Source: Natrinema hispanicum
GTDB lineage: Archaea; Halobacteriota; Halobacteria; Halobacteriales; Natrialbaceae
Assembly (NCBI RefSeq): GCF_900111485.1
Contig: NZ_FOIC01000001.1
Coordinates: forward strand, 248,001 to 312,000
DNA: 64,000 bases
Direction of reading: 5' to 3'
Under the pieces are notes generated by a model. That model was not told the origin of the DNA and ran no database searches. It saw only the letters and a list, made by a program, of their open reading frames with translations. Position 1 is the stretch's first letter; each line of letters starts with the position of its first letter. Made by a program: the position numbers and the translations under genes. Positions 1-64,000 of this stretch are shown here, piece by piece.

Positions 1-1540
1 CCCAGACCGAGTCGAACTCCGACTCGTCTTCGGAGATGCGATCCCACGCCGCAAGCCCGCGCTCCTCGCGGGAGCCAGGAACGGTGTTGTCGAGAACCAG
101 TGCCGCGAGTCCGCCGATGGCCATCCCGGTCGAGCCGATGATGTAGATCGTGTCGATGACGGCCTGCGCCGCGGCTTCGATCGCAGTTGCGGCGGCCGTG
201 TTCGCCAGGCCGGTCGCACCAATCATGCCCTCGAGGTCGACGGCTTCACGGAACGCGACCGTGCTCTCGAAGTTACCCATGTACGCCGGGATCGCCAGCC
301 CGACGAAGAGAGCGAAGCCGATGATGAAGGTGTTTCTCGAGGAGGCGAGATCAACGTGACGCAGATTCGAGATGCCGACGGCGACGATCTGGCCGAACAT
401 AGCAATAAAGAGTCCGCCGACGATCGGATCGGGGATCGTCGCGATCAACTGCCCGAAATAGCCGATGAAGCCGACGAACAGCATGACGACGGCTCCGATC
501 TGGACGACGTACCGAGAGGCGACACCGGTCAGGCCGATCGCACCGATATTTTCAGAGTACGACGTCGAGCCGGCGGTCCCCATGATTCCCGAGAAGACGT
601 TCATCAGTCCTTCCATGCCGATGCCGTGGTTGATCCGCTTCTCGCTTGGCGCACCCGCACCCGAAATGTTCGCCACCGCGTAGTAGTCGCCGATGCTCTC
701 GACGATCGAGGCCAGCACGCCGGCGAACATCCCGATGACGAACGCGGTCGTTATTTGCGGAGTGCCCCATTGGAACGGATAAATCAGGAGCAGCAGATCA
801 CTGCCCGCGACCTGACCGAGGTCGACGTAGCCCGGATGGGCCCCACCGATCACGCCGAACACCGATAGCGCGGCGGCGATGAGCCATGAAATCACGAGTG
901 CGAGGATTACTGGATAGAGCCGGAACGCCTTGTGTCGAACGTCGAGATATTGCGAAAAGAGTAGAATGAGACCAAGCGTGAGTCCAAGCAGCCACCAGCT
1001 CTGATTCGCCGTGGTGATCTGGGGGGCATTGAACAACGATAATCCGATCAGCGCGATCGTTGGCGCGATGACCACCGGCGAGAGGTAATTGCGCAGTTTC
1101 CCGACCAGACCGAAGTATCCCATTGCGATCTCGACGGTAGCGGCGACGATAATCGCTCCCTGAAGTTGTAACAGTGCGGCCTGCCAGTCTGGCTGTCCCG
1201 AGACGCCGCCGGCAGTGACGACGCCGACAATCGCCAGCGCCGGCGCAAGCATCGAGAACGGCGCGCCCTGGACGATCGGATACCGGTTCCCGAACGTCGT
1301 CTGGGCGAGCGTCGCGATCCCCGAAACGACGAAGAACGTCCCGATGAAGTGGGCAGTCACACCCGGAGGCATCCCCATCGCGCCGGCCAGGATCAGCGGC
1401 ACTGCGATGTTCGCACCGACCATCGTCAGATAGTGCTGGACCCCGAGCACTATCGATTCACCGAGCGGTGGCTTGTCGTCGATTCCGTACTCGATCGCAT
1501 CACCGACGGATTCGTCGGCGACTTGCTCATCCCCCGTCAT
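1..1540 (-). CDS. NCS2-family xanthine/uracil permease (3' end beyond window)
   Basis: An integral membrane nucleobase transporter that probably imports uracil or xanthine using an ion gradient. I read it by hand from an ATG at 1540; the frame stays open to base 1, so the C-terminus lies outside the window. Residues 35-36 are the Gln-His pair typical of NCS2 proteins (GVQHYLTMVGA), and about residues 325-335 carry the family signature SENIGAIGLTG. Hydrophobic membrane segments alternate with short loops. The visible end (AWDRISEDESEFDSVW) is an acidic, probably cytoplasmic tail, so little is missing. Substrate cannot be told from sequence alone. It is convergent with nothing; its start lies 83 bases from the stop of the chelatase gene, and both are on the minus strand. 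Confidence 0.85.
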   Translation of the reverse strand, partial: MTGDEQVADESVGDAIEYGIDDKPPLGESIVLGVQHYLTMVGANIAVPLILAGAMGMPPGVTAHFIGTFFVVSGIATLAQTTFGNRYPIVQGAPFSMLAPALAIVGVVTAGGVSGQPDWQAALLQLQGAIIVAATVEIAMGYFGLVGKLRNYLSPVVIAPTIALIGLSLFNAPQITTANQSWWLLGLTLGLILLFSQYLDVRHKAFRLYPVILALVISWLIAAALSVFGVIGGAHPGYVDLGQVAGSDLLLLIYPFQWGTPQITTAFVIGMFAGVLASIVESIGDYYAVANISGAGAPSEKRINHGIGMEGLMNVFSGIMGTAGSTSYSENIGAIGLTGVASRYVVQIGAVVMLFVGFIGYFGQLIATIPDPIVGGLFIAMFGQIVAVGISNLRHVDLASSRNTFIIGFALFVGLAIPAYMGNFESTVAFREAVDLEGMIGATGLANTAAATAIEAAAQAVIDTIYIIGSTGMAIGGLAALVLDNTVPGSREERGLAAWDRISEDESEFDSVW

Positions 1541-1622
1541 CGATTTCCGTCGGATAACAGCCGAGGGGCGTTCAAAGGGGTGTTGATCCGCCTTCTCCCT
1601 CGTTTCGGACAGTTGTCCTGTT

Positions 1623-3833
1623 TTATGAGCGCTGGCTCTCATCGGCCGCTCGCTCGGCGGCCGCCCGGACCCGCTCGACCGACAGCGTCGAGAGATCCAC
1701 TCGCTCACCGTCGGTCTCGCTTGCGACGAGTTGCGAGAGGCCGGCACGGGAGTCGTCGCCGGCGTCAACGACGACCACCCGCGTGTCGTCCGTCGCGAGC
1801 GCACGGGCTGCCTTGCGAGTCGCCGCCGTCGGGCTCCCGTCGGCGACGTTCGCCCGACCGTCGGTGACGAGGACGACGACCGATGCGTCGGTGTCGGCGC
1901 GCTCGATGACTTGTCTCGAGGTCTCGAGTCCCGCCGGCAGCGGCGTTCGATCGCCCGAGGGCAGATCCTTGAGGTGACGAGCGGCCAGCGAGACGCTGTC
2001 GGTCGGCGGCAGCAAGACATCGGCGTCCTCGCCGGCGAAGGCGACGAACGCGACCTGATCGCGGTGTTCGTAGCTGTCGCGCAGTAACTCGAGGACGACG
2101 CCCTTGGCGGTGCGCATCGCCGGGCGCATCGAGGCGCTGGCGTCGACGGCGAAGACGATCGTCACCGATGTCTCGCCGGCCCGAACCGACTGCCGGAGGT
2201 CCTGTTTTGCGACGCGAGATTCGCCGCGGGTCGCCGCTGATCGGACCGACGCCGCGGCGTCGATCGAGCCTTCGCCCGAGGCGGGCTCGGTGCGAACGCG
2301 CGCACCACGGTTGTCCGTACTCGGTGCCGTACTCGCCCGTGATCCCGTCGCGGTCGCGCCCTCGCTGCCCTCGACGGTCGCTGTCTCGAGGTCCGGTGCC
2401 GCCGCCTCGCCGATTCCGGCGCGTTGCTGGCCCGGGACGAGCGGCTGGGCGGTTTCGTCCTCGCTATCCTCGTCATTGGATGACTCATCCGACTCGGAAT
2501 CACGCTCGCTCGAGTCGTCGTCTGACCCCCCGTCGCCGGTTTCGGCGGACGATTGGGATGCCTGGGCCGGTTGTTTTCCCCCTTCTGGTCGCTGTTCAGG
2601 CCCGTCATCGTCGCGTTCGTCGCCATCGCCGCCGTCGCTCGAGCCGTCGCCGTCGGCTCCATCGCTGCCGTCGTCTGATTCCTCGCTGCCGCCGTCCTCG
2701 TCCCCATCTCCCGGTTCGGGTTCTGGTTCACTCTCGTCGCCATCGCCGCCGTCGGCGTCATCGTCGTCCCCATCTCCCTCGCCATCGGCGTCGTCGGGCG
2801 ACTCCTCGTCGAAGCGATCCTCGAGCAAGTCGTCGAGATCCGGTTCGTCCTCGAAGGGGGTGCTCCGAAGCCGGTGAGGGAGCGTGTATGTCGCTGCCTC
2901 GTGGACGTCCGATTCGATGACCGTCTCGCGACCCTCGAGTGTGGCCAGCGTCATAGCGGTGCGGGCCGTCGCGACGTCGCCCCGGTGGCCGTCGACGCCG
3001 GCCGCGAGACAGAGGTCGGCGATTTCGGCTTTGAAATCGGCAGGAAGGTCGACGCTCGAGAGGCGTTCGCGGGCTGCGGCCAACTCCTCGCGTAAGGCGT
3101 CGACCTCGTCGGTGTACGCCGTTTCGGGGTCTGGATCACTCTCGGCCTCGAGTGCCCGATCGATGATTTCGACGCGGTCGTCGATCTCGCGACAGCCCTC
3201 GACGGTGGCCTGCAGCGCGAAGCGATCCCGTAGCTGGGGCCGGAGATCACCCTCCTCGGGGTTCATCGTCCCGATCAGGGTGAAGTCCGCTGGATGAGAG
3301 ACGCTGATCCCGTCGCGTTCGACGGTGTTGACGCCGCTGGCGGCCGCATCGAGGATCACGTCGACGAGGTGGTCGTCCAGCAGATTGACCTCATCGACGT
3401 AGAGGATGCCGCGGTTGGCACGGGCCAGCAGGCCGGGATCGAAGTCGGCCTCGCCCGCCAGCGCGTCTTCGACCGAAAGCGTGCCGACGACCCGATCCCG
3501 TGTCGCACCCAGCGGGAGGGTCACAAGCGGCACGGGTCGCGTCTCGACCGGGAGGTCTGCAGGATCACGGCCGCGGCAGTCGTCACACTGCTGGCTCGAG
3601 TCGTCGGGCGAACAGCCGTACGGGCAGTCGGCGACGGCCCGCTGTTTAGGCAGGAGATCGACGAGCGCTCGCACCGCAGTCGACTTCGCGGTTCCCTTTT
3701 CCCCGGTTATCAGGGCTCCGTCGAGGCCGTCATTGGCCGCGACGGCGAGCAACACGCGTTTCAGCTCCTCCTGTCCGACGATCGCCGGAAAGGGGAGTGA
3801 CGACAGCTTTTTGCCCCCGGCGTTTGCAACCAT
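1623..3833 (-). CDS. Fused ChlI/ChlD-type chelatase subunit (AAA+ ATPase plus VWA domain)
   Basis: The ATP-driving partner of the CobN cobaltochelatase encoded divergently next door, inserting cobalt into the corrin ring. It has 736 residues. The N-terminal AAA+ domain has a Walker A motif GEKGTAKST (44-52) and a Walker B motif ILYVDEVNLL near 146. About residues 69-87 hold a four-Cys cluster (CPYGC and CDDC) that could bind zinc. A very acidic, low-complexity Asp/Glu/Ser/Gly linker follows (roughly 330-450), then a C-terminal von Willebrand A domain with the MIDAS motif DASASM near 560. The linker is the usual joint between the BchI-like and BchD-like halves. A TTTAAA box at 3856-3861 sits about 25 bases upstream of the ATG. 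Magnesium chelation for chlorophyll is excluded by context. The metal specificity is inferred from the cobN neighbour. Confidence 0.9.
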   Translation of the reverse strand: MVANAGGKKLSSLPFPAIVGQEELKRVLLAVAANDGLDGALITGEKGTAKSTAVRALVDLLPKQRAVADCPYGCSPDDSSQQCDDCRGRDPADLPVETRPVPLVTLPLGATRDRVVGTLSVEDALAGEADFDPGLLARANRGILYVDEVNLLDDHLVDVILDAAASGVNTVERDGISVSHPADFTLIGTMNPEEGDLRPQLRDRFALQATVEGCREIDDRVEIIDRALEAESDPDPETAYTDEVDALREELAAARERLSSVDLPADFKAEIADLCLAAGVDGHRGDVATARTAMTLATLEGRETVIESDVHEAATYTLPHRLRSTPFEDEPDLDDLLEDRFDEESPDDADGEGDGDDDDADGGDGDESEPEPEPGDGDEDGGSEESDDGSDGADGDGSSDGGDGDERDDDGPEQRPEGGKQPAQASQSSAETGDGGSDDDSSERDSESDESSNDEDSEDETAQPLVPGQQRAGIGEAAAPDLETATVEGSEGATATGSRASTAPSTDNRGARVRTEPASGEGSIDAAASVRSAATRGESRVAKQDLRQSVRAGETSVTIVFAVDASASMRPAMRTAKGVVLELLRDSYEHRDQVAFVAFAGEDADVLLPPTDSVSLAARHLKDLPSGDRTPLPAGLETSRQVIERADTDASVVVLVTDGRANVADGSPTAATRKAARALATDDTRVVVVDAGDDSRAGLSQLVASETDGERVDLSTLSVERVRAAAERAADESQRS

Positions 3834-3867
3834 ACTTGCGCTAATACAATAGAGGTTTAAAAGTACG
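3834..3867. promoter_or_regulatory. Short divergent promoter between chelatase and cobN
   Basis: Only 34 bases separate the two divergent start codons. TTTAAA at 3856-3861 is at TATA distance from the minus-strand start. CTAATACAAT at about 3843-3852 is the best candidate for cobN. Such a short spacer implies leaderless transcripts and shared control of the two chelatase subunits. Confidence 0.5.
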
Positions 3868-6800
3868 ATGACACGGATCGGGATCTATACTGCGACGGAA
3901 AACGAACTCGGCTCGATCGGACAGGCCGCCGAGCGCCTCGAGGGGATCGAGCTGGTCGTCCGCTCGGAGAGCGACCTCGACGAGGAAGCCGATGTCGAGG
4001 AGTTCGTCGAGGAATTGCGCGACGCCGCGGCAGCGATTTTCTGGCTGCATGGGGCCGAAGACAGCATGCCGGGCTACGACTACGCGACGGGCGCGCTCGA
4101 GGACGCGGGCGTCCCGCTGATCGTCAAAGCGACCGGTGACGCCTACGCCGTCGAGGACACGACGGTCGCTACTGAACACCGTGAGCTGGCCTACGACTAC
4201 CTCGAGAAAGGCGGCACGATCAACGTCGCGAACCTATGTCGGTTCCTCGCCGCCGAGTACGAGGGCCAGGACGTCGACTACGACGAGCCCGCCGAACTCC
4301 CGACGGAGGGCGTCTACCACCCCGACCACCCGGGAGTCGAGTACGAGGAGCTGCTCGCGACCCACGACCCGGACAAGCCGACGGTCGCGGTCTGGTTCTA
4401 CGAGTCCCACTGGACCCACGAGAACACCCGGTACGTCGACGCGCAGGTCCGCGCACTCGAGGAACAGGGGGCCAACGCCCTGCCGATCTTCTGTAATCCG
4501 GCGACCGATACGGACGAACAGGAAGACGCCGAGTGGGTGACCGACAACTGGCTGCTAGACGATTCGGGCGGGCCGATCGTCGACGCTGTGCTCTCCTCGT
4601 TTATGTTCTCTCTCTCGATGGACGAGCGCGGCCGCAGTGCCGATGACGAAGGCAGTTCTGCAGAGGACGTCTTCCTCGACCGGCTCGGCGTGCCAGTCCT
4701 GCAGACGGTCACCACGATGCGCTCGCGCTCGCGCTACGAATCCAGCGATACGGGCGTGATGGGCTTCGAACTCGCGCTCTCGGTTGCGCTGCCGGAGTTC
4801 GACGGGAACGTGATTACGCACCCGATTTCTGGCAAGGAGCGCACCGACGACGAAGCCGGCATCGGCTCCGCGCCGAAACACCACTTCCCGATCGAGGATC
4901 GGATCGACCACGCCACGCGGCTAGCGGTCAACTGGGCCGAGCTGCGACACACCCCCAACGAGGACAAGCAGGTCGCCGTCGTCCTCCACAACTACCCGCC
5001 GAGCGACGACGGAATCGGGACTGCGTTCGGCCTCGACTCGCCGGAGTCGACGGTCAATCTGCTCGAGGAACTCGATGCTCGCGGCTATGATCTCGGCGAC
5101 GACATGCCCGAGGACGGCCAGACGCTCGTCGAGAACCTGACCGCACAGCTCACGCTCGAGGATCGCTGGGTCGCACCGGAAGACGTCCGTGATCTCTCGG
5201 TCGACGTGGTTGCGCCGGACACCTACGCGGACTGGTTTGCCAACGCCGACGAGCGCTTCCAGGAGAACATTATCGAGGAATGGGGCGAAGTTCCCGACCG
5301 CCCGTTCGCGATCCCCGGCGTCGAGTTCGGCAACGTGCTCGTCACCGTCCAGCCGCCACGCGGGTTCGGGATGGACCCCTCGAAGGTCTATCACGACTCG
5401 GATCTGCAGCCGCCACACGACTACTACGCGTTCTACGGCTGGCTGCGAAACACGTTCGAGACCGACGCGGTCGTCCATCTTGGGACCCACGGCAGTCTCG
5501 AGTGGCTCCCCGGCAAGACGGTCGGCCTGAACGGCGCAAGTGCGCCGGATCAGTTGATCGACGACATCCCGAACGTCTACCCCTACATCGTCAACAATCC
5601 CGGCGAAGGGACGCAGGCAAAACGACGCTCCTACGCCGCTATCGTCGACTACCTCACGCCAGTCATGCGATCGGCTGGGACGTACGACGAACTCTCGGAA
5701 CTCGAGGAACTGGCCAACCAGTACCGCGAAGCTGGAATGGAAGACGCCCGTGCCGACGACGGCGAGCATCTCGAGACGCTGATCCGCGAGAAGGTCGAAG
5801 AACTCGACCTTGCGGTCGAATTAGGTATTACGGGAACGATCGACGAGAAGGCCGACGTTCGTGGGCCCGACGAGGCCGGGTCGACGCTCGCGGAAGGCGA
5901 CGTCGAGGGCGACGACCTCTCGATCGACGACCTCGTCGAACGCGTCCACGAGTACCTCACCGACGTGAAGACGACCCAGATCCGGCTCGGACTCCACACC
6001 ATGTCCGAGCCGCCGGAAGGCGAACGTCTCGTGGAGTATCTCGTCGCGCTCACGCGCCTCGAGAACCCCGGTGCGCCGAGCCTGCGCGAGAGCGTGGCCG
6101 GCGCGCTCGGTGTCGACTACGAGACGATGCTCGACTCCCCGGGAACCTACGACGACGCCCTCGGGATGACCTACGCCGAGGCCGCCGACATCGTCTACGA
6201 GACCAGCGTCGACCTGATCGAGACGCTGGCCGCACACGACTTCGACGTTCCCGTTTCCGAACTCGAGGGCGGGCCCGACGACGAGGTCAACATCAACCTC
6301 ATGATCGTCGACCTCGAGACGATCGGCGACGCGAAGGCCAAACCGGGCGCTCACGACGACCTCCGGGAGGCGCTCGCATACATCTGTGAGGAGGCTCAGC
6401 CCCGTGTGCAGGGTGCCGAAGACGAGATCCCCCGCACTGCGGACGCCCTCTCGGGAGAGTACGTGCCGCCGGGTGGGTCGGGCGCACCGACTCGCGGTGG
6501 TGTCGACCTGCTGCCCACGGCTCGCAACTTCTACACGCTCGACCCCCGGAAGGTGCCCGCGAAAGCCGCCTGGCAGGTCGGAAAGGAGGTCGCGGAAGGT
6601 GTCCTCGAACGCCACCACGCCGAAAACGACGAGTACCCCGAGGAGATCGGCGTGGTCGCCTGGGGGACCCCGACCGTGCGCACGCGCGGCGAGACGATCG
6701 CCCAGGTGCTCGCGATGATGGGCGTCGAACCGCAGTGGACCGACGCCGGCCGGATCGACGACGTCGAGCTAATCCCGCTCGAGGAACTCGACCGGCCGCG

Positions 6801-7758
6801 GATCGACGTGACGACGCGCGTCTCCGGGCTGTTCCGCGACGCGTTCCCCGCAGCGGCGGGCGTCATCCACGACGCCGTTGACGCGGTCGTCGACCTCGAC
6901 GAGCCCCACGAGATGAACTACGTGAAAAAGCACGTCGAGGAAGAGCAAGCTGAACTCGAGGACGAGGAAGGGCTCGACGAGAAAGAGGCCCGCAAAGCGG
7001 CGAAACACCGCGTCTTCACGACCACGCCGGGCGGCTACGGTGCCGGGACGAACAAGGCCGTTGACGAAGGCAACTGGGACGACCGCGGCGACCTCGCTTC
7101 CGTCTACGTCCAGTGGGGCGGCTACGCGATGGGGTCGCGCGGTCGGGTCTCGGACGCCCACGACGCCTTCGAGCGCCGCCTCTCGAGCGTCGACGCGACG
7201 GTCAAACTCGAGGACACGATGGAACAGGACGAGTTCGACTCCTCGGACTGGTATGCCTTCCACGGCGGTTTCATCTCCGCCGTCTCCGAGATTTCGGGCG
7301 AGGAACCGGCCTCCTATGTCGGCGACTCCTCCGACCCGGACAACGTCGACGTCTACACCAACGAGGAGAAGGTCCGCAAGGCCATGCGCTCGCGCGTGCT
7401 CAACCCCGACTGGCTCGAGTCCATGGAAGAACACGGCTACAAGGGCGCGGGCGATCTCTCGACGACGGTCGACGTGACGCTGGGCTGGGACGCCACTACT
7501 GGCGTCGTCTCGGATACGCTGTGGGAAGAAGTCGCCGCAAAGTTCGCCTTCGACGAGGATCGACAGGACTGGATGCGCGACGTGAACCCGTGGGCGCTCG
7601 AGTCCATCACGGACACCTTGCTCGAGGCCATCGATCGTGATCTCTGGGACGCCGACGACGAGACGATCGACCGACTGCGCGATCTGAATCTCGGGGTCGA
7701 AGGCGATCTCGAGGCACAGACGACCAACGAGGCAGTGGGGGTGACGAACGATGACTGA
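3868..7758 (+). CDS. cobN: Cobaltochelatase large subunit CobN
   Basis: The 1296-residue substrate-binding subunit of the ATP-dependent aerobic-type cobaltochelatase, which inserts Co2+ into hydrogenobyrinate a,c-diamide during cobalamin synthesis. The full-length CobN/BchH domain is present. Recognisable blocks are VHLGTHGSLEWLPGK near residue 530, PGEGTQAKRRSYAA near 575, HTMSEPPEGERL near 710 and TTPGGYGAGTNK near 1050. Length matches the family (about 1250-1300). It starts the plus-strand run cobN-cbiC-cbiE and overlaps cbiC by 8 bases, so the genes are likely cotranscribed. The fused ChlI/ChlD gene is divergent at 34 bases. There is no CobS/CobT pair in the window, consistent with the fused subunit taking that role. 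Confidence 0.95.
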   Translation: MTRIGIYTATENELGSIGQAAERLEGIELVVRSESDLDEEADVEEFVEELRDAAAAIFWLHGAEDSMPGYDYATGALEDAGVPLIVKATGDAYAVEDTTVATEHRELAYDYLEKGGTINVANLCRFLAAEYEGQDVDYDEPAELPTEGVYHPDHPGVEYEELLATHDPDKPTVAVWFYESHWTHENTRYVDAQVRALEEQGANALPIFCNPATDTDEQEDAEWVTDNWLLDDSGGPIVDAVLSSFMFSLSMDERGRSADDEGSSAEDVFLDRLGVPVLQTVTTMRSRSRYESSDTGVMGFELALSVALPEFDGNVITHPISGKERTDDEAGIGSAPKHHFPIEDRIDHATRLAVNWAELRHTPNEDKQVAVVLHNYPPSDDGIGTAFGLDSPESTVNLLEELDARGYDLGDDMPEDGQTLVENLTAQLTLEDRWVAPEDVRDLSVDVVAPDTYADWFANADERFQENIIEEWGEVPDRPFAIPGVEFGNVLVTVQPPRGFGMDPSKVYHDSDLQPPHDYYAFYGWLRNTFETDAVVHLGTHGSLEWLPGKTVGLNGASAPDQLIDDIPNVYPYIVNNPGEGTQAKRRSYAAIVDYLTPVMRSAGTYDELSELEELANQYREAGMEDARADDGEHLETLIREKVEELDLAVELGITGTIDEKADVRGPDEAGSTLAEGDVEGDDLSIDDLVERVHEYLTDVKTTQIRLGLHTMSEPPEGERLVEYLVALTRLENPGAPSLRESVAGALGVDYETMLDSPGTYDDALGMTYAEAADIVYETSVDLIETLAAHDFDVPVSELEGGPDDEVNINLMIVDLETIGDAKAKPGAHDDLREALAYICEEAQPRVQGAEDEIPRTADALSGEYVPPGGSGAPTRGGVDLLPTARNFYTLDPRKVPAKAAWQVGKEVAEGVLERHHAENDEYPEEIGVVAWGTPTVRTRGETIAQVLAMMGVEPQWTDAGRIDDVELIPLEELDRPRIDVTTRVSGLFRDAFPAAAGVIHDAVDAVVDLDEPHEMNYVKKHVEEEQAELEDEEGLDEKEARKAAKHRVFTTTPGGYGAGTNKAVDEGNWDDRGDLASVYVQWGGYAMGSRGRVSDAHDAFERRLSSVDATVKLEDTMEQDEFDSSDWYAFHGGFISAVSEISGEEPASYVGDSSDPDNVDVYTNEEKVRKAMRSRVLNPDWLESMEEHGYKGAGDLSTTVDVTLGWDATTGVVSDTLWEEVAAKFAFDEDRQDWMRDVNPWALESITDTLLEAIDRDLWDADDETIDRLRDLNLGVEGDLEAQTTNEAVGVTNDD

Positions 7759-8500
7759 CGGACAACAAGAATTCGAGAAGGAGTACGCGGACCTGGGCGC
7801 AACGACGCAGAACGCGATGGACATCGCGGAGACGAGCATGGACATCGTCCGGCAGTTCGTGCCGGACGAGACGCTGGCCGACCGGGTTCGACAGAAGTCG
7901 GTCCACTCGATGGGCGACATCGAGTTCCAGCATCTGATCGAGTTCACCGGCAGTGACGACCTCGGCGACGACGAGGACGCTCCCGTCCGTGCCGGCGCGC
8001 AGGCAGTGCTCGAGGAGGCGACCATCGTCACCGACATCACGATGTCGAAAGCCGGCATCACCGGCCGCGGCCACAACTGCGAGAAGCGCAAGGCGATCGG
8101 CAACGGCGCGGAGCTAGCAAAGGAGACGGGGATGACCCGAACCGCTGCCTCGGTGCTCGAGCTCGACAAGCAGGGCGTCTACGATGGCGCGATCGCGACG
8201 ATCGGCAACGCGCCGACGGCCGCGTTCGCGTTGGCCGACTGCATCGAGAACGGCACTCGACCGGCCGCCATCGTCGCGACGCCGGTCGGCTTCGTCAAGG
8301 CAGAGGAGAGCCGCCAGCGCATCCGCGAGGTCAGCGAGGAATACGACGTGCCGGCGATTACAAACGTCGGCCGCCGCGGCGGGAGCGGCCTCGCCGCCGC
8401 GCTGACGAACGAATTGATCCACGTTGCGAAAGACGTCCGGACCGACGACCTCGAGCTCGACCTGACGGCTGCCCAACGGGCATCACAGGAGGACGAATGA
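7751..8500 (+). CDS. cbiC: Precorrin-8X / cobalt-precorrin-8 methylmutase
   Basis: Moves the methyl group from C11 to C12 of the corrin ring, giving (cobyrinate) hydrogenobyrinate. It has 249 residues. His52, in the block QKSVHSMGD, fits the conserved catalytic histidine region, and the signature IGNAPTA lies at 151-157. A C-terminal RRGGSGLAAALTNE block matches CbiC/CobH. The ATG overlaps the end of cobN by 8 bases and the stop overlaps the cbiE start by 4 (ATGA), an operon arrangement with translational coupling. The symbol cbiC rather than cobH follows haloarchaeal usage. Confidence 0.93.
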   Translation: MTDGQQEFEKEYADLGATTQNAMDIAETSMDIVRQFVPDETLADRVRQKSVHSMGDIEFQHLIEFTGSDDLGDDEDAPVRAGAQAVLEEATIVTDITMSKAGITGRGHNCEKRKAIGNGAELAKETGMTRTAASVLELDKQGVYDGAIATIGNAPTAAFALADCIENGTRPAAIVATPVGFVKAEESRQRIREVSEEYDVPAITNVGRRGGSGLAAALTNELIHVAKDVRTDDLELDLTAAQRASQEDE

Positions 8501-9288
8501 GCGACGAATACGACCTCGATGCGGGGCCGGACCCGGCGACGTTCGCGGCCGCAACACCGGAGCCGGATATCGACGAAGAGACTGACGACCCGGTCTACGC
8601 CGTCGGCGTCGGCCCGGGGAATCAGGAGTATCTCACTCCGCGGGGCGAACGCGCGATCCGCGAGGCCGACGTCGTCGTCGGCTTCACGACGGTCGTGGAG
8701 TTCGTCGCGGATCTGACTGACGCCGACCTGCTGACCTGCGGGTACAAAGACGAAGCCGAAGCACTCGAGGCGTTCGGCGAGCGCGTCGCTGCCGGCAAGT
8801 CGGGAACTGCGGTCGCGATGGGCGACCCCAACCACTCTGGGTATCAGTTCGTCGGGAAGGTACAGGATGTAGTCGAGTCCGAGGACCCCGAGATTCCGGT
8901 TCGCGTAATTCCGGGTATTTCAGCGATCCAGATGGCAGCCAGCCGCGCCCGAACCCCGATGGAGGACACCGAGTTCGTCACGCTGCATAAAAGCGGTGAC
9001 CTCGAGGCCGACATGGACCGGCTCGTCGCTGCCGTCACGGACGACGAGCGCCATCTGCTCACGTTGCCCCGGCCCTACGACCGGATGCCCGGCGACATCG
9101 CCGCTACTTTACTCGAGGCGGGTGCCGACCCCGACCTCGAGGCGCTGGTGCTCGAGAAGCTGACTCACGACGAGGAGGAGATCCATCGGTTCACGCTTGG
9201 CGGGCTGTCGGAACACGCCGGCGGAAACGGAAAAGACGACACGCCGTTTTCCGATCTGGTCGTCCTCGCCGTTCGACAGCCGGTGTAG
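8497..9288 (+). CDS. cbiE: Cobalt-precorrin-7 C5-methyltransferase CbiE
   Basis: A SAM-dependent methyltransferase of the tetrapyrrole methylase family (263 residues). GVGPG at 37-41 is the hallmark N-terminal loop, GDPNHSG at 109-115 the second motif, and PGISAIQ from 139 the third. The first 32 residues are an acidic extension absent from most bacterial CbiE. The start overlaps cbiC by 4 bases. Only the C5-methyltransferase part is present; the C15-methylating decarboxylase CbiT is not fused. It is the last gene of the cobN run. Confidence 0.87.
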   Translation: MSDEYDLDAGPDPATFAAATPEPDIDEETDDPVYAVGVGPGNQEYLTPRGERAIREADVVVGFTTVVEFVADLTDADLLTCGYKDEAEALEAFGERVAAGKSGTAVAMGDPNHSGYQFVGKVQDVVESEDPEIPVRVIPGISAIQMAASRARTPMEDTEFVTLHKSGDLEADMDRLVAAVTDDERHLLTLPRPYDRMPGDIAATLLEAGADPDLEALVLEKLTHDEEEIHRFTLGGLSEHAGGNGKDDTPFSDLVVLAVRQPV

Positions 9289-9600
9289 TCGCCGCTGTCG
9301 TGGGCGGGTCACGTCACCGATCCCCCTCACAGTGCGTCGGCGACTGAACGGGACGAACGGACCACAGCGATCGGAGAGCGAGATCCGTCGGCGAATCCGA
9401 CACTCATCAGAGCGGTGGACCGGAGGTGTTTTATGATGAGCCAAGAGAATAGCGGGTAGGCGGCACGGTTAGACAGTTACCTTTCAGCGCTCGTGGTTTC
9501 CACGCGCGTTCACCTGCTGACCTACCCCGTCTTTCCAACAACCACGAGCGGTTGCTATTGCGATCCCGAACATACCAAGACACCACTCGGAGAGACGTCC
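9289..9600. other. Gene-free region with two interleaved perfect inverted repeats
   Basis: No reading frame here looks coding. Stem A is GGGTAGG (9454-9460) with CCTACCC (9521-9527). Stem B is CGCTCGTGGTT (9488-9498) with AACCACGAGCG (9540-9550). The order A5'-B5'-A3'-B3' would form an H-type pseudoknot in RNA. A TTTTATGA sequence at about 9429-9436 could be a TATA box, and ATGATGA (9433-9439) with CTGA (9517-9520) also matches C and D box consensus. A structured small RNA or a regulatory element is possible, but no known RNA family was recognised. Confidence 0.35.
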
Positions 9601-10023
9601 CTATTCCACAGCCACGGCGTCGCTCTCGAGTAACGCCTCGAGATTCTCCAAGGCACGGAGGCTGACCGGCGTGTATCCCGTCTGGTGGAGCGGGAGTTCG
9701 AATGCGACCCGGCAGCGCTCGTCATTGAGTTCGTCGACGCGGTGGCCGGCGGCCGGAATCCCGGTGACGCGCCAGGTCCATCGTCGCTCCGTACAGCCGG
9801 TAATCTCGAAGGGGACCCAGACGCCGGGCAGCCTGACCCGCCCGGTCGTTCCCGTTTGGATTCGGCGGTCGGTCGACTCGACGCCGAGAACGATCGGCGA
9901 CCAGTCGGGCCACGTCGTCGTATCGATGAGGGCGTCCCACGCGTCTGCTGCGGGGACGGATAGAACGTGCGAGACCTCGAGCCGTCGGCCGTCCGGCGTT
10001 CGCGTGGTCCGAACTCGAGTCAT
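9601..10023 (-). CDS. SRPBCC / polyketide-cyclase-like protein
   Basis: A 140-residue protein of the START/SRPBCC ligand-binding fold. The block VSHVLSVPAADAWDALIDTTTWPDWSP is the usual first strand and helix with the W-P-D-W turn. It continues with a GTTGRVRLPG strand and a WTWRVTGIPA block. Most members bind a hydrophobic small molecule, but the ligand here is unknown. It stands alone, divergent from the FNT-USP gene, with about 200 bases between. Confidence 0.7.
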   Translation of the reverse strand: MTRVRTTRTPDGRRLEVSHVLSVPAADAWDALIDTTTWPDWSPIVLGVESTDRRIQTGTTGRVRLPGVWVPFEITGCTERRWTWRVTGIPAAGHRVDELNDERCRVAFELPLHQTGYTPVSLRALENLEALLESDAVAVE

Positions 10024-10230
10024 AGACGCTCCTACGTGGCCCGTCCCTATGTGGATTGCTCCGATCGAGACTGTTGCCCGTTACCAGTACACTCTCAGGA
10101 CGGTCGCGGTCGGCCGGCACTGACTGACAGGAGACCGTCTGAAAGGAGTACGGCAGCTTCGTCGCCATCGTGGACCTGTTAGGATAGGTGATGTTAAACG
10201 CTTAGTTCCTCTAGGAGTGCGTAGCTACTA

Positions 10231-12072
10231 ATGAGTAATTCGGACCCGCCCGATCAGACGCGACCCGATCGCGACCCTCCCGAGCACGAACAGGTCCGTG
10301 AAGCAGTCGAACGCTCCAGAAGTGGTGCACCGGCGGTCGGTGCGGTTGTCCGCGATCGCTTTTCGTCCGACGAGATCTTCCAGCGGATCGTCGCCGCAGC
10401 AGACGAGGAGATCACATCGGGAAGTCGCGAACTGTTTTTCAGCGCCCTCGCCGCGGGCTTTGCGATCACGATTACGTTCTTACTGTATGCATCGCTGACG
10501 GCGTCGACCGACGGGCATCCGATCTTGAGCAAACTGCTGTATCCGCTTGGCTTCATTTACATCATTATCGGTGGCTACCAGCTCTACACCGAGAACACGC
10601 TGCCGCCAGTCGCGCTGACGTTAGAACGGCTCGCGAGCATTCCCGCACTGCTGCGCCACTGGTCGATCGTCCTCGCGGGCAACTTTACGGGCGGTGCCCT
10701 CGGCGCGGTCGCGCTGTCGTGGGGCGGCGTCTTCGACGAGCCGGCGGCTACCGCAGCGATGGAACTGGCCGAAAAGGGCGTCGCAACGCCGTGGTGGGCG
10801 CTGTTCTCCAAGGCAGCGTTCGCGGGCCTGATCGTCGCCGGCGTCGTCTGGATCGTCTACGCCTCACAGGACACCATCTCGCGGCTCGTCGTCGTCTACA
10901 TGGCCTTCCTCGCGATCCCGCTTGGCAACCTGTTTCACGTCGTCGTCTCCTTTACCGAGATGGTCTACATGGTGCTGGCCGGCGAACTCGCCCTCGTCGT
11001 CGGCGTGACCGAGTTCGTCCTCCCGGTCTTGCTCGGTAACACCATCGGTGGCATCGTGCTGGTCACTGTCGTCAACTACTTCCAGACCAGCGAGCGCCGT
11101 CTCGAGTCGGCCCGATTCGAGGGTGCCGATCGTCAACTCTCGATCCGGGAGTGGCTGTTTGGTAGCCGCGCGGGCCGGTCGTACGTCCCGTTGATCGACA
11201 CTGCCGAAACCCACGGGACCGGCAACGGTGACTATCGCGTTGTCGTCCCGATCGCGAACCCGCGAACCGAGTCGACGATCGTCGACCTCGCCTGTACCCT
11301 CGCCAGTAGCCACGAGAACGCGACGGTTCACGCCGTCCACATCGTTCAGATGCCGGGTCGCGCCTCGATGCGCTACGGGGCTGGACAGACCGACCGGATC
11401 GTCTCCGAATCCGAACAGCGAATGGAAACCGTCCGACAGCGGGCGCGATCCTACGACGTCGACTACGAGACGTCGACCGTCGTCTCCCACCGCTCGTTCG
11501 AGGACGTCCTTCACACCGCGGAACGCGAACGCGCCGACCTCGTGGTCCTCGGCTGGGGTGACGACCGACCGTGGGGCAAGGGGCGTGCCGAAGGCCGGAT
11601 AGACGAACTGACCAGCAACCTCCCCTGTGACTTCCTCATCCTCAAGGATCGGGACTTGGACACCTCGCGTATCCTCCTCCCAACCGCGGGCGGTCCGGAT
11701 TCGGATCTGAGTGCCGAAGTCGCACGGACGCTTCGCGATCACGCCGACGCGGAGATCACACTCCAACACGTCGTCGCCCGCCCTGACGACCGCGAGCGTG
11801 GCGAACAGTTCCTCACTGAGTGGGCCACGGAACGCGACCTCGAGGACGCCGAGATCGTCGTCGACGATACCGGTGACGTCGAGGACGCTATCTGCCGGCA
11901 GGCCGCCGAGCACTCGCTCGTGTTGATAGGTGCGACCGAGGAGGGCGTGATCTCACGATTGATGAGCGATTCGCTACATATGGACGTCGTCAACGAGGTT
12001 GATAGCTCAGTGCTGCTCGCCGAGCGACCGAGCGATCGCACCGTGATCCAGCGGCTGTTCGGCCACTGGTAG
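10231..12072 (+). CDS. Formate/nitrite-type channel fused to two universal-stress domains
   Basis: A 613-residue fusion. Residues about 60-290 are a six-helix formate/nitrite transporter (FNT) channel, with YQLYTENTLP, AGNFTGGALGA and LLGNTIGGIVLV blocks that match FNT pore and helix-break segments. Residues about 315-460 and 470-600 resemble UspA-type nucleotide-binding domains (VVVPIANPRTES, VVLGWGDD, ILLPTAGGPDSD, VLIGATEEG). The USP part probably lies in the cytoplasm and may gate or sense for the channel, which is inference. An AGGAGTG sequence at 10213-10219 lies 12 bases before the ATG, and GTTAAACGCTTA at about 10193-10204 is a TATA candidate. Transported ion is not determinable. Confidence 0.85.
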   Translation: MSNSDPPDQTRPDRDPPEHEQVREAVERSRSGAPAVGAVVRDRFSSDEIFQRIVAAADEEITSGSRELFFSALAAGFAITITFLLYASLTASTDGHPILSKLLYPLGFIYIIIGGYQLYTENTLPPVALTLERLASIPALLRHWSIVLAGNFTGGALGAVALSWGGVFDEPAATAAMELAEKGVATPWWALFSKAAFAGLIVAGVVWIVYASQDTISRLVVVYMAFLAIPLGNLFHVVVSFTEMVYMVLAGELALVVGVTEFVLPVLLGNTIGGIVLVTVVNYFQTSERRLESARFEGADRQLSIREWLFGSRAGRSYVPLIDTAETHGTGNGDYRVVVPIANPRTESTIVDLACTLASSHENATVHAVHIVQMPGRASMRYGAGQTDRIVSESEQRMETVRQRARSYDVDYETSTVVSHRSFEDVLHTAERERADLVVLGWGDDRPWGKGRAEGRIDELTSNLPCDFLILKDRDLDTSRILLPTAGGPDSDLSAEVARTLRDHADAEITLQHVVARPDDRERGEQFLTEWATERDLEDAEIVVDDTGDVEDAICRQAAEHSLVLIGATEEGVISRLMSDSLHMDVVNEVDSSVLLAERPSDRTVIQRLFGHW

Positions 12073-12157
12073 CACACGCTCGGTCGGACCTCACACGACA
12101 ACGCCATCGATTGCCTCACCACGTACTGTTTTTTCGCCCGTCCGCGTACAGCTCGAC

Positions 12158-13132
12158 ATGGAGTATACGACCCTTGGCTCCACTGGCATGGAAGTCAGTC
12201 GCATCTGTCTGGGCTGTATGAGCTTCGGATCGAGCGACTGGCGCGAGTGGGTCTTAGACGACGAGGAGAGCACGGCAATCATCGATCGGGCGATCGACCT
12301 GGGAATCAACTTCTTCGATACCGCGAACATGTACTCGAACGGTGAGTCAGAGCGAATCCTGGGCGACGCTCTCGAGGGCTACCGCGAGGAGTCGGTCGTC
12401 GCCACGAAGGGGTACTTCCAGATGCGAGAGGACGACCCGAACTCGGGTGGCCTCTCGCGGAAGGCGATCGAACAGGAACTCGCAGCCAGCCGCGAGCGAC
12501 TGGGGATGGACACGATCGACCTCTACCAGATCCACCGCTGGGACGACGACACGCCGATCGAAACGACGCTGCGCGCGCTCGACGACGCCGTTCGCCGCGG
12601 CCACGTCCGGTATCTCGGTGCGTCCTCGATGTGGGCCTACCAGTTCGCCGAGGCGCTACACACGAGCGACCGGCTGGGCCTCGAGCGGTTCGTCACGATG
12701 CAGAACCACTACAATCTCGTCTACCGCGAGGAAGAACGCGAGATGCTGCCACTCTGTGCAAAGGAGGATATCGGTGTGCTGCCGTGGTCGCCGCTGGCCC
12801 GTGGCTATCTCACGCGGCCCCACGAGGACGTCGACGCGACGACCCGCGGCGAGACCGAGGAGCATCTGTACGACCACCCCTATCGGGACGGCGGTGGGCC
12901 GGAGATCAACGAGCGAGTCGCCGAACTGGCCGCCGACAAAGGCGTGACGATGGCCCAGCTCGCTCTCGCATGGTTGCTCCACAACGACTGGGTCGACGCT
13001 CCCATCGTCGGCACGACCAGCGTCGAACACTTAGAGCAGGCCGTCGAAGCCCTCGAGATCGATCTGTCGGCGTCGGACATGGCGTATCTCGAGGAGCCTT
13101 ACGAGCCAGTGCCGGTGTCCGGTCACAGCTAA
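12158..13132 (+). CDS. Aldo/keto reductase
   Basis: An NADPH-dependent oxidoreductase of the AKR TIM-barrel family, 324 residues. The catalytic tetrad is visible: Asp54 and Tyr59 (FFDTANMYS), Lys84 (VVATKGYF) and His126 (YQIHRWDD). GTTSVEHLEQA near the C-terminus is the cofactor-binding block. The protein resembles the general YghZ/AKR-like group acting on small aldehydes and ketones; substrate is unknown. It is a single gene between the FNT fusion and the minus-strand universal stress protein. Confidence 0.9.
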   Translation: MEYTTLGSTGMEVSRICLGCMSFGSSDWREWVLDDEESTAIIDRAIDLGINFFDTANMYSNGESERILGDALEGYREESVVATKGYFQMREDDPNSGGLSRKAIEQELAASRERLGMDTIDLYQIHRWDDDTPIETTLRALDDAVRRGHVRYLGASSMWAYQFAEALHTSDRLGLERFVTMQNHYNLVYREEEREMLPLCAKEDIGVLPWSPLARGYLTRPHEDVDATTRGETEEHLYDHPYRDGGGPEINERVAELAADKGVTMAQLALAWLLHNDWVDAPIVGTTSVEHLEQAVEALEIDLSASDMAYLEEPYEPVPVSGHS

Positions 13133-13163
13133 CTCGACGTGGGTGCCGCGTCCGGAAGTGTCT

Positions 13164-14060
13164 CTAGTCGTCGCCCGCTTCGGGCGGGGTGACCGCGAGA
13201 ACCGGAGCTGACGCGTGTCTGAGCAGCCGTTCGGTCGTACTCCCGAGTAACAGCCGATCGATGCCACTTCGGCCATGAGTCCCCATCACGACCAGATCGA
13301 TCTCGTGATCGTCGATGTACTCGAGCAGTTCGTCGCCGGGTCGTCCCTCGAGAACGGTAGACGTGGCTGCCAGCCCGTCCTCTCGAGCCCGCGTTGCGAT
13401 CTCGTCCGTCGCGTTCTGGCGCTCGGTCTCGAGTTCTTTCATCACCTCTGTCGGTGGCGAGAGCGTGGGACTGGCCGCCATATCACCGGTGTCGAGGACA
13501 GTAACGGCGTGGACGCGCGCATCCGCCGCGCGTGCGAGCTCGAGGCCGTGATCGACTGCGGTCCCTGCGGCGTCGCTGCCATCGGTCGGCACGAGGATCT
13601 CGTCGTAGCTGTCAGCCGGTTCTGTTCGCTCGTTCGCTCGCACGGTCAGGACGGGAATCTCCGCGCGACGAACGACGTGTTCGGTGACGCTGCCGGCCAC
13701 GAAGCGGCTCACACCGCTTCGGCCGTGGGTCCCCATCACGATCAGTTCGGCATCGATATCAGTCGCGTACGCGAGGATCTTCTTTTTCGGCTTGCCCCGG
13801 AGAACCGCCGTCTGAACCGCACTCGAGTCGTCGGCCATCGTCTCGATCGTCTCGACGGCGCGTTCGGCACCGTCCTCGAGTTGGTTCATGAACTCTCGAC
13901 GGATGCTGCCGGAACTGAGCATCCCGCTCGCGGCGTCCGTGTCGACGACGCTGATCGCATGCACCGTGGCGTCGAACCACTCTGCGAGCGTCAGCGCATG
14001 CTCGGCCGCTCGAGCGGCGTGGTCGCTCCCGTCAGTCGGAATGAGAATTGTATCGTACAT
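13164..14060 (-). CDS. Tandem universal stress protein (two UspA domains)
   Basis: A 298-residue protein with two UspA domains in tandem. Each starts with an ILIPTDGSD-type strand (residue 5 and about residue 150) and each ends with a complete ATP-binding signature, GTHGRSGVSRFVAGS and GTHGRSGIDRLLLGS. Both domains therefore look competent for ATP binding. Such proteins act in the cytoplasm in stress survival; the specific role is unknown. No operon partner is evident. Confidence 0.9.
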   Translation of the reverse strand: MYDTILIPTDGSDHAARAAEHALTLAEWFDATVHAISVVDTDAASGMLSSGSIRREFMNQLEDGAERAVETIETMADDSSAVQTAVLRGKPKKKILAYATDIDAELIVMGTHGRSGVSRFVAGSVTEHVVRRAEIPVLTVRANERTEPADSYDEILVPTDGSDAAGTAVDHGLELARAADARVHAVTVLDTGDMAASPTLSPPTEVMKELETERQNATDEIATRAREDGLAATSTVLEGRPGDELLEYIDDHEIDLVVMGTHGRSGIDRLLLGSTTERLLRHASAPVLAVTPPEAGDD

Positions 14061-14217
14061 GGAACGAACGTACTCACGGTTCGCTTCGCAACCGCATAAA
14101 GGCGGTTCGCCGTTCCCGATTGCTGCAAGTATGTCTCAAACCCGGGATACGAAAGACGACCACCATGACGTGCCAGCCGACAATAGGGGCCGAGACGAGC
14201 GTCGACGACTGGGTCGA

Positions 14218-14766
14218 TCAGGACAGCCGTGCGGCGATGTCGGCTTCGGTGATGATGCCGACGGTTTCGCCGGCTTCGGTGATCATCACGGCCTTGTAGT
14301 GCTCGAGTAAGTTGCTGATCTCATCGAGGGTGGCGTCTTTCGAGACGGTCGGGAAGCTCTCGCTCATGTGGTCTTCGACCGGCTCGTCACGAGCCTCTGA
14401 ATCGAGGTGGACGAGATCGGTCTGACTGATCGAGCCGACTGGAATCCCGTCTTGAATGACCGCAAGCTGAGAGTAGGCTTCGTCTTCCATCTTCCGGGCA
14501 GCCTCGCTGACGGGATCGTCGGGAGCGACGTTGACGACGGCCTCGTTCATCAGGTCTTCAGCACGGATGACGTCGCTTTCGGCCTTCTCCAAGGCGTTGA
14601 CGATCCGTCGAAGCGTCGAGAGACGCGGATCGACGTCACCGCCTTCGATCCGGGCGATCAGCGGCTGGGAGACGTCGGCAGTCTCCGCGAGTTCGCTCTG
14701 GGTGAGTCCGAGTTCGGTACGGCGTTGTCTGAGGTCCGCAGGCGTCGGGAGTTCCATATTAAACAA
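14218..14766 (-). CDS. XRE-type HTH regulator with paired CBS domains
   Basis: A 182-residue predicted transcription regulator. Residues 9-58 form a Cro/CI-like helix-turn-helix (RRTELGLTQSELAETADVSQPLIARIEGG). Residues about 68-182 are two CBS motifs that usually bind adenine nucleotides or SAM, here VNVAPDDPVSEAARKM and SFPTVSKDATLDEI. This architecture is common in archaea. A TTTAAT-like stretch in the minus-strand upstream sequence (about 14756-14775) may hold its promoter. Targets are unknown. Confidence 0.85.
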   Translation of the reverse strand: MFNMELPTPADLRQRRTELGLTQSELAETADVSQPLIARIEGGDVDPRLSTLRRIVNALEKAESDVIRAEDLMNEAVVNVAPDDPVSEAARKMEDEAYSQLAVIQDGIPVGSISQTDLVHLDSEARDEPVEDHMSESFPTVSKDATLDEISNLLEHYKAVMITEAGETVGIITEADIAARLS

Positions 14767-14916
14767 TAACTAAGGGTTATAGAAAGAGCTTTGGGTGGGT
14801 CAGCCACTCATACCGGAGACAGCCTACTGACAGCTAACCGATAGTAGTCGCAAAAACGGCTGTTTCGGGTGGTGACGGCCGAGCCTCGGCGACCGAAGCC
14901 GTACTGGCCGTCGGGG

Positions 14917-15270
14917 TTATTCGTCTTCGGGGACTTCGACGATCTCGACGACCGACAGCGGGACGTCTCGCAGCGCGCCACCGACCTCGCTTTTCGCGAT
15001 ACGAGAGGCGTGTTCCTCACTGTCGGCGTTGAAGACCTCCATCTCGAGCGCGAGACCGACGAGTGCGGTGTCGGCTGCAATAAAGGCGGAGTCGAACGGC
15101 TCGCCACAGGCCGGACAGCCCGTCGCACCGACCTCGACTTCGACGTAGTCCATGTCTTCGCTGTTGAGTCGCTTCCCGGCTTCGCTGACGGCGACGCCGA
15201 TCGCGTCGTCGATCTCCTCGACGTCACGAACGAGCCATGCCGCTTCCATCGCGACGAGATAGTTGCCCAT
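14917..15270 (-). CDS. UPF0212/DUF555 family protein
   Basis: A 117-residue protein of a conserved euryarchaeal family of unknown function. Cys52 and Cys55 (GCPACGEPFD) look like half of a metal site. I chose the internal ATG at 15270 because the family begins MGNYLVAMEAAWLVRDV; the open frame extends upstream to 15381 but that part is unlike coding sequence of relatives. It lies head to head with the small gene at 15579. Confidence 0.8.
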   Translation of the reverse strand: MGNYLVAMEAAWLVRDVEEIDDAIGVAVSEAGKRLNSEDMDYVEVEVGATGCPACGEPFDSAFIAADTALVGLALEMEVFNADSEEHASRIAKSEVGGALRDVPLSVVEIVEVPEDE

Positions 15271-15578
15271 ACAGCGTAGTCGGTCCGGGGGGTTTCCTGT
15301 CTTGCGGTTCGTCGGCGCTGTCACCGCTCGAGACGCGCGCCACTGATTCAGGGCTGCGCACGTCAGCCGGATGATTCCCATACGTTACGAGAAATCATCG
15401 GATCAATTGCCACCGACATACCCGTACATCGATGCGAATGTGACTCGAGTTGCGCCCACCGCAACCGTAGTTGAATCGCAAGCAGGCGTCGACCCAATAG
15501 CTAGTTAACAACCATTATATATTCCATGTTTCAACAATACTTATATACTGCCTCCGTCTGAGCCACGACTGAACGCTG
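15271..15578. promoter_or_regulatory. Divergent intergenic region with AT-rich promoter
   Basis: About 300 bases without a gene. TTATATA at 15541-15547 lies 32-38 bases before the small plus-strand gene and is its likely TATA box. The AT-rich stretch 15500-15550 stands out from the GC-rich surroundings. Nothing else was recognised. Confidence 0.45.
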
Positions 15579-15749
15579 ATGATATCCCGCGTGTACCACG
15601 CGACGCTGTTCGCACTGTACCAGCTCTGTATCGTGATCGGCATCGCCGCGATGCCGCTTGCGATCGCCGCCCGACAGGCTGGGTTCACCCTGCCGATCCA
15701 CCGCATCCTCGCCACCGTCGAAGATGCGTACGAAGCCACGCAGCGCTAA
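15579..15749 (+). CDS. Small haloarchaeal protein of unknown function (56 aa)
   Basis: A 56-residue open frame with codon use typical of the neighbours (third positions mostly C or G). It reads MISRVYHATLFALYQLCIV followed by a hydrophobic stretch to about residue 30 and a short amphipathic tail ending EATQR. It has one probable membrane segment (about 8-30). A TATA box is correctly placed at 15541-15547. I do not recognise a function. The good promoter and codon bias argue for a real gene. Confidence 0.6.
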   Translation: MISRVYHATLFALYQLCIVIGIAAMPLAIAARQAGFTLPIHRILATVEDAYEATQR

Positions 15750-15878
15750 TCGACGCTGACTGATTTTCGGACTCGCCGACCGACGAGCTTCCGCTCCGCA
15801 GGCACACACCGACTCGGCCCTCGAGCGGCCGCTCTGCGCGCCGGACGGAAGCGGAAACGACGGTGGTGACCGCCGGTG

Positions 15879-15885
15879 TTTTATA
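15879..15885 (+). promoter_or_regulatory. TATA box of psmB
   Basis: TTTTATA about 25-31 bases before the psmB start codon; this spacing predicts a leaderless transcript. Confidence 0.6.
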
Positions 15886-15909
15886 CCGCCCCGGCGTACG
15901 CTTCGGGTA

Positions 15910-16641
15910 ATGCGTACGCCCACACACGACTCCGATTTCTCCCGGACGGTCGACCAGTTGGCCGACGATCCGAACCCCTACGAGCCGGAGCTCGGATCCC
16001 TTCCCCAGAACGACCTGACGCAGGCCGATCTGGACAACGTCAACAAGACCGGCACGACGACGATCGGCATCTCGACTGCCGACGGCGTCGTCATCGCGAC
16101 GGACATGCGCGCCAGCCTCGGCGGCCGGTTCGTCTCGAACAAGAACGTCCAGAAGGTCGAACAGATCCACCCGACCGGCGCACTCACCCTCGTCGGCAGC
16201 GTCGGCGGCGCACAGTCGTTCATCTCGAGTCTCCGCGCCGAGGTCAACCTCTACGAGGCCCGACGCGGCGAAGGCATGAGCATCGACGCGCTCGCGACCC
16301 TCGCAGGGAACTTCGCACGCGGCGGCCCGTTCTTCGCCATCCACCCGATCCTGGGCGGTGTCGACGACGAAGGCAGCCACGTCTACAGCATCGACCCCGC
16401 CGGCGGCGTCATGGAAGACGACTACACCGTCACTGGCAGCGGGATGCAACTGGCCTACGGGCACCTAGAGCAGGCCTACGAGGACGACATGTCCAACGAG
16501 GAGGCGAAGGCGGTCGCCGCCCGCGGCATCAAATCCGCCGTCGAGCGTGACACCGGCTCCGGTAACGGCGTGTTCCTCTGTGAGATCACCGACGAGGGCG
16601 TCGACATCCACGGCCACCACGACTTCGACGAAGTGCTGTAA
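15910..16641 (+). CDS. psmB: Proteasome beta subunit
   Basis: The catalytic subunit of the archaeal 20S proteasome, 243 residues. A 48-residue propeptide ends at Gly48, and autocatalytic cleavage exposes the nucleophile Thr49 (KTG|TTTIGIS). Asp65 and Lys82 match the other active-site positions. The partner alpha subunit gene is at 55695, unlinked. No second gene follows in the same direction, so it appears monocistronic. Confidence 0.96.
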   Translation: MRTPTHDSDFSRTVDQLADDPNPYEPELGSLPQNDLTQADLDNVNKTGTTTIGISTADGVVIATDMRASLGGRFVSNKNVQKVEQIHPTGALTLVGSVGGAQSFISSLRAEVNLYEARRGEGMSIDALATLAGNFARGGPFFAIHPILGGVDDEGSHVYSIDPAGGVMEDDYTVTGSGMQLAYGHLEQAYEDDMSNEEAKAVAARGIKSAVERDTGSGNGVFLCEITDEGVDIHGHHDFDEVL

Positions 16642-16787
16642 CCCGGTCGAAACGGGCGAATTCTCCGGTTTTAACAGGCGGCCAGCGACCGCTCTCTTCG
16701 ATCAGTTTGGGTCGTCTCGGGTTGGATTACATTGGATAGCGCTTGCTGAGAAATCGATCCGCCGAAACGGCACCGCGAGAACGAGTC

Positions 16788-17912
16788 TTAATCGAGCCGC
16801 GTCGTTTCCTCGAGTTGGGTCTCGCTGACATGGGCGTCGGCGAGCGTCACCGACCGTTCGGCCTCGCTCGAGCGGTAGATGGCGTCGATAACGCGCTGGA
16901 CGGTCAGCGCTTCGTCGATCGTATTGGTCTCCGGTGGGACGCCGGTCGCGACGGTCTCGAGGAAGGCCTCGTCCTGTTCGGCGTAGCCAGTCAGCGTGTC
17001 GTCGGCGCTCATGTCGACATCGGCGTAGTGGTCACGGCCAACCGTGCCGGCCTCGAGAATCCGCAGCTCCGTGTCGCCGATGTCGAACTGGGCACCCGCC
17101 TTCGTGCCGCGGACGTGGAAGTCCATGCTCTCCTCGCGGTTGGTCGCCCACGCGGCCTCGAGTGAGATGGTCTTGCCGCCGGCACAGCGGATGAAGGCAC
17201 TGACAGAGTCGTCGACCTCGTAGCGTTCGGCGTCGGCATCCCAGTTGTCACCGAAGCCCTCGGGATCGGCGACTTCCTCGCGCGTGCCGAACGTGGTCCG
17301 CGTGACGCCGCTGACTTCGACGATCTCAGGGAAATCGAGCGCGTAGAGCGCGAGATCGAGGGCGTGAACGCCGATGTCGACCAAGGCACCGCCGCCGGCG
17401 AGTTCGGGATCGGTAAACCACGAGCCGGGGCCGGGGACACCACGCCGGCGGACGTAGTTGGCTTCGACGTGGGTGACCTCGCCAAAGCGGTCGCGGGCCC
17501 GTTGTTCCTCGAACATCGCCATCGACGCCGCGTGACGGTTGTGGAAACCGACCATACAGACACCCGTCGATCGAGCCGCCGCCTCGGCGATCCGTTCGGC
17601 GCTCTCCAAGGAATGAGCGAGGGGCTTTTCCACGAGGACGTCCAGCCCCGCCTCGAGGGCTGCGATGGCGATCGGTTCGTGAAAGCGGTTGGGTGTCGTC
17701 ACGATGACGGCGTCGACTGCCTCGTCCGTGACGAGTTCCTCGTGCGTTTCGTAAGTCCGTGCGTCGAACTCGGCGGCGAACTGCTCGCGTTGCTCCGGGA
17801 CGAGATCGACACCGGCGACGACCTCCGCACCGAGTTCGCGAACGCTTCGTGCGTGGAGCGTCCCCATCCCACCGAGGCCGACGACACCGACACCGATGTC
17901 AGCACCGATCAT
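16788..17912 (-). CDS. Gfo/Idh/MocA family oxidoreductase
   Basis: A 374-residue NAD(P)-dependent dehydrogenase, probably acting on a sugar or inositol-like substrate. The N-terminal Rossmann fold carries GLGGMGTLHARS, and EKPLAHSLESAERI is the family's Lys-Pro motif. A C-terminal alpha/beta substrate domain follows (GGGALVDIGVHALDLALY). I place the start at the ATG at 17912 because GGAGG lies about 12 bases upstream; an upstream TTG at 17945 is less likely. A ThuA-like gene is divergent next to it. Gfo/Idh/MocA and ThuA genes often work together in sugar metabolism. Confidence 0.88.
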   Translation of the reverse strand: MIGADIGVGVVGLGGMGTLHARSVRELGAEVVAGVDLVPEQREQFAAEFDARTYETHEELVTDEAVDAVIVTTPNRFHEPIAIAALEAGLDVLVEKPLAHSLESAERIAEAAARSTGVCMVGFHNRHAASMAMFEEQRARDRFGEVTHVEANYVRRRGVPGPGSWFTDPELAGGGALVDIGVHALDLALYALDFPEIVEVSGVTRTTFGTREEVADPEGFGDNWDADAERYEVDDSVSAFIRCAGGKTISLEAAWATNREESMDFHVRGTKAGAQFDIGDTELRILEAGTVGRDHYADVDMSADDTLTGYAEQDEAFLETVATGVPPETNTIDEALTVQRVIDAIYRSSEAERSVTLADAHVSETQLEETTRLD

Positions 17913-18254
17913 CGCCACCCCTCCGCGGTCGCCACAGCGAAGCAAAACGTGTCATGAGAAACCATCGATTTCGCTGTCAGTTGTGTTCGATCCCGTTCCA
18001 TAGGGAGTGGCAGTCGGCGACCGAAATAAGAGTTATGACCGATTAATCTATACAGACATTTTTTATTTCACTAATTACTATACTATCTTGGTTCTGATCC
18101 CAGATCTGTTGGACGAATATAGCTCCTCTGTTCGGCGCTTCGGGCTGCCGATCGACCGCGAGACAGTGGTGTGATGACGGAGCTATCGACATTGGATCGC
18201 GCCGGCTCAGCCACTCGACAACAGTATAAGCCGCCGGCGGGTGACAGGGTGGCC
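17913..18254. promoter_or_regulatory. Divergent region between the oxidoreductase and ThuA genes
   Basis: No gene is seen. An AT-rich block at about 18055-18090 may drive the minus-strand oxidoreductase with a long leader. CAGTATAAG (about 18222-18230) lies about 25-30 bases before the plus-strand ATG at 18255 and fixes that start. Confidence 0.45.
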
Positions 18255-18950
18255 ATGGTCGCAGTCACCATCTGGAACGAGTTCCGCCACGAACGCGAGG
18301 ACGATGCAGTCGCCGCCGTCTATCCCGACGGAATCCACACAACCCTTGCCGACGCGCTCGCCGCCGACCACGAGGTTCGAACCGCGACGCTCGAGGAGCC
18401 AGCCCACGGACTCACCGCCGACGTCCTCGCAGCGACCGACGTCCTGGTGTGGTGGGGCCACGACGCCCACGACGACGTCGATGGCGCGGTCGCCGACCGA
18501 GTACAAGAACGCGTCCTCGAGGGCATGGGCTTCGTGCCGCTTCACTCGAGCCACTATTCGAAGCCCTTCAAGCAGCTCATGGGGACGTCCTGTAGCCTGC
18601 AGTATCGCGAAGACGGCGGCACCGAGCGCCTCTGGGTGGTCGATCCCGGCCATCCGATCGCCGACGGGCTGGATGAAGCGATCGAACTCCCTGAGACGGA
18701 GATGTACGGCGAGCCGTTCGACGTTCCTGCACCTGATCGACTGGTATTCGTCAGCTGGTTCGAGGGTGGCGAGGTGTTCCGGAGCGGCTGCTGTTATCGG
18801 CGCGGAAAGGGGCGAATCTTTTATTTTAGGCCGGGCCACGAAACGTATCCCATCTACGAGAACGAAGCAGTCCAGCAGGTGCTTCGCAATGCGATCGCGT
18901 GGGCTGCCCCGACTGAGGGCTCGCCGCGGACGTTCGGCGAACGAGACTAG
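18255..18950 (+). CDS. ThuA-like protein
   Basis: A 231-residue protein of the class I glutamine-amidotransferase-like ThuA family, linked to trehalose and other sugar utilisation. The blocks VLVWWGHDAHDD, FVPLHSSHYSKPFK and GRIFYFRPGHETYPIY match ThuA. The start was set at ATG 18255 because the TATA box at about 18225 would lie inside a longer frame beginning at 18171. Its stop overlaps the stop of the next minus-strand gene through a shared CTAG. Enzymatic activity is not established for this family. Confidence 0.85.
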   Translation: MVAVTIWNEFRHEREDDAVAAVYPDGIHTTLADALAADHEVRTATLEEPAHGLTADVLAATDVLVWWGHDAHDDVDGAVADRVQERVLEGMGFVPLHSSHYSKPFKQLMGTSCSLQYREDGGTERLWVVDPGHPIADGLDEAIELPETEMYGEPFDVPAPDRLVFVSWFEGGEVFRSGCCYRRGKGRIFYFRPGHETYPIYENEAVQQVLRNAIAWAAPTEGSPRTFGERD

Positions 18951-19798
18951 AACAGCTGGCGGCCTTCGTCCGTAATGACGCTCTCGAGCAAGTCAACCGG
19001 CGTCGCGTCGTAGGCGGGGTTTTCGACCTCGAACCCTTCAGCGGGTTCGGCCATGACCTCGCTGGCCGATCGGAACTCGTTTTCGAAGACGAATCCCTCG
19101 TCGACGAGCTTCGAGGCCGAGCCGAGGACGGTCACCGGGACGTCCAGTCGGTCGGCCGTCGACGCGATCGGGAACGTGCCGACGCGATTGTAGAGGGTAT
19201 CGTCGACGATACAGTCCATGCCGACGACGACCCGGTCACATTCCTCGAGATAGAGGCCGTGGGCACTGTCGGTGATCAGCGTCGTGTCAACACCCTTGAG
19301 GTCGGATAGCGCCCGAGCGGTCTTCCGTCCGATGTACCGCGGTCGGGCCTCGGTGACGTAGACGTCGAACGTTTTGCCGGCCTCGACTGCCTGCTCGATT
19401 GCCTCGAGGACCGTCGAGGAATAGTCGTGGGTCAGCAGCGTCGCGCCATCCTCGAGGACGTCAACGGCGTTTTCGGCTGCCAGTCGCTTGCCGGATTCGA
19501 TCCGTGCGACGACTTCCTCGATCGTCTCACTCGTGAGCTGTTTTGCCGCCTCGACGCTGTCGGGTTCGGCATCGGTCACGTCGCCGACGATCTCTCGGAT
19601 GGCGTTTTGCAGGGATGCATGCGAGGGGTTCGCCCGCCGCAGGACGGTGCCGTTTCGCTCGAGTGCCCGCGTGTATTCCTCGACGGTGGCGAACTCGCGG
19701 TCGACCAGTTCCTCGAGGGCCTGCGCTGCGCGGACCGCAACCACCGAGGAGCTGTGCGTCTGCATCTCCTGGATTTCCTCGGCCGTCTCGTCGATCAT
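18947..19798 (-). CDS. eIF2B / ribose-1,5-bisphosphate isomerase superfamily protein
   Basis: A 283-residue member of the eIF2B-alpha/MtnA/R15P isomerase family. The C-terminal Rossmann-like domain includes TEARPRYIGRKTA (149-161), VVGMDCIVDD (191-200) and NRVGTFPIA. Asp195 matches the catalytic Asp of R15P isomerase and MtnA. The catalytic Cys, normally in a Thr-His-Cys motif, is replaced by Asp125 (LLTHDYSS). The protein is therefore unlikely to be a standard R15P or methylthioribose-phosphate isomerase. The start at ATG 19798 gives a family-like N-terminus. Role in translation or sugar-phosphate metabolism is undetermined. Confidence 0.8.
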   Translation of the reverse strand: MIDETAEEIQEMQTHSSSVVAVRAAQALEELVDREFATVEEYTRALERNGTVLRRANPSHASLQNAIREIVGDVTDAEPDSVEAAKQLTSETIEEVVARIESGKRLAAENAVDVLEDGATLLTHDYSSTVLEAIEQAVEAGKTFDVYVTEARPRYIGRKTARALSDLKGVDTTLITDSAHGLYLEECDRVVVGMDCIVDDTLYNRVGTFPIASTADRLDVPVTVLGSASKLVDEGFVFENEFRSASEVMAEPAEGFEVENPAYDATPVDLLESVITDEGRQLF

Positions 19799-19957
19799 AC
19801 TGTGATGGTTTCCCGTCAACGGCAAAGGTGTTCCGGGTAGTTGTAATCGTCTCGAGCGGTTCGACTTGCCGACGGATAGCAAAAGATTGGGCGGTTCCCA
19901 AACGGCTGTGTCAGTCGAGCCGCAGCCTTTTCTGTTAGCTAACGTATACTAATCGGT

Positions 19958-20875
19958 ATGAGTGAAAGTGGCACCGACATAACCGTCGGAAGCGAAACCC
20001 AGCCGGCCGAAGCGAACCGAACGAGCTTCGATCCAAGCGCCGACCCCGATGATGACCTCTTTGTGGTCGTCAAAACCGACTACCTCCGCGAGTTAACAGC
20101 AGTATACGAACCGACGGATCGGAACGCACTCTTTCTTGTCAGGGAGAATGTCGGCATCAAAGCACGGAGCAAAAGTGAGTATTGCTATCTCTTTGAAGTC
20201 GAACTCCCAGCCGACACATTCGACGTATTCCAGGCCAGCGACCTCAATTTACAGGTTGATATCGATGCACTCGAACAAGCGATCACGGAGACCCGGACAC
20301 ATCGAGTCGCCATCCATGCTACGGCGGACGGATCGGTTCGGCTACGAGATGGACACTCATCTACCGATCTCAGTACGACCGAATTCAGTCCACTGGAGGA
20401 TGAGAAGTTCTCGACCGGAACGAAGGATCTAGAGCGAAATCAGTACAATACCTGGGACTTTACCGTTGAGGCGGCCGTTCTCGAGGCGCATCTCGATGCC
20501 GATACGGAACGCGATCACGCTGGTATTGCAGTCGACGGACGTGAGGGAACCGCCGAGATATACTTTTTCGATACCGACAGTGATGATCGAACCGTCGGCC
20601 TCTCGCTTGAACTGGACGATTTCATCGAGCCGCCGTCTCCGTACGGGCCGCAGCCGGACAGCGAGCTTGCCGCTGCACCGATCTGTCGTGAGTCCATCGA
20701 TCACGCATTGTCACCGATGCGCGACGAAGTGACGGTTACTGTCTGTGAATACCCAGACATCTTACCACCACACATCCAGTACACTCGTGCTGACGGGGTC
20801 CTTCCCGTGTACGGGTGGATTTGGTCCCATGAGGGCGCGTTGGACGCCCACAAGAGTGTGAAACCGGAGCGGTAA
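19958..20875 (+). CDS. Unknown protein, possibly a divergent PCNA-like clamp
   Basis: A 305-residue acidic protein. By eye the order of elements resembles haloarchaeal PCNA (about 247 residues). The first half has an initial helix YLRELTAVY, then NVGIKA, FEVELPADTFDVFQA and VDIDALEQAI. The second half has a WDFTVEAAVLEAHL strand-helix, a TVGLSLELDDFI stretch, a helix CRESIDHALSPM, EVTVTV and HIQYTRADG before a final hydrophobic strand. Residues 1-34 are a disordered acidic leader. The canonical haloarchaeal PCNA sequence is not seen here, so this would be a paralogue. The similarity is weak and not proven. Base composition is lower in GC than the neighbours, hinting at accessory origin. Confidence 0.4.
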   Translation: MSESGTDITVGSETQPAEANRTSFDPSADPDDDLFVVVKTDYLRELTAVYEPTDRNALFLVRENVGIKARSKSEYCYLFEVELPADTFDVFQASDLNLQVDIDALEQAITETRTHRVAIHATADGSVRLRDGHSSTDLSTTEFSPLEDEKFSTGTKDLERNQYNTWDFTVEAAVLEAHLDADTERDHAGIAVDGREGTAEIYFFDTDSDDRTVGLSLELDDFIEPPSPYGPQPDSELAAAPICRESIDHALSPMRDEVTVTVCEYPDILPPHIQYTRADGVLPVYGWIWSHEGALDAHKSVKPER

Positions 20876-20944
20876 TCGAACCTGATCGAAAGTCCGCCCC
20901 CGCCTCTCGTCGGAGTAACATTCACATGCCAGATCCCCCTAGCG

Positions 20945-21271
20945 GTGTCGATGAGCGTCACCGTCCGATACACCTGCCCACACTGCGACGCCGTGGTAAG
21001 CGTCGAGCGCCAGCCGGATCTCGCGGATCGATCGGTGACCACGATCTCCCAGCCGGGCTGGGAGTACGCCAGTCCGGACGAGGACTTCGCGGACGCGGAT
21101 GGGATCGAGTTCCACTGTGGTGAGGACGGCCCGGTCACCGACCTCGAGGGCGAACCCGTCGAGGGCTGTGGCCGGCCGTTCTATCTGAACTTCGTGCGCT
21201 ACGAGCAGGGTGTCGAACTCGAGCCGGATCCGCCGACGTACGGCGGGCCGCGATTCGATTTCAAGGGCTGA
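20945..21271 (+). CDS. Small zinc-ribbon-like haloarchaeal protein
   Basis: A 108-residue protein of unknown function. Cys11 and Cys14 (YTCPHCDAV) with Cys58 (FHCGED) and Cys75 (EGCGRPFY) could form a metal site. The GTG at 20945 is followed by an in-frame ATG at 20951, and either may be the start. The protein is acidic and without membrane segments. It precedes the Mrp/NBP35 gene by about 180 bases. Confidence 0.65.
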   Translation: MSMSVTVRYTCPHCDAVVSVERQPDLADRSVTTISQPGWEYASPDEDFADADGIEFHCGEDGPVTDLEGEPVEGCGRPFYLNFVRYEQGVELEPDPPTYGGPRFDFKG

Positions 21272-21447
21272 CTCGCGGCTGCCCCTACGACTGGTCATAG
21301 AAGGGCAGCAACGACCAGTCACACGCCAGTGAGCGCCCGGCGATAGGCGGCTACGCTTTCCGTGGATAACTCTCTCGTCTCGATCGACATCCCGGCGACA
21401 CCTCAATCGAACACAACCCTTTTCGACGCCGGGCAGTACCTACGAAC

Positions 21448-22521
21448 ATGGACGAAGCCGCCGTACGCGACCGTCTCCGGGCGGTCGATGATCCCGAACT
21501 CGGCGACGATATCGTGTCGCTCGGACTCGTCAACGACATCAGTGTCGACGGCGACGAGGTCGACATCGATCTCGCGCTGGGTGCCCCTTACTCCCCGGCC
21601 GAGAGCAACATCGCCGCGGAGATTCGTGAGGTTCTGACTGCCGAGGGGATCGACCCGAACCTGACCGCGAGCATTCCTGACCGTGACGACCTCTCGGGCG
21701 ACGAGCAGGTGCTCCCGAACGTCAAGAACGTCATCGCCGTCGCCTCTGGGAAAGGCGGCGTCGGCAAATCGACCGTCGCGGTCAATCTCGCTGCCGGCCT
21801 CTCGCAACTCGGGGCACGCGTCGGCCTCTTCGACGCCGACGTCTACGGACCGAACGTCCCGCGGATGGTCGACGCCGACGAGCCGCCGATGGCGACCGAA
21901 GACGAAACCCTCGTCCCGCCCGAGAAGTACGGCGTGAAACTGATGAGCATGGCCTTCCTCACCGGCGAGGACGACCCGGTCATCTGGCGCGGCCCGATGG
22001 TCCACAAGGTCATCACCCAGCTCACCGAAGACGTCGAGTGGGGCCACCTCGACTACCTCGTTGTCGACCTCCCGCCAGGGACCGGCGACACCCAACTGAC
22101 GATGCTCCAGACCATGCCCGTCACCGGCGCGGTCATCGTCACGACCCCACAGGAGGTCGCCCTCGATGACGCCCGCAAGGGCCTCGAGATGTTCGCCAAA
22201 CACGACACCGTCGTCCTGGGGATCGCCGAGAACATGTCGACCTTCGCCTGTCCCGACTGCGGCGGCGAACACGACATCTTCGGCTCTGGCGGTGGCGAGG
22301 AGTTCGCCGACGAACACGACCTGCCGTTCTTGGGTTCGATCCCGCTCGATCCAGCCGTCCGAGAGGGTGGCGATGGTGGGAAGCCGACGGTGCTAAAGGA
22401 GGAGGACGGAACCAGCGACGCCTTACGGACGATCACCGAAAACGTCGCGAACAATACGGGCATCGTCCACCGGCAGGGTATCTCCCAGTACCGACGCAGC
22501 GAGGCCGCCTCGTCCGACTGA
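21448..22521 (+). CDS. Mrp/NBP35 family Fe-S cluster carrier ATPase
   Basis: A 357-residue P-loop ATPase that assembles or transfers iron-sulfur clusters. Residues 1-80 are a MIP18/DUF59 domain, followed by the deviant Walker A motif GKGGVGKS (101-108). Residues about 123-134 hold VGLFDADVYGPN and 205-212 VVDLPPGTG. Cys268 and Cys271 (FACPDCGG) are the bridging-cluster ligands of the dimer. The fusion of DUF59 to the ATPase is common in archaea and bacteria. It lies just upstream of the glycosylase-like protein, which carries its own cluster motif. Confidence 0.93.
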   Translation: MDEAAVRDRLRAVDDPELGDDIVSLGLVNDISVDGDEVDIDLALGAPYSPAESNIAAEIREVLTAEGIDPNLTASIPDRDDLSGDEQVLPNVKNVIAVASGKGGVGKSTVAVNLAAGLSQLGARVGLFDADVYGPNVPRMVDADEPPMATEDETLVPPEKYGVKLMSMAFLTGEDDPVIWRGPMVHKVITQLTEDVEWGHLDYLVVDLPPGTGDTQLTMLQTMPVTGAVIVTTPQEVALDDARKGLEMFAKHDTVVLGIAENMSTFACPDCGGEHDIFGSGGGEEFADEHDLPFLGSIPLDPAVREGGDGGKPTVLKEEDGTSDALRTITENVANNTGIVHRQGISQYRRSEAASSD

Positions 22522-22611
22522 TAACCGCCAACGGCATGGGTCGGGGCCACCGGTCTCGGCCGTGGCGTTGCCGGGCGCGTCGCTTTTGATCCTGCCACTC
22601 GAGAGGCGAGT

Positions 22612-23253
22612 GTGGACGCGAATCAACAGTCTCGAGCGAACCCCTTCGGCATGGATGAGGAGTGCCAGAACTGTCCGGCACTCTGTGAGACGCGCACCCA
22701 GGTCGTCCACGGCTACGGCGACGTGGATGCGGACTTCCTGTTCGTCGACGAACAGCCGACAGCCCGGGCGGACGACACCGGCGTTCCGTTCGCTGGGGAG
22801 GGTGGCAGCGACGGCGACGGTGGCCTGCGACGGATCCTCGAGCGACTCGGCCTCTGTGACGTAACCGCCCCGGCCGACGAGCCTGTTCTCGAGAACGTGT
22901 ACCTGACACATCTCACCCGCTGTCGCGACCCAGACCGGGAGCCGACCGACGAGGAGGTCACCACCTGCGAGCCCTATCTCAGCGCCGAGATTCGGATGAT
23001 CAACCCCGAAATCCTCGTCCCGATCGGCGAGCGTGCGCTCGCGGAACTGGGAACGGAGTACACGACGACCCCGGCCGAAGACCTCTCATTGTCCGACGAT
23101 CATGCCACTCGAATCCGTGGCCGCGGGTTCGAACTGGTCCCCATGATCGACCCTCGAGAGGGAACCGACGAGCAGACGCAGGCGTGGCTCGAGGCCTTCG
23201 CAGAACTGATGGCGACGGATTACCGCCAGACGAAAGGACGGCAGGAACGGTAG
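22612..23253 (+). CDS. Uracil-DNA-glycosylase-like protein with altered active-site motifs
   Basis: A 213-residue family 4-like UDG homologue. The four Fe-S ligands appear intact: Cys18 and Cys21 (CQNC), Cys104 (LTRCRDP) and Cys119 (TTCEPYL). The first catalytic motif, normally GEAPG, reads VDEQPTARAD at 45-54, and the last, normally HPS, reads MIDPRE. The protein may therefore bind DNA or act on a different lesion rather than remove uracil. The start is a GTG at 22612; an ATG at 22651 just before the first Cys is an alternative. No obvious repair partner is adjacent. Confidence 0.75.
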   Translation: MDANQQSRANPFGMDEECQNCPALCETRTQVVHGYGDVDADFLFVDEQPTARADDTGVPFAGEGGSDGDGGLRRILERLGLCDVTAPADEPVLENVYLTHLTRCRDPDREPTDEEVTTCEPYLSAEIRMINPEILVPIGERALAELGTEYTTTPAEDLSLSDDHATRIRGRGFELVPMIDPREGTDEQTQAWLEAFAELMATDYRQTKGRQER

Positions 23254-23281
23254 GGCGTGACCCGGACGCGTTCGAGTCCGA

Positions 23282-23500
23282 TTACCAGTAGGGGTTTGCC
23301 CGCCAGCGTTTCGAGCCTACACCGAGCGCGATTAGCGCCGCGACGACGACGACCGCGACGACGAGGACGCCAATCGTCGCTGTGACGTACTCGCCGGATG
23401 CGGCGATGAGCGTGCCATCTGCGAATCCGAAGACACCGAGAGCTGCCAGTGCCGCGATAACGAGCGTCCCGAGCAGTCCGGCGATCGATAGCTTGTCCAT
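23282..23500 (-). CDS. Small two-helix membrane protein (72 aa)
   Basis: A 72-residue protein with two predicted transmembrane segments (about 5-26 and 36-60) and a basic C-terminal tail SKRWRANPYW. I chose the ATG at 23500 because the longer frame has no matching promoter and its extra N-terminus is not hydrophobic. No family was recognised. It sits between the glycosylase-like gene and a DUF2064-like gene on the opposite strand. Confidence 0.6.
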   Translation of the reverse strand: MDKLSIAGLLGTLVIAALAALGVFGFADGTLIAASGEYVTATIGVLVVAVVVVAALIALGVGSKRWRANPYW

Positions 23501-23609
23501 ACCGGTTGAAGGCACTACGCCACTATAATTTGTCACGATCCCGGGATCGGGTCGGTGCTCGAGTCCCGGAAGCGCCGCGTTCAAGGACCGTGCGCTCGGA
23601 GTAGAGAGT

Positions 23610-24356
23610 ATGATCGTCGTCGTTCCGGTCGCGCCCCCGCGAGAGGGACTCGTGCTCTCGTCGCTCGTCGAGCAGTCGCCGCTGTCGGCCGCCGAGGCGG
23701 TCTCGCTCTACGAGGCCGCCGTCGCCGACGTCCTGTGGGCCGTCGCTTCCAGTGGCGGCGACCTGCTGGTCAACTACCGCGACGCCGACACCCTGCCCAA
23801 CGGGCACGCTGACGGCGACTTCGATCCCGAAGCCGAGGTCCGGGCGCTGGTCCTCGACGCGCTCGGCGAGGATGCGGAGGTTCGATTCGAGCGTCAGGTC
23901 GGCTCGAGTCGCGCTGCCCGCGTCGGCAACACCGTCACGCACCTGCTCGAGCGCGAGGGGGCCGACAGTGTGGGCGTGCTCGAGCCGACAGCCCCGCTGG
24001 TGGCTCGCACGGAAATCGACGGCGCGGCGATGTCGCTCCGGCGTCACGACGTCGTGTTGGGGCCGTCCGAGCGGGGGCAAACCTACTTCGCTGGCTTCGC
24101 CGAACCGATCGATTTCACCGATGCGTACGCGACACCCGACCTGTCGACGTTAGCCCAGCAGGCAGCTGACGACGGCCTTGGCGTCGGATTCGCGCCCATG
24201 CTCCCAACCGTGGCCACCTCGACCGGGTTGCAGGCGACCATCGCCGGACTCGAGGCTCGGCAGGCTGCCGACCGTCCGGGGGCAGCGGCGACGGCTGCGC
24301 TGGTCGACGACCTGGGGATCGCGGTGGGTGCTGATGGTGACCTCGAGCGCGTTTAG
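23610..24356 (+). CDS. DUF2064-like putative nucleotidyl/glycosyltransferase fold protein
   Basis: A 248-residue protein. The block RRHDVVLGPSERGQTYFAGFAEPIDF resembles the central motif of DUF2064 (GT-A-like) proteins. An upstream alpha/beta stretch SVGVLEPTAPLV stands where those proteins usually have a Gly-Ser-Asp motif, and the acidic metal ligand there is missing. It could be an inactive or re-specialised relative. The N-terminal MIVVVPVAPPREG fits the first strand of such folds. It ends 41 bases before the tRNA gene. Confidence 0.5.
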   Translation: MIVVVPVAPPREGLVLSSLVEQSPLSAAEAVSLYEAAVADVLWAVASSGGDLLVNYRDADTLPNGHADGDFDPEAEVRALVLDALGEDAEVRFERQVGSSRAARVGNTVTHLLEREGADSVGVLEPTAPLVARTEIDGAAMSLRRHDVVLGPSERGQTYFAGFAEPIDFTDAYATPDLSTLAQQAADDGLGVGFAPMLPTVATSTGLQATIAGLEARQAADRPGAAATAALVDDLGIAVGADGDLERV

Positions 24357-24397
24357 ACCGACAACTCTTTTTGAACGTGTGCTAAATCAGAGAGTGA

Positions 24398-24481
24398 GGT
24401 GGGGTGGCAGAGCGGCCTAACGCGCCTGCCTTGAGAGCAGGTGGCTGTCAAGCCTCATGGGTTCAAATCCCATCCCCACCG
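24398..24481 (+). tRNA. tRNA-Ser (anticodon UGA)
   Basis: An 84-nt class II tRNA. The 5' acceptor strand GGTGGGG pairs with CCCCACC (24474-24480). The anticodon stem CCTGC/GCAGG encloses the loop CTTGAGA, giving anticodon UGA (reads UCA). A long variable arm (TGGCTGTCAAGCC) confirms a serine tRNA. The T-stem is ATGGG/CCCAT with loop TTCAAAT. The CCA end is not encoded, and no intron is present. Confidence 0.95.
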
Positions 24482-24589
24482 TTTTCCGCGAGAGAATACG
24501 ACGAACACCGTGAGGAGTCTCTCGAGCGGAAAACGAAACGATGGATTTGAATCAGGGAGTGAAACGACCGTGGTTCAAATCCCATCCCC
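24481..24589. repeat. Inverted repeat and partial copy of the tRNA-Ser 3' end
   Basis: Immediately after the tRNA, GTTTTCCGC (24481-24489) pairs with GCGGAAAAC (24526-24534) and GAGAGA with TCTCTC, a two-part stem with a small bulge. At 24572-24589 there is an exact 18-base copy of the tRNA's T-arm and acceptor (GGTTCAAATCCCATCCCC, also at 24460-24477). A repeated tRNA 3' end is typical of an integration footprint, but the copies are only 112 bases apart and no integrase is present. It may be an excision scar or a terminator plus tRNA fragment. Confidence 0.5.
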
Positions 24590-24738
24590 TCTATTGATTC
24601 GGCGTGCTCGTTCACGTCGCTCGTGAACGCGCGAGCGAACACTGATATCCGACCAAAACCAGCGACGCCTCGAGACTGAACCCACAACCCGTCGGAAAGC
24701 CGAAACCGACATTACACCGTCGCACACACCACAGCGTA

Positions 24739-25257
24739 GTGACCCGCGTCTGTCTGCTCGGCGAGGCCGAGAGCAACCTCCAGTACGACCTGCTCTCCCG
24801 GGAAACGGCTCGAGAGGCGCTTGCGACCTACGACTTAACGCGTCCGTTCGAGAACGCCATCGCGCTGCGGACGGTCAGCGTCGGTGCTGCGGTCTCGCTG
24901 CTGAACGACCTCGACTGGTATCTCACGCGGTTCGTCGACGAGGCACTCGTCCAGGAACCAAGCGTCAGCGACACGGAGTGGCTCTCACGGCCGCTGGCAA
25001 CCCAGCTTCGAAACGGCGACGTCGAACTCGCCGAGACAGCCGAATTCTGCAAGGTCTATGGCCTCGAGCGGATCGACGCGAACGAGGACGATGGTGACAC
25101 AGACTCGACCGACGACGTCGACACCGCTGGTGGCCCGACCGAGCGACTCGTCGAACCGCTGTACGTCCGCCGGACTGACGGCGAGCTCCCGGCGTACGAT
25201 CTCAGGGACGTCGAAGACACCCTCGTCGTCCGCGTGACCGAAGCCGAATTCACGTGA
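24739..25257 (+). CDS. Haloarchaeal conserved protein (probably DUF5804)
   Basis: A 172-residue acidic protein starting at GTG 24739 (TRVCLLGEAESN). The middle, SLLNDLDWYLTRFVDEALVQ, fits a family conserved in haloarchaea whose function is unknown. An Asp-rich insert separates it from a C-terminal strand pair (PLYVRR, DTLVVRVTEAEF). No catalytic motif is visible. The family name is from memory and not certain. Confidence 0.6.
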   Translation: MTRVCLLGEAESNLQYDLLSRETAREALATYDLTRPFENAIALRTVSVGAAVSLLNDLDWYLTRFVDEALVQEPSVSDTEWLSRPLATQLRNGDVELAETAEFCKVYGLERIDANEDDGDTDSTDDVDTAGGPTERLVEPLYVRRTDGELPAYDLRDVEDTLVVRVTEAEFT

Positions 25258-25326
25258 TTCCGGTCGGGGTCGCGGTGTCGCTCGAGCGCGACGGCGGCGA
25301 CCGGAACGAGGCTCTCGAGCTAACGA

Positions 25327-26109
25327 TTATGAGTCGGATGACTGGCGGTCGCTGCCGGAGCCCCATTCGGACTCGACGGTCGAACTCGCGGACGCGGAGC
25401 CACTGTCGCTGCCCATCGTGGCACCGTACGTTGACCCATCGTGACCGACGAGCGTGGCCGACACCGTCGTTAGCGGTTCCGACTCGAAGGTCACGCGAAC
25501 GAGTCGGCCGACGGTCGTGATCGTCTGCGCGCAGACCTGGTCTTCGGCGGTCTCATGGACGGCTGCCTCGAGGACGAGTGTCTCGTCTTCATCGGCATTT
25601 CGGCCGTCACTGTCGCTCGTCTTGGGTTTACTGGCAGAACTGTCGCCGTCGCCGCTCTCGCCCGCCTCGATGGTGATCGCCTCGAGGACCACCTCGTAAC
25701 ACGGGGTGGGTGCCTCGTCTGAGAGCGAGACGAGAATCGACATCTCGAAGTCAGTTGCATCGATGAACGTGGCAACTGCGTCGGCGTTGCGCAGCGACCC
25801 TCGTTCGTCGAGCCACTCCGCCGCTCTATCGGCATCTCGCAGGACCGTTATGTCAGGCTCTCCCGAGGTGGAAGACTGGTACGTCAGCGTCCGGCCATCG
25901 GCTAGTCCGTCCGGCACGTCCTCGATCGCGTCGCCGACGGGGTCGGGGTTGTTTTCGGTGTTGTCCGTCGGAGAGCTGTTGTCGTCGTCGGTCGCGTCGT
26001 CGCCATCGTCATCGGCTGGCTGTGACGTGTCGTCGGCGAGACAGCCGGCCGAGAGGCCGACGACTGTCGTCGTAGTACACAGCATGGTCCGTCTGGAGAG
26101 ACGTGTCAT
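25327..26109 (-). CDS. Tat-exported lipoprotein of unknown function
   Basis: A 260-residue secreted protein. The N-terminus RLSRRTMLCTTTTVVGL carries a twin-arginine motif, and LSAGC (lipobox, Cys about 23) marks lipid anchoring outside the membrane. An Asp/Asn-rich spacer (about 28-60) is followed by a beta-rich domain of unknown type. No enzymatic motif is seen. It is convergent with the DUF5804 gene and in line with cysteine synthase. Confidence 0.75.
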   Translation of the reverse strand: MTRLSRRTMLCTTTTVVGLSAGCLADDTSQPADDDGDDATDDDNSSPTDNTENNPDPVGDAIEDVPDGLADGRTLTYQSSTSGEPDITVLRDADRAAEWLDERGSLRNADAVATFIDATDFEMSILVSLSDEAPTPCYEVVLEAITIEAGESGDGDSSASKPKTSDSDGRNADEDETLVLEAAVHETAEDQVCAQTITTVGRLVRVTFESEPLTTVSATLVGHDGSTYGATMGSDSGSASASSTVESEWGSGSDRQSSDS

Positions 26110-26186
26110 CGTGACTGCTGGTATGATGAGCGACCTAAAGGCGGTTCGGCTAGGTAAAACAGGTCTTTTCGTTTGCTTGAACGGTC

Positions 26187-27170
26187 TCAGTCGAAGAGTC
26201 CGGTCGAGAGATACCGCTCGCCGCTATCCCAGAAGACGGTGACGACCAGTGGGCAGTCGTCGGCTTGCTGTCCGCCGTCGGTTTCGGACGCAGCCGACGC
26301 ATCGATATCGTCGAAGGCCGACGGAACTGTCGGGCACTCGACATTCGGGTCGGCCATTTCGCTGGCGATCCGCTGGGAGACAAGACTCGTCGCGCCGCTG
26401 GATTGGCCGACGAGGACGCCTTCCTCGCGAGCGAGGCGGCGACACTCGTCTTCGGCGTTTTCAAGTCGCACCGTCTCGACGCGGTCGATCAGGTCACGAT
26501 CGAGGTTGTCGCTGACGAAGCCAGGCCCCATCCCCTGGAAATCGTCGTCGCCGGCCTCGCCGGTCGAGAGGACAGCGTTGCGCTCGGGTTCGACGGCGAT
26601 GATCTCCATGTCGGGGAACTCCTCGCGAAGCCGTCGACCGGTTCCAGAGAGCGTGCCGCCAGTGCCGACGCCGGCGACGAACGCATCGATCTCGCGGTCG
26701 CCGACCTGCTCGATGATCTCTGCGCCGGTCGTCTTGTAGTGGGCGTCGGGGTTCGCCGGGTTCTCGAACTGGCCCAGCTGGATTGCACCCTCTGCCTCGA
26801 GTTCGTCGGCCCGTTCCCGGGCGTCCGACATGTCGCCGTCGACGAGTTCGAGGTCGGCCCCGTAGGCAGCCATGATCTGGCGGCGCTCCTTGGATTTGTT
26901 GGCGGGCATGACGATCGTCAGGTCGTAATCGCGGGCGGCCGCGACGAGTGCGAGTCCGATACCCGTGTTGCCGCTGGTCGGCTCGACGAGCCAGTCGCCG
27001 GGCTCGATCAGGCCGTCACGTTCGGCGGCCCGGATCATCTCGCGGGCCGGCCGGTCCTTGGCCGAGCCGCCGGGGTTGAACGATTCGATCTTCGCGGCGA
27101 CTGTCACGCCATCCGGTGAATCGACCTGAACGAGCGGCGAACCGATGGTGTCCAGGATACTCCCTTTCAT
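26187..27170 (-). CDS. Cysteine synthase family PLP enzyme
   Basis: A 327-residue enzyme of the cysteine synthase/CBS family that makes cysteine from O-acetylserine or O-phosphoserine and sulfide. The PLP lysine is Lys38 (FNPGGSAKDR), the substrate loop TSGNTG is near residue 65, and VGTGGTLSGTG binds the phosphate. The last strand is preceded by an unusual acidic insert holding two Cys (VECP and ADDCPL) before VVTVFWDSGERYLSTGLF. The start at ATG 27170 follows the MKGSILDTIG family N-terminus. It is divergent from the transducer gene. Confidence 0.9.
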   Translation of the reverse strand: MKGSILDTIGSPLVQVDSPDGVTVAAKIESFNPGGSAKDRPAREMIRAAERDGLIEPGDWLVEPTSGNTGIGLALVAAARDYDLTIVMPANKSKERRQIMAAYGADLELVDGDMSDARERADELEAEGAIQLGQFENPANPDAHYKTTGAEIIEQVGDREIDAFVAGVGTGGTLSGTGRRLREEFPDMEIIAVEPERNAVLSTGEAGDDDFQGMGPGFVSDNLDRDLIDRVETVRLENAEDECRRLAREEGVLVGQSSGATSLVSQRIASEMADPNVECPTVPSAFDDIDASAASETDGGQQADDCPLVVTVFWDSGERYLSTGLFD

Positions 27171-27311
27171 TGACGGGCAGTAAGCAGTGGAGACGTAAAC
27201 CCATGCTGGACGCAGGCAGGACGTGCCGGTGGTCACGTCCCGGGCCACCCACGGTCGTCGCTCCGCTTGCTGCCGTTGTGTCCACTTGTGTGCCACTTGT
27301 GTAGCCAGCAT

Positions 27312-27320
27312 CTATTTATG
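27312..27320 (+). promoter_or_regulatory. TATA-like box of the transducer gene
   Basis: CTATTTATG lies 23-31 bases before the ATG at 27343, the usual spacing for a leaderless haloarchaeal transcript. It supports that start over an in-frame GTG or TTG further up. Confidence 0.5.
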
Positions 27321-27342
27321 CATGATTTTCTGTTGTATTTTT

Positions 27343-28974
27343 ATGGGGGAAACGCCTCAGTTTGGCTCCGTCGGATACAGTAGCAACGTCGATGCGGGAG
27401 ATCTTGTCGACCGAATCGGACTTACCGAAGACGAAATCGAGTGGCGAAAACAGTACATCGACTTTACCGACGAAGACATCGAGCGACTCCGCCGATACGA
27501 GGAGACGTTCAACCTCCGTGGCGACGATGTCGCGGAGATGTTCTACGAGAAAATCGAGGACAACCCCCAAGTCCGTGAGATCATCGATCGGTCGCCGCGA
27601 AGTGTCGAGCAACTCAAGTGGTCCCAGAAAATGTATCTCGTGACTCTCGCGACGGGGGACTATGATCAGGGCTACTTCGAGAACCGCGCCCGGATCGGAA
27701 AGCTACACGACATGCTCGAGATGCCGATGAAACACTATATCGGCCAGTACGGCGTCTATTATAACCTTCTCCTCCCGATCATCTCGGAACGGATTCAGTC
27801 GGACATCTCGGAGGCGATCAGGGCAGCGATCGATCGGCAGGCACAGCGACAGGACGACGACGATGAGAGCACAGGCCGACTGTCATCACTCCTGGGTCGT
27901 GGTGGCACCGATACCGATGACGACGAGGCGTTCGAAACGACGATCGAAGAACTCGAGGACGAACTCTCCGAACGGATCGATACGCGTATCGACGAACTCC
28001 ACTCGATTTTGAAGATCATCAATCTCGACATGCAGGTCGCGATCGACACCTACATCGACTCCTACTCGAGCGTCGAGGACCTTCTCGAGCACCAACAGCA
28101 CGTCACGAACAGAGTGTCGCACTCGATGCAGGATATTTCGACGGCTGGCGAAGCGATCGGACAGAACGTCGATGACATCAATCGCTCCGTCGAACGACAA
28201 TCCGAACAGACGCAACTGGCGTCGTCGGACATGCAAGAGATCAGCGTCGCGATCGAACAACTCGCAACGACCACGGAGTCGATTCTCGAGGGCGAGGGAC
28301 TCCTCGATCGCGTCGAAACCGGCGAAGACCGCTGCGAACAGTTGCTCGAGTCGATGGAGGACGCCACCGACGCCGAAGCACACGCCTCCCGTGAGCTCGA
28401 GACGCTCGAGGAGACGCTCGACGAACTCGACGACATTCACGACGTGATCGGCGAGGCTGCAGAAAAGACGAAGACGCTCGCGGTCAACGCAAACGTCGAG
28501 GCCAGTCGCTCGCGACCTGACGATAGTTTCACCGTCGTCGCCGACGAGTTCCAACAACTCTCCGAGACGATACAGCGCCAGACAAAAGCGGCCGACGAGC
28601 GCGTCGCGACCCTCCGTGAGCAGACTGACGAAACGCGTCGGTCGATCGATGAAAATCAGCAACGGCTCGAGCGCAACCTCGAGCGAAGTTCGGATGTCTA
28701 CGAGGCAATCGACGACGTTCGGGAGAGCGTAACTACCTTTACAGACGACGTCCGCGAACTCTCGTCGCTCGTCGACGACCAGGCGTCGAACACACAGGAG
28801 ATGGCCGCACGGCTCGATGCGATCGACGACGAAATCCAGTCGATCGGTGACGATCTCGAGCGGGTCACTGCCGCGATCGAAGAGCAGTTCTCGAAAGTCG
28901 AGACGGTCGAATCCGTCGTGACCGAGTTATCCGAGCGGGGCGACCAACGCCGAGAACGACACGGCATCCGTTAG
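27343..28974 (+). CDS. Globin-coupled sensor transducer (HemAT-like)
   Basis: A 543-residue cytoplasmic signal transducer. Residues about 20-170 form a sensor globin in which His122 (RIGKLHDML, before KHYIGQYGVYY) fits the heme-binding proximal His of HemAT. Residues about 175-200 are an acidic linker, and the rest is coiled coil. The signalling tip TKTLAVNANVEASRSRPDDSFTVVADEF departs from the usual MCP hairpin (QTNLLALNAAIEAARAGE), so coupling to CheA/CheW is uncertain. No membrane segment is predicted. It probably senses oxygen. The reading frame extends upstream of 27343 but that part would encode Cys-rich sequence not seen in relatives. Confidence 0.85.
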   Translation: MGETPQFGSVGYSSNVDAGDLVDRIGLTEDEIEWRKQYIDFTDEDIERLRRYEETFNLRGDDVAEMFYEKIEDNPQVREIIDRSPRSVEQLKWSQKMYLVTLATGDYDQGYFENRARIGKLHDMLEMPMKHYIGQYGVYYNLLLPIISERIQSDISEAIRAAIDRQAQRQDDDDESTGRLSSLLGRGGTDTDDDEAFETTIEELEDELSERIDTRIDELHSILKIINLDMQVAIDTYIDSYSSVEDLLEHQQHVTNRVSHSMQDISTAGEAIGQNVDDINRSVERQSEQTQLASSDMQEISVAIEQLATTTESILEGEGLLDRVETGEDRCEQLLESMEDATDAEAHASRELETLEETLDELDDIHDVIGEAAEKTKTLAVNANVEASRSRPDDSFTVVADEFQQLSETIQRQTKAADERVATLREQTDETRRSIDENQQRLERNLERSSDVYEAIDDVRESVTTFTDDVRELSSLVDDQASNTQEMAARLDAIDDEIQSIGDDLERVTAAIEEQFSKVETVESVVTELSERGDQRRERHGIR

Positions 28975-29057
28975 TCGGCACTTGCTGGGCCGGGGAACTG
29001 TGAGCGTTCCGTGTCGCGAGCGAGGCAGTTAAGCGACTCCCACCGCAAGCACTGCCC

Positions 29058-29444
29058 ATGAGTCTCGAGACCATGCGGCCGAACCCCACGTGGGATGCGG
29101 CCAGCTACGAGGACGCGGTCGACACGCTCGCAGCACACAGCGACGAACTAGTGTACAAGGTCTGGGGCGGCGACTGGTGTAAGGACTGTCGCGCCCTGTT
29201 GCCCGATTTCGGGGCTGCACTCGCGGCCGCCGAAGTTCCCGCCGACCGAATCGAGGAGTTCGCCCTCGATCAAGACAAAGAAGGTCCCGGCGTCGAGGCG
29301 TACGACATCGAATATATTCCGACGATCGTCGTCGAAACCGACGACGGCGAGGAAGTGACCCGCTTCGTCGAGGAAGAAGCGGTCCCACCCGCGGTCTGGC
29401 TTGCCGACGAACTCGAGGCCGCCTTCGAGATCGACACAGCCTAA
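29058..29444 (+). CDS. Thioredoxin-like protein (CKDC motif)
   Basis: A 128-residue thioredoxin-fold protein with the redox pair Cys41-Cys44 (GDWCKDCRALLPD). The cis-proline region YDIEYIPTIVVE is intact. No signal peptide is present, so it acts in the cytosol. It ends 33 bases before the convergent YyaL-type gene. Partner proteins are unknown. Confidence 0.85.
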   Translation: MSLETMRPNPTWDAASYEDAVDTLAAHSDELVYKVWGGDWCKDCRALLPDFGAALAAAEVPADRIEEFALDQDKEGPGVEAYDIEYIPTIVVETDDGEEVTRFVEEEAVPPAVWLADELEAAFEIDTA

Positions 29445-29477
29445 GACGCCGCGTCTGCAGCCGACCGAACTGGTTTC

Positions 29478-31670
29478 CTAAAACGGCGCGTCGTTGCCCT
29501 GACTCTGCGTGCTCCCTCCTTCGGGAGCGCCCTCGCCATCGAGCCATTCGAGCGCCTCGTCGACGTCGTGGGTCGGCGGCGAGCACGTCCGATTCCGACA
29601 GACGTACAGCGTTGGCTCGCCGTCGCGAGCCTCGCGACCGGCCCAGATCGGCGGTGCATCCGTCAGACCCAATCGATCGAGCCAGGTCTCGAGCCCGTCC
29701 TCGGTCGGCGGCCGCAGCGCGAACAGCCGGTCGGGGAAGTATCGCGATGTGAACCGGTCGCGCCACGTGGCGGGCAACTCGTCGGCTGCAACCGTGACTT
29801 CGAGCGCACCCGACTCGAGCCGGTCGGCGGCGAGACACAGCGTCGCGTGCTCGAGTGCGTTCGCCTCGAGCGTGTTCGCATGGGTCTCGAGGACGGTCGC
29901 GGCGATCTCCTCGAAGTCCCCCGTCGCGAACTCGTCGAGCGCGAGGAGGGTCTCGACTGCCACGCCGGCCGCCGACGGCGTCGACTGGTCGCTCAGTTCT
30001 TGGGGTCGAGTGACCAGTGACTCGCCGCTCTCGGGCGTGAAATAGAGTGTGCCGCGGTCTGCATCCCAGAACTCGGCCTCGATGACCCGCGCGAGCTCGA
30101 GCGCAAAGGCGAGGTGGTCGACCTCGCCGGTGGCCTGATAGCAGTCGAGTGCGCCACGTGCGAGGAAGGCGTAGTCCTCGAGGTAGCCGTCGACGGCCAC
30201 GTCCCCACCCTTGTAGCGCCGTGACAGCCGCCGCTCATCTGCATCCCAGAGCCGGTCGCGGACGAACTCGAGGGCGTCAACGGCGGTTTCGGCGTAGTCG
30301 TCCTCGCCCAGCACGAGCGCCGCCTCGGCGTAGGTCGAGATCATCAGCCCGTTCCAGCCTGCGAGTATCTTCTCGTCGCGGTTGGGGCGTGGGCGCTCCT
30401 CGCGGGCCTCGAAGAGTTGCTGACGGATCGAGTCGAGTCGCTTCAGAACCTCGCTTTCCTCGAGGTCGAAGCCGACGGCGAGTTCCGACACCGGCGTCAC
30501 GCGGTTGGGCTGGCTCTGTCCCTCGAAGTTGCCCGATTCGGTAATGTCGTAGCGCTTACAAAAGAGGGCAGCGTCGGGTTCGTGCTCGATGACGTCGTGG
30601 ACCTCGTCGGGCGTCCAGACGTAGAACGCGCCCTCTTCTCGCTCGCCGGTGTCGGGCGATTCGCTCTGGGCGTCGAGGGTGCTGAAGAAGCCGCCGTCGT
30701 CGTGGGTCAGCTCCCGCTCGACGAACTCGAGGGTGTCGCCGACGACTTCGGCGTAGCGATTCTCGCCAGTGAGCTGGTAGCCAGCCAGAAACGCCCGTGG
30801 GATCTCGGCGTTGTCATACAACATCTTCTCGAAGTGGGGCACCGTCCAGTCCCGGTCGACACAGTAGCGATGGAAGCCACCGCCGACGTGGTCGTAGAGT
30901 CCGCCGGCGGCCATCGCGTCGAGGGTCTCTTCGAGCACCTCGCGGTACTCCGTCTCGCCAGTTCGATCGTACGCCCGCGCGAGCACGCGAAGCCGGGACG
31001 GCTGGGGGAACTTCGGGCCGCTCGAGCCGAAGCCGCCGCACCGACGATCGGCGCTGCGCACGATCCCGTCGGCGGCCGTCTCGAGGACTGCACTCGAGGG
31101 TGGGCCGCTGGATGCGTCGGTGTCAGCATCTTCGGTGGGGGTCTCCTCGAGCCGATCTTTCGCGGCGTCGGTCCACTGCTGGGCGCGACTCTCCATCTCG
31201 GTGCGGTCCTCGGCGCTTGCCCAGGAGTCGCTGATCCGCTCACAGAGATCGAGAAAGCCAGGTTGGCCCCGTTTCCCCTCCCGCGGGAAGTAGGTCCCAA
31301 TAAAGAACGGCTTCCCTTCGGGGGTGAGCCACGCCGACAGCGGCCAGCCGCCCTGCCCGGAGACGAGCTGGCAGACGGTCATGTAGATGCTGTCGATGTC
31401 GGGCCGTTCCTCGCGGTCGACCTTGATCGGGACGAAGTTCTCGTTGAGTACCTCAGCGACCGCCTCGTCTGCGAAGCTTTCCTCTTCCATGACGTGACAC
31501 CAGTGACACGCCGAGTAGCCGATCGAGAGGAAGATCGGGGCGTCGTGTTCGCGTGCCGTCTCGAGGGCCTGCTCGTCCCACGGCTGCCAGTTGACGGGGT
31601 TGTCCGCGTGCTGGCGCAGATACGGACTCTCCTCTTCGTCGAGGCGGTTGCGCTGGGTAGGGGCTGTCAT
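29478..31670 (-). CDS. YyaL / DUF255 thioredoxin-domain protein
   Basis: A 730-residue protein of the SPATA20/YyaL family. The N-terminal thioredoxin-like domain has Cys55-His-Trp-Cys58 (SACHWCHVMEEESF), followed by an alpha/alpha barrel of the six-hairpin glycosidase type (LYDHVGGGFHRYCVD). Biochemical function is unsettled. The start at ATG 31670 precedes the conserved NRLDEEESPYLRQHADNPV segment; the open frame runs further upstream to 31829 but has no family support. Confidence 0.9.
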   Translation of the reverse strand: MTAPTQRNRLDEEESPYLRQHADNPVNWQPWDEQALETAREHDAPIFLSIGYSACHWCHVMEEESFADEAVAEVLNENFVPIKVDREERPDIDSIYMTVCQLVSGQGGWPLSAWLTPEGKPFFIGTYFPREGKRGQPGFLDLCERISDSWASAEDRTEMESRAQQWTDAAKDRLEETPTEDADTDASSGPPSSAVLETAADGIVRSADRRCGGFGSSGPKFPQPSRLRVLARAYDRTGETEYREVLEETLDAMAAGGLYDHVGGGFHRYCVDRDWTVPHFEKMLYDNAEIPRAFLAGYQLTGENRYAEVVGDTLEFVERELTHDDGGFFSTLDAQSESPDTGEREEGAFYVWTPDEVHDVIEHEPDAALFCKRYDITESGNFEGQSQPNRVTPVSELAVGFDLEESEVLKRLDSIRQQLFEAREERPRPNRDEKILAGWNGLMISTYAEAALVLGEDDYAETAVDALEFVRDRLWDADERRLSRRYKGGDVAVDGYLEDYAFLARGALDCYQATGEVDHLAFALELARVIEAEFWDADRGTLYFTPESGESLVTRPQELSDQSTPSAAGVAVETLLALDEFATGDFEEIAATVLETHANTLEANALEHATLCLAADRLESGALEVTVAADELPATWRDRFTSRYFPDRLFALRPPTEDGLETWLDRLGLTDAPPIWAGREARDGEPTLYVCRNRTCSPPTHDVDEALEWLDGEGAPEGGSTQSQGNDAPF

Positions 31671-31776
31671 ACGAATACGTACGACTGTATGTCCTAAAAG
31701 CCCGACGTACGACCCGCTCTCGAGACAGCGACGGCGGCAAAAAATCGAGTTGCTATGAGACGTGGATCCGTGTCCG

Positions 31777-34512
31777 TTACTGCAGCTCTTCGTTGAGCAG
31801 GCGACGGAGCACGAGGTGAAGCACGCCACCGTTCTCGACGTACTCGACCGCCATCGGCGTGTCGACCTGTGCAGTGACCTCGAACTCGGTCGTCTCGCCG
31901 TCGTCGTCCTCGGCGGTCACGGTCAGCTCAGCGTTCGGCTCGAGGCCGTCCTCGAGGCCTTCGATCTCGAAGTACTCGTCGCCTTCGAGTCCGAGTTCCT
32001 CCCAGCCCTCGCCGTCTTTGAACTGCAGGGGCAGGACGCCCATGCCGATGAGGTTGTCACGGTAGATGCGCTCGTAGCTCTTGCCGATGGTCGCGCGGAT
32101 ACCGAGCAGGTCGGTCCCCTTCGCGGCCCAGTCACGGCTCGAGCCGGTCCCGAGTTCCTCGCCGGCCATGACGATCAGCGGCGTGTCCTCCTCGCGGTAG
32201 CGCTCGGAGGCTTCGAAGACGGTGGTCTCCTCGTCGGTCGGGTGGTGGATCGTGTAGCCACCTTCCTTGCCGTCGAGCAGCTCGTTTTTGATGCGGACGT
32301 TCGCGAAGGTGCCACGCATCATGACTTCGTGGTTGCCACGGCGCGAGCCGTAGGTGTTGAACTCGTACGGTTCGACGCCGCGCTCTTTGAGCCACTGGCC
32401 GGCGGGCAGGTCTTCGCTGAACGGCCCAGCGGGGCTGATGTGGTCGGTCGTGACGGTGTCACCGAGCGTCAGCAGCGCGCGGGCATCCTCGACGTTGTCG
32501 ACGCCGGGTTCCTCGAGCGGGAAGTCCTGGAAGAACGGCGGCTCGCGGATGTACGTCGATTCGGAGTCCCAGTCGTAGACCTCGCCGGTTGGCGCGTCGA
32601 GTGCCTCCCAGCGCTCGTCGCCCTCGTAGATGCTCGAGTACTTCTCCTCGAACATTTCGGGGGAGACGCTGTCGTGGATCGTCTCGCGGACTTCCTCGGT
32701 GTCCGGCCAGACGTCCTCGAGGTAGACTTCCTCGCCCTCGTCGTTGGTGCCGATCGGCTCCTCTTCGAGGTCGATGTCCATGCGACCTGCGAGGCCGTAG
32801 GCGACGACCAGCGGCGGGCTGGCGAGGTAGTTGGCCTTGATCTTCGGGTGGATACGGGCTTCGAAGTTACGGTTGCCCGAGAGGACGCTCGTCGTCCAGA
32901 GGTCGTGTTCGTCGATGGCTGCCTCGACCGGCTCCGGCAGCGGACCGGCGTTACCGATACAGGTCGTACAGCCGTAGCCGACGACGTGGTAGCCGAGTTC
33001 CTCGAGATCGTCGAGCAGGTCCGCACGCTCGAGATACTCCGTGACGACGCGGCTCCCGGGTGCGAGGCTGGTCTTGACGTACTCAGGCACTTCGAGTCCC
33101 TGCTCTGCGGCGTTGCGTGCAAGCAGGCCGGCCGCGACCATCACGGACGGGTTCGAGGTGTTCGTACAGGACGTGATCGCGCTGACGAGGATGTCGCCGT
33201 GGCCGATCTCGATCTCGGTGCCGTCCTCGAGTTCGACGGGGACCTTCTCGTCGAGATCAGGCGTCTGCTCGGCGACGAGGCCGCCGTCGCTTTCGGCGGC
33301 ACCCGAGGGGATGACGCCCTGCTCCTCGAGCAGCGTCGGGAAGTGCTCGTCGAGATTGCCCATCGGGATGCGGGCGTGGGGCTTCTTGTGGCCAGCGAGG
33401 CTGGGTTCGACCTCGCCGAGGTCGAAGTCGACGACCTCGGTGAATTCGGGGTCCTGCTCGCCGAAGAGGCCCTGTGCTTCGAGGTACTCTTTGACGAGTT
33501 CGATGTGGTCGGGGTCGCGACCCGTCAGCTCGAGATACTCGAGCGTCTTCTCGTCGACGGGGAACATGCTGATCGTCGAGCCCTGTTCGGGGGCCATGTT
33601 CGAGATGGTCGCGCGGTCGGCGACCGAAAGCTCGGCAACGCCGGGGCCGAAGAACTCGACGAACTTGTCGACGACGCCGACCTGGCGCAGTTTTTCCGTG
33701 ATGTGGAGCACGAGGTCGGTTGCGGTCGCGCCGTCGGGGAGTTCGCCCGAGAGGCGGACACCGACGACTTCCGGCAGGCTCATGTTGATCGGCTGACCGA
33801 GCAGTGCGGCCTCGGCCTCGATGCCACCGACACCCCACCCGACGGCACCGATGCCGCCGATCATCGGGGTGTGGCTGTCAGTGCCGACGAGCGTGTCGGG
33901 GACGAGCCACTGCTCGCCGTCGACTTCGCGCTCGTGGACGACGCGACCGAGGTGTTCGAGGTTGACCTGGTGGACAATACCCGTTCCTGGCGGGACGACG
34001 TTGAACTCGTCGAACGCCTGCTGAGCCCACTTGATCGCGCGGTAGCGCTCTTCGTTGCGCTCGTACTCGATCTCGACGTTCTTTTCGTAGGCGTCCTCGC
34101 TGCCGAAGTGGTCGACCTGCACGCTGTGGTCGATCACGAGGTCACAGGGGACTTCGGGCTCGACGACCGTCGGGTCGACGCCCTTGCGGTCGGCCGCAGA
34201 GCGCAGCGCCGCGAGGTCGACGACTGCCGGCACGCCAGTCAGGTCCTGCAGGACGACACGCGAGACCGTAAACGGAACCTCGGCGTCCGGCACGTCGGGT
34301 TCCCAGGAGGCCGCCGCGCGGACGGCGTCGGCGTCGATCGTCTCGCCGTCGGCGTTGCGCAGCACCGACTCGAGCAGAATGCGGATACTCACGGGCATTT
34401 TATCGAGGTCACAGAGGCCCTGCTCCTCGAGAACCGTAAGATCCGCCATCTTGTACGTTTCTCCGTCGTGTTCGAATTCCCGGATCGCATCCGAGAACTG
34501 GTCGATTGCCAT
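31777..34512 (-). CDS. acnA: Aconitate hydratase
   Basis: A TCA-cycle enzyme of 911 residues that isomerises citrate to isocitrate with a [4Fe-4S] cluster. Cluster ligands appear in SAITSCTNTSNPSV (about residue 445) and YGCTTCIGNAGPL (about 515-518). Substrate-binding blocks include VGTDSHTPMIGG and GSSRDWAAKGT near the C-terminus. Length is that of the AcnA/IRP group. A minus-strand TATATA at about 34569-34574 is a promoter candidate. There is no IRP-like RNA target to suggest a regulatory role. Confidence 0.95.
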   Translation of the reverse strand: MAIDQFSDAIREFEHDGETYKMADLTVLEEQGLCDLDKMPVSIRILLESVLRNADGETIDADAVRAAASWEPDVPDAEVPFTVSRVVLQDLTGVPAVVDLAALRSAADRKGVDPTVVEPEVPCDLVIDHSVQVDHFGSEDAYEKNVEIEYERNEERYRAIKWAQQAFDEFNVVPPGTGIVHQVNLEHLGRVVHEREVDGEQWLVPDTLVGTDSHTPMIGGIGAVGWGVGGIEAEAALLGQPINMSLPEVVGVRLSGELPDGATATDLVLHITEKLRQVGVVDKFVEFFGPGVAELSVADRATISNMAPEQGSTISMFPVDEKTLEYLELTGRDPDHIELVKEYLEAQGLFGEQDPEFTEVVDFDLGEVEPSLAGHKKPHARIPMGNLDEHFPTLLEEQGVIPSGAAESDGGLVAEQTPDLDEKVPVELEDGTEIEIGHGDILVSAITSCTNTSNPSVMVAAGLLARNAAEQGLEVPEYVKTSLAPGSRVVTEYLERADLLDDLEELGYHVVGYGCTTCIGNAGPLPEPVEAAIDEHDLWTTSVLSGNRNFEARIHPKIKANYLASPPLVVAYGLAGRMDIDLEEEPIGTNDEGEEVYLEDVWPDTEEVRETIHDSVSPEMFEEKYSSIYEGDERWEALDAPTGEVYDWDSESTYIREPPFFQDFPLEEPGVDNVEDARALLTLGDTVTTDHISPAGPFSEDLPAGQWLKERGVEPYEFNTYGSRRGNHEVMMRGTFANVRIKNELLDGKEGGYTIHHPTDEETTVFEASERYREEDTPLIVMAGEELGTGSSRDWAAKGTDLLGIRATIGKSYERIYRDNLIGMGVLPLQFKDGEGWEELGLEGDEYFEIEGLEDGLEPNAELTVTAEDDDGETTEFEVTAQVDTPMAVEYVENGGVLHLVLRRLLNEELQ

Positions 34513-34759
34513 ACGTCGCCTTCGAACCGGGGGGTTTTCAATCTCCCGAGAATTGTCTGAAGAACCATTATATACCCATCACTAATCAGAATGTGTTACA
34601 GTGTCGTGGTTGTAAGGTGCTACCAATCACCAAGTATAGTGCGTGATAATAGAACGCACTATCAGTCGTCACGTGGCAGTTGTCACATCGATCGGCGAGT
34701 TGTCTCTCGAGCAGTGGCGTGTTCGGCCTCGCGCTAAAAAACAGAGTCGGTGTGTCGCG

Positions 34760-35362
34760 TTAGTTTCCGCCGCCACCGGCACCGGTTTCGTTGCCGCCGC
34801 CACCGGCTCCACCGCCGTCACCGCCGTCGCCACCGTCTGCGCCCATGTCGCCGTTACCACCGTTATCGCCGTTATCGCCGTTGTCGCCGTTGTCGCCGTT
34901 ACCGCCGTTACCGCCGTTGGCGGTTTCACCGGGGGTCGCCTCGATCAGGTCCACTGCAGGTTCACGGAATTCACCGTCTTCACCCATCGTGTCGCTGTCG
35001 CCGGAACTGAGGGAGACTTCCTCTGACAGCAGGAAGCCCCAGTCCGGGGCGTCAGTGCCCGTATCGTAGCTGATGATGTACGCCTCCCAGTCGTCCGGAT
35101 CGTCGAACACTTCGTCCTCCGCGCCGGAGTCTTCGATCAGGTCTTCTTTCGTCTGGGTGTTCAGCTCCGAGATGACCTCGAAGTCAGTACCAGGCTGGTA
35201 GTCATCGCCGTACACGAGCACAACGCCGTCGCCGTCGTCCTGGGCGGAAACAGTCCCGGCCGTTGCGCTTGCGCCAAGGGCGAGTGCCGTCGTGGCGGCC
35301 GCTCCTTTCTTCATGAACGAACGCCGCGAGTCGTCGAATAGTCCGCTATCGTCATCTGTCAT
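34760..35362 (-). CDS. Tat-secreted protein with Gly/Asn/Asp repeat tail (paralogue A)
   Basis: A 200-residue secreted protein. The signal SRRSFMKKGAAATTALALGA is a canonical twin-arginine leader with a cleavage-like VSAQ site. The mature domain (about 42-140) has the core YQPGTDFEVISELNTQTKEDL and YIISYDTGTDAPDWGFLLSEE. Residues about 146-200 are low-complexity Gly-Asn-Asp and Gly-Ala repeats. Start is the ATG at 35362; an upstream in-frame GTG coincides with the GGTGAG ribosome-binding site and is rejected. A close paralogue with a matching leader lies at 36019. Function is unknown. Confidence 0.8.
   Translation of the reverse strand: MTDDDSGLFDDSRRSFMKKGAAATTALALGASATAGTVSAQDDGDGVVLVYGDDYQPGTDFEVISELNTQTKEDLIEDSGAEDEVFDDPDDWEAYIISYDTGTDAPDWGFLLSEEVSLSSGDSDTMGEDGEFREPAVDLIEATPGETANGGNGGNGDNGDNGDNGDNGGNGDMGADGGDGGDGGGAGGGGNETGAGGGGN
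34851..34920. repeat. 9-base tandem repeats in the secreted protein tail
   Basis: Units such as CGTTATCGC, CGTTGTCGC and CGTTACCGC repeat in phase and encode the Asn-Gly-Asp/Gly-Gly-Asn tail of paralogue A. The paralogue at 36019 has no such tail, so the array has expanded or been lost since duplication. Confidence 0.7.
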
Positions 35363-35450
35363 GTCTCTCACCTAAGTCCCCTGTTCGGGGTGGACAGTCC
35401 TTGACCCAATTTTCGCATAAGTCAGCCCCATTGTTTCACTGCCTAAGACA
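35363..35450 (-). promoter_or_regulatory. Upstream region of paralogue A, conserved in paralogue B
   Basis: Read on the minus strand it contains CTTATGCGAAAATT (TATA candidate, about 35410-35425), the inverted repeat CCCC-N5-GGGG, then GGTGAG before the ATG. About three quarters of the bases match 36454-36534 upstream of the paralogue. Confidence 0.55.
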
Positions 35451-36018
35451 AATTGAAGTCACGAGATAGTCGTTTCATGCACCTATACGGCCGTATTTCG
35501 GCACTTCACGATATTCTGGGTGAAAGATGTCAGCAATGGTTGTTTATCGACCGAAACGGGCGTCGAAGCCCACACTTCGGTCAGGTAATGGTTGTGACTG
35601 ATGGAAGTCGAACATGCTCCGACTCGATTACGATGGGTCCCACATGGCGAGACGCAATGCCGGGACTTGCATCGGTTGCTCTGGCTATTTGCGACACCGG
35701 CGATGGGATGCCTGCAACGTTTCATATAGTAAAACAACTGATTTCCGTGGACTGTCTGTGCGAAAATCACCATGGAGAACTGATCACGGCCTCTGCGTGT
35801 TTACTGATCAATAGACGTTCTGCAGTGGCTCTCGAGTACCGACGAACTATCGACGCGCCCGACGTCGTTCGACTGTGGGTCGATCGAATCGCTATCAACG
35901 GAAGTGAACGTCGCGTCACTATCGGAGCCACTGCCCGTCACTGCACACGCGATCGCACAGCCGCCGTGCGCCCAATATATGTGAATAAAACGAACCGCTC
36001 GACTGGGTCAGCTGGGGA
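35451..36018. other. Gene-free spacer between the two Tat paralogues
   Basis: About 570 bases with lower GC than the neighbours. A plus-strand open frame covers it but its second half is antisense to paralogue B and the codon use is poor. Short stretches, such as CGATGGG and TAGTAAAACAACTGATTT, weakly resemble sequence at 36715-36830, suggesting that the duplicated unit once extended past the gene. No mobile element was recognised. Confidence 0.4.
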
Positions 36019-36453
36019 TCACAGAGTGGCCTCGACCAGATCCAGTGCAGCGTCACGGAACTGTCCGTTCTCCCCCATCGTCTCGCTGTCGCCGACATCG
36101 AGGTCAACCTCTTCCGTCAGCAAGATACCCCACGACGGGGCTTCTTCACCAATATCGTAGCTGATGACATATGCGTCCCAGTCGTCCGGTTCGTCGAACA
36201 CGTCGTCTGCCGCCCCGGAATCGTCGATCAATTCATCTCTCGTTTGTGGGTTCAACTCCGAGATGACATCGAAGTCGACGCCAGGTCGATAGTGATCTCC
36301 GAACACCACTACCGTGTCGTTCTCGTCGTCTTGGGCGGCGGCAGTCCCCGACGTCGCGCCTGCACCAATGGCAAGCGCCGTCGTGGCGAGTGCCCCTTTT
36401 TTCACGATCGAGTGTCTCGAGTTATCTACTTGTTCAGTATCTTTATCAGTCAT
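36019..36453 (-). CDS. Tat-type secreted protein (paralogue B)
   Basis: A 144-residue paralogue of the gene at 34760. The core YRPGVDFDVISELNPQTRDEL and VISYDIGEEAPSWGILLTEE aligns throughout. The leader reads SRHSIVKKGALATTALAIGA: the second Arg of the twin pair is His, so Tat export may be weakened or lost. It has no glycine-rich tail and ends at LVEATL, where paralogue A starts its repeats. Start is ATG 36453 with GGTGAG upstream. Function unknown. Confidence 0.75.
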   Translation of the reverse strand: MTDKDTEQVDNSRHSIVKKGALATTALAIGAGATSGTAAAQDDENDTVVVFGDHYRPGVDFDVISELNPQTRDELIDDSGAADDVFDEPDDWDAYVISYDIGEEAPSWGILLTEEVDLDVGDSETMGENGQFRDAALDLVEATL

Positions 36454-36540
36454 GTCTCTCACCTGTGCTCCCCTGTCGGGGTGGACGATTCTTGACCCAA
36501 TTTTGCATAAGTTATCTCCATTGTTTCATCGTCTAAGATC
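36454..36540 (-). promoter_or_regulatory. Upstream region of paralogue B
   Basis: It matches the region upstream of paralogue A: CTTATGCAAAATTGGGTCAAG, a CCCC-N4-GGGG palindrome and GGTGAG. Conservation of the non-coding part implies shared regulation or a recent duplication. Confidence 0.55.
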
Positions 36541-37133
36541 GGCTATACCCGAAGAACTGGGCTATTAGGGATCTCTGTAATACGGTTTCGGCAGGAACTG
36601 CGCTGCCAAGCGAAAGCCGACTGCGATACTATATGTCGACGTAACAACTATTGGGCGTGGGATTTGTACCGGTTACACACAGTGCTAGCGGGACACCATT
36701 TCGGGCCAGTTCGGTCACGATGGGCCGCCAGCGAGACGTGATTACGGCGCGTTGCCGACTCTGACGGGGATATGACGACAACGTGGCACTTCGATTTATC
36801 TAGCAAAACAATGACTTTCTTCGGGTACTCTCCTGAAACGGTAGTACGGACTTCGGCGTCCGGTTCGGAGTCGTTTACAGCCTCGAGCGGCAGTCATCGA
36901 CCACTGCTCTCAGCCAGCAGCCCCATCAGCAGTGACTGCCGTTCGTGACCGCTGTCGAGGCGACTGCTGTCCGACGGGCTTGCGCTGCGTGAGACGGTGT
37001 GGGTCGTCGCTCAAAATTGGCTGTTGTGTCGTCGTAAACGCACCACACCGTTTCGATTTCGTTTCCACCGTGTCCGCTCCTCTCGGTGGAGCAGCCACCG
37101 ACTGTGTGTCCGAATACTCCCACCAGCGAAACA
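36541..37133. other. Gene-free region
   Basis: About 590 bases of lower GC with no convincing coding frame on either strand. Short frames at 36910-37174 (minus) and 36932-37261 (plus) lack coding bias and were not called. It may hold the remnant of the duplicated flank of the Tat paralogues. Confidence 0.4.
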
Positions 37134-37676
37134 TTATTCGCGCCGGGTATACTCCACGAACGCGAACCCGTCACGCTCGTCCCGCGACACTTCTCGAAAC
37201 GAGTTTCGATCCCAGTCCGGGAAATACGTATCGCCGTCCGGGTCGTCGTGAACCTCGGTGACGATCAGCCGATCGACCGCTGGCAGAAACTGCTCGTACA
37301 CCGTCGCGCCGCCGGCGACGAAGATCCGGTCGGCGTCGTCGTGGCGCTCCTGTGCAGCGGCTTCAGCCGTTTCGAGCGCATCCGCAAGGTCGTGTGCGAC
37401 GACGGCGTTTGCAGGTGTCTCGAGGTCCCGACTCGTCAACACGACCGTCGTCCGGCCAGGGAGCGGTTCGCCGAGCGTCTCGAGAATCCCCTCGTACGTG
37501 ACCCGGCCCATGATGACCGGGTGGTCCATCGTCGTCTCCTTGAAATGCGTGAGGTCGGCGGGGATATGCCAGGGCATGTCGCCGTCCTTGCCGATCACGC
37601 CATTGTCGGCGACGGCGACGATCGCGACGAGCTCGCGGTCGGTCTCCAGTGGGGATCCGTTTCGATCGCCGCTCAT
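37134..37676 (-). CDS. folA: Dihydrofolate reductase
   Basis: Reduces dihydrofolate to tetrahydrofolate with NADPH, recycling the folate used by thymidylate synthase. It has 180 residues. The signature GKDGDMPWHIPADLTHFKETT, the VIMGRVTYEGI block and IFVAGGATVYEQFL all match DHFR. The start overlaps the end of thyA by 4 bases, so the pair is translationally coupled. A thyA-folA pair is known in other haloarchaea (hts and hdrB in Haloferax). Confidence 0.93.
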   Translation of the reverse strand: MSGDRNGSPLETDRELVAIVAVADNGVIGKDGDMPWHIPADLTHFKETTMDHPVIMGRVTYEGILETLGEPLPGRTTVVLTSRDLETPANAVVAHDLADALETAEAAAQERHDDADRIFVAGGATVYEQFLPAVDRLIVTEVHDDPDGDTYFPDWDRNSFREVSRDERDGFAFVEYTRRE

Positions 37677-38689
37677 TCGGCCACCGAAAAGTCGATCCCG
37701 TCGTGTGACTCGTAGTCCCGAAGCTCGACATCGTCGTACGAGAGATCGTCGATCGAGACGTCCGCCACCTCGAGCGTCGGGCGCTCGAGTGGCTCCCGCG
37801 AGAGCTGCTCGAGCAGGCCGGGGACGTGGTCAAGGCGTTCGTCACCCTCTGCCTCGGGTGGGGCTTCCGATTCGAGCCATGCTTTGATCTCGCGGTACTC
37901 CTCGCGGTCGTCGACTGCCGCAAGCTTCGATTGCAGCGTCTCGAGGTTGTCGGCGTACCACTCCCCGCGCGCGCCGCGCCCGCAGTAGACGTGGGCGTCG
38001 ACGACGGTGTGGGCGAACGTGCCGGGTTCGAAGTCGGTCTGCTGGGCGATCACTTTCGTCAGCAACGAATAGGCCGCGATATTGAACGGGATCCCGAGTG
38101 CGGTATCGCCCGACCGCTGGGTGAGATGGCAGTTCAGCTGATCTCCCTGCACGTTGAAGACAAACGAGTAGTGACAGGGCGGTAGCGTCGAGACGGCTGC
38201 GTTCGCCGGATGCCAGGCGTTGACCACGAGCCGCCGCGAGTTCGGCGACTCGGCAAGCGTATCGATCACGTACTGGAGCTGGTCGAAGGTCCGTCGGCCG
38301 TCAGTTTCCTCGGTGACCCACCGGTGGGCCGAATCGGGCCAGGACTCACCCTCGAGTTGGGCGTCATCCTCGGGAATCGGATACCGCCGCCAGAAGCGAC
38401 CGTAGGCCGTATCCAGTCGCCCCTCATCGTCAGCCCACGCGTCCCAGATCTTGGTCTCCTCGCGGAGATTCCGGATGTGTTCCTCGCCGGAGAGATACCA
38501 GCAGACCTCGTGGAGCATCGAATTCCAGCGATAGCCGTCCATCTCTTTGGTCGTCAACAGCGGATACCCGTCCTGTAAGTCGACCTCGTAGTGCTCGCTA
38601 AACGACGAAATCGTGTCGACGCCGGTCCGATTGGGTTTGTAGGTCCCCGTCGAGAGAACCGTGTCGACGAGCTCGAGGTACTGTCGCAT
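37673..38689 (-). CDS. thyA: Thymidylate synthase (ThyA type)
   Basis: Makes dTMP from dUMP with methylenetetrahydrofolate, producing dihydrofolate. It has 338 residues. Catalytic Cys172 lies in STLPPCHYSFVF; the phosphate-binding Arg is in NRTGVDT (21-24) and the QRSGDTALGIPFN block binds substrate. Length is longer than bacterial ThyA, with acidic haloarchaeal inserts. It is the first gene of the thyA-folA operon. It is not the flavin-dependent ThyX. Confidence 0.95.
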   Translation of the reverse strand: MRQYLELVDTVLSTGTYKPNRTGVDTISSFSEHYEVDLQDGYPLLTTKEMDGYRWNSMLHEVCWYLSGEEHIRNLREETKIWDAWADDEGRLDTAYGRFWRRYPIPEDDAQLEGESWPDSAHRWVTEETDGRRTFDQLQYVIDTLAESPNSRRLVVNAWHPANAAVSTLPPCHYSFVFNVQGDQLNCHLTQRSGDTALGIPFNIAAYSLLTKVIAQQTDFEPGTFAHTVVDAHVYCGRGARGEWYADNLETLQSKLAAVDDREEYREIKAWLESEAPPEAEGDERLDHVPGLLEQLSREPLERPTLEVADVSIDDLSYDDVELRDYESHDGIDFSVAE

Positions 38690-38807
38690 TAGAAGTCACG
38701 TTCAGACTGTGTCGACAAGACCGTGTCGATAAAAACGCTCTGTGCTGGGCGGCTTGGTCGCGTTGTGTAGCGGTTGTTACGCCGGCTCCGGCTTTTAGTA
38801 TGATCGC

Positions 38808-39410
38808 GTGTCACTAAGAGTGGTGACGCTCGAGGACCTCGTCCACGGACAGCGAGCGAACGCCATTATCGGCTGGTCACTGACCGGCATCGTGGCTCTG
38901 AGTGCCATCGGGAGCGTGCTCACGGCTGCCATCCTCTGGCGCGGGCTCGCGTTACTGGTGGTCGTCGTGGCGTCGCTGCCGGCGCTGGCGACCCGCGACT
39001 GGACGGCGATGCTTCCCTGGCCCGTGCTATCGGTCGCTGCCATCGCCGTGGTCGCCAGGACGGCCGGGCTGGGTCTCGAGGCTGCGGGGTATCTCATCGT
39101 CGCGGCGCTGGCGCTTGTGGTCGTCGTCGAACTCGAGGTTTTCACGTCGGTCGAGTTGAGCCGTCGCTTCGCCGTCGCCTTCGCGGTCATGACGACGATG
39201 GCGCTGCAGGCGCTCTGGACCGTCGCCCAGTTCTTCTCGGATCGGTGGTTCGGAACTGCGTTTCTGCGATCGCAGACCGAACTCCAGCAGGACATCGTCA
39301 TCGTCACGCTCGTCGGCTTCGTCTTGGGCGGACTCTTCGAGTGGTACGTCGTGCAGTTCGAGCCCCCCGGGTCCGCCGGTCGATCGACCAACAGCACGGG
39401 ACCAACATGA
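38808..39410 (+). CDS. Multi-pass membrane protein of unknown function
   Basis: A 200-residue protein with five or six predicted membrane segments between residues 18 and 180. The GTG at 38808 is followed by an in-frame GTG a few codons later, so the exact start is uncertain. TTTTAGTATG just upstream may be its TATA box. The stop overlaps the start of the next membrane protein by 4 bases (ATGA). No family was recognised. Confidence 0.65.
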   Translation: MSLRVVTLEDLVHGQRANAIIGWSLTGIVALSAIGSVLTAAILWRGLALLVVVVASLPALATRDWTAMLPWPVLSVAAIAVVARTAGLGLEAAGYLIVAALALVVVVELEVFTSVELSRRFAVAFAVMTTMALQALWTVAQFFSDRWFGTAFLRSQTELQQDIVIVTLVGFVLGGLFEWYVVQFEPPGSAGRSTNSTGPT

Positions 39411-40021
39411 CGCTCGACGATTCACTCGGCTTGTCCGACACCTGGGAGCGACACCTCGTGTGGATACTACAGCTCGCACTGGTCGGGCTAATCGGCTACG
39501 GGGCAGTAACGGGATCGGCTTCAGTTTCCGTGACGGCCAGCATCGCGCTCGGTATCACGCTCCTCCCGGCGGCGTTGCGCCGGGAGTACGAGTACTCGAT
39601 GGACGCTGGGCTTGTCCTCTGGATCACCGTTGCTGTGTTCCTCCACTCCATCGGCTCGATCGGCATCTACCAACAGTATCAGTGGTATGATGAGATAACT
39701 CACACCGTCTCGGCGACTGTCGTCGCCGGGTTCGGATACGCTTCGTTCCGGGCGCTCGAGGTTCACTCTGATGACGTGGCGGTTCCGTCGGCGTTTCGAT
39801 CGCTGTTCATCATCGTCTTCGTCCTTGCTGCCGGCGTCCTGTGGGAAGCGTTCGAGTACGCCCTTGGCGATCTGGTTCCCGTCTACGGAGTCGACGACAT
39901 CGCCACCGATTTCGTGTTCAACGCGATCGGTGGCCTGATCGTAGCGATCTGGGGAGCAGGCCATGTCAGCGGTCTCGTCGGATTCCTCCGGGATCGACTC
40001 CGATCCAATGCCGATCAGTAA
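39407..40021 (+). CDS. YjdF/DUF2238-like membrane protein
   Basis: A 204-residue membrane protein with six predicted helices. The segment YDEITHTVSATVVAG and the WEAFEYALGD motif resemble the conserved Asp-His and Glu-Glu motifs of YjdF/DUF2238 proteins. A role for those acidic and His residues in metal binding is only inferred. The start at ATG 39407 overlaps the previous stop by 4 bases; the two proteins are probably co-expressed. Confidence 0.6.
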   Translation: MTLDDSLGLSDTWERHLVWILQLALVGLIGYGAVTGSASVSVTASIALGITLLPAALRREYEYSMDAGLVLWITVAVFLHSIGSIGIYQQYQWYDEITHTVSATVVAGFGYASFRALEVHSDDVAVPSAFRSLFIIVFVLAAGVLWEAFEYALGDLVPVYGVDDIATDFVFNAIGGLIVAIWGAGHVSGLVGFLRDRLRSNADQ

Positions 40022-40147
40022 CCGATCGCCGCCGTCGGCGTCTCGAGACCGCCGAGACGCCAGTCGTTCAGAGATGGCTGCAAACTCCGGCCTGAAACCT
40101 ATCCACAGACGGGCTGAAGGAACGGCCTGAAAAGACGACTGATCACA

Positions 40148-40960
40148 ATGACTGACACACCACGCTTCGAGACGCGACGGAGATTCATCGGGACGGGTGC
40201 GGCGACCGTGGGCGCGCTTACGTTCGGAGTGACGGGGAGCACGACGGCCCAGGAATCCGGGGACGAAACAGCCGACGTTTCCTTCCGCGACGCGATCTCC
40301 ACCCGCGAGACGTACTTTTCCGGTGCGATCTTCAGGGTCGTCTCACCGCCGCTCGAGAACGCCCCTGTGGTACAAAACGCAGAGCCGGTACGGAATCACA
40401 GCGTGCGCGTCATCGAGTACTTCAACACGAACGAGGAGGGATACCTCTTCCTGCCACCGAACGCACAGATCGAGCGCGGACAGGTCTACGTCTTCGACGA
40501 CCGACTGGGATCGGGAGCGCCGGAACTTCCGGCCACGAACCTCATTCGAGTCGAGTACCGACCGGTCACGCAGGCGGAGCTGCCCTTCAAAATGGAGGAG
40601 GACGAGGACTTCGAGTACTTCGAGGGCGGGGGTGGCGAGGCGGCCGTCCGTCCAGACGACTTCTACTCGAGTGCGCTGTTCGAGATCACCTCCGGCGCGC
40701 AGGGCTGGGTTCCCCAAGACATCGAACAGAGCGGTCTGTTCACCGATTACAACACTGTCCACGCCAGGTACCTTGGCACGAACCAGCGCTTTCTCCTCTT
40801 TCCCCAGGAGGCTGCGGGGACGAACACGGGACAGCTCTACGTGATGCGCGACGAATCCGAAATCTTCGATCCGGCCGGTAAGCTCGTGGCTGCCGAGTTC
40901 AGCCCCGTCGACGAGGACAGTCTCACCTTCGACGACGAGTTCCTCCGCACTCGGACGTGA
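40148..40960 (+). CDS. Tat-secreted protein with internal duplication
   Basis: A 270-residue exported protein. Residues 9-35 (ETRRRFIGTGAATVGALTFGV, ending TTAQ) form a Tat signal. The mature part contains two copies of one domain. Copy 1 (about 55-150) has YFSGAIFRVVSPP, YLFLPPNAQIERGQVYVFDD and VEYRPVTQAELPF. Copy 2 (about 170-265) has FYSSALFEITSGA, FLLFPQEAAGTNTGQLYVMRD and AEFSPVDEDSLTF. Function is unknown. It stands alone between the YjdF-like protein and purD. Confidence 0.75.
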   Translation: MTDTPRFETRRRFIGTGAATVGALTFGVTGSTTAQESGDETADVSFRDAISTRETYFSGAIFRVVSPPLENAPVVQNAEPVRNHSVRVIEYFNTNEEGYLFLPPNAQIERGQVYVFDDRLGSGAPELPATNLIRVEYRPVTQAELPFKMEEDEDFEYFEGGGGEAAVRPDDFYSSALFEITSGAQGWVPQDIEQSGLFTDYNTVHARYLGTNQRFLLFPQEAAGTNTGQLYVMRDESEIFDPAGKLVAAEFSPVDEDSLTFDDEFLRTRT

Positions 40961-41087
40961 CCGACGACAGGTTATCTGTGCCGGCAGCGTTGAACGCGTC
41001 CATTTTCGGGCGAATACCCCATGAACGTGGATACTTCCGGCCGCCGAAAGAGCAACGCTTACAGGTTCGTGCGTTCCGCTATCGACC

Positions 41088-42380
41088 ATGCGAGAGAACG
41101 TTCTGTTGATCGGTGGTGGCGGCCGCGAACACGCCATCGCCCGCGCGCTCGAGGATAGCGAGGCCGACCTCTATGCCTGTGCCGGCAACAAAAACCCCGG
41201 CATTGCCCGCATCGCGGCGGGCTTCGAGACGCTCGAGACGACCGATCCCGACGCCGTCGTCGACTACGCTGCGGAGATCGACGCGACGCTGGCTGTCGTC
41301 GGCCCGGAATCGTATCTCGAGGCTGGCGTCGTGGACGCGCTCGAAGACGCGGGCGTCTACGCCTTCGGCCCGAAGGAAGCCGACGCCCGCATCGAGACGG
41401 ACAAAGCCTTCCAGCGCCGCTTTATGGCCGACAACGACATTCCCGGCTGTCCGGACTTCGAGACGTTCGACGACATGGACGCCGCCTGCGAGTTCATCGA
41501 CGAGTACGACGGCGACCTCGCGATCAAGCCCGCCGGCCTCACGGGCGGCAAGGGCGTCAAGGTTATCGGCGATCAGGTCACGCCCGAGGAGGGCAAAGAA
41601 TACATCCGCGAATCGGATTACGACCGGATCGTCCTCGAGGAACGGCTGATCGGCGAGGAAGTGACGATCCAGGCATTTGTCGCCAACGGCGCGTTCGAGA
41701 CCGCACCCGCAGTGCAGGACCACAAACGCGCCTACGAGGGCGATGAAGGGCCGAACACCGGCGGCATGGGGAGCTACTCCGACGCGACGAACGACCTCCC
41801 GTTCATGAGCGACGACGACTACGAGGAGGCCGTCTCGATCATCGAGGCGACCGTCGACGCTCTCGAGGACTACCGTGGCATCCTCTACGGCCAGTTCATG
41901 CTGACCGAGACCGGCCCCCGTGTCATCGAGTTCAACGCTCGCTTCGGCGACCCCGAGGCGATGAACACGCTGCCCGTCCTCGAGACGGACTTCCTCGACG
42001 TGCTCACCGCAGCACGGGACGGCGAGGCCCCGCCCGAACTCGAGTTTGCCGACCAGGCGACGGTCTGTAAGTACGCCGTGCCGGAGGGCTACCCGACCGA
42101 TCCCGAGGCCGGCGCGAAGGTGCAGGTCGACGAAGAGAGCGCGGGCGATGCCCTGCTCTATTATGCCAGCGTCGACGAGCGCGACGACGGCATCTACACG
42201 ACGACCTCCCGGTCGTTCGCCGTCGTCGGCGTCGCCGACTCGATCGACGAGGCCGAGGAAATCGCCGAAGACGCCCTCGCAGTTGCCGGCGACGAAGGGC
42301 TGCACATGCGCCACGACATCGGCAAAGCCGACCTCGTTCAGCGCCGGATCGACCACATGAACGAACTCCGCAGCGAGTAA
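41088..42380 (+). CDS. purD: Phosphoribosylamine-glycine ligase
   Basis: The second step of purine synthesis, an ATP-grasp enzyme of 430 residues. The N-terminal VLLIGGGGREHAIARAL and the ATP-grasp blocks KPAGLTGGKGVKV, NTGGMGSYSDA and IEFNARFGDPEA are intact. It ends 20 bases before the convergent aminotransferase. No other pur genes are in the window, but folate one-carbon genes are close. Confidence 0.95.
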   Translation: MRENVLLIGGGGREHAIARALEDSEADLYACAGNKNPGIARIAAGFETLETTDPDAVVDYAAEIDATLAVVGPESYLEAGVVDALEDAGVYAFGPKEADARIETDKAFQRRFMADNDIPGCPDFETFDDMDAACEFIDEYDGDLAIKPAGLTGGKGVKVIGDQVTPEEGKEYIRESDYDRIVLEERLIGEEVTIQAFVANGAFETAPAVQDHKRAYEGDEGPNTGGMGSYSDATNDLPFMSDDDYEEAVSIIEATVDALEDYRGILYGQFMLTETGPRVIEFNARFGDPEAMNTLPVLETDFLDVLTAARDGEAPPELEFADQATVCKYAVPEGYPTDPEAGAKVQVDEESAGDALLYYASVDERDDGIYTTTSRSFAVVGVADSIDEAEEIAEDALAVAGDEGLHMRHDIGKADLVQRRIDHMNELRSE

Positions 42381-42400
42381 CACCGCGCTCTCGGTCTATT

Positions 42401-43759
42401 TTAGCGGTCAGTGCCGTCTGCAACGCTGTCGATCGCCTCGAGCAACAGCCCCGCCCCGAGTTCGATCTCCCGTTCGGTCACGTCCAGTGGCGGCAGCAAT
42501 CGCAGCGTCTTGAAGCCACAGCCAAGCGTCAGCAGTCCGCGTGAGAACGCCGTCTCAAGGACCGTATCCCGGCGCGCTTTGGTATCGAACTCGACGGCGA
42601 GCATCAGGCCACGACCGCGAACGTCGATCACGCCTGGGGCGTCGCCATCGGTGACGGCGTCTGTGAGAATCGCTCGAAGCTGGCTCCCCCGTTCGCGGAC
42701 GTTCGCGAGCAGATCGTCTTCGTGGATGACGTCGATCGTGAGCACACCCTGCATAGCGGCGATGATGTCGCCGGCACCCCATGTCGAGGAGAGTCGGCTC
42801 TGCTCGGCGGGAAACACGTCGGACCGAGAAATCGTTGCGCCCACGCGGAGGCCCTTCCCACTCGTGATGACATCGGGCGTAAGCTCGAGGTGGTCGACGG
42901 CCCACAGTTCGCCGGTGCGGCCCAGGCCGGACTGGATCTCGTCGGCGATGACTCGAAGGCCGTAGCGTTCGCGAAGCGCCTCGAGATCGCGGGCGAACTG
43001 AGGGTGAGCGACGCGATACCCGCCTTCGCCCTGGATCGGCTCTATGATCACGTAGGCGACTTCGTCGGGGTCGATCACGCCGCGGTCTGGGTGGAGTGCG
43101 TCGGCGATAACGTTGCCACCGGGGCCGTCAGTTCGCCATCGAGTGTCGTATTCCTCGTCAGTGGTTGGATAGGGGGCGCTGACGACGCCCGGAATTTCGG
43201 GAAAGCCGGTTCGGTGGACGGATTTCGAGCGGTTGAGCGAGAGCGCGCCCAGCGTTCGGCCGTGGAACGCGCCGTCGAAGGTAAACGCCCGGTGACCGCC
43301 GGCAGCGTAGCAGATCTTGATTGCATTTTCGACAGCCTCGGCCCCGGAGTTCGAGAGGAAGACCCGATCCATGTTATAGTGGTCCGTCATCGCGACCAGT
43401 CGATCCATGAGCTGAGTTGGGCCGGGGAACTCTGGATCATCGGGCGGGCCACCGCCGCTCACGTAGAAGTCCTGCCCGGCGATCTTCAGCGGGTCGACGA
43501 GGTCGAACGTCTCGAGGCGCTCGCGGATGGTGGGGTTGTTGTAGCCAAGCGGCGAGGCGGCGACGTGGCTCGTAAAGTCGAGCAGGATGTTGCCGTCGAC
43601 GTCGGTACAGAACGGGCCGACTGCCTCACGGCTGACATCCCAGACGAACTCGTAGACGTACGTACTCGGGGCAGCAAATCGGTGGTGGTAGTTGACCCAC
43701 TGGCGGGCCCGCTCGCCGGGGAGGTCGTCTACCGCTGGTTCGACCGTTGCGCGGTCCAT
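42401..43759 (-). CDS. Class III PLP aminotransferase (4-aminobutyrate-like)
   Basis: A 452-residue PLP enzyme of the GabT/acetylornithine aminotransferase class. The PLP lysine is Lys302 (TSGKGLR) and Asp273 (VIADEIQSGLGRTG) interacts with the cofactor nitrogen. NSGAEAVENAIKI and FHGRTLGALSLN are family motifs. Archaeal relatives can be broad-specificity aminotransferases or amino-acid racemases, so the substrate is not assigned. No operon partner is evident. Confidence 0.85.
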   Translation of the reverse strand: MDRATVEPAVDDLPGERARQWVNYHHRFAAPSTYVYEFVWDVSREAVGPFCTDVDGNILLDFTSHVAASPLGYNNPTIRERLETFDLVDPLKIAGQDFYVSGGGPPDDPEFPGPTQLMDRLVAMTDHYNMDRVFLSNSGAEAVENAIKICYAAGGHRAFTFDGAFHGRTLGALSLNRSKSVHRTGFPEIPGVVSAPYPTTDEEYDTRWRTDGPGGNVIADALHPDRGVIDPDEVAYVIIEPIQGEGGYRVAHPQFARDLEALRERYGLRVIADEIQSGLGRTGELWAVDHLELTPDVITSGKGLRVGATISRSDVFPAEQSRLSSTWGAGDIIAAMQGVLTIDVIHEDDLLANVRERGSQLRAILTDAVTDGDAPGVIDVRGRGLMLAVEFDTKARRDTVLETAFSRGLLTLGCGFKTLRLLPPLDVTEREIELGAGLLLEAIDSVADGTDR

Positions 43760-43798
43760 ATGGTACCATTAGACACGGATAAATAAAGGTACTAATGC

Positions 43799-45097
43799 CT
43801 ACACAACGACGAGCACCGACGCGAGCGTGCCGCCGATCAGGAGGATTGCGCTGTAGGCTGTGACCCGGTTTCGGAAGTCGGTGTTCGTCGACGTCGATGC
43901 TAACAGAGCCTTGACGACGATGCTCGAGACGGTCGCAAGCAGGATGGCGACGGTGGCCTCCGGCCCGCCCAGTTGGCCGCCCCGGTAGAGGACGACCGCC
44001 GATGTGGTCGCGCCGGCACTCGAGACGAAGCCGCTGGCGACGGCCGTCGCGTAGAAGCCCAGCGTGCCGAACCACGTCTCGGCCAGCGAGCCGAAGACGA
44101 GCACGCCGAGGAAGACGACGCCGAACCCGAGCGCGTTTCGCAACGAGAACGGGCTCTCGAGTTCCATCGGGCCGGACTCGTCCCAGTCGGCAGTGAGCGC
44201 GGCGACGGCGAACGCGAGGACGATCACGGCTCCGAGCGGCACGATCGCCTCGACGAGGATTTCGGAGTCGCTACCAGCCGTAAAGCCGACCGCGATCGCG
44301 AGATTGCGTGTCGCCATCGCGGCGTTTGCAAGCAAGATCGCGGCGACGGCATAGGAGGCTGCTTCGGGCCGTTGCCTGACGTGATCGAGCATCGTCCCGA
44401 CGACGGCCGTCGAGGACGCCAGCCCGCCGAAAAAGCCCGTGATCGCGATCCCGCGACCGCCGTAGGTCGTGACGATCGCGTAGTTGGCGATGCCGATCCC
44501 CGCGACGGCAACGACCATCAGCCAGATGACCTGCGGCTCGAGGGGGATCGCCAGCCCGGCGAATTCGACGGTCGTTTCCGCGGGGAGGATCGGGTAGATG
44601 ACGAACGCGAGGATGGCGAACTCGATCGTCGAGCGCATCTCCTCGTGGGACAGTCCCCACGCGAACTCGTGGAGTTCGCGCTTCAAGACGAGCAACAGCG
44701 ACGAGAGCACGGCGACGGTGACCCCCTCGAGAATGAAGCCCACGGCGACCAGTGCCCCGACACCGTAGGCGACGAGCATCGAGACTGACGTCGTCAGTGA
44801 GAGTCCCGTTTCGTCCTCGCTCATGAGTCCCTGGACGGCGAGTAACACTCCCTGAACGATCACGAGCACGCCACCGAGTACCAACAGCCCCTCGCCGATG
44901 GCCGACTCGGTCTCGATGGCGAGGACGGTAAAGACGGCAGCGAGCAGACTAATCAGCGAGAACGTCCGAATGCCGGCGGACTTCTGAGACCACTCGCGTT
45001 CGAGCCCGAGGAACATCCCCAGCGCACCGGCCAGTGCGATCCGCACGACCGTCTCCTCGAACGGCGTCTCAGCGACCTGCAGCGCGACCTCGTTCAC
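43799..45097 (-). CDS. MgtC/SapB and DUF4010 membrane protein
   Basis: A 432-residue polytopic membrane protein. An N-terminal MgtC/SapB segment (ALAGALGMFLGLEREW) precedes DUF4010 with about ten predicted helices and the FFGGLASSTAVVGTML block. The start is set at GTG 45097 because CTTATATG (45121-45128, minus strand) lies at TATA distance from it; the TTG at 45130 would place that box inside the gene. Proposed roles for such proteins concern ion or magnesium homeostasis, not proven. Confidence 0.8.
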   Translation of the reverse strand: MNEVALQVAETPFEETVVRIALAGALGMFLGLEREWSQKSAGIRTFSLISLLAAVFTVLAIETESAIGEGLLVLGGVLVIVQGVLLAVQGLMSEDETGLSLTTSVSMLVAYGVGALVAVGFILEGVTVAVLSSLLLVLKRELHEFAWGLSHEEMRSTIEFAILAFVIYPILPAETTVEFAGLAIPLEPQVIWLMVVAVAGIGIANYAIVTTYGGRGIAITGFFGGLASSTAVVGTMLDHVRQRPEAASYAVAAILLANAAMATRNLAIAVGFTAGSDSEILVEAIVPLGAVIVLAFAVAALTADWDESGPMELESPFSLRNALGFGVVFLGVLVFGSLAETWFGTLGFYATAVASGFVSSAGATTSAVVLYRGGQLGGPEATVAILLATVSSIVVKALLASTSTNTDFRNRVTAYSAILLIGGTLASVLVVV

Positions 45098-45200
45098 CCC
45101 CGACCGTTCATCATGGTCGCATATAAGCAACCCGCCGATGGAAACGCGACCTGGCCTCGAGCGCCGCTATCGTAGGCACTCGACGAAACACGGACCCAGA

Positions 45201-45476
45201 CTATAGGTCGACGTACTGTTCTTCCCACTCGCGGCGGGCCTCGAGTTCGCGCCGGCCACGGCGAGTGAGCGTATAGAAGTTCGTTCGGCGGTCGCGTCGG
45301 CCCTTTTCGACGAGTCCCTTATCGACAAGGGTGTCGAGGTTGGGGTAGAGCCGACCGTGGTGAATCTCTTTCTCGTAGTACTGTTCGAGTTCGTCTTTGA
45401 TCGCCAGTCCGTGGGGCTCCTCCTCGCCAGCGATGACGTAGAGCAAGTCACGCTGGAATCCTGTCAGGTCGTACAT
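45201..45476 (-). CDS. PadR-family transcription regulator
   Basis: A 91-residue winged-helix protein. The segment FQRDLLYVIAGEEEPHGLAIKDEL and GRLYPNLDTLVDKGLVEKG match the PadR DNA-binding fold. The start at ATG 45476 fits the family N-terminus; a GTG six codons earlier is possible. It is close to the MgtC/DUF4010 gene but in a separate position, and its target is unknown. Confidence 0.85.
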   Translation of the reverse strand: MYDLTGFQRDLLYVIAGEEEPHGLAIKDELEQYYEKEIHHGRLYPNLDTLVDKGLVEKGRRDRRTNFYTLTRRGRRELEARREWEEQYVDL

Positions 45477-45925
45477 TGGGAAAGTACCAATCACACTTAC
45501 TGTCGAATTTTAATAAGGCTATCGGGTTGTTTCGATCGAAAGAGGGTTATTACCAGCGAGACGTGTCGTTTCGGCTGCGAGAGACCCATAATGCCGATGA
45601 CGAATCGGTCGGTGATGCTCCCATAATGTGCGGTTCATGTTTACAGTCCAGATAGTTTGTTTCGACACAATTATATGGGATGATCCATCACTAGAGACTT
45701 CGACTCGAGCGAGTACAGACAAGTCTCATCAGTTGACAGTATCACAGTGAAACAGGAAAGCAGATCGCGTGACGGAAAAATGTCACGCGATCGCTTGCCG
45801 CCCTGAATTGGTCCCCGCTGACGCTTCGGCCCTCCAAGCGAAGCGTCACGTAGAAAACTACGTTGTGTGTACTTAAATGTAACGGCAGTGCTGACAGCAG
45901 ACGCGGCCACTGATCCGGGCCTCGT
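45477..45925. other. Gene-free region with three consecutive perfect palindromes
   Basis: The region has no credible gene. The right part carries three hairpins: GATCGCGTGAC/GTCACGCGATC (45763-45773 and 45782-45792), TGACGCTTCG/CGAAGCGTCA (45819-45828 and 45839-45848) and ACGTAG/CTACGT (45848-45853 and 45858-45863). Lower GC and a TATA-rich left part precede them. Confidence 0.6.
45763..45863. mobile_element. Candidate palindrome-bearing IS200/IS605-type remnant
   Basis: Three perfect stem-loops of 11, 10 and 6 base pairs occur within about 100 bases. Haloarchaeal IS200/IS605/IS1341 elements carry subterminal hairpins instead of terminal inverted repeats, and palindrome-associated non-autonomous elements are known in haloarchaea. 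No transposase or TnpB frame is adjacent. Assignment is inference from structure only; a terminator or protein-binding array is an alternative. Confidence 0.3.
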
Positions 45926-46072
45926 CTAAATGTGTTCCTCCTCGAGTACCCAGCCGAGTGCTCGCTTGTAGTAGGTAAACATCTCTTCGACGCCGTCGTG
46001 GCGCATCTCGTCGCTCTCTAAGTGCTCTTTGAGGAACTCGTACTGTTCGCGGATTTCGGCTTCGTCTCGCAT
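45926..46072 (-). CDS. Small charged haloarchaeal protein (48 aa)
   Basis: A 48-residue frame starting ATG 46072: MRDEAEIREQYEFLKEHL, then DGVEEMFTYYKRALGWVLEEEHI. It is helical, very acidic and has haloarchaeal codon bias. Similar short proteins occur in other haloarchaea as far as I recall. Function is unknown. A longer frame beginning at 46111 adds a segment without matching bias. Confidence 0.5.
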   Translation of the reverse strand: MRDEAEIREQYEFLKEHLESDEMRHDGVEEMFTYYKRALGWVLEEEHI

Positions 46073-46461
46073 ACTCGTCACTATCAGGTGAGCACGGAAA
46101 AGCGCCGCCACACCATATCAATCGCCCTCGCTTCACGACGGGCGAACCCACATACCGTTTCATATGGAAACACCTGTCTTTCGGGACGAAACGATATGGA
46201 ACGACAGCGTGTGTCTCTGTCTACTGTAGCCGATCGTCGAACGGGCCCACTTGAATAGCACTCACAGACCACCTCCTTGGATTGGTTTGCTGGGACGTGT
46301 CGTTGCTGGCGTTAATTGGCTGTTGAGCGACGGTCTTCCCATTGCGTTCGGCCGCCCGGACACCGCCTTGGACCGTCTCTTTCGTCTCACGGGCGTAGTG
46401 ACAGTGACGTTCGCAAACTGGGTCCGGTGAGATTTTTTGTGCGCCGTCCGTAGCGAGACCC
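46073..46461. other. Gene-free region upstream of the zinc-ribbon gene
   Basis: About 390 bases. A minus-strand frame (46221-46463) has no similarity I know and would overlap the next start. TTTTTTG at about 46433-46439 lies 23-29 bases before the ATG at 46462 and is its TATA candidate. Nothing else was recognised. Confidence 0.4.
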
Positions 46462-47184
46462 ATGAAAATCCGGGGCGAGCGCGAATGTACGGAGTGTGGG
46501 ACCCGCTGGTCGTACTATGAAACTGGGAGCGTGGGCTGTCCCGCCTGTGGTAGCCTTCAGAGCGTTGGCGTCGACGAACGAACCGAACACACTGACATGC
46601 AGGTCGCGTTCGATCTGACTCCCGTCCGAAACGCGGTCGACGAGGTCGAATCCGACGATCTCGCCGAGCGAGCCCGCGATCGGTGTCGCGACTACGTTCG
46701 CCGCCGCGGGTTCGTCAACGCCGGTACCCTCCGCGAACTCGACGATACCTATCTGGCCGCGACCGAGTTGCTCCACGTCGCCGACATCGTCGCCCGCGAG
46801 ATCCACCTCGACGAACGCGAAGAGTTGTACTTCCTTGCCCTGCTCCGCGATGCCGACCAGGGCGAGCGCCCACCTGTCGAAGACGTTCCGACATCGCTTC
46901 GTGCCGCTCGCGGACTCGCGTACGCAAACGCCGTCCGCGAATACCGTCGCGACATCCGTACGTGGGCCGAGGATCGAGAACTAACTACGAGCCAACGAGG
47001 GGCACTCGAGACCCTCGGCGAACACGTCACGCGGGTTCGGATGCTCGACGGAGACATCGAGCCACAGGCCGCCGAACAGCTGATCACGGCGACTCGCGAT
47101 CTGACGAACGGCCTGCGTGGCGACGAAATGGCGTTCTCGCAGGCCCAAGAGCGGCTGACGAGCCTCGAGTTCGGCGAAACTTAG
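46462..47184 (+). CDS. Zinc-ribbon haloarchaeal protein of unknown function
   Basis: A 240-residue protein. Residues 9-29 form a treble-type zinc ribbon, Cys9, Cys12, Cys26 and Cys29 (ECTECGTRW and GCPACGS). The rest is predicted helical (AERARDRCRDYVRRRGFV and following). No catalytic motif is seen. It converges with folD, overlapping its stop by 4 bases. Confidence 0.65.
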   Translation: MKIRGERECTECGTRWSYYETGSVGCPACGSLQSVGVDERTEHTDMQVAFDLTPVRNAVDEVESDDLAERARDRCRDYVRRRGFVNAGTLRELDDTYLAATELLHVADIVAREIHLDEREELYFLALLRDADQGERPPVEDVPTSLRAARGLAYANAVREYRRDIRTWAEDRELTTSQRGALETLGEHVTRVRMLDGDIEPQAAEQLITATRDLTNGLRGDEMAFSQAQERLTSLEFGET

Positions 47185-48074
47185 GGCAGATCCACGGCGA
47201 CGTCTTCCTGCAGGCTCGCGGCTTTGACGGTATTATATAGCAACATCGCGCGCGTCATCGGGCCGACGCCGCCGGGAACCGGCGTGATGGCGCTGGCTTT
47301 CTCCTTTGCGCTCTCGAACTCGACGTCGCCGACGAGTTCGTAGCCCTTCTCGGTGTCTGCGTCGACGCGGTTGACGCCCACGTCGATTACGACCGTCCCC
47401 TCCGTGATCATCGAGCCGTCGACGAGTTCCGGGACGCCAGCGGCAGCGACGACGATGTCTGCACGCTGAGTCTTTTCGGCGAGGTTCTCGGTCCGGGAGT
47501 GACAGACCGTCACCGTCGCGTTGCCGTCGTCGGCCTTCTGGATCAGCAGGTTCGCCAGCGGCTTGCCAACGATGTCAGACCGGCCGACGATCGTTACGTC
47601 CTTGCCCTCGGTGTCGACGTCAGCCGACTCGAGCAGCTTCTGGACGCCGTGTGGCGTACAGGGTCGGAAGCGAGCGTCACCGGCGACGAGTCGGCCGACG
47701 TTCTCGGGGTGGAAGCCGTCGACGTCCTTCGCGGGATCGACCCGGCGGATCACGTCGCGGTAGTCGACGTGGTCCGGGACGGGTGCCTGGACGATGTATC
47801 CGTGGACGTCGTCGTTGTCGTTGAGATCCGCGATGGTGTCGAACAGTTCCTCGGCTGGGGCGTCGCCGTCGACGTCGACGTGGTGGCTCTCGATGCCGAC
47901 CTCCTCACAGTCGCGCTGTTTCATGTTTACGTAGGTCTGGCTCGCCGGATCGTCGCCCATAAGGACGGTTGCCAGCCCCGGCCGTGCGCCCGCGTCTGCG
48001 AGTGTCTCGATCGCCTCAGTCAACTCGTCTCGAATGTTACTCGCAACCGCGTTGCCGTCGATGATCTCGGTCAT
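47181..48074 (-). CDS. folD: Bifunctional methylenetetrahydrofolate dehydrogenase/cyclohydrolase
   Basis: Interconverts methylene-, methenyl- and formyl-tetrahydrofolate. It has 297 residues. YVNMKQRDCEEVGI contains the catalytic Lys, PVPDHVDYRDVI is in the substrate-binding region, and VGRSDIVGKPLANLLI is the NADP loop. FVTPVPGG-like AITPVPGGVGPMTRAML closes the fold. It lies next to glyA, supporting one-carbon flow. ATTAATGA at about 48100-48107 is a promoter candidate. Confidence 0.95.
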   Translation of the reverse strand: MTEIIDGNAVASNIRDELTEAIETLADAGARPGLATVLMGDDPASQTYVNMKQRDCEEVGIESHHVDVDGDAPAEELFDTIADLNDNDDVHGYIVQAPVPDHVDYRDVIRRVDPAKDVDGFHPENVGRLVAGDARFRPCTPHGVQKLLESADVDTEGKDVTIVGRSDIVGKPLANLLIQKADDGNATVTVCHSRTENLAEKTQRADIVVAAAGVPELVDGSMITEGTVVIDVGVNRVDADTEKGYELVGDVEFESAKEKASAITPVPGGVGPMTRAMLLYNTVKAASLQEDVAVDLP

Positions 48075-48350
48075 TACTCGAGTGGGCGACCGCGAGACTC
48101 ATTAATCCCCGGATTCGTGCGTAGAATCGCCCTCAATTCGACTCGAATATACACGTCTATGGATATCATCGTCGAACTGCTCGTCGACTCAGCCAGATCG
48201 CACTGATGGCCGTTCCTGCTGCTCGCGAATGGTACGGACGCCTCTCAGTCAGTTCCGGCGCACACACGACGGTCGCGGGTGGGCCGGTACACAGTGATAA
48301 CAGACCGTCTGACAGCGAGAAAGCAGCAGCGAAAACGAATGCGTCGTCAG

Positions 48351-49598
48351 CTATTCGTACAGCGGGTTCTCGTCACACAGCGTCGCGACTTCCTCGCGAA
48401 CCTCCGCGAGGACGCTCTCGTCGTCGGGACTGTCGACGACGCGAGCGATCAGGTCGGCGACCGTCCGGCAGTCGTCTTCGTCGAAGCCACGCGTAGTCAG
48501 TGCCGGCGTGCCAGCACGGATGCCGCTGGGGTTGAACGCCGAGCGCGTCTCGCCGGGCACCGTGTTCGCGTTGAGGACGATGCCGGCCTCCTCGAGCGCT
48601 TCTTCGGCGTCGCCGCCGGTTGTATCGGGATGACTTTCGCGGAGGTCGACGAGCACGAGGTGGTTGTCGGTGCCCTCAGAGACCAGCGAGAAGCCGTGTT
48701 CCGAGAGTCGCTCGCCGAGGGCCTTCGCGTTTGCAATCGTCTGCTCGGCGTATTCTTCGAATTCAGGCTCGAGGGCTTCCTTGAAGCCGACGGCCTTGCC
48801 GGCGACGTTGTGCATGAGCGGGCCGCCCTGGCCACCGGGGAAGACGGCGGCGTCGATGTCGTCGGCGTACTCCTCGTCACACATGACGATGCCGCCCCGG
48901 CCCGAGCGGATCGTCTTGTGCGTACTGCCGGTGACGAAGTCGGCGACACCGACCGGCGAGGGATGGACGCCGGCGGCGACGAGCCCCGTGATGTGCGCGA
49001 TGTCCGCGAGATGGAGCGCGTCGACGTCGTCGGCGACGTCCTGAATTCGCTCCCATTCGACCTCACGCGGGTACGCGGAGTAGCCCGAGACGATGATGTC
49101 TGGCTCGAACTCGGCCGCGTGCTCGGCGAGCCCCTCGTAGTCGAGATAGCCCGTCTCGGCGTCGACCTCGTACTGCTCGACCTCATAGAGCTGGCCCGTG
49201 AAGTTCGCCGGGTGGCCGTGGCTTAAGTGGCCGCCGTGGGTCAGATCAAGCGAGAGGATCTTGTCGCCGGGCTCGAGCATCGCGAAGTAGACGGCCTGGT
49301 TGGCCTGCGTGCCCGAGTGGGGCTGGACGTTGACGTGCTCTGCGCCGAACAGCTCCGTCGCGCGGTCGATCGCGAGCTGTTCGACCTCGTCGGCGTACTC
49401 ACAGCCGCCGTAGTAGCGCTCGCCGGGATACCCCTCGGCGTACTTGTTCGTCAGGGCACTGCCCTGCGCGTCGAGGACGGCATCGCTGACGTGGTTCTCG
49501 CTGGCGATCATCTGCAACGTCTCTCGCTGGCGCTGTACCTCGCCCTCGAGGGCGTCGGCGACGGCGGGATCGACGTCCCGTACCTTGTCGTGGTCCAT
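48351..49598 (-). CDS. glyA: Serine hydroxymethyltransferase
   Basis: Converts serine and tetrahydrofolate to glycine and methylenetetrahydrofolate, PLP-dependent. It has 415 residues. The PLP lysine is in TGSTHKTIRSGRGG, and LDLTHGGHLSHGHP is a substrate block. Start is ATG 49598 (MDHDKVRD), supported by the minus-strand TATA CTTATACAG at about 49619-49627; the frame extends to 49646 without support. It is in the same direction as folD, 276 bases upstream of it, with its own promoter likely for each. Confidence 0.95.
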   Translation of the reverse strand: MDHDKVRDVDPAVADALEGEVQRQRETLQMIASENHVSDAVLDAQGSALTNKYAEGYPGERYYGGCEYADEVEQLAIDRATELFGAEHVNVQPHSGTQANQAVYFAMLEPGDKILSLDLTHGGHLSHGHPANFTGQLYEVEQYEVDAETGYLDYEGLAEHAAEFEPDIIVSGYSAYPREVEWERIQDVADDVDALHLADIAHITGLVAAGVHPSPVGVADFVTGSTHKTIRSGRGGIVMCDEEYADDIDAAVFPGGQGGPLMHNVAGKAVGFKEALEPEFEEYAEQTIANAKALGERLSEHGFSLVSEGTDNHLVLVDLRESHPDTTGGDAEEALEEAGIVLNANTVPGETRSAFNPSGIRAGTPALTTRGFDEDDCRTVADLIARVVDSPDDESVLAEVREEVATLCDENPLYE

Positions 49599-49800
49599 AT
49601 CCGAATTGCGGTCTGGCGGCTGTATAAGTGTACCCTTCCCCGGCAAGTCGAGCCACTACTGGCCCCCATCACGACGAGGCCGACCCGGCAGCCGAGCACC
49701 CGTCGGACGAGAGGCGCGGCTCGTCGTCGGACCCGCAGAGACGCAGCCAGTGCCGGGCGTTCGAGTCCAGCTTATAAAGGGGCCAGTCCCGCTGACGGGC

Positions 49801-49818
49801 TTATATACTTATAATATC
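49801..49818 (+). promoter_or_regulatory. TATA region of the CHAT gene
   Basis: TTATATACTTATAATATC holds two overlapping TATA-like boxes, 42-59 bases before the start at 49860, so a short leader of about 15-25 bases is expected. Confidence 0.5.
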
Positions 49819-49859
49819 CCGATACAACTAACTTATCTGAGTGACATTCGGCTAACCAA

Positions 49860-52007
49860 ATGATTTGGTGGGAGGTAGATGGCGACGTCCTTCACGTCAC
49901 CGACGCTGACAACGCCGAGTTGACGGTTGAGGGGGTTGATACCGCCGTCAATAACGCTAGCGTCGACATCCAGCGTCCCGCTGACGAGACTGTCGCCGTA
50001 ACGACTAGCAAGCTTCGTTTCCCGCACGCGGTCGTGTACGCGTTCTCGCTCACCTGTGATGATCACCGCGAACTCGACCCTGGTGGCGAGCCGCTGTCAC
50101 TGCCGCCCGGGGAGTATATCGTCGACGTTGATACCGAGATCAAGTCCTACCTCCGATTTTCCGGCGCGGCGACGATCGAACGGACGCCCGATTACGAGGA
50201 GGTTATCATCTCCTTTCCGACGCGAACGCGTGTCATCCTCGGCCTCCGGTGTCGACACGAGTTCCCTGTGGGAACGATTACTGTCCCCGACCGCCCGTCT
50301 GCGATCGCCGACGCCATCACACATATGGCTGCCTCACACAAGACCGACGGCCCCGATCGGTCGTATCCCACACTCCGGGGCCATCCGGCACTGATCGAGC
50401 ACGGCGATTCCCTCGAGATTGACGACTGCATCCGGTCTGGGACTCCTGATCACGGGATCGAACTCGTCGTGCCACCCAACTACGAGTCGCTGTTAGTCAC
50501 TGCGCCGCTTGCCTACTATCTTCAGGCAACAGTCCGGACGACCGACGACTGCCGTCACGTCCCATCCAGTCCGGGTTCAGCCCGTCCGCGACTCCGACTC
50601 GTCGACCGAGGGCGCGACGTGGCGCTCTCATCGATGCCCGAGTTAGAGCACGACGTCGCACGGCTACTCCGGAAAACGTTCTTGCTCGACTGTCTCGTCC
50701 GCAATGCCGGCCCCTACGGAACGACGCTCGCTGAATACAGTCTGCTCGAGTCCCTCGACCTCGACGCTGACACGCTGTACGACGCCTCACCACAGGATCG
50801 GTTTGCAGCCTATCTCGACGTGCCTTACGCGGCTATCAAACACCGACTCCCCGAGTGGCATCTCTCGACGTACGTCACACCGGCGTACGAGAGCGTCGAA
50901 ACGCTGCCGTTCCTGCTCGACCGACTGAGCATGATCTATACCCCACGCAGCTCCGAGCTCGAGGGACGAGAACTGGTCGAACGCTCGCTCGAGGATTTCT
51001 ATCGTGGCCTCGATTCCGGGCACGGCTGGACCGATCGGCAGTGCGTGCCGTCTGCGGCCAGGGCCACCACCGGGCAGGTCGCCTCGGTCGACATCGTCAA
51101 ACCCGACCTCCGGAGCGGCCGCACCCACGGCTGGCTGGCCGACGGCGTCCCGATCGACGCCTTCAAATCCGCACCCGAGGCCTACGACAACCGCCTCGAC
51201 TATCTCGAGCGAGCGAACGACGCGATCTCGATCTGTGTCGTCCTCAACGATCCGGAGATGGCCGGCGAACACGACCGTGTTGCCGAGATCTATCGCCAGC
51301 GCTCTGAAGAACTGACGATCGACCTCTCCGTCGAGGAATCACTCGAGACAGCCGCTCTCGCCCGCGTCTTCGAGACCGACCACGATTTCGTCCACTACAT
51401 CGGCCACTGCGAAACCGACGGGCTGCGCTGTCCCGATGGCACGCTCGCAGCCTCGAGCCTCGAGTGCTGTAATGTCCAGACATTCTTTCTCAACGCGTGT
51501 GGCTCCTTCCATGAGGGACAGACCCTGATCGAGAAAGGCAGCGTCGCCGGCGCGGTGACGTTCACCAAAGTCCTAAACGACCACGCCATCAAGGTCGGCT
51601 CGACGTTCGCCAAACTGCTGGTTCATGGCTTCAGCATCGAGCGAGCGATAGATCTCGCCCGCCGGCGCATCATGATGGGGAAAGACTACACTGTCGTTGG
51701 CGACGGAACCCACTCGCTCACCCAGGGCGACCAGCCACCGACCACTGCACGACTCGAGGAAGTCGAAGCCGACGGCCGTGAAACACAGTATCTCTTGTGT
51801 CTCGACTGTTACTCGATGCGAGCAGCCGGCTCATACTACTTCCCGCACACCGAGACCAACGAGTATGCCTACCTCTGCGGGAACGACTCGACGTTTACGT
51901 TGACACGATCGGAACTGGTGACGATGCTCAAAGAAACGGACGCAGCCGTGATCTACGACGGGGACGTATACTGGTCGGACGCACTCTGGCCACGATTTGA
52001 TCGATAA
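49860..52007 (+). CDS. CHAT-domain caspase-like protease
   Basis: A 715-residue protein. The C-terminal CHAT domain (about 400-620) has the His-Cys dyad of caspase-like peptidases: His516 in YIGHCETDG and Cys547 in FFLNACGSF. The downstream SVAGAVTFTK, then FAKLLVHGFSIERAIDLAR are CHAT-fold elements. Residues 1-390 are unlike anything I recognise, partly beta-rich. Residues about 640-715 carry Cys647, Cys650, His663 and Cys673, a possible zinc site. No TPR repeats or membrane segments are seen. CHAT proteases cleave proteins in defence and cell-death systems, but no effector, nuclease or pore gene is adjacent, so its substrate is unknown. Confidence 0.8.
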   Translation: MIWWEVDGDVLHVTDADNAELTVEGVDTAVNNASVDIQRPADETVAVTTSKLRFPHAVVYAFSLTCDDHRELDPGGEPLSLPPGEYIVDVDTEIKSYLRFSGAATIERTPDYEEVIISFPTRTRVILGLRCRHEFPVGTITVPDRPSAIADAITHMAASHKTDGPDRSYPTLRGHPALIEHGDSLEIDDCIRSGTPDHGIELVVPPNYESLLVTAPLAYYLQATVRTTDDCRHVPSSPGSARPRLRLVDRGRDVALSSMPELEHDVARLLRKTFLLDCLVRNAGPYGTTLAEYSLLESLDLDADTLYDASPQDRFAAYLDVPYAAIKHRLPEWHLSTYVTPAYESVETLPFLLDRLSMIYTPRSSELEGRELVERSLEDFYRGLDSGHGWTDRQCVPSAARATTGQVASVDIVKPDLRSGRTHGWLADGVPIDAFKSAPEAYDNRLDYLERANDAISICVVLNDPEMAGEHDRVAEIYRQRSEELTIDLSVEESLETAALARVFETDHDFVHYIGHCETDGLRCPDGTLAASSLECCNVQTFFLNACGSFHEGQTLIEKGSVAGAVTFTKVLNDHAIKVGSTFAKLLVHGFSIERAIDLARRRIMMGKDYTVVGDGTHSLTQGDQPPTTARLEEVEADGRETQYLLCLDCYSMRAAGSYYFPHTETNEYAYLCGNDSTFTLTRSELVTMLKETDAAVIYDGDVYWSDALWPRFDR

Positions 52008-52720
52008 CCGCCGACACGTACGATGAGTGGCAGCGTCACTTCGGCTGTCGACTCACTATCGACTCGGAACCACCGGGAGACGAAGTGGCTGGTGTTGATC
52101 TCGAGATTTGCAACTTCGCCGCCGTCTCGGTCGGTGGTGCATCCGTGTTGTATCCGGCGGCATACTCAACGAAGACGGATCCCACTCCACAAAAGATAAA
52201 GCGTGACGGTCCCCTCCCCCCATCTCGCGAGGCTACTCATCTTGACTGGACGCGAACAGGTCGTCACCCGCGAACTGTACGATCCCAACGCAGACGGGAT
52301 TCCCGTGATGTTAGGCGCGGATGAATGTCAAGGACCGCCGTACGTGCTGACCCGTTCTGCCCGCACAGTACTCCGTGACGATCGAATCCGGTCCGACTCG
52401 AGGCCACCTCGAGCAATGACCGCTCGAACGCCCCACCATAGTTGGCTCTGTCGAACGCACATACGATAGCAGAGTAACACGTTGGTTGTTTATAGTTATT
52501 GGTACTAGTAACGAAAACCCGTCCTCACCCGCTCTATTACCAATACCCGTTTCCAAGTATAGCTCTATCAACCCATACGTGTATAAGAGATATCGATATT
52601 CCGTTGGCGAACTAACGTGTTCTGGACAAAAATTACCGTTTTAGATACGATACGAGAAGTTCTGCCGCCCAGATGGCCGCCAAAATTAAGTACTGTGCTC
52701 TCAATTACTTCTGTATAGGC
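52008..52720. other. Gene-free AT-rich stretch between CHAT gene and tbsP
   Basis: About 700 bases without a convincing gene. A plus-strand frame at 52203-52469 (LILTGREQVVTRELYDPN) lacks support and starts with GTG. From 52440 on GC drops sharply with several TATA-like stretches, such as TTTATAGTTATT and GTGTATAAGAGATA. AAATTAAGT at about 52682-52690 is the best TATA box for tbsP. Confidence 0.4.
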
Positions 52721-53539
52721 ATGACCTCGAATTTACTCAACCATCAGATTGACGATATTCTCGAGTCAGTGCTCGAGGATGCAAGCGGTGATATCTTCAT
52801 GGTAAATCCATCGCATGATGCCATCGAAGACTTCGTCTCCGTCGCCACCACGTTCGACGGCGACCTTCCCGCAGTACATATGCTCGCCGACGAGCGAACG
52901 CTGAAAGACATCATGGGCGATTTCATCGTCGCCTCGAACGCGGCCGACCTTATCAGCGAGGGCGCACTCGCCTTGCGAACGCTCGAGCAGGCCCCCGAGA
53001 ACTCGCTTTTGATCACTGAGGACCGCGTCGTCGCCGTCGTTCACGCCGGTGACCGCGTCGGCGGCCTCGTCACTGATGAAGCGGACTTCGTCGCAGACAC
53101 CTACGAGACCTACGAGGATCGCTGGGCCGACGCGTCCGAATTTAACCTTCGGACGCCGCCGATCACGGACGTCCGCGAAACGCTCGCCGACGAGATCAGC
53201 CCCGACGCTGAAGGCGACTTCACGGCAATTCTCGACTCGCTCGAGACAGCCCGCGGCGACGGCGATGGGCTGGATGAGGTCACCATTTCCTTGCTCGTTG
53301 CCGCCAAAAACGAGGCCCTGCTCTACGACATCAGCAAGTGGGGCGAGGACGTCGGGATCGCCTCCAAGGCGACCTTCTCGCGGACGAAAACCAAACTCGA
53401 GGACATGGGCCTGATCGACACCGAGAAGGTCCCGATCGACGTCGGTCGCCCGCGACTCCGCCTCAAGATCGGTGACGACCGCCTCAAAGAAGCCGACAAC
53501 GGCCAGCTCGCGACGGTGGCCCAGTCGATTCTCAACTAA
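52721..53539 (+). CDS. tbsP: TbsP-type transcription regulator
   Basis: A 272-residue predicted regulator of the DUF5821/TbsP family, which in Haloferax works with TrmB in sugar-dependent control of gluconeogenic and glycolytic genes (from memory). The first half (about 10-150) is an alpha/beta domain (GDIFMVNPSHDAIEDFV, LLITEDRVVAVVHAGDRVGGLV). The last 90 residues form a winged helix-turn-helix (SKATFSRTKTKLEDMGLIDTEK). The start at ATG 52721 gives MTSNLLNHQIDD, the family N-terminus. An upstream ATG at 52673 lies before the TATA candidate and is rejected. Confidence 0.75.
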   Translation: MTSNLLNHQIDDILESVLEDASGDIFMVNPSHDAIEDFVSVATTFDGDLPAVHMLADERTLKDIMGDFIVASNAADLISEGALALRTLEQAPENSLLITEDRVVAVVHAGDRVGGLVTDEADFVADTYETYEDRWADASEFNLRTPPITDVRETLADEISPDAEGDFTAILDSLETARGDGDGLDEVTISLLVAAKNEALLYDISKWGEDVGIASKATFSRTKTKLEDMGLIDTEKVPIDVGRPRLRLKIGDDRLKEADNGQLATVAQSILN

Positions 53540-53887
53540 CAACCTTTTACACTGCGTTCTGGCAGGCTGACGACAGCGTAGCTGTCGCACAGCCTGCCGT
53601 CACTCGGTAAAATCTCGAGAGAGCGAAGCTCTCTCGGACCTCGCGGGAGCTTCGCTCCCGCTTAGGGTTGATCAAAAGCACTCCTCCCTCCCCGTTGGGT
53701 CGGTCGTCGGCCCGCTCGCTCCCTGCGGTCGCTCGCGGTGAGGTCGGGTAACGGCCTGCCCTCCCCCGAGTCGCGCGCCCTCACTATTGTTCGGACGCGC
53801 TCCCGGCCACGGTGGTCTGTATTTAGTTGCTTGTTTGCGCTATCGCATGGCGCAAACCCCAAGTCGACCCCGTGAGACGATTCGAGT
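53540..53887. other. Gene-free region with three strong hairpins
   Basis: No gene was recognised. Hairpin 1 is GGCAGGCTG/CAGCCTGCC (53561-53569 and 53590-53598) with an inner GACAGC/GCTGTC. Hairpin 2 is CGAGAGAGC/GCTCTCTCG (53616-53624 and 53628-53636), loop GAA. Hairpin 3 is GCGGGAGC/GCTCCCGC (53643-53650 and 53654-53661), loop TTC. The right part is C-rich. Confidence 0.5.
53561..53661. repeat. Cluster of three perfect stem-loops downstream of tbsP
   Basis: Three perfect stems of 9+6, 9 and 8 base pairs with minimal loops within 101 bases. They may terminate tbsP transcription, act as repetitive extragenic palindromes, or be a small non-autonomous element. A T-rich tract typical of terminators is not found after them. 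Confidence 0.55.
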
Positions 53888-54592
53888 ATGTACGAGGCCG
53901 TCCACGCCCACCCCGACGGACAGAGCACGGTCGCCAGACTCGCGAAAACGGCGGCCGATTACGGGTTCGAGGGCGTGGTCGTGCGTAATCACGCGGACGC
54001 TCGAGCCGAGTACGACCCCGAGCGAATTCGCGACGAGTACGGGATTGATGTCGTCGAGGGTGTCGAGATTCGGACCGACGATCGACAATCAGCCAGCGGT
54101 GCGGTGGGGAACTACCGGACCACCAAGACGATCGTCGCGGTCCACGGCGGGACGAACGCCATGAACCGGTTTGCGGTCGAACAGGCGAAAGTCGACGTGC
54201 TGGCCCATCCGATGGCCGGCGACGGCGATATCAACCATGTCCTTGTCAAAGCCGCCGTCGAAAACGGCGTCCGCCTCGAGTTCGACCTCTCGGGGGTCCT
54301 CCGACAAAGCGGCGGTCGCCGCGTCCGAACGCTACAGTCACTGCGAAAGCTCCGGGAGATCGTCGACCACTACGACGCGCCGTATGTCGTCAGCGCCGAG
54401 CCGACCTCACACCTCGAGGTGCGGGCTCCCCGCGAACTCAAGGCACTCGGCGAAGAGCTCGGTTTCACACGCGAGTTCATCGAAGACGGGCTCGCGGAGT
54501 GGGGACGGCTCGCCGAGCGAAACCGCCACATCCACTCCGAGTCGTTCATTGAGCCCGGCGTCGAACGGGGCAGGTATGAAGAAGAGTCTTGA
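53888..54592 (+). CDS. rnp3: RNase P protein component 3 (Rpp30)
   Basis: A 234-residue TIM-barrel subunit of archaeal RNase P, matures tRNA 5' ends. The blocks FEGVVVRNHADARAEYD, VDVLAHPMAGDGDINHVLVKAA and VRLEFDLSGVLRQSGGRRV match Rpp30. It is the first gene of a conserved archaeal superoperon here: rnp3, methyltransferase, rnp2, psmA. The next gene overlaps it by 17 bases. Confidence 0.93.
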   Translation: MYEAVHAHPDGQSTVARLAKTAADYGFEGVVVRNHADARAEYDPERIRDEYGIDVVEGVEIRTDDRQSASGAVGNYRTTKTIVAVHGGTNAMNRFAVEQAKVDVLAHPMAGDGDINHVLVKAAVENGVRLEFDLSGVLRQSGGRRVRTLQSLRKLREIVDHYDAPYVVSAEPTSHLEVRAPRELKALGEELGFTREFIEDGLAEWGRLAERNRHIHSESFIEPGVERGRYEEES

Positions 54593-55208
54593 AGAACATG
54601 CCGCCCGGTTCGACGAGAAAGCCGGCGAGTACGACGACTCGAAGTCCGAGGAGTACCACGCCTGTGCGAATCTGGTCGTCGAGCACGCCGCACCCGAATC
54701 CGACGACGTCGTCCTCGATCTCGGTACTGGAACGGGAGCAATCGCGCTTGCACTCGCTCCCGATGCAGCGCACGTCGTCGGCCGTGATATCAGCGATGGT
54801 ATGCTCGAGCAAGCCCGCCAGAAGGCCGACGAGGCGGGCCTCGAGAACGTCGCATTCGGTCACGGCACGTTCCGAGAGCCAGAGTACGACGGCCCGGTCG
54901 ACATAATCACCACGAACTTCGCGTTCCACCACCTCTCGGACGAGGAAAAACGCGAGGCGATCGGGGTCATCGCCGCCCTCGAGCCCCGAAAGTTCGTCCT
55001 CGGCGACGTGATGTTCTTCGGTGATCCGAACCCCGACGACCCCTTCTATACGCCTGCTGTCGACGATCCGGCGACTGTCGGCACCCTCGCTGACGCCTTT
55101 ACCGACGCCGGCTTCTCGCTGACGGCGGTCGAACGCGTCCACGACCAGGTGGGCGTGCTGGTCGCCGAACGGAATCCAACTGGCGGCGACGTGGCGACCG
55201 ACGAATGA
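54576..55208 (+). CDS. Class I SAM-dependent methyltransferase
   Basis: A 210-residue enzyme. The SAM-binding motif VVLDLGTGTGAIALAL, the acidic VVGRDISDGMLEQA and the post-motif TTNFAFHHLSDEEKREAI indicate an active methyltransferase; substrate unknown. The start at ATG 54576 lies inside the end of rnp3 (17-base overlap) and the stop overlaps rnp2 by 4 bases. Its position inside an RNase P-proteasome run suggests an RNA or ribosome-linked role, which is inference. Confidence 0.85.
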   Translation: MKKSLEEHAARFDEKAGEYDDSKSEEYHACANLVVEHAAPESDDVVLDLGTGTGAIALALAPDAAHVVGRDISDGMLEQARQKADEAGLENVAFGHGTFREPEYDGPVDIITTNFAFHHLSDEEKREAIGVIAALEPRKFVLGDVMFFGDPNPDDPFYTPAVDDPATVGTLADAFTDAGFSLTAVERVHDQVGVLVAERNPTGGDVATDE

Positions 55209-55690
55209 AACACCTCCCGAAACATCTCCGGCCGCGCTGGCGCTATCTCGCCGTTTCCCTCGAGACGTGGCCGGACGAGCGGATCGGCAGGCGGTCGTTC
55301 CAGCGCGAACTGTGGTATGCAGGCCAGAACCTGCTCGGCGATCCGGGTAGCGCCGACGCCGATCTCACAGTCATGCGATTTTCGTTCGCCGACGGACAGG
55401 GCGAGGCGATCGTCAGGGTCCGTCGCGGCGAGACCGAGCCCGCCCGCGCGGCGCTTGCATGTCTCGACGAGATCGATGGTGCACCCGTCGGGATTTGCGT
55501 CCGGGGTATCAGTGGTACGATCCGTGCCGCTGAAGAAAACTATTTACGGCGACGCGGGCAAGATTCCGAAGAGAGAAACGTCGTGTTCGGGAACGAGGAG
55601 CGAGTCGCTGTCCTCCGGGATTGCGTTGGGGATGTCCGACTCGATGAGGCGTTCGCGGGCGCGACAGACCTCGATTACGATTTAGCGTGA
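55205..55690 (+). CDS. rnp2: RNase P protein component 2 (Pop5)
   Basis: A 161-residue Pop5/Rpp14-family subunit that binds RNase P RNA as a pair with Rpp30. HLRPRWRYLAVSLETWPDE opens the family signature; VGICVRGISGTIRAAEENYL is near the C-terminus. The extended acidic tail (about 120-161) is a haloarchaeal feature. It starts 4 bases inside the methyltransferase gene and stops 5 bases before psmA. Confidence 0.9.
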   Translation: MKHLPKHLRPRWRYLAVSLETWPDERIGRRSFQRELWYAGQNLLGDPGSADADLTVMRFSFADGQGEAIVRVRRGETEPARAALACLDEIDGAPVGICVRGISGTIRAAEENYLRRRGQDSEERNVVFGNEERVAVLRDCVGDVRLDEAFAGATDLDYDLA

Positions 55691-55694
55691 TACT

Positions 55695-56453
55695 ATGCAG
55701 GGACAAGCCCAACAGCAGGCGTACGACCGTGGCATCACGATCTTCTCGCCCGACGGCCGACTCTACCAGGTCGAGTACGCTCGCGAGGCGGTCAAGCGAG
55801 GCACGGCCAGTATCGGCGTTCGAACGAACGATGGCGTCGTACTCGCCGTCGACAAACGAGTCCCCTCCCCGCTGCTCGAGGACTCGAGCGTCGAGAAGAT
55901 TCACAAGGCAGACGACCACGTCGGCATCGCCAGTGCGGGCCACGTCGCCGACGCCCGCCAGCTGATCGACTTCGCACGCCGCCAGTCGCAGGTCAACCAG
56001 CTGCGCTACGGCGAGCCGATCGGCGTCGAAACGCTGACCAAGGAGGTCACCGACCACATCCAGCAGTACACCCAGGTCGGCGGTGCCCGCCCGTTCGGTG
56101 TCGCGCTGATCGTCGGCGGCATCGACAACGGCGAACCACGACTGTTCGAGACCGACCCCTCGGGGACGCCCTACGAGTGGAAGGCCCTGGCCGTCGGTGC
56201 CGACCGTGGCGAACTCCAGAACTATCTCGAAGAGAACTACGACGACGAGGCTGACTTAGACGGCGGCATCCAGCTTGCCCTCGACGCACTTGCCTCGGTC
56301 AACGATGGTTCCTTGCTCCCCAACGAAGTGGGGCTGGCAACCGTCGACGCCGAAACCGAGACCTTCGAGCAGTTCGACCGCGATCGGATCGAGGACTACC
56401 TCGAGGAGAACGACCTCCTCGACACCGGCGACGACGAGACGGCCGACGAGTAA
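55695..56453 (+). CDS. psmA: Proteasome alpha subunit
   Basis: A structural ring subunit of the 20S proteasome (252 residues). The N-terminal YDRGITIFSPDGRLYQVEYA gate region is typical, followed by the alpha-type core GVRTNDGVVLAVDKRV. Acidic C-terminal extension. The start is 5 bases after rnp2's stop. Beta subunit is at 15910. Confidence 0.96.
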   Translation: MQGQAQQQAYDRGITIFSPDGRLYQVEYAREAVKRGTASIGVRTNDGVVLAVDKRVPSPLLEDSSVEKIHKADDHVGIASAGHVADARQLIDFARRQSQVNQLRYGEPIGVETLTKEVTDHIQQYTQVGGARPFGVALIVGGIDNGEPRLFETDPSGTPYEWKALAVGADRGELQNYLEENYDDEADLDGGIQLALDALASVNDGSLLPNEVGLATVDAETETFEQFDRDRIEDYLEENDLLDTGDDETADE

Positions 56454-56599
56454 CGCCTCACGAATCCGTTTTCGCGTTCGTCACCACCCCTCGAGTCACC
56501 TGTCTCTGATTCTCGCCGCACCGATGCCGTGCCCATGCCCATCCGACCGAGGTCGCTCGTCGGGAAACACTCTTTAAATTGGCGAGGGAATCGTGAGGT

Positions 56600-57325
56600 A
56601 TGATTTCGCTCGACGAGGCGGTGACGGCGCGACTCGAGTCACACGGGGCGCGCTTCGAAGTGTTAGTCGATCCGGACGCAGCACTGTCGATCAAACGCGA
56701 CGAGTTCGATGGCGACTTAGAGGACGTCATCGCAGCCGAGGATGTCTTCGAGAACGCTTCTCGCGGCGATCGACCGGCCGAAAACGATCTCGAGAAGGTC
56801 TTCGACACGACGGAGCCACTCGAGATCATTCCCGAGGTGATCAAGGAGGGTGAGATCCAGATCACGGCCGATCAGCGCCGCGAGATGCAAGAACAGAAGC
56901 GAAAGCAGTTGATCGACACGATCACGCGCAACGCGGTCAACCCGCAGATGGACAACGCGCCCCATCCGCCCGAACGGATCGAGAACGCCTTAGAGGAGGC
57001 TGGCTTCACCGTCGATCCGATGGAGCCGGTGCAGGCGCAGGTCGACGACGCGCTCGATGCCCTTCGGCCGGTTATCCCGATCCGGTTCGAAGAGGTCACT
57101 GTTGCGGTTCAGGTACCGGCTGACTACGCCGGCAGCGCACAAGCACAGATCCGTCAGTTCGGTGACTTAGAACGCGAAGAGTGGCAAAACGACGGCTCGT
57201 GGATCGGCGTGCTCACGTTCCCAGCAGGACTGCAAAACGAGTTCTACAACGAGGTCAACGAATACACCAGCGGCGAAGCCGAAACGGAGATCATCAAGGA
57301 CAAAGACGACCTGTCGACCCAATAG
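56600..57325 (+). CDS. Ribosome maturation factor SDO1 (SBDS)
   Basis: A 241-residue archaeal SBDS protein that releases the anti-association factor from the 60S-like subunit. Three domains: N-terminal SBDS ([26 protein letters not shown]), central ([45 protein letters not shown]) and C-terminal ferredoxin-like. It follows psmA by 146 bases, as in many archaeal superoperons. Confidence 0.93.
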
Positions 57326-57340
57326 CGCTCTGGCGGCGCG

Positions 57341-57655
57341 TTATCCTCGTTTGAAGCCGATCACGAAGCCGCCGGTAAAGCCCGCGCCGAGTGATAGTGT
57401 CGAGATGAGTGACTGAACCACGCTGGTCGCTGTGTCCTGTGCCTGTGCTTGTGTGTGCAGAATGCCCGCCGAGAGTCGGTTCCAGTCGACGGTGATGATG
57501 CCCTGGGACTCGAGATAGCGAAAGAGCATCAGCTGAACGCCGGCGATAACCGCAAGCAGTTTTGCAATCTTTTTGGCCGCAAAGCCGATGAGGCCGCCAA
57601 TAACGGCACCGCCCCCGAACTCGAGGCCGAGTGCGGCCGGATCGAGATCGATCAT
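57341..57655 (-). CDS. FUN14 family membrane protein
   Basis: A 104-residue protein with two or three predicted membrane segments (about 12-45 and 80-100). The GGGAVIGGLIGFAAKKIAKLLAVIAGVQL segment and GAGFTGGFVIGFKRG match FUN14. Start at ATG 57655 fits; two earlier ATG codons are in frame at 57667-57664. Function in archaea is unknown. It converges with sdo1 at 15 bases. Confidence 0.8.
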   Translation of the reverse strand: MIDLDPAALGLEFGGGAVIGGLIGFAAKKIAKLLAVIAGVQLMLFRYLESQGIITVDWNRLSAGILHTQAQAQDTATSVVQSLISTLSLGAGFTGGFVIGFKRG

Positions 57656-58037
57656 CACCCGCATCAATTCGAGTCGCTTCCTATGACTTTTGTGATCGCA
57701 CGACGGCTGTGTGACCGCGTCTGCAGTGACGTTCAGTGGCGACTAGAGCCGAGATGCGGCGGCCCTGTCACCGTATCGCTTCCACGCACCCCCTCGAGCG
57801 AATCGGACGATCGGTGCGGGCACTGGATTCAAGACGATTCGTCACGTACGAGCGGCTATGAGCCACGTCCGTCCAACGGAGGTGTCCGACCGGCATCGTT
57901 AGCGGAACCGGGTCACTATGGCAGTGTCTGTCTCGTCGAGTCGCTCGGCGCGTGCAACCGTCGCCGCGTCGGCTCGACGAGCGATGGCACTCGAGTGAGT
58001 ACGCCCGACCGCACCCGGCGGACGCAGCTCTCTCTGT
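57656..58037. other. Gene-free region upstream of hflX
   Basis: About 380 bases. Several plus-strand frames run through it but have poor bias and no similarity I recognise. No clear TATA box was found for hflX. Confidence 0.35.
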
Positions 58038-59339
58038 ATGAACACGATAATCGTCAAACGCGTTGATTCAGGTACGCCCGACACGAGCGAGATTCGCGAT
58101 CTGGCCCGGGCGGCGGGGTACACCGTCGTCGGCGAGGTCACACAGTCCAGACGGGCCGATCCGGCCCTCCAGATCGGTGAGGGGAAAGCCGAGGAACTGG
58201 CCGCGTTAGTCGAGGAAACGGATGCGACGACCGTCATCTTCGACAACCGACTCGGTCCCTACCAGACGTACAACCTCGGCAAGCTCCTGCCCGAGGGCGT
58301 CGAAGTCATCGATCGATTCACGCTCATCCTCGAGATCTTCGGCCAGCGCGCACAGACGCGCAAGGCCCAACTCCAGGTCGAACTGGCCGAACTCCGCTAC
58401 GAACTGCCCCGTGCGGAGGCAAAGACCAGCCTCGCAAAACGCGAGGAACACCCCGGCTTCATGGGGCTTGGTGAGTACGACGAGAGCCGCGAGCAGGACA
58501 TCAAAGCCCAGATCAGCCGGATTAAAGACGAACTCGAGCGGATCGAACAGACCGAACAGCATCGCCGGGAGCGCCGGCGTGATTCGGGGTTCGATCTGGT
58601 CGCGCTGGCCGGCTACACCAACGCGGGGAAGTCGACTCTGTTGCGTCGCCTCGCGGCCGATCTCGAGGTTTCCGAAAACGAGGATCTTCACCCTGATCTG
58701 GACGCGACGGCTGAATCGAAAGACAAACTCTTCACCACGCTCGGGACGACGACCCGGCGTGCGGATATCGACCGTCGGGACGTGCTGGTGACCGACACCG
58801 TCGGGTTCATCAGCGATCTCCCACACTGGCTGGTCGAGTCGTTCAAGTCGACGCTGGACTCGGTCTACCGAGCGGATCTGGTCTTGCTCGTCGTCGACGT
58901 CAGCGAGCCGATCGACGAGATTCACGAGAAACTGGTCACCTCCCACGACACCCTCTACGAACGCAACGAGGCCCCGATCGTGACCGTTCTCAATAAGATC
59001 GATCAGGTCAGCGACGAGGAACTGGCCGAAAAGCGGGCTGCCCTCTCGTCGCTTGCGCCGAATCCAGTCGCAGTCAGCGCCAAGGAGGGACAGCACATCG
59101 ACCGGTTGCTCGAGCGGATCGACGAGGAACTGCCAGACTGGGAGGAAGAACGGCTGTTGTTGCCGATGACTGACGATACGATGAGCGTCGTCTCGTGGCT
59201 CCACGACAACGCACACGTCGACGACGTCACCTACGGGGACGAAGACGTCGTCGTGTCCTTCGAGGCTCGCCCAGCAATAGTCTCGCAGGCGCGCTCGCGC
59301 GCGAGCGAGCTGCGGACGGCCGCGGCCGAATCCGCATGA
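58038..59339 (+). CDS. hflX: GTPase HflX
   Basis: A ribosome-associated GTPase of 433 residues. The N-terminal HflX domain includes IGEGKAEELAALV and VIFDNRLGPYQTYNL; a coiled helix segment precedes the G domain. G1 is ALAGYTNAGKSTLLRRL (about 190-205), G3 VTDTVGFISDLPHWL and G4 LNKIDQ. Such GTPases split stalled ribosomes. Single gene. Confidence 0.95.
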   Translation: MNTIIVKRVDSGTPDTSEIRDLARAAGYTVVGEVTQSRRADPALQIGEGKAEELAALVEETDATTVIFDNRLGPYQTYNLGKLLPEGVEVIDRFTLILEIFGQRAQTRKAQLQVELAELRYELPRAEAKTSLAKREEHPGFMGLGEYDESREQDIKAQISRIKDELERIEQTEQHRRERRRDSGFDLVALAGYTNAGKSTLLRRLAADLEVSENEDLHPDLDATAESKDKLFTTLGTTTRRADIDRRDVLVTDTVGFISDLPHWLVESFKSTLDSVYRADLVLLVVDVSEPIDEIHEKLVTSHDTLYERNEAPIVTVLNKIDQVSDEELAEKRAALSSLAPNPVAVSAKEGQHIDRLLERIDEELPDWEEERLLLPMTDDTMSVVSWLHDNAHVDDVTYGDEDVVVSFEARPAIVSQARSRASELRTAAAESA

Positions 59340-59441
59340 GCCTCGCGTCGATGTCGACCACGATCGATTACTGGTGGGTGGTATCGTTGGCTTATGTTGA
59401 AATAGTGAGTCAAGCAGCGAACACTGTCACGACCCCCCACA

Positions 59442-59447
59442 TATAAA
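59442..59447 (+). promoter_or_regulatory. TATA box of the ketothiolase operon
   Basis: TATAAA lies 25-30 bases before the start at 59472, typical of a leaderless transcript. Confidence 0.6.
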
Positions 59448-59471
59448 CCACTGACTAGAGTCACCTGGCAT

Positions 59472-60632
59472 ATGGAACGTGTTGCAATCATTGGTGCCTC
59501 GATGACCCAGTTCGGGCAACGCGAGGGCGAGTGGATCACGGACCTCCTTGCGGAGGCTGGTATTGAGTGTCTCGGGGATGCAGGTGTCGACGCCGACGAC
59601 GTCGACCATCTGTACGTCTCGAACATGGCAAGCGGCGAGTTCGAAGGACAGACGGGGGTCCCGAACGCGCTGGCACACGATCTCGATGCAATGCCGGCGT
59701 ACACACAACGGATCGACCAGACGAGTTCCAGCGGCGGTGCGGGGATTTACGCCGCCTGGCAGTCGGTCGCCAGCGGGGCCAGTGACATGACCCTGCTCGT
59801 CGGCGGTGAGAAGATGACCCACAAGACCACCGGTGAGGCGACCGACGTCATCGCGTCACTGACCCACCGCGCCGAGTACAAAACCGGCGTCACGCTGCCG
59901 TCGTTTGCCGGCTTGACCGCACGCCACTATCTCGAGCGATTCGACGCGCCTCGTGAGAGCCTGGCGAAAGTCGCGTCCAAGAATCACAAAAACGGCGTCG
60001 ACAACCCCAAGGCCCAGTTCCAGAAGGAGGTCGACGTCGAGACGATCCTCGAGTCGCCAATCATCGCGGACCCGCTGCGACTGTACGACTTCTGTCCGAT
60101 TACGGACGGCTCGGCGGCGCTGATGCTCTGTCCGGAGTCGGTCGCCAAGGAGTATACCGACGAGTACGTCGTCATCTCGGGAATCGACGGCGCGACCGAT
60201 ACCCACGTCGTCCACGAGCGCGAGGACCCGACCGTGATGGGCGGTGTCGTCGAGAGCGGCAAGGGTGCCTACGAGATGAGCGGCCTCGGACCCGACGACA
60301 TCGACGTCGCCGAACTCCACGACATGTTCACGATCCTCGAGTTCCTCCAGATGGAGGGACTCGGCTTCGCTGAGCATGGCGAGGCGTGGAAACTCGTCGA
60401 GGAGGGATACACCGAGCGAGACACCGGCGAACTGCCGATCAACACCTCGGGTGGCCTCAAGTCGAAGGGCCACCCACTGGGGGCAAGCGGCGTCGCACAG
60501 GCAGTCGAGATCTACGAACAGCTCATGGGCGAGGCGGGCCCGCGCCAGGTCGATGCTGAGACCGGCCTGTGCTGTAACGTCGGCGGCTTTGGCAACTGTG
60601 TGATTACTACGATTATGGAGGCAGCACAATGA
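59472..60632 (+). CDS. Haloarchaeal-type beta-ketothiolase alpha subunit
   Basis: A 386-residue thiolase-fold protein. The nucleophile position is Ser85 (DQTSSSGGAG) instead of Cys. His in KSKGHPLGASG and Cys in LCCNVGGFGNC are conserved. A Ser-His-His arrangement was, as I recall, reported for BktB/PhaA of Haloferax mediterranei, which needs a small OB-fold partner; that partner is the next gene, overlapping by 4 bases. Role in acetoacetyl-CoA or 3-ketovaleryl-CoA formation (polyhydroxyalkanoate or lipid precursor supply) is inference. Confidence 0.8.
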   Translation: MERVAIIGASMTQFGQREGEWITDLLAEAGIECLGDAGVDADDVDHLYVSNMASGEFEGQTGVPNALAHDLDAMPAYTQRIDQTSSSGGAGIYAAWQSVASGASDMTLLVGGEKMTHKTTGEATDVIASLTHRAEYKTGVTLPSFAGLTARHYLERFDAPRESLAKVASKNHKNGVDNPKAQFQKEVDVETILESPIIADPLRLYDFCPITDGSAALMLCPESVAKEYTDEYVVISGIDGATDTHVVHEREDPTVMGGVVESGKGAYEMSGLGPDDIDVAELHDMFTILEFLQMEGLGFAEHGEAWKLVEEGYTERDTGELPINTSGGLKSKGHPLGASGVAQAVEIYEQLMGEAGPRQVDAETGLCCNVGGFGNCVITTIMEAAQ

Positions 60633-60988
60633 CGATGGACGCGACACGCTACGAGAACGGTTCGATCAGCTACCCCGGCCACCCGCGCGGTCCCGGTGGT
60701 TCGAATCCGGCGGAAACGATCGATCTCAGCGAGTACACCGCAGAGGTCATCACGTGGACGACCAGCACCGCGACGCCGCCGGGCGTCCGCGAGCCCAACC
60801 ACCTCGCAATCGTCGAGTTCGACGTGGATGGCGAGTCGGTTCGTGCGATCGGCCAGCTCACGACCGGCGATGTCGAGACCGGCGATACGGTCCAGCCGGT
60901 CCACGTTGACGAACTTCGCGAACCCGGCGCAGGGATTCGCGAACCGGAGAGTCAGGACTGGGACGGCTATCGGTTCGAACCGGTCTAA
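60629..60988 (+). CDS. OB-fold (DUF35-type) beta subunit of ketothiolase
   Basis: A 119-residue OB-fold protein. The strand-rich AIVEFDVDGESVRAIGQLTTGDVETGDTVQPVHV matches DUF35-type OB folds. It is translated from an ATG that overlaps the thiolase stop by 4 bases. The zinc-ribbon Cys residues of many DUF35 proteins are absent. It is expected to form a complex with the thiolase. Confidence 0.75.
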   Translation: MTMDATRYENGSISYPGHPRGPGGSNPAETIDLSEYTAEVITWTTSTATPPGVREPNHLAIVEFDVDGESVRAIGQLTTGDVETGDTVQPVHVDELREPGAGIREPESQDWDGYRFEPV

Positions 60989-61728
60989 GGACGCTCGTCT
61001 CCGTCACCGCTTTTTTCAGACCCGTCAGCGTCTGACGCGTCAGTGTCGTCAGCATCGCCATCATCGCTCGCACTCGAGTCGGCAGCGTCCTCGCCGTACT
61101 GATCTCGCAGCGTCTCGAGTTCGGCGTCGACGTCGACGGCCGAGTCGGAGTCGTCACGATCCTCGGTAGCCGTTTCATCGGCGTCGCTCAGTGGTCCGTC
61201 GTCGATGTCGATCGAGATTCCGGTCGCCGCCGCTGATTCTGACGCGCTCGATTGGGAGGCCCGATCGGTGGCTTCGCGAAGGCGCGTGTCGACGTCGTCG
61301 CGAAGCTGGCGGGCCTCCGAAAGGAGATCGCGCGCCCCCTCGTCTGCGGGTAGACTCCCCTCCGAGACGGCCTGATTGAGTTCAGTCAGGACCGTATCGA
61401 GTTGTGAGAGCGTCGTCCGTCGAAGCTCGCTTGCGCGGTCGCTCGTCGCCTCGGCGGCCGTCGACGTCCGGTCGCGAGCTGCCCGCTCAGTTCTAACGAT
61501 CTGCAGGCCTCGCTGGAACGCCTCGAGCGCGCGAACGTTCGCCTCGAGGATGGCCAGCGCGGCGGGAAGCGCCACCTCGTCGGTGAGTCGGAGCAACTCT
61601 CGCGGTGTCGGCGGTCGCAGCGGCGGCCGAAAGCGCCGGCGTGGCTCGTCGAGCTCCGTCCGAAGCTCGTCGATCGTTCTCGTCAGTTCGCGAACGGCGT
61701 CGACGAGTTCGTCGTCACGGTCGGTCAT
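60985..61728 (-). CDS. Acidic coiled-coil haloarchaeal protein
   Basis: A 247-residue protein of unknown function. Residues 1-150 are helical and contain a RPPLRPPTPRELLRLTDEVALPAALAILEANVRALEAFQ block; the last 80 residues are an Asp/Ser-rich tail. The start at ATG 61728 (MTDRDDELV) is favoured over an upstream start. It converges with the OB-fold gene, overlapping 4 bases. Confidence 0.6.
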   Translation of the reverse strand: MTDRDDELVDAVRELTRTIDELRTELDEPRRRFRPPLRPPTPRELLRLTDEVALPAALAILEANVRALEAFQRGLQIVRTERAARDRTSTAAEATSDRASELRRTTLSQLDTVLTELNQAVSEGSLPADEGARDLLSEARQLRDDVDTRLREATDRASQSSASESAAATGISIDIDDGPLSDADETATEDRDDSDSAVDVDAELETLRDQYGEDAADSSASDDGDADDTDASDADGSEKSGDGDERP

Positions 61729-61826
61729 ACGTGCCTTACGGCCGCGCGGCTCAAAAAGCGGCCGCTCAGCGTATTGAGTTCCGGCCGATCCAAGCGTTTT
61801 TACCCCCACCGAACCGCTGAACGGAT

Positions 61827-62579
61827 GTGCGAATCGAGAACAGCTTCATTCCCGTTCGTGGCGTCGGGGAAACCACCGAACGACGCCTGTGGGAAAACGG
61901 CGTAACTCACTGGGACGAGTTCGACGGCAGTGTCGTCGGCTCGACGCTTGCGGATCGGATCGAGACGTTCATCGATGAGGGCCGAACCCACCTTGATCGT
62001 GGCAACGTCTCCGTCTTTGCGGAGGCGCTGCCCGCCGCGAGTCGCTGGCGGTGCTATGAAAACGTCAGCGACGAGACCTGCTTTCTGGACATCGAGACGA
62101 CTGGCCTCAGCGCCGAGACGAACGACGTGACGACCGTCAGCCTCCATCAGGATGGCGAGACGAAGACGTTCGTCAAAGAGCGTGATCTGACGAGCCACCG
62201 CCTCACACGTGAACTCGAGGAAGCGGCCCTGCTTGTCACGTTCAACGGGCAGCGATTCGACGTCCCGTTCCTCGAGACCTGTTTCGATGTCACCATTGAC
62301 GTCCCCCACGTCGATCTCATGTATCCCTGTAAGAAAATCGGGCTCGACGGCGGACTGAAACCGATCGAGCAGGAGTTGGGGATCGACCGGGACATGCCCG
62401 ACATCAGCGGTCGCGATGCGGTGCGCCTCTGGCGCGAGTACGAACGCGGCGACGATGGTGCCCTCGAGACACTTATCGAGTACAACCGCGCGGACACGGC
62501 CAATCTCGAGCCGCTGATGGAGATCGTCGCCGATCGGCTCCACGAGCGCGTCTTCGAGGCTGCGCTGGCTGACGAGTGA
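61827..62579 (+). CDS. DEDD-type exonuclease (YprB-like ribonuclease H fold)
   Basis: A 250-residue predicted 3'-5' exonuclease. Acidic residues of the fold are Asp88 and Glu90 (FLDIETTG), Asp about 148 (FNGQRFDVPFLE) and Asp in YNRADTANLEPL. Residues 10-35 (RGVGETTERRLWENGVTHWDEF) resemble a helix-hairpin-helix DNA-binding element. Start is GTG 61827. Substrate is unknown. Confidence 0.75.
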   Translation: MRIENSFIPVRGVGETTERRLWENGVTHWDEFDGSVVGSTLADRIETFIDEGRTHLDRGNVSVFAEALPAASRWRCYENVSDETCFLDIETTGLSAETNDVTTVSLHQDGETKTFVKERDLTSHRLTRELEEAALLVTFNGQRFDVPFLETCFDVTIDVPHVDLMYPCKKIGLDGGLKPIEQELGIDRDMPDISGRDAVRLWREYERGDDGALETLIEYNRADTANLEPLMEIVADRLHERVFEAALADE

Positions 62580-62733
62580 GCAGTTCGCAGTGAAATTGAG
62601 AGAACTGGCCAGCATCGGCCTCGCTCCGAGAGAAGGGGATAGCGACGACCGTGCGGCCGCTCGTCACTGCAGAGGGGTTACTCGGCCGACCCCGCGTGTG
62701 GTGAACGCAGGGCAGGCTTAGAAACGGACGCCG

Positions 62734-63015
62734 TCACTCGCGGTCGGACACCTCGACCTCGCCGTCGCTCGTGACGACGATTCGGTAGCCACAGTAGGAG
62801 AATTCGACGCGGCCAGTCGGTCGCTCACGGCCGTTCTCGCGGGTCGCAAAGAGCGCGTCGAGCGCCTCGGGATTGATGACGTCGTAGAGGGCATCGTATT
62901 CAGGCGGCTCGAGGTTGAGCGGATCGACGCCTTCACGCTCGGCGACGGCCTCAACCACGTCGAAACTTACTGACTGCCCGACTGTCGGTTCCGAGCGATC
63001 GACTGAGAGTAGCAT
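62734..63015 (-). CDS. HalOD1 output-domain protein
   Basis: A 93-residue stand-alone HalOD1 domain. The motifs VVEAVAEREGVDPLNLEPP, YDVINPEALDALF and RVEFSYCGYRIVVT are typical. It is a haloarchaeal domain of unknown output function that often accompanies bacterio-opsin-activator-like regulators. Start at ATG 63015. Confidence 0.8.
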   Translation of the reverse strand: MLLSVDRSEPTVGQSVSFDVVEAVAEREGVDPLNLEPPEYDALYDVINPEALDALFATRENGRERPTGRVEFSYCGYRIVVTSDGEVEVSDRE

Positions 63016-63448
63016 TGGCCGGACTCTTACATCGATCCAGTATAAATCCTCTGACCTCAATCTGATTGCAAAACCCAGTTCTGTCGGTTATAGCTCGAAT
63101 GTGTACAACAACGTATTAGTTGCTCTTTTATAAATAAATCATTTAAACTATTTCGCGACATCCAAAACTATTCAAGAATAGATATCTATCGGACAATCAG
63201 TGATTATACCGGCAGGAAAACCGCAAGCCTGCGGTCTCGTTCGATTCGGGTGCGTTACATGTTCGGCATGGACTTCTTCATCGTCCGCCTCGTGTCCGCG
63301 CTGGTGAAATCCATCTCGAGTCACCGGACGTGAGACGCGGTCCACCATATCGCTCGCATCTCGAAGCAGTAGATTGCCGGCAGCCACAGCTCCCCTCCGA
63401 ATATGTTCGCAATGGAGTGTTTACACGCGCGAGCCGTCTCGTTCACGT
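63016..63448. other. Gene-free AT-rich region
   Basis: About 430 bases, AT-rich between 63090 and 63200 with TATA-like TTTTATAAATAAAT at about 63125-63138. A minus-strand frame of 58-71 residues at 63172-63387 has weak bias and was not called. Confidence 0.35.
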
Positions 63449-63859
63449 ATGGGAGCTAACCGAGTCACTGCCACCGAGACCGACAGTCGAAGCAATGGCA
63501 CGACGACGGTGACGGTTCGCTGTACCGGCCACGTCCGCGACGCCGTCGGCAGTCACGAACTCACGTTCACGTTCGATGGCACCCGACTCCGGGATTTCCT
63601 CGAGGCCTTTTTTGAGGAGTACGGCCTCGAAGACATGCTCATCGCGGAAACCGAGTCCGAGGCGATCCACAGTGGGTGGGCACCGGTACCCGACGACCTG
63701 CCCGGGACGTGGCGGAAGAATCCGGAGGGTGAGCAAACGCGGCCGTACGCACGGGTCTGTGTCAATGGCCGGTTCAACGAACACCTCGGCGGGTTCGAGA
63801 CGGAACTGACCGACGGGGACCGTGTCGCGCTGATCTACCCCTTCATGTTCTGCTGTTGA
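63449..63859 (+). CDS. MoaD/ThiS-like beta-grasp protein ending Cys-Cys
   Basis: A 136-residue protein. The C-terminal 100 residues look like a beta-grasp ThiS/MoaD fold (VTVRCTGHVRDAVGSHELTFTF, LEAFFEEY, ARVCVNGRFNEHLGGFETELTDGDRVALIYPF). The usual Gly-Gly terminus that is thiocarboxylated is absent; the protein ends FMFCC. Residues 80-110 form an insert containing Trp and Pro. Function is unknown; sulfur carrier activity is therefore doubtful. Confidence 0.65.
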   Translation: MGANRVTATETDSRSNGTTTVTVRCTGHVRDAVGSHELTFTFDGTRLRDFLEAFFEEYGLEDMLIAETESEAIHSGWAPVPDDLPGTWRKNPEGEQTRPYARVCVNGRFNEHLGGFETELTDGDRVALIYPFMFCC

Positions 63860-64000
63860 ACGGACGTGCTGGCAGATAGGCGCATACGGATTCCTGTCAG
63901 CCAGCGCCGGCGTCCTCCCTTCTCATCGGTAACGCGTTACAACAGACCGTCTCAGTCCGCGGCACCGCCGACCATCGATCCCGCCTCCGTACCGAAGACC

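Follow-up and report, generated by a model that had tools for sequence, protein, structure and literature searches.

A divergent haloarchaeal relative of PCNA with a predicted clamp fold and without the canonical PIP-docking elements

Introduction

In Haloferax volcanii PCNA, the PIP box is received by a site that the interdomain connector and the C-terminal tail form together with residues such as Met46 (PMC2737543). Duplicate PCNAs have been reported in haloarchaea, with possible specialisation left open, and second PCNAs are frequently met on haloarchaeal viruses (PhiCh1, CGphi46, HATV-3, HSTV-1, HHTV-1, HFTV1) and on Haloplanus and Haloarcula plasmids, where they form extra, transfer-spread clamp genes beside the chromosomal PCNA (PMC3404096). 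The dispensable second clamp of Thermococcus kodakarensis, PCNA2 (TK0582), is thought to be laterally acquired and has been shown to form a trimer and to stimulate PolB (PMC3984812). A clamp fold beyond standard sequence recognition has also been proposed for poxvirus G8R, or late transcription factor 1, which has a role in late transcription (PMC2674943).

Here, we analysed a 64,000-nucleotide stretch of the Natrinema hispanicum genome (contig NZ_FOIC01000001.1, positions 248,001 to 312,000; hereafter the window), which encodes a protein related to PCNA that, like T. kodakarensis PCNA2, would be a second clamp in a euryarchaeon. Whereas PCNA2 is a demonstrated PolB-stimulating trimer, the present protein lacks the client-docking elements. 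Open-access full texts yielded no paper on this clamp-like family. With this family, whether a PCNA can be repurposed in archaea, and to what end, becomes a directly testable question in tractable halophiles.

Results

The open reading frame begins with ATG and encodes 305 amino acids, at exactly the position and length given by the first-pass annotation, which had also pointed to a low GC content and an acidic N-terminal leader. Both were confirmed, with a GC of 55.7% (GC3 0.61) against 62.9% for the whole window, the reference set for codon usage, and with a leader whose residues 1-21 are disordered in the model and precede a family-conserved motif at residues 24-35. The features are as follows.

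19958..20875, + strand: gene for a divergent PCNA-like protein of predicted clamp fold, 305 aa (open reading frame; dN/dS <0.55 in 10 of 10 homologue pairs; fold and profile evidence)
19958..20053, + strand: N-terminal acidic leader, residues about 1-32 (family alignment; pLDDT <50 at residues 1-21)
20054..20371, + strand: predicted clamp domain 1, residues about 33-138 (alignment to PCNA domain 1; model elements E34-39 H40-49 E E E E E96-101 H102-111 E E E)
20372..20449, + strand: interdomain connector, residues about 139-164 (low pLDDT; without the PCNA consensus IDPDSIRxEPDxPDL)
20450..20824, + strand: predicted clamp domain 2, residues about 165-289 (model elements E165-171 H172-179 ... 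E237-243 H244-251 E E E; without the C-terminal PCNA tail AP(R/K)I)
19845..20936, no strand: lineage-specific segment of about 1.1 kb holding the clamp gene (blastn breakpoints against same-genus relatives)

The leader motif, FxPTAxPDD-x-F(F), reaches partly beyond the end of the leader, and its residues F24, P26, P30, D32 and F35 are invariant in all five family members. Directly before the start codon, at 19934-19949, lie the palindromes GTTAGCTAAC (10 bp, 19934-19943) and GTATAC, a possible operator; this is the sole such site in the window, no counterpart was found before the start codons of the other family members, and no folding was found for the GTTAGCTAAC palindrome.

The protein encoded at 19958-20875 shares ancestry with haloarchaeal PCNA. 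The single 305-aa sequence had no match in Pfam, PHROGs or the PDB and matched the NCBIfam clamp model (PRK01115) weakly, at E 0.14, while its relatives reached 2e-4, with scores far below the cut-off of the model. With a profile of four family members, the top PDB match was H. volcanii PCNA (3HI8) at E 1e-3, followed by a second match at E 0.95, and the family profile recovered canonical PCNAs from haloarchaeal genomes at E 1e-4 to 5e-7. In hhalign, the family aligned end to end with 21 chromosomal, viral and plasmid PCNAs over 243 co-linear columns (Prob 96.8, E 2.7e-10), so that the homology found by both methods spans both PCNA domains. Identity to canonical PCNA is 15-19%, in an alignment that is possibly about one residue off near the old PIP pocket. 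The genome encodes its canonical PCNA separately (G000:C68; L001:1054-1824, - strand).

This agrees with the first-pass suggestion of a PCNA-like paralogue, as profile methods match PCNA in both directions. The three blocks quoted there as resembling PCNA are all co-linear with the canonical protein in the profile-profile alignment, with FEVELPADTFDVFQA opposite VDLSLDSAAFESYEA, VDIDALEQAI opposite VDLSRLEDIA, and TVGLSLELDDFI opposite DVHLELTQEDLI, and the hhalign and PDB profile E values place the resemblance beyond chance.

The predicted fold is likewise shared with haloarchaeal PCNA. AlphaFold2 with a four-member alignment gave a model (pLDDT 79.5, pTM 0.77) with SHSSSSSHSSS-type clamp topology in both halves. 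A Foldseek search with this model returned H. volcanii PCNA on top (E 6e-14) and only clamps among the matches listed, and VIA-align gave Z scores of 23.2 to Archaeoglobus fulgidus PCNA and 23.1 to H. volcanii PCNA over 232-235 residues, the matches listed again all being clamps. A separate model of the Halorussus amylolyticus member, with a five-member alignment, reached a pTM of 0.77 and had A. fulgidus PCNA as its top match (E 1e-13); the two models are not fully independent because their alignments share sequences. Both place two structurally similar clamp domains in one chain, consistent with the order of strands and helices that the first-pass annotation had read as both halves of PCNA, and every top PDB match was a clamp. 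Neither outcome named in that annotation as refuting, a predicted structure lacking the two clamp domains or a profile search that misses PCNA, was therefore obtained.

The family comprises the window gene and four homologues from searches of haloarchaeal genomes.

Halopiger djelfimassiliensis (G239; L004/L006): 45-46% identity to the window protein
G452 (L024/L035): about 43% identity
G039 (L003/L034): about 30% identity
Halorussus amylolyticus (G074; L005/L007): about 30% identity

Compared with H. volcanii PCNA (PDB 3IFV, 3HI8) and the canonical PCNA of the same genome, the window protein retains the two-domain clamp topology over its whole length in the model, with about 240 co-linear residues and an acidic surface, while the family carries an additional acidic leader that has a conserved motif particular to it. 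Positions in the PIP site and the subunit interface are numbered as in H. volcanii PCNA (PMC2737543). The family keeps D/E/Q-H at Asp150-His151 and a domain 2 edge strand, FFDxDxDDRT. By contrast, the PIP-box site is missing from the alignment in all five members, which lack both the connector consensus (IDPDSIRxEPDIPDL in canonical PCNA) and the C-terminal AP(R/K)I, although this is a small-set statement because just five members were found. Met46 is replaced by L or W, and the interface ion pair Arg72-Asp172 by A/T and R/H/P, respectively; the subunit-interface edge strands of the model are predicted but short. A family-specific strand, R-S/G-x-S-x-x-C-Y-W, occupies the position of the old PIP pocket. 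A pocket could have been rebuilt from other residues. The pore-facing helices, four per member, carry 1-3 basic and 4-8 acidic residues against 5 basic and 7 acidic in the PCNA of the same genome, a difference undecisive for DNA binding because H. volcanii PCNA itself deviates from textbook pore charges (PMC2737543).

Taking the homology, the predicted fold and the missing docking elements together, we favour, with moderate confidence, the view that the protein is an accessory one of clamp fold, derived from PCNA and spread horizontally, that does not dock PIP boxes in the canonical way. The leading alternative, which we consider unlikely, is a second sliding clamp of the ordinary kind: a DNA-loaded homotrimer that came from a virus or plasmid, has diverged mainly by drift since that transfer and still serves polymerase or repair enzymes through a rebuilt pocket. 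Second PCNAs are well represented on haloarchaeal viruses and plasmids and have been described in haloarchaeal genomes (PMC3404096), and the model retains the full clamp topology. However, the AP(R/K)I tail is kept by nearly all of the 21 comparison PCNAs, divergent viral ones included (among the haloviral and plasmid second PCNAs compared, by all except that of pJPL23), and viral and plasmid PCNAs also keep the connector consensus, whereas the family keeps neither. Moreover, tblastn with canonical PCNA finds the viral and plasmid proteins, at 25-66% identity, but not the present family, and pattern scans of 2.9 million viral contigs with the protein and two alignments found no relative, while phage and plasmid records queried with two family members gave no credible match.

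The tree also separates the family from such clamps. Its members form one group with support of 100/100 and do not group with viral or plasmid PCNAs, and the branch leading to them, at 1.5 changes per column, exceeds every other internal branch in length, which argues against an ordinary second clamp. The nearest outsiders (fork 85/89) are PCNA copies of the G369/G297 type, which are chromosomal and divergent and come from the same haloarchaeal family, a placement that is unsure because of the long branches; unlike the present family, these still end in an APRF tail, and their connector can be recognised as HPDSVRxVPDxP.

The distribution of the PCNA-derived family is patchy, and its members occupy different chromosomal sites. 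It is carried by 4 of 392 genomes in an even draw of the order, the fifth member coming from a family-wide search, and no member was found in the other sampled genomes of the same genus or in relatives of G452 and of the H. amylolyticus genome. The segment at 19845-20936 is absent from same-genus relatives, as judged from blastn breakpoints, while its flanks are about 92% identical. Four relatives (G016, G019, G002 and G010) hold a DUF5783 gene of about 460 bp on the opposite strand at this slot (e.g. L068:4071-4391) and two (G020 and G013) about 150 bp of bare DNA, so the clamp gene sits in a variable slot; the genome of the window has DUF5783 only as a 57% identical paralogue elsewhere. A conserved IF-2B family gene flanks the slot on one side, and a conserved 108-aa protein and an Mrp/NUBPL ATPase on the other. 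The variable slot, the low GC and the patchy distribution together indicate that the clamp gene was probably acquired at this position by gene transfer.

No partner gene is common to all five loci, and the neighbourhoods differ except for Mrp and IF-2B, which the window and G452 share. In G452, the homologue adjoins Mrp and the IF-2B gene lies about 6 kb off, in an arrangement different from that of the window, and this common neighbourhood may be an ancestral or a recombining position. In G039, the surroundings of the homologue include GmrSD, a TPR-nSTAND protein and an MCM-OB/HSDR_N fusion. The fusion protein (L034:15903-17189, - strand) has 428 aa, with an MCM N-terminal/OB region linked to an HSDR_N nuclease domain of type I restriction, and is encoded close to GmrSD, SRAP and a metallo-beta-lactamase/lamin-tail protein; the TPR protein (L034:2048-5314, - strand), of 1088 aa with an nSTAND NTPase domain, is possibly a defence gene.

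These neighbours bear on a further alternative, a PCNA antagonist, in which a clamp-fold decoy would join or cap canonical PCNA rings and block client docking or ring closure, for example in controlling the replication of foreign elements. The G039 homologue lies 2-6 kb from GmrSD and the nuclease fusion, with the TPR-nSTAND protein on the opposite side, and the distribution is patchy, as for defence genes. The domain 2 subunit-edge strand is PCNA-like (FFDxDxDDRTVxL against FYVDAEGDTDDVHL), while the Arg72 and Asp172 equivalents at the interface have changed. The other four loci, however, have no defence neighbours among the proteins examined, and the clamp gene had no match in the defence library (PADLOC), which holds no model for the clamp gene itself. 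We regard an antagonist as somewhat less probable again than an ordinary second clamp.

A decaying or purely hypothetical gene that resembles PCNA by chance is hardly credible and is contradicted by the conservation data: its GC is low for the genome and single sequences match no annotated family, but intact homologues without internal stop codons in any member occur in four other genomes from at least three families, profile and fold evidence links them to PCNA, and dN is well under dS in 10 of 10 pairs (ratio 0.27-0.54, with dS close to saturation), which shows that purifying selection maintains the protein.

Discussion

The first-pass annotation had proposed either a specialised second clamp or a different use of the clamp fold, a hedged wording that fits the homology, the predicted clamp fold and the loss of the PIP elements. 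As the PIP-docking elements are lost, a clamp-fold protein of another use is favoured over an ordinary second replication clamp; with the client-holding parts missing, the gene is probably a repurposed clamp gained by gene transfer and not a spare replication clamp. Since no member retains the connector consensus or the AP(R/K)I tail, we infer that the protein would not serve polymerases, FEN1 or ligase as a general processivity clamp, and that loading by RFC in the usual way would be unlikely.

A clamp-fold protein of this kind might form a ring by itself, or might join or cap canonical PCNA, and the assembly would more likely scaffold a small group of other partners. Candidate surfaces for docking are the leader motif FxPTAxPDD-x-FF and the strand re-made where the PIP pocket used to be. 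A more specific proposal, which we put forward tentatively as an improbable one, is a haloarchaeal clamp-fold family that has abandoned PIP-box clients and acts on canonical PCNA as a client-excluding mixed-ring subunit or cap, or else recruits one dedicated partner through the leader motif. Poxvirus G8R, which was among the BFVD matches, offers a precedent for the re-use of a clamp fold and is not a relative, being viral and having no sequence relation shown.

The family escapes single-sequence searches of standard protein-family libraries and represents a clear case of a conserved clamp in which the predicted fold is kept and the client-docking site lost. It could uncover an unusual regulator or partner of the archaeal replisome.

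Other unusual PCNA relatives were seen alongside the family. Further divergent second PCNA genes from the same haloarchaeal family are chromosomal (L012:1414-2175, L017:1453-2325 and L010:1315-2121) and end in APRF in the first two and in SPRI in the third, and another second PCNA (L026:1081-2274) has a very long acidic N-terminal extension, with 397 aa in total from the longest possible start. PCNA relatives of 25-33% identity on three Haloarcula plasmids (L080, L081 and L082) are annotated merely as hypothetical proteins. The VP1 head protein of Haloarcula californiae icosahedral virus 1 (L075, NC_030848.1 4261-5583), in which two PCNA domains have already been reported (PMC4958249), contains a PCNA-like clamp with 37.6% identity to canonical PCNA, an odd role for such a clamp in a virion protein.
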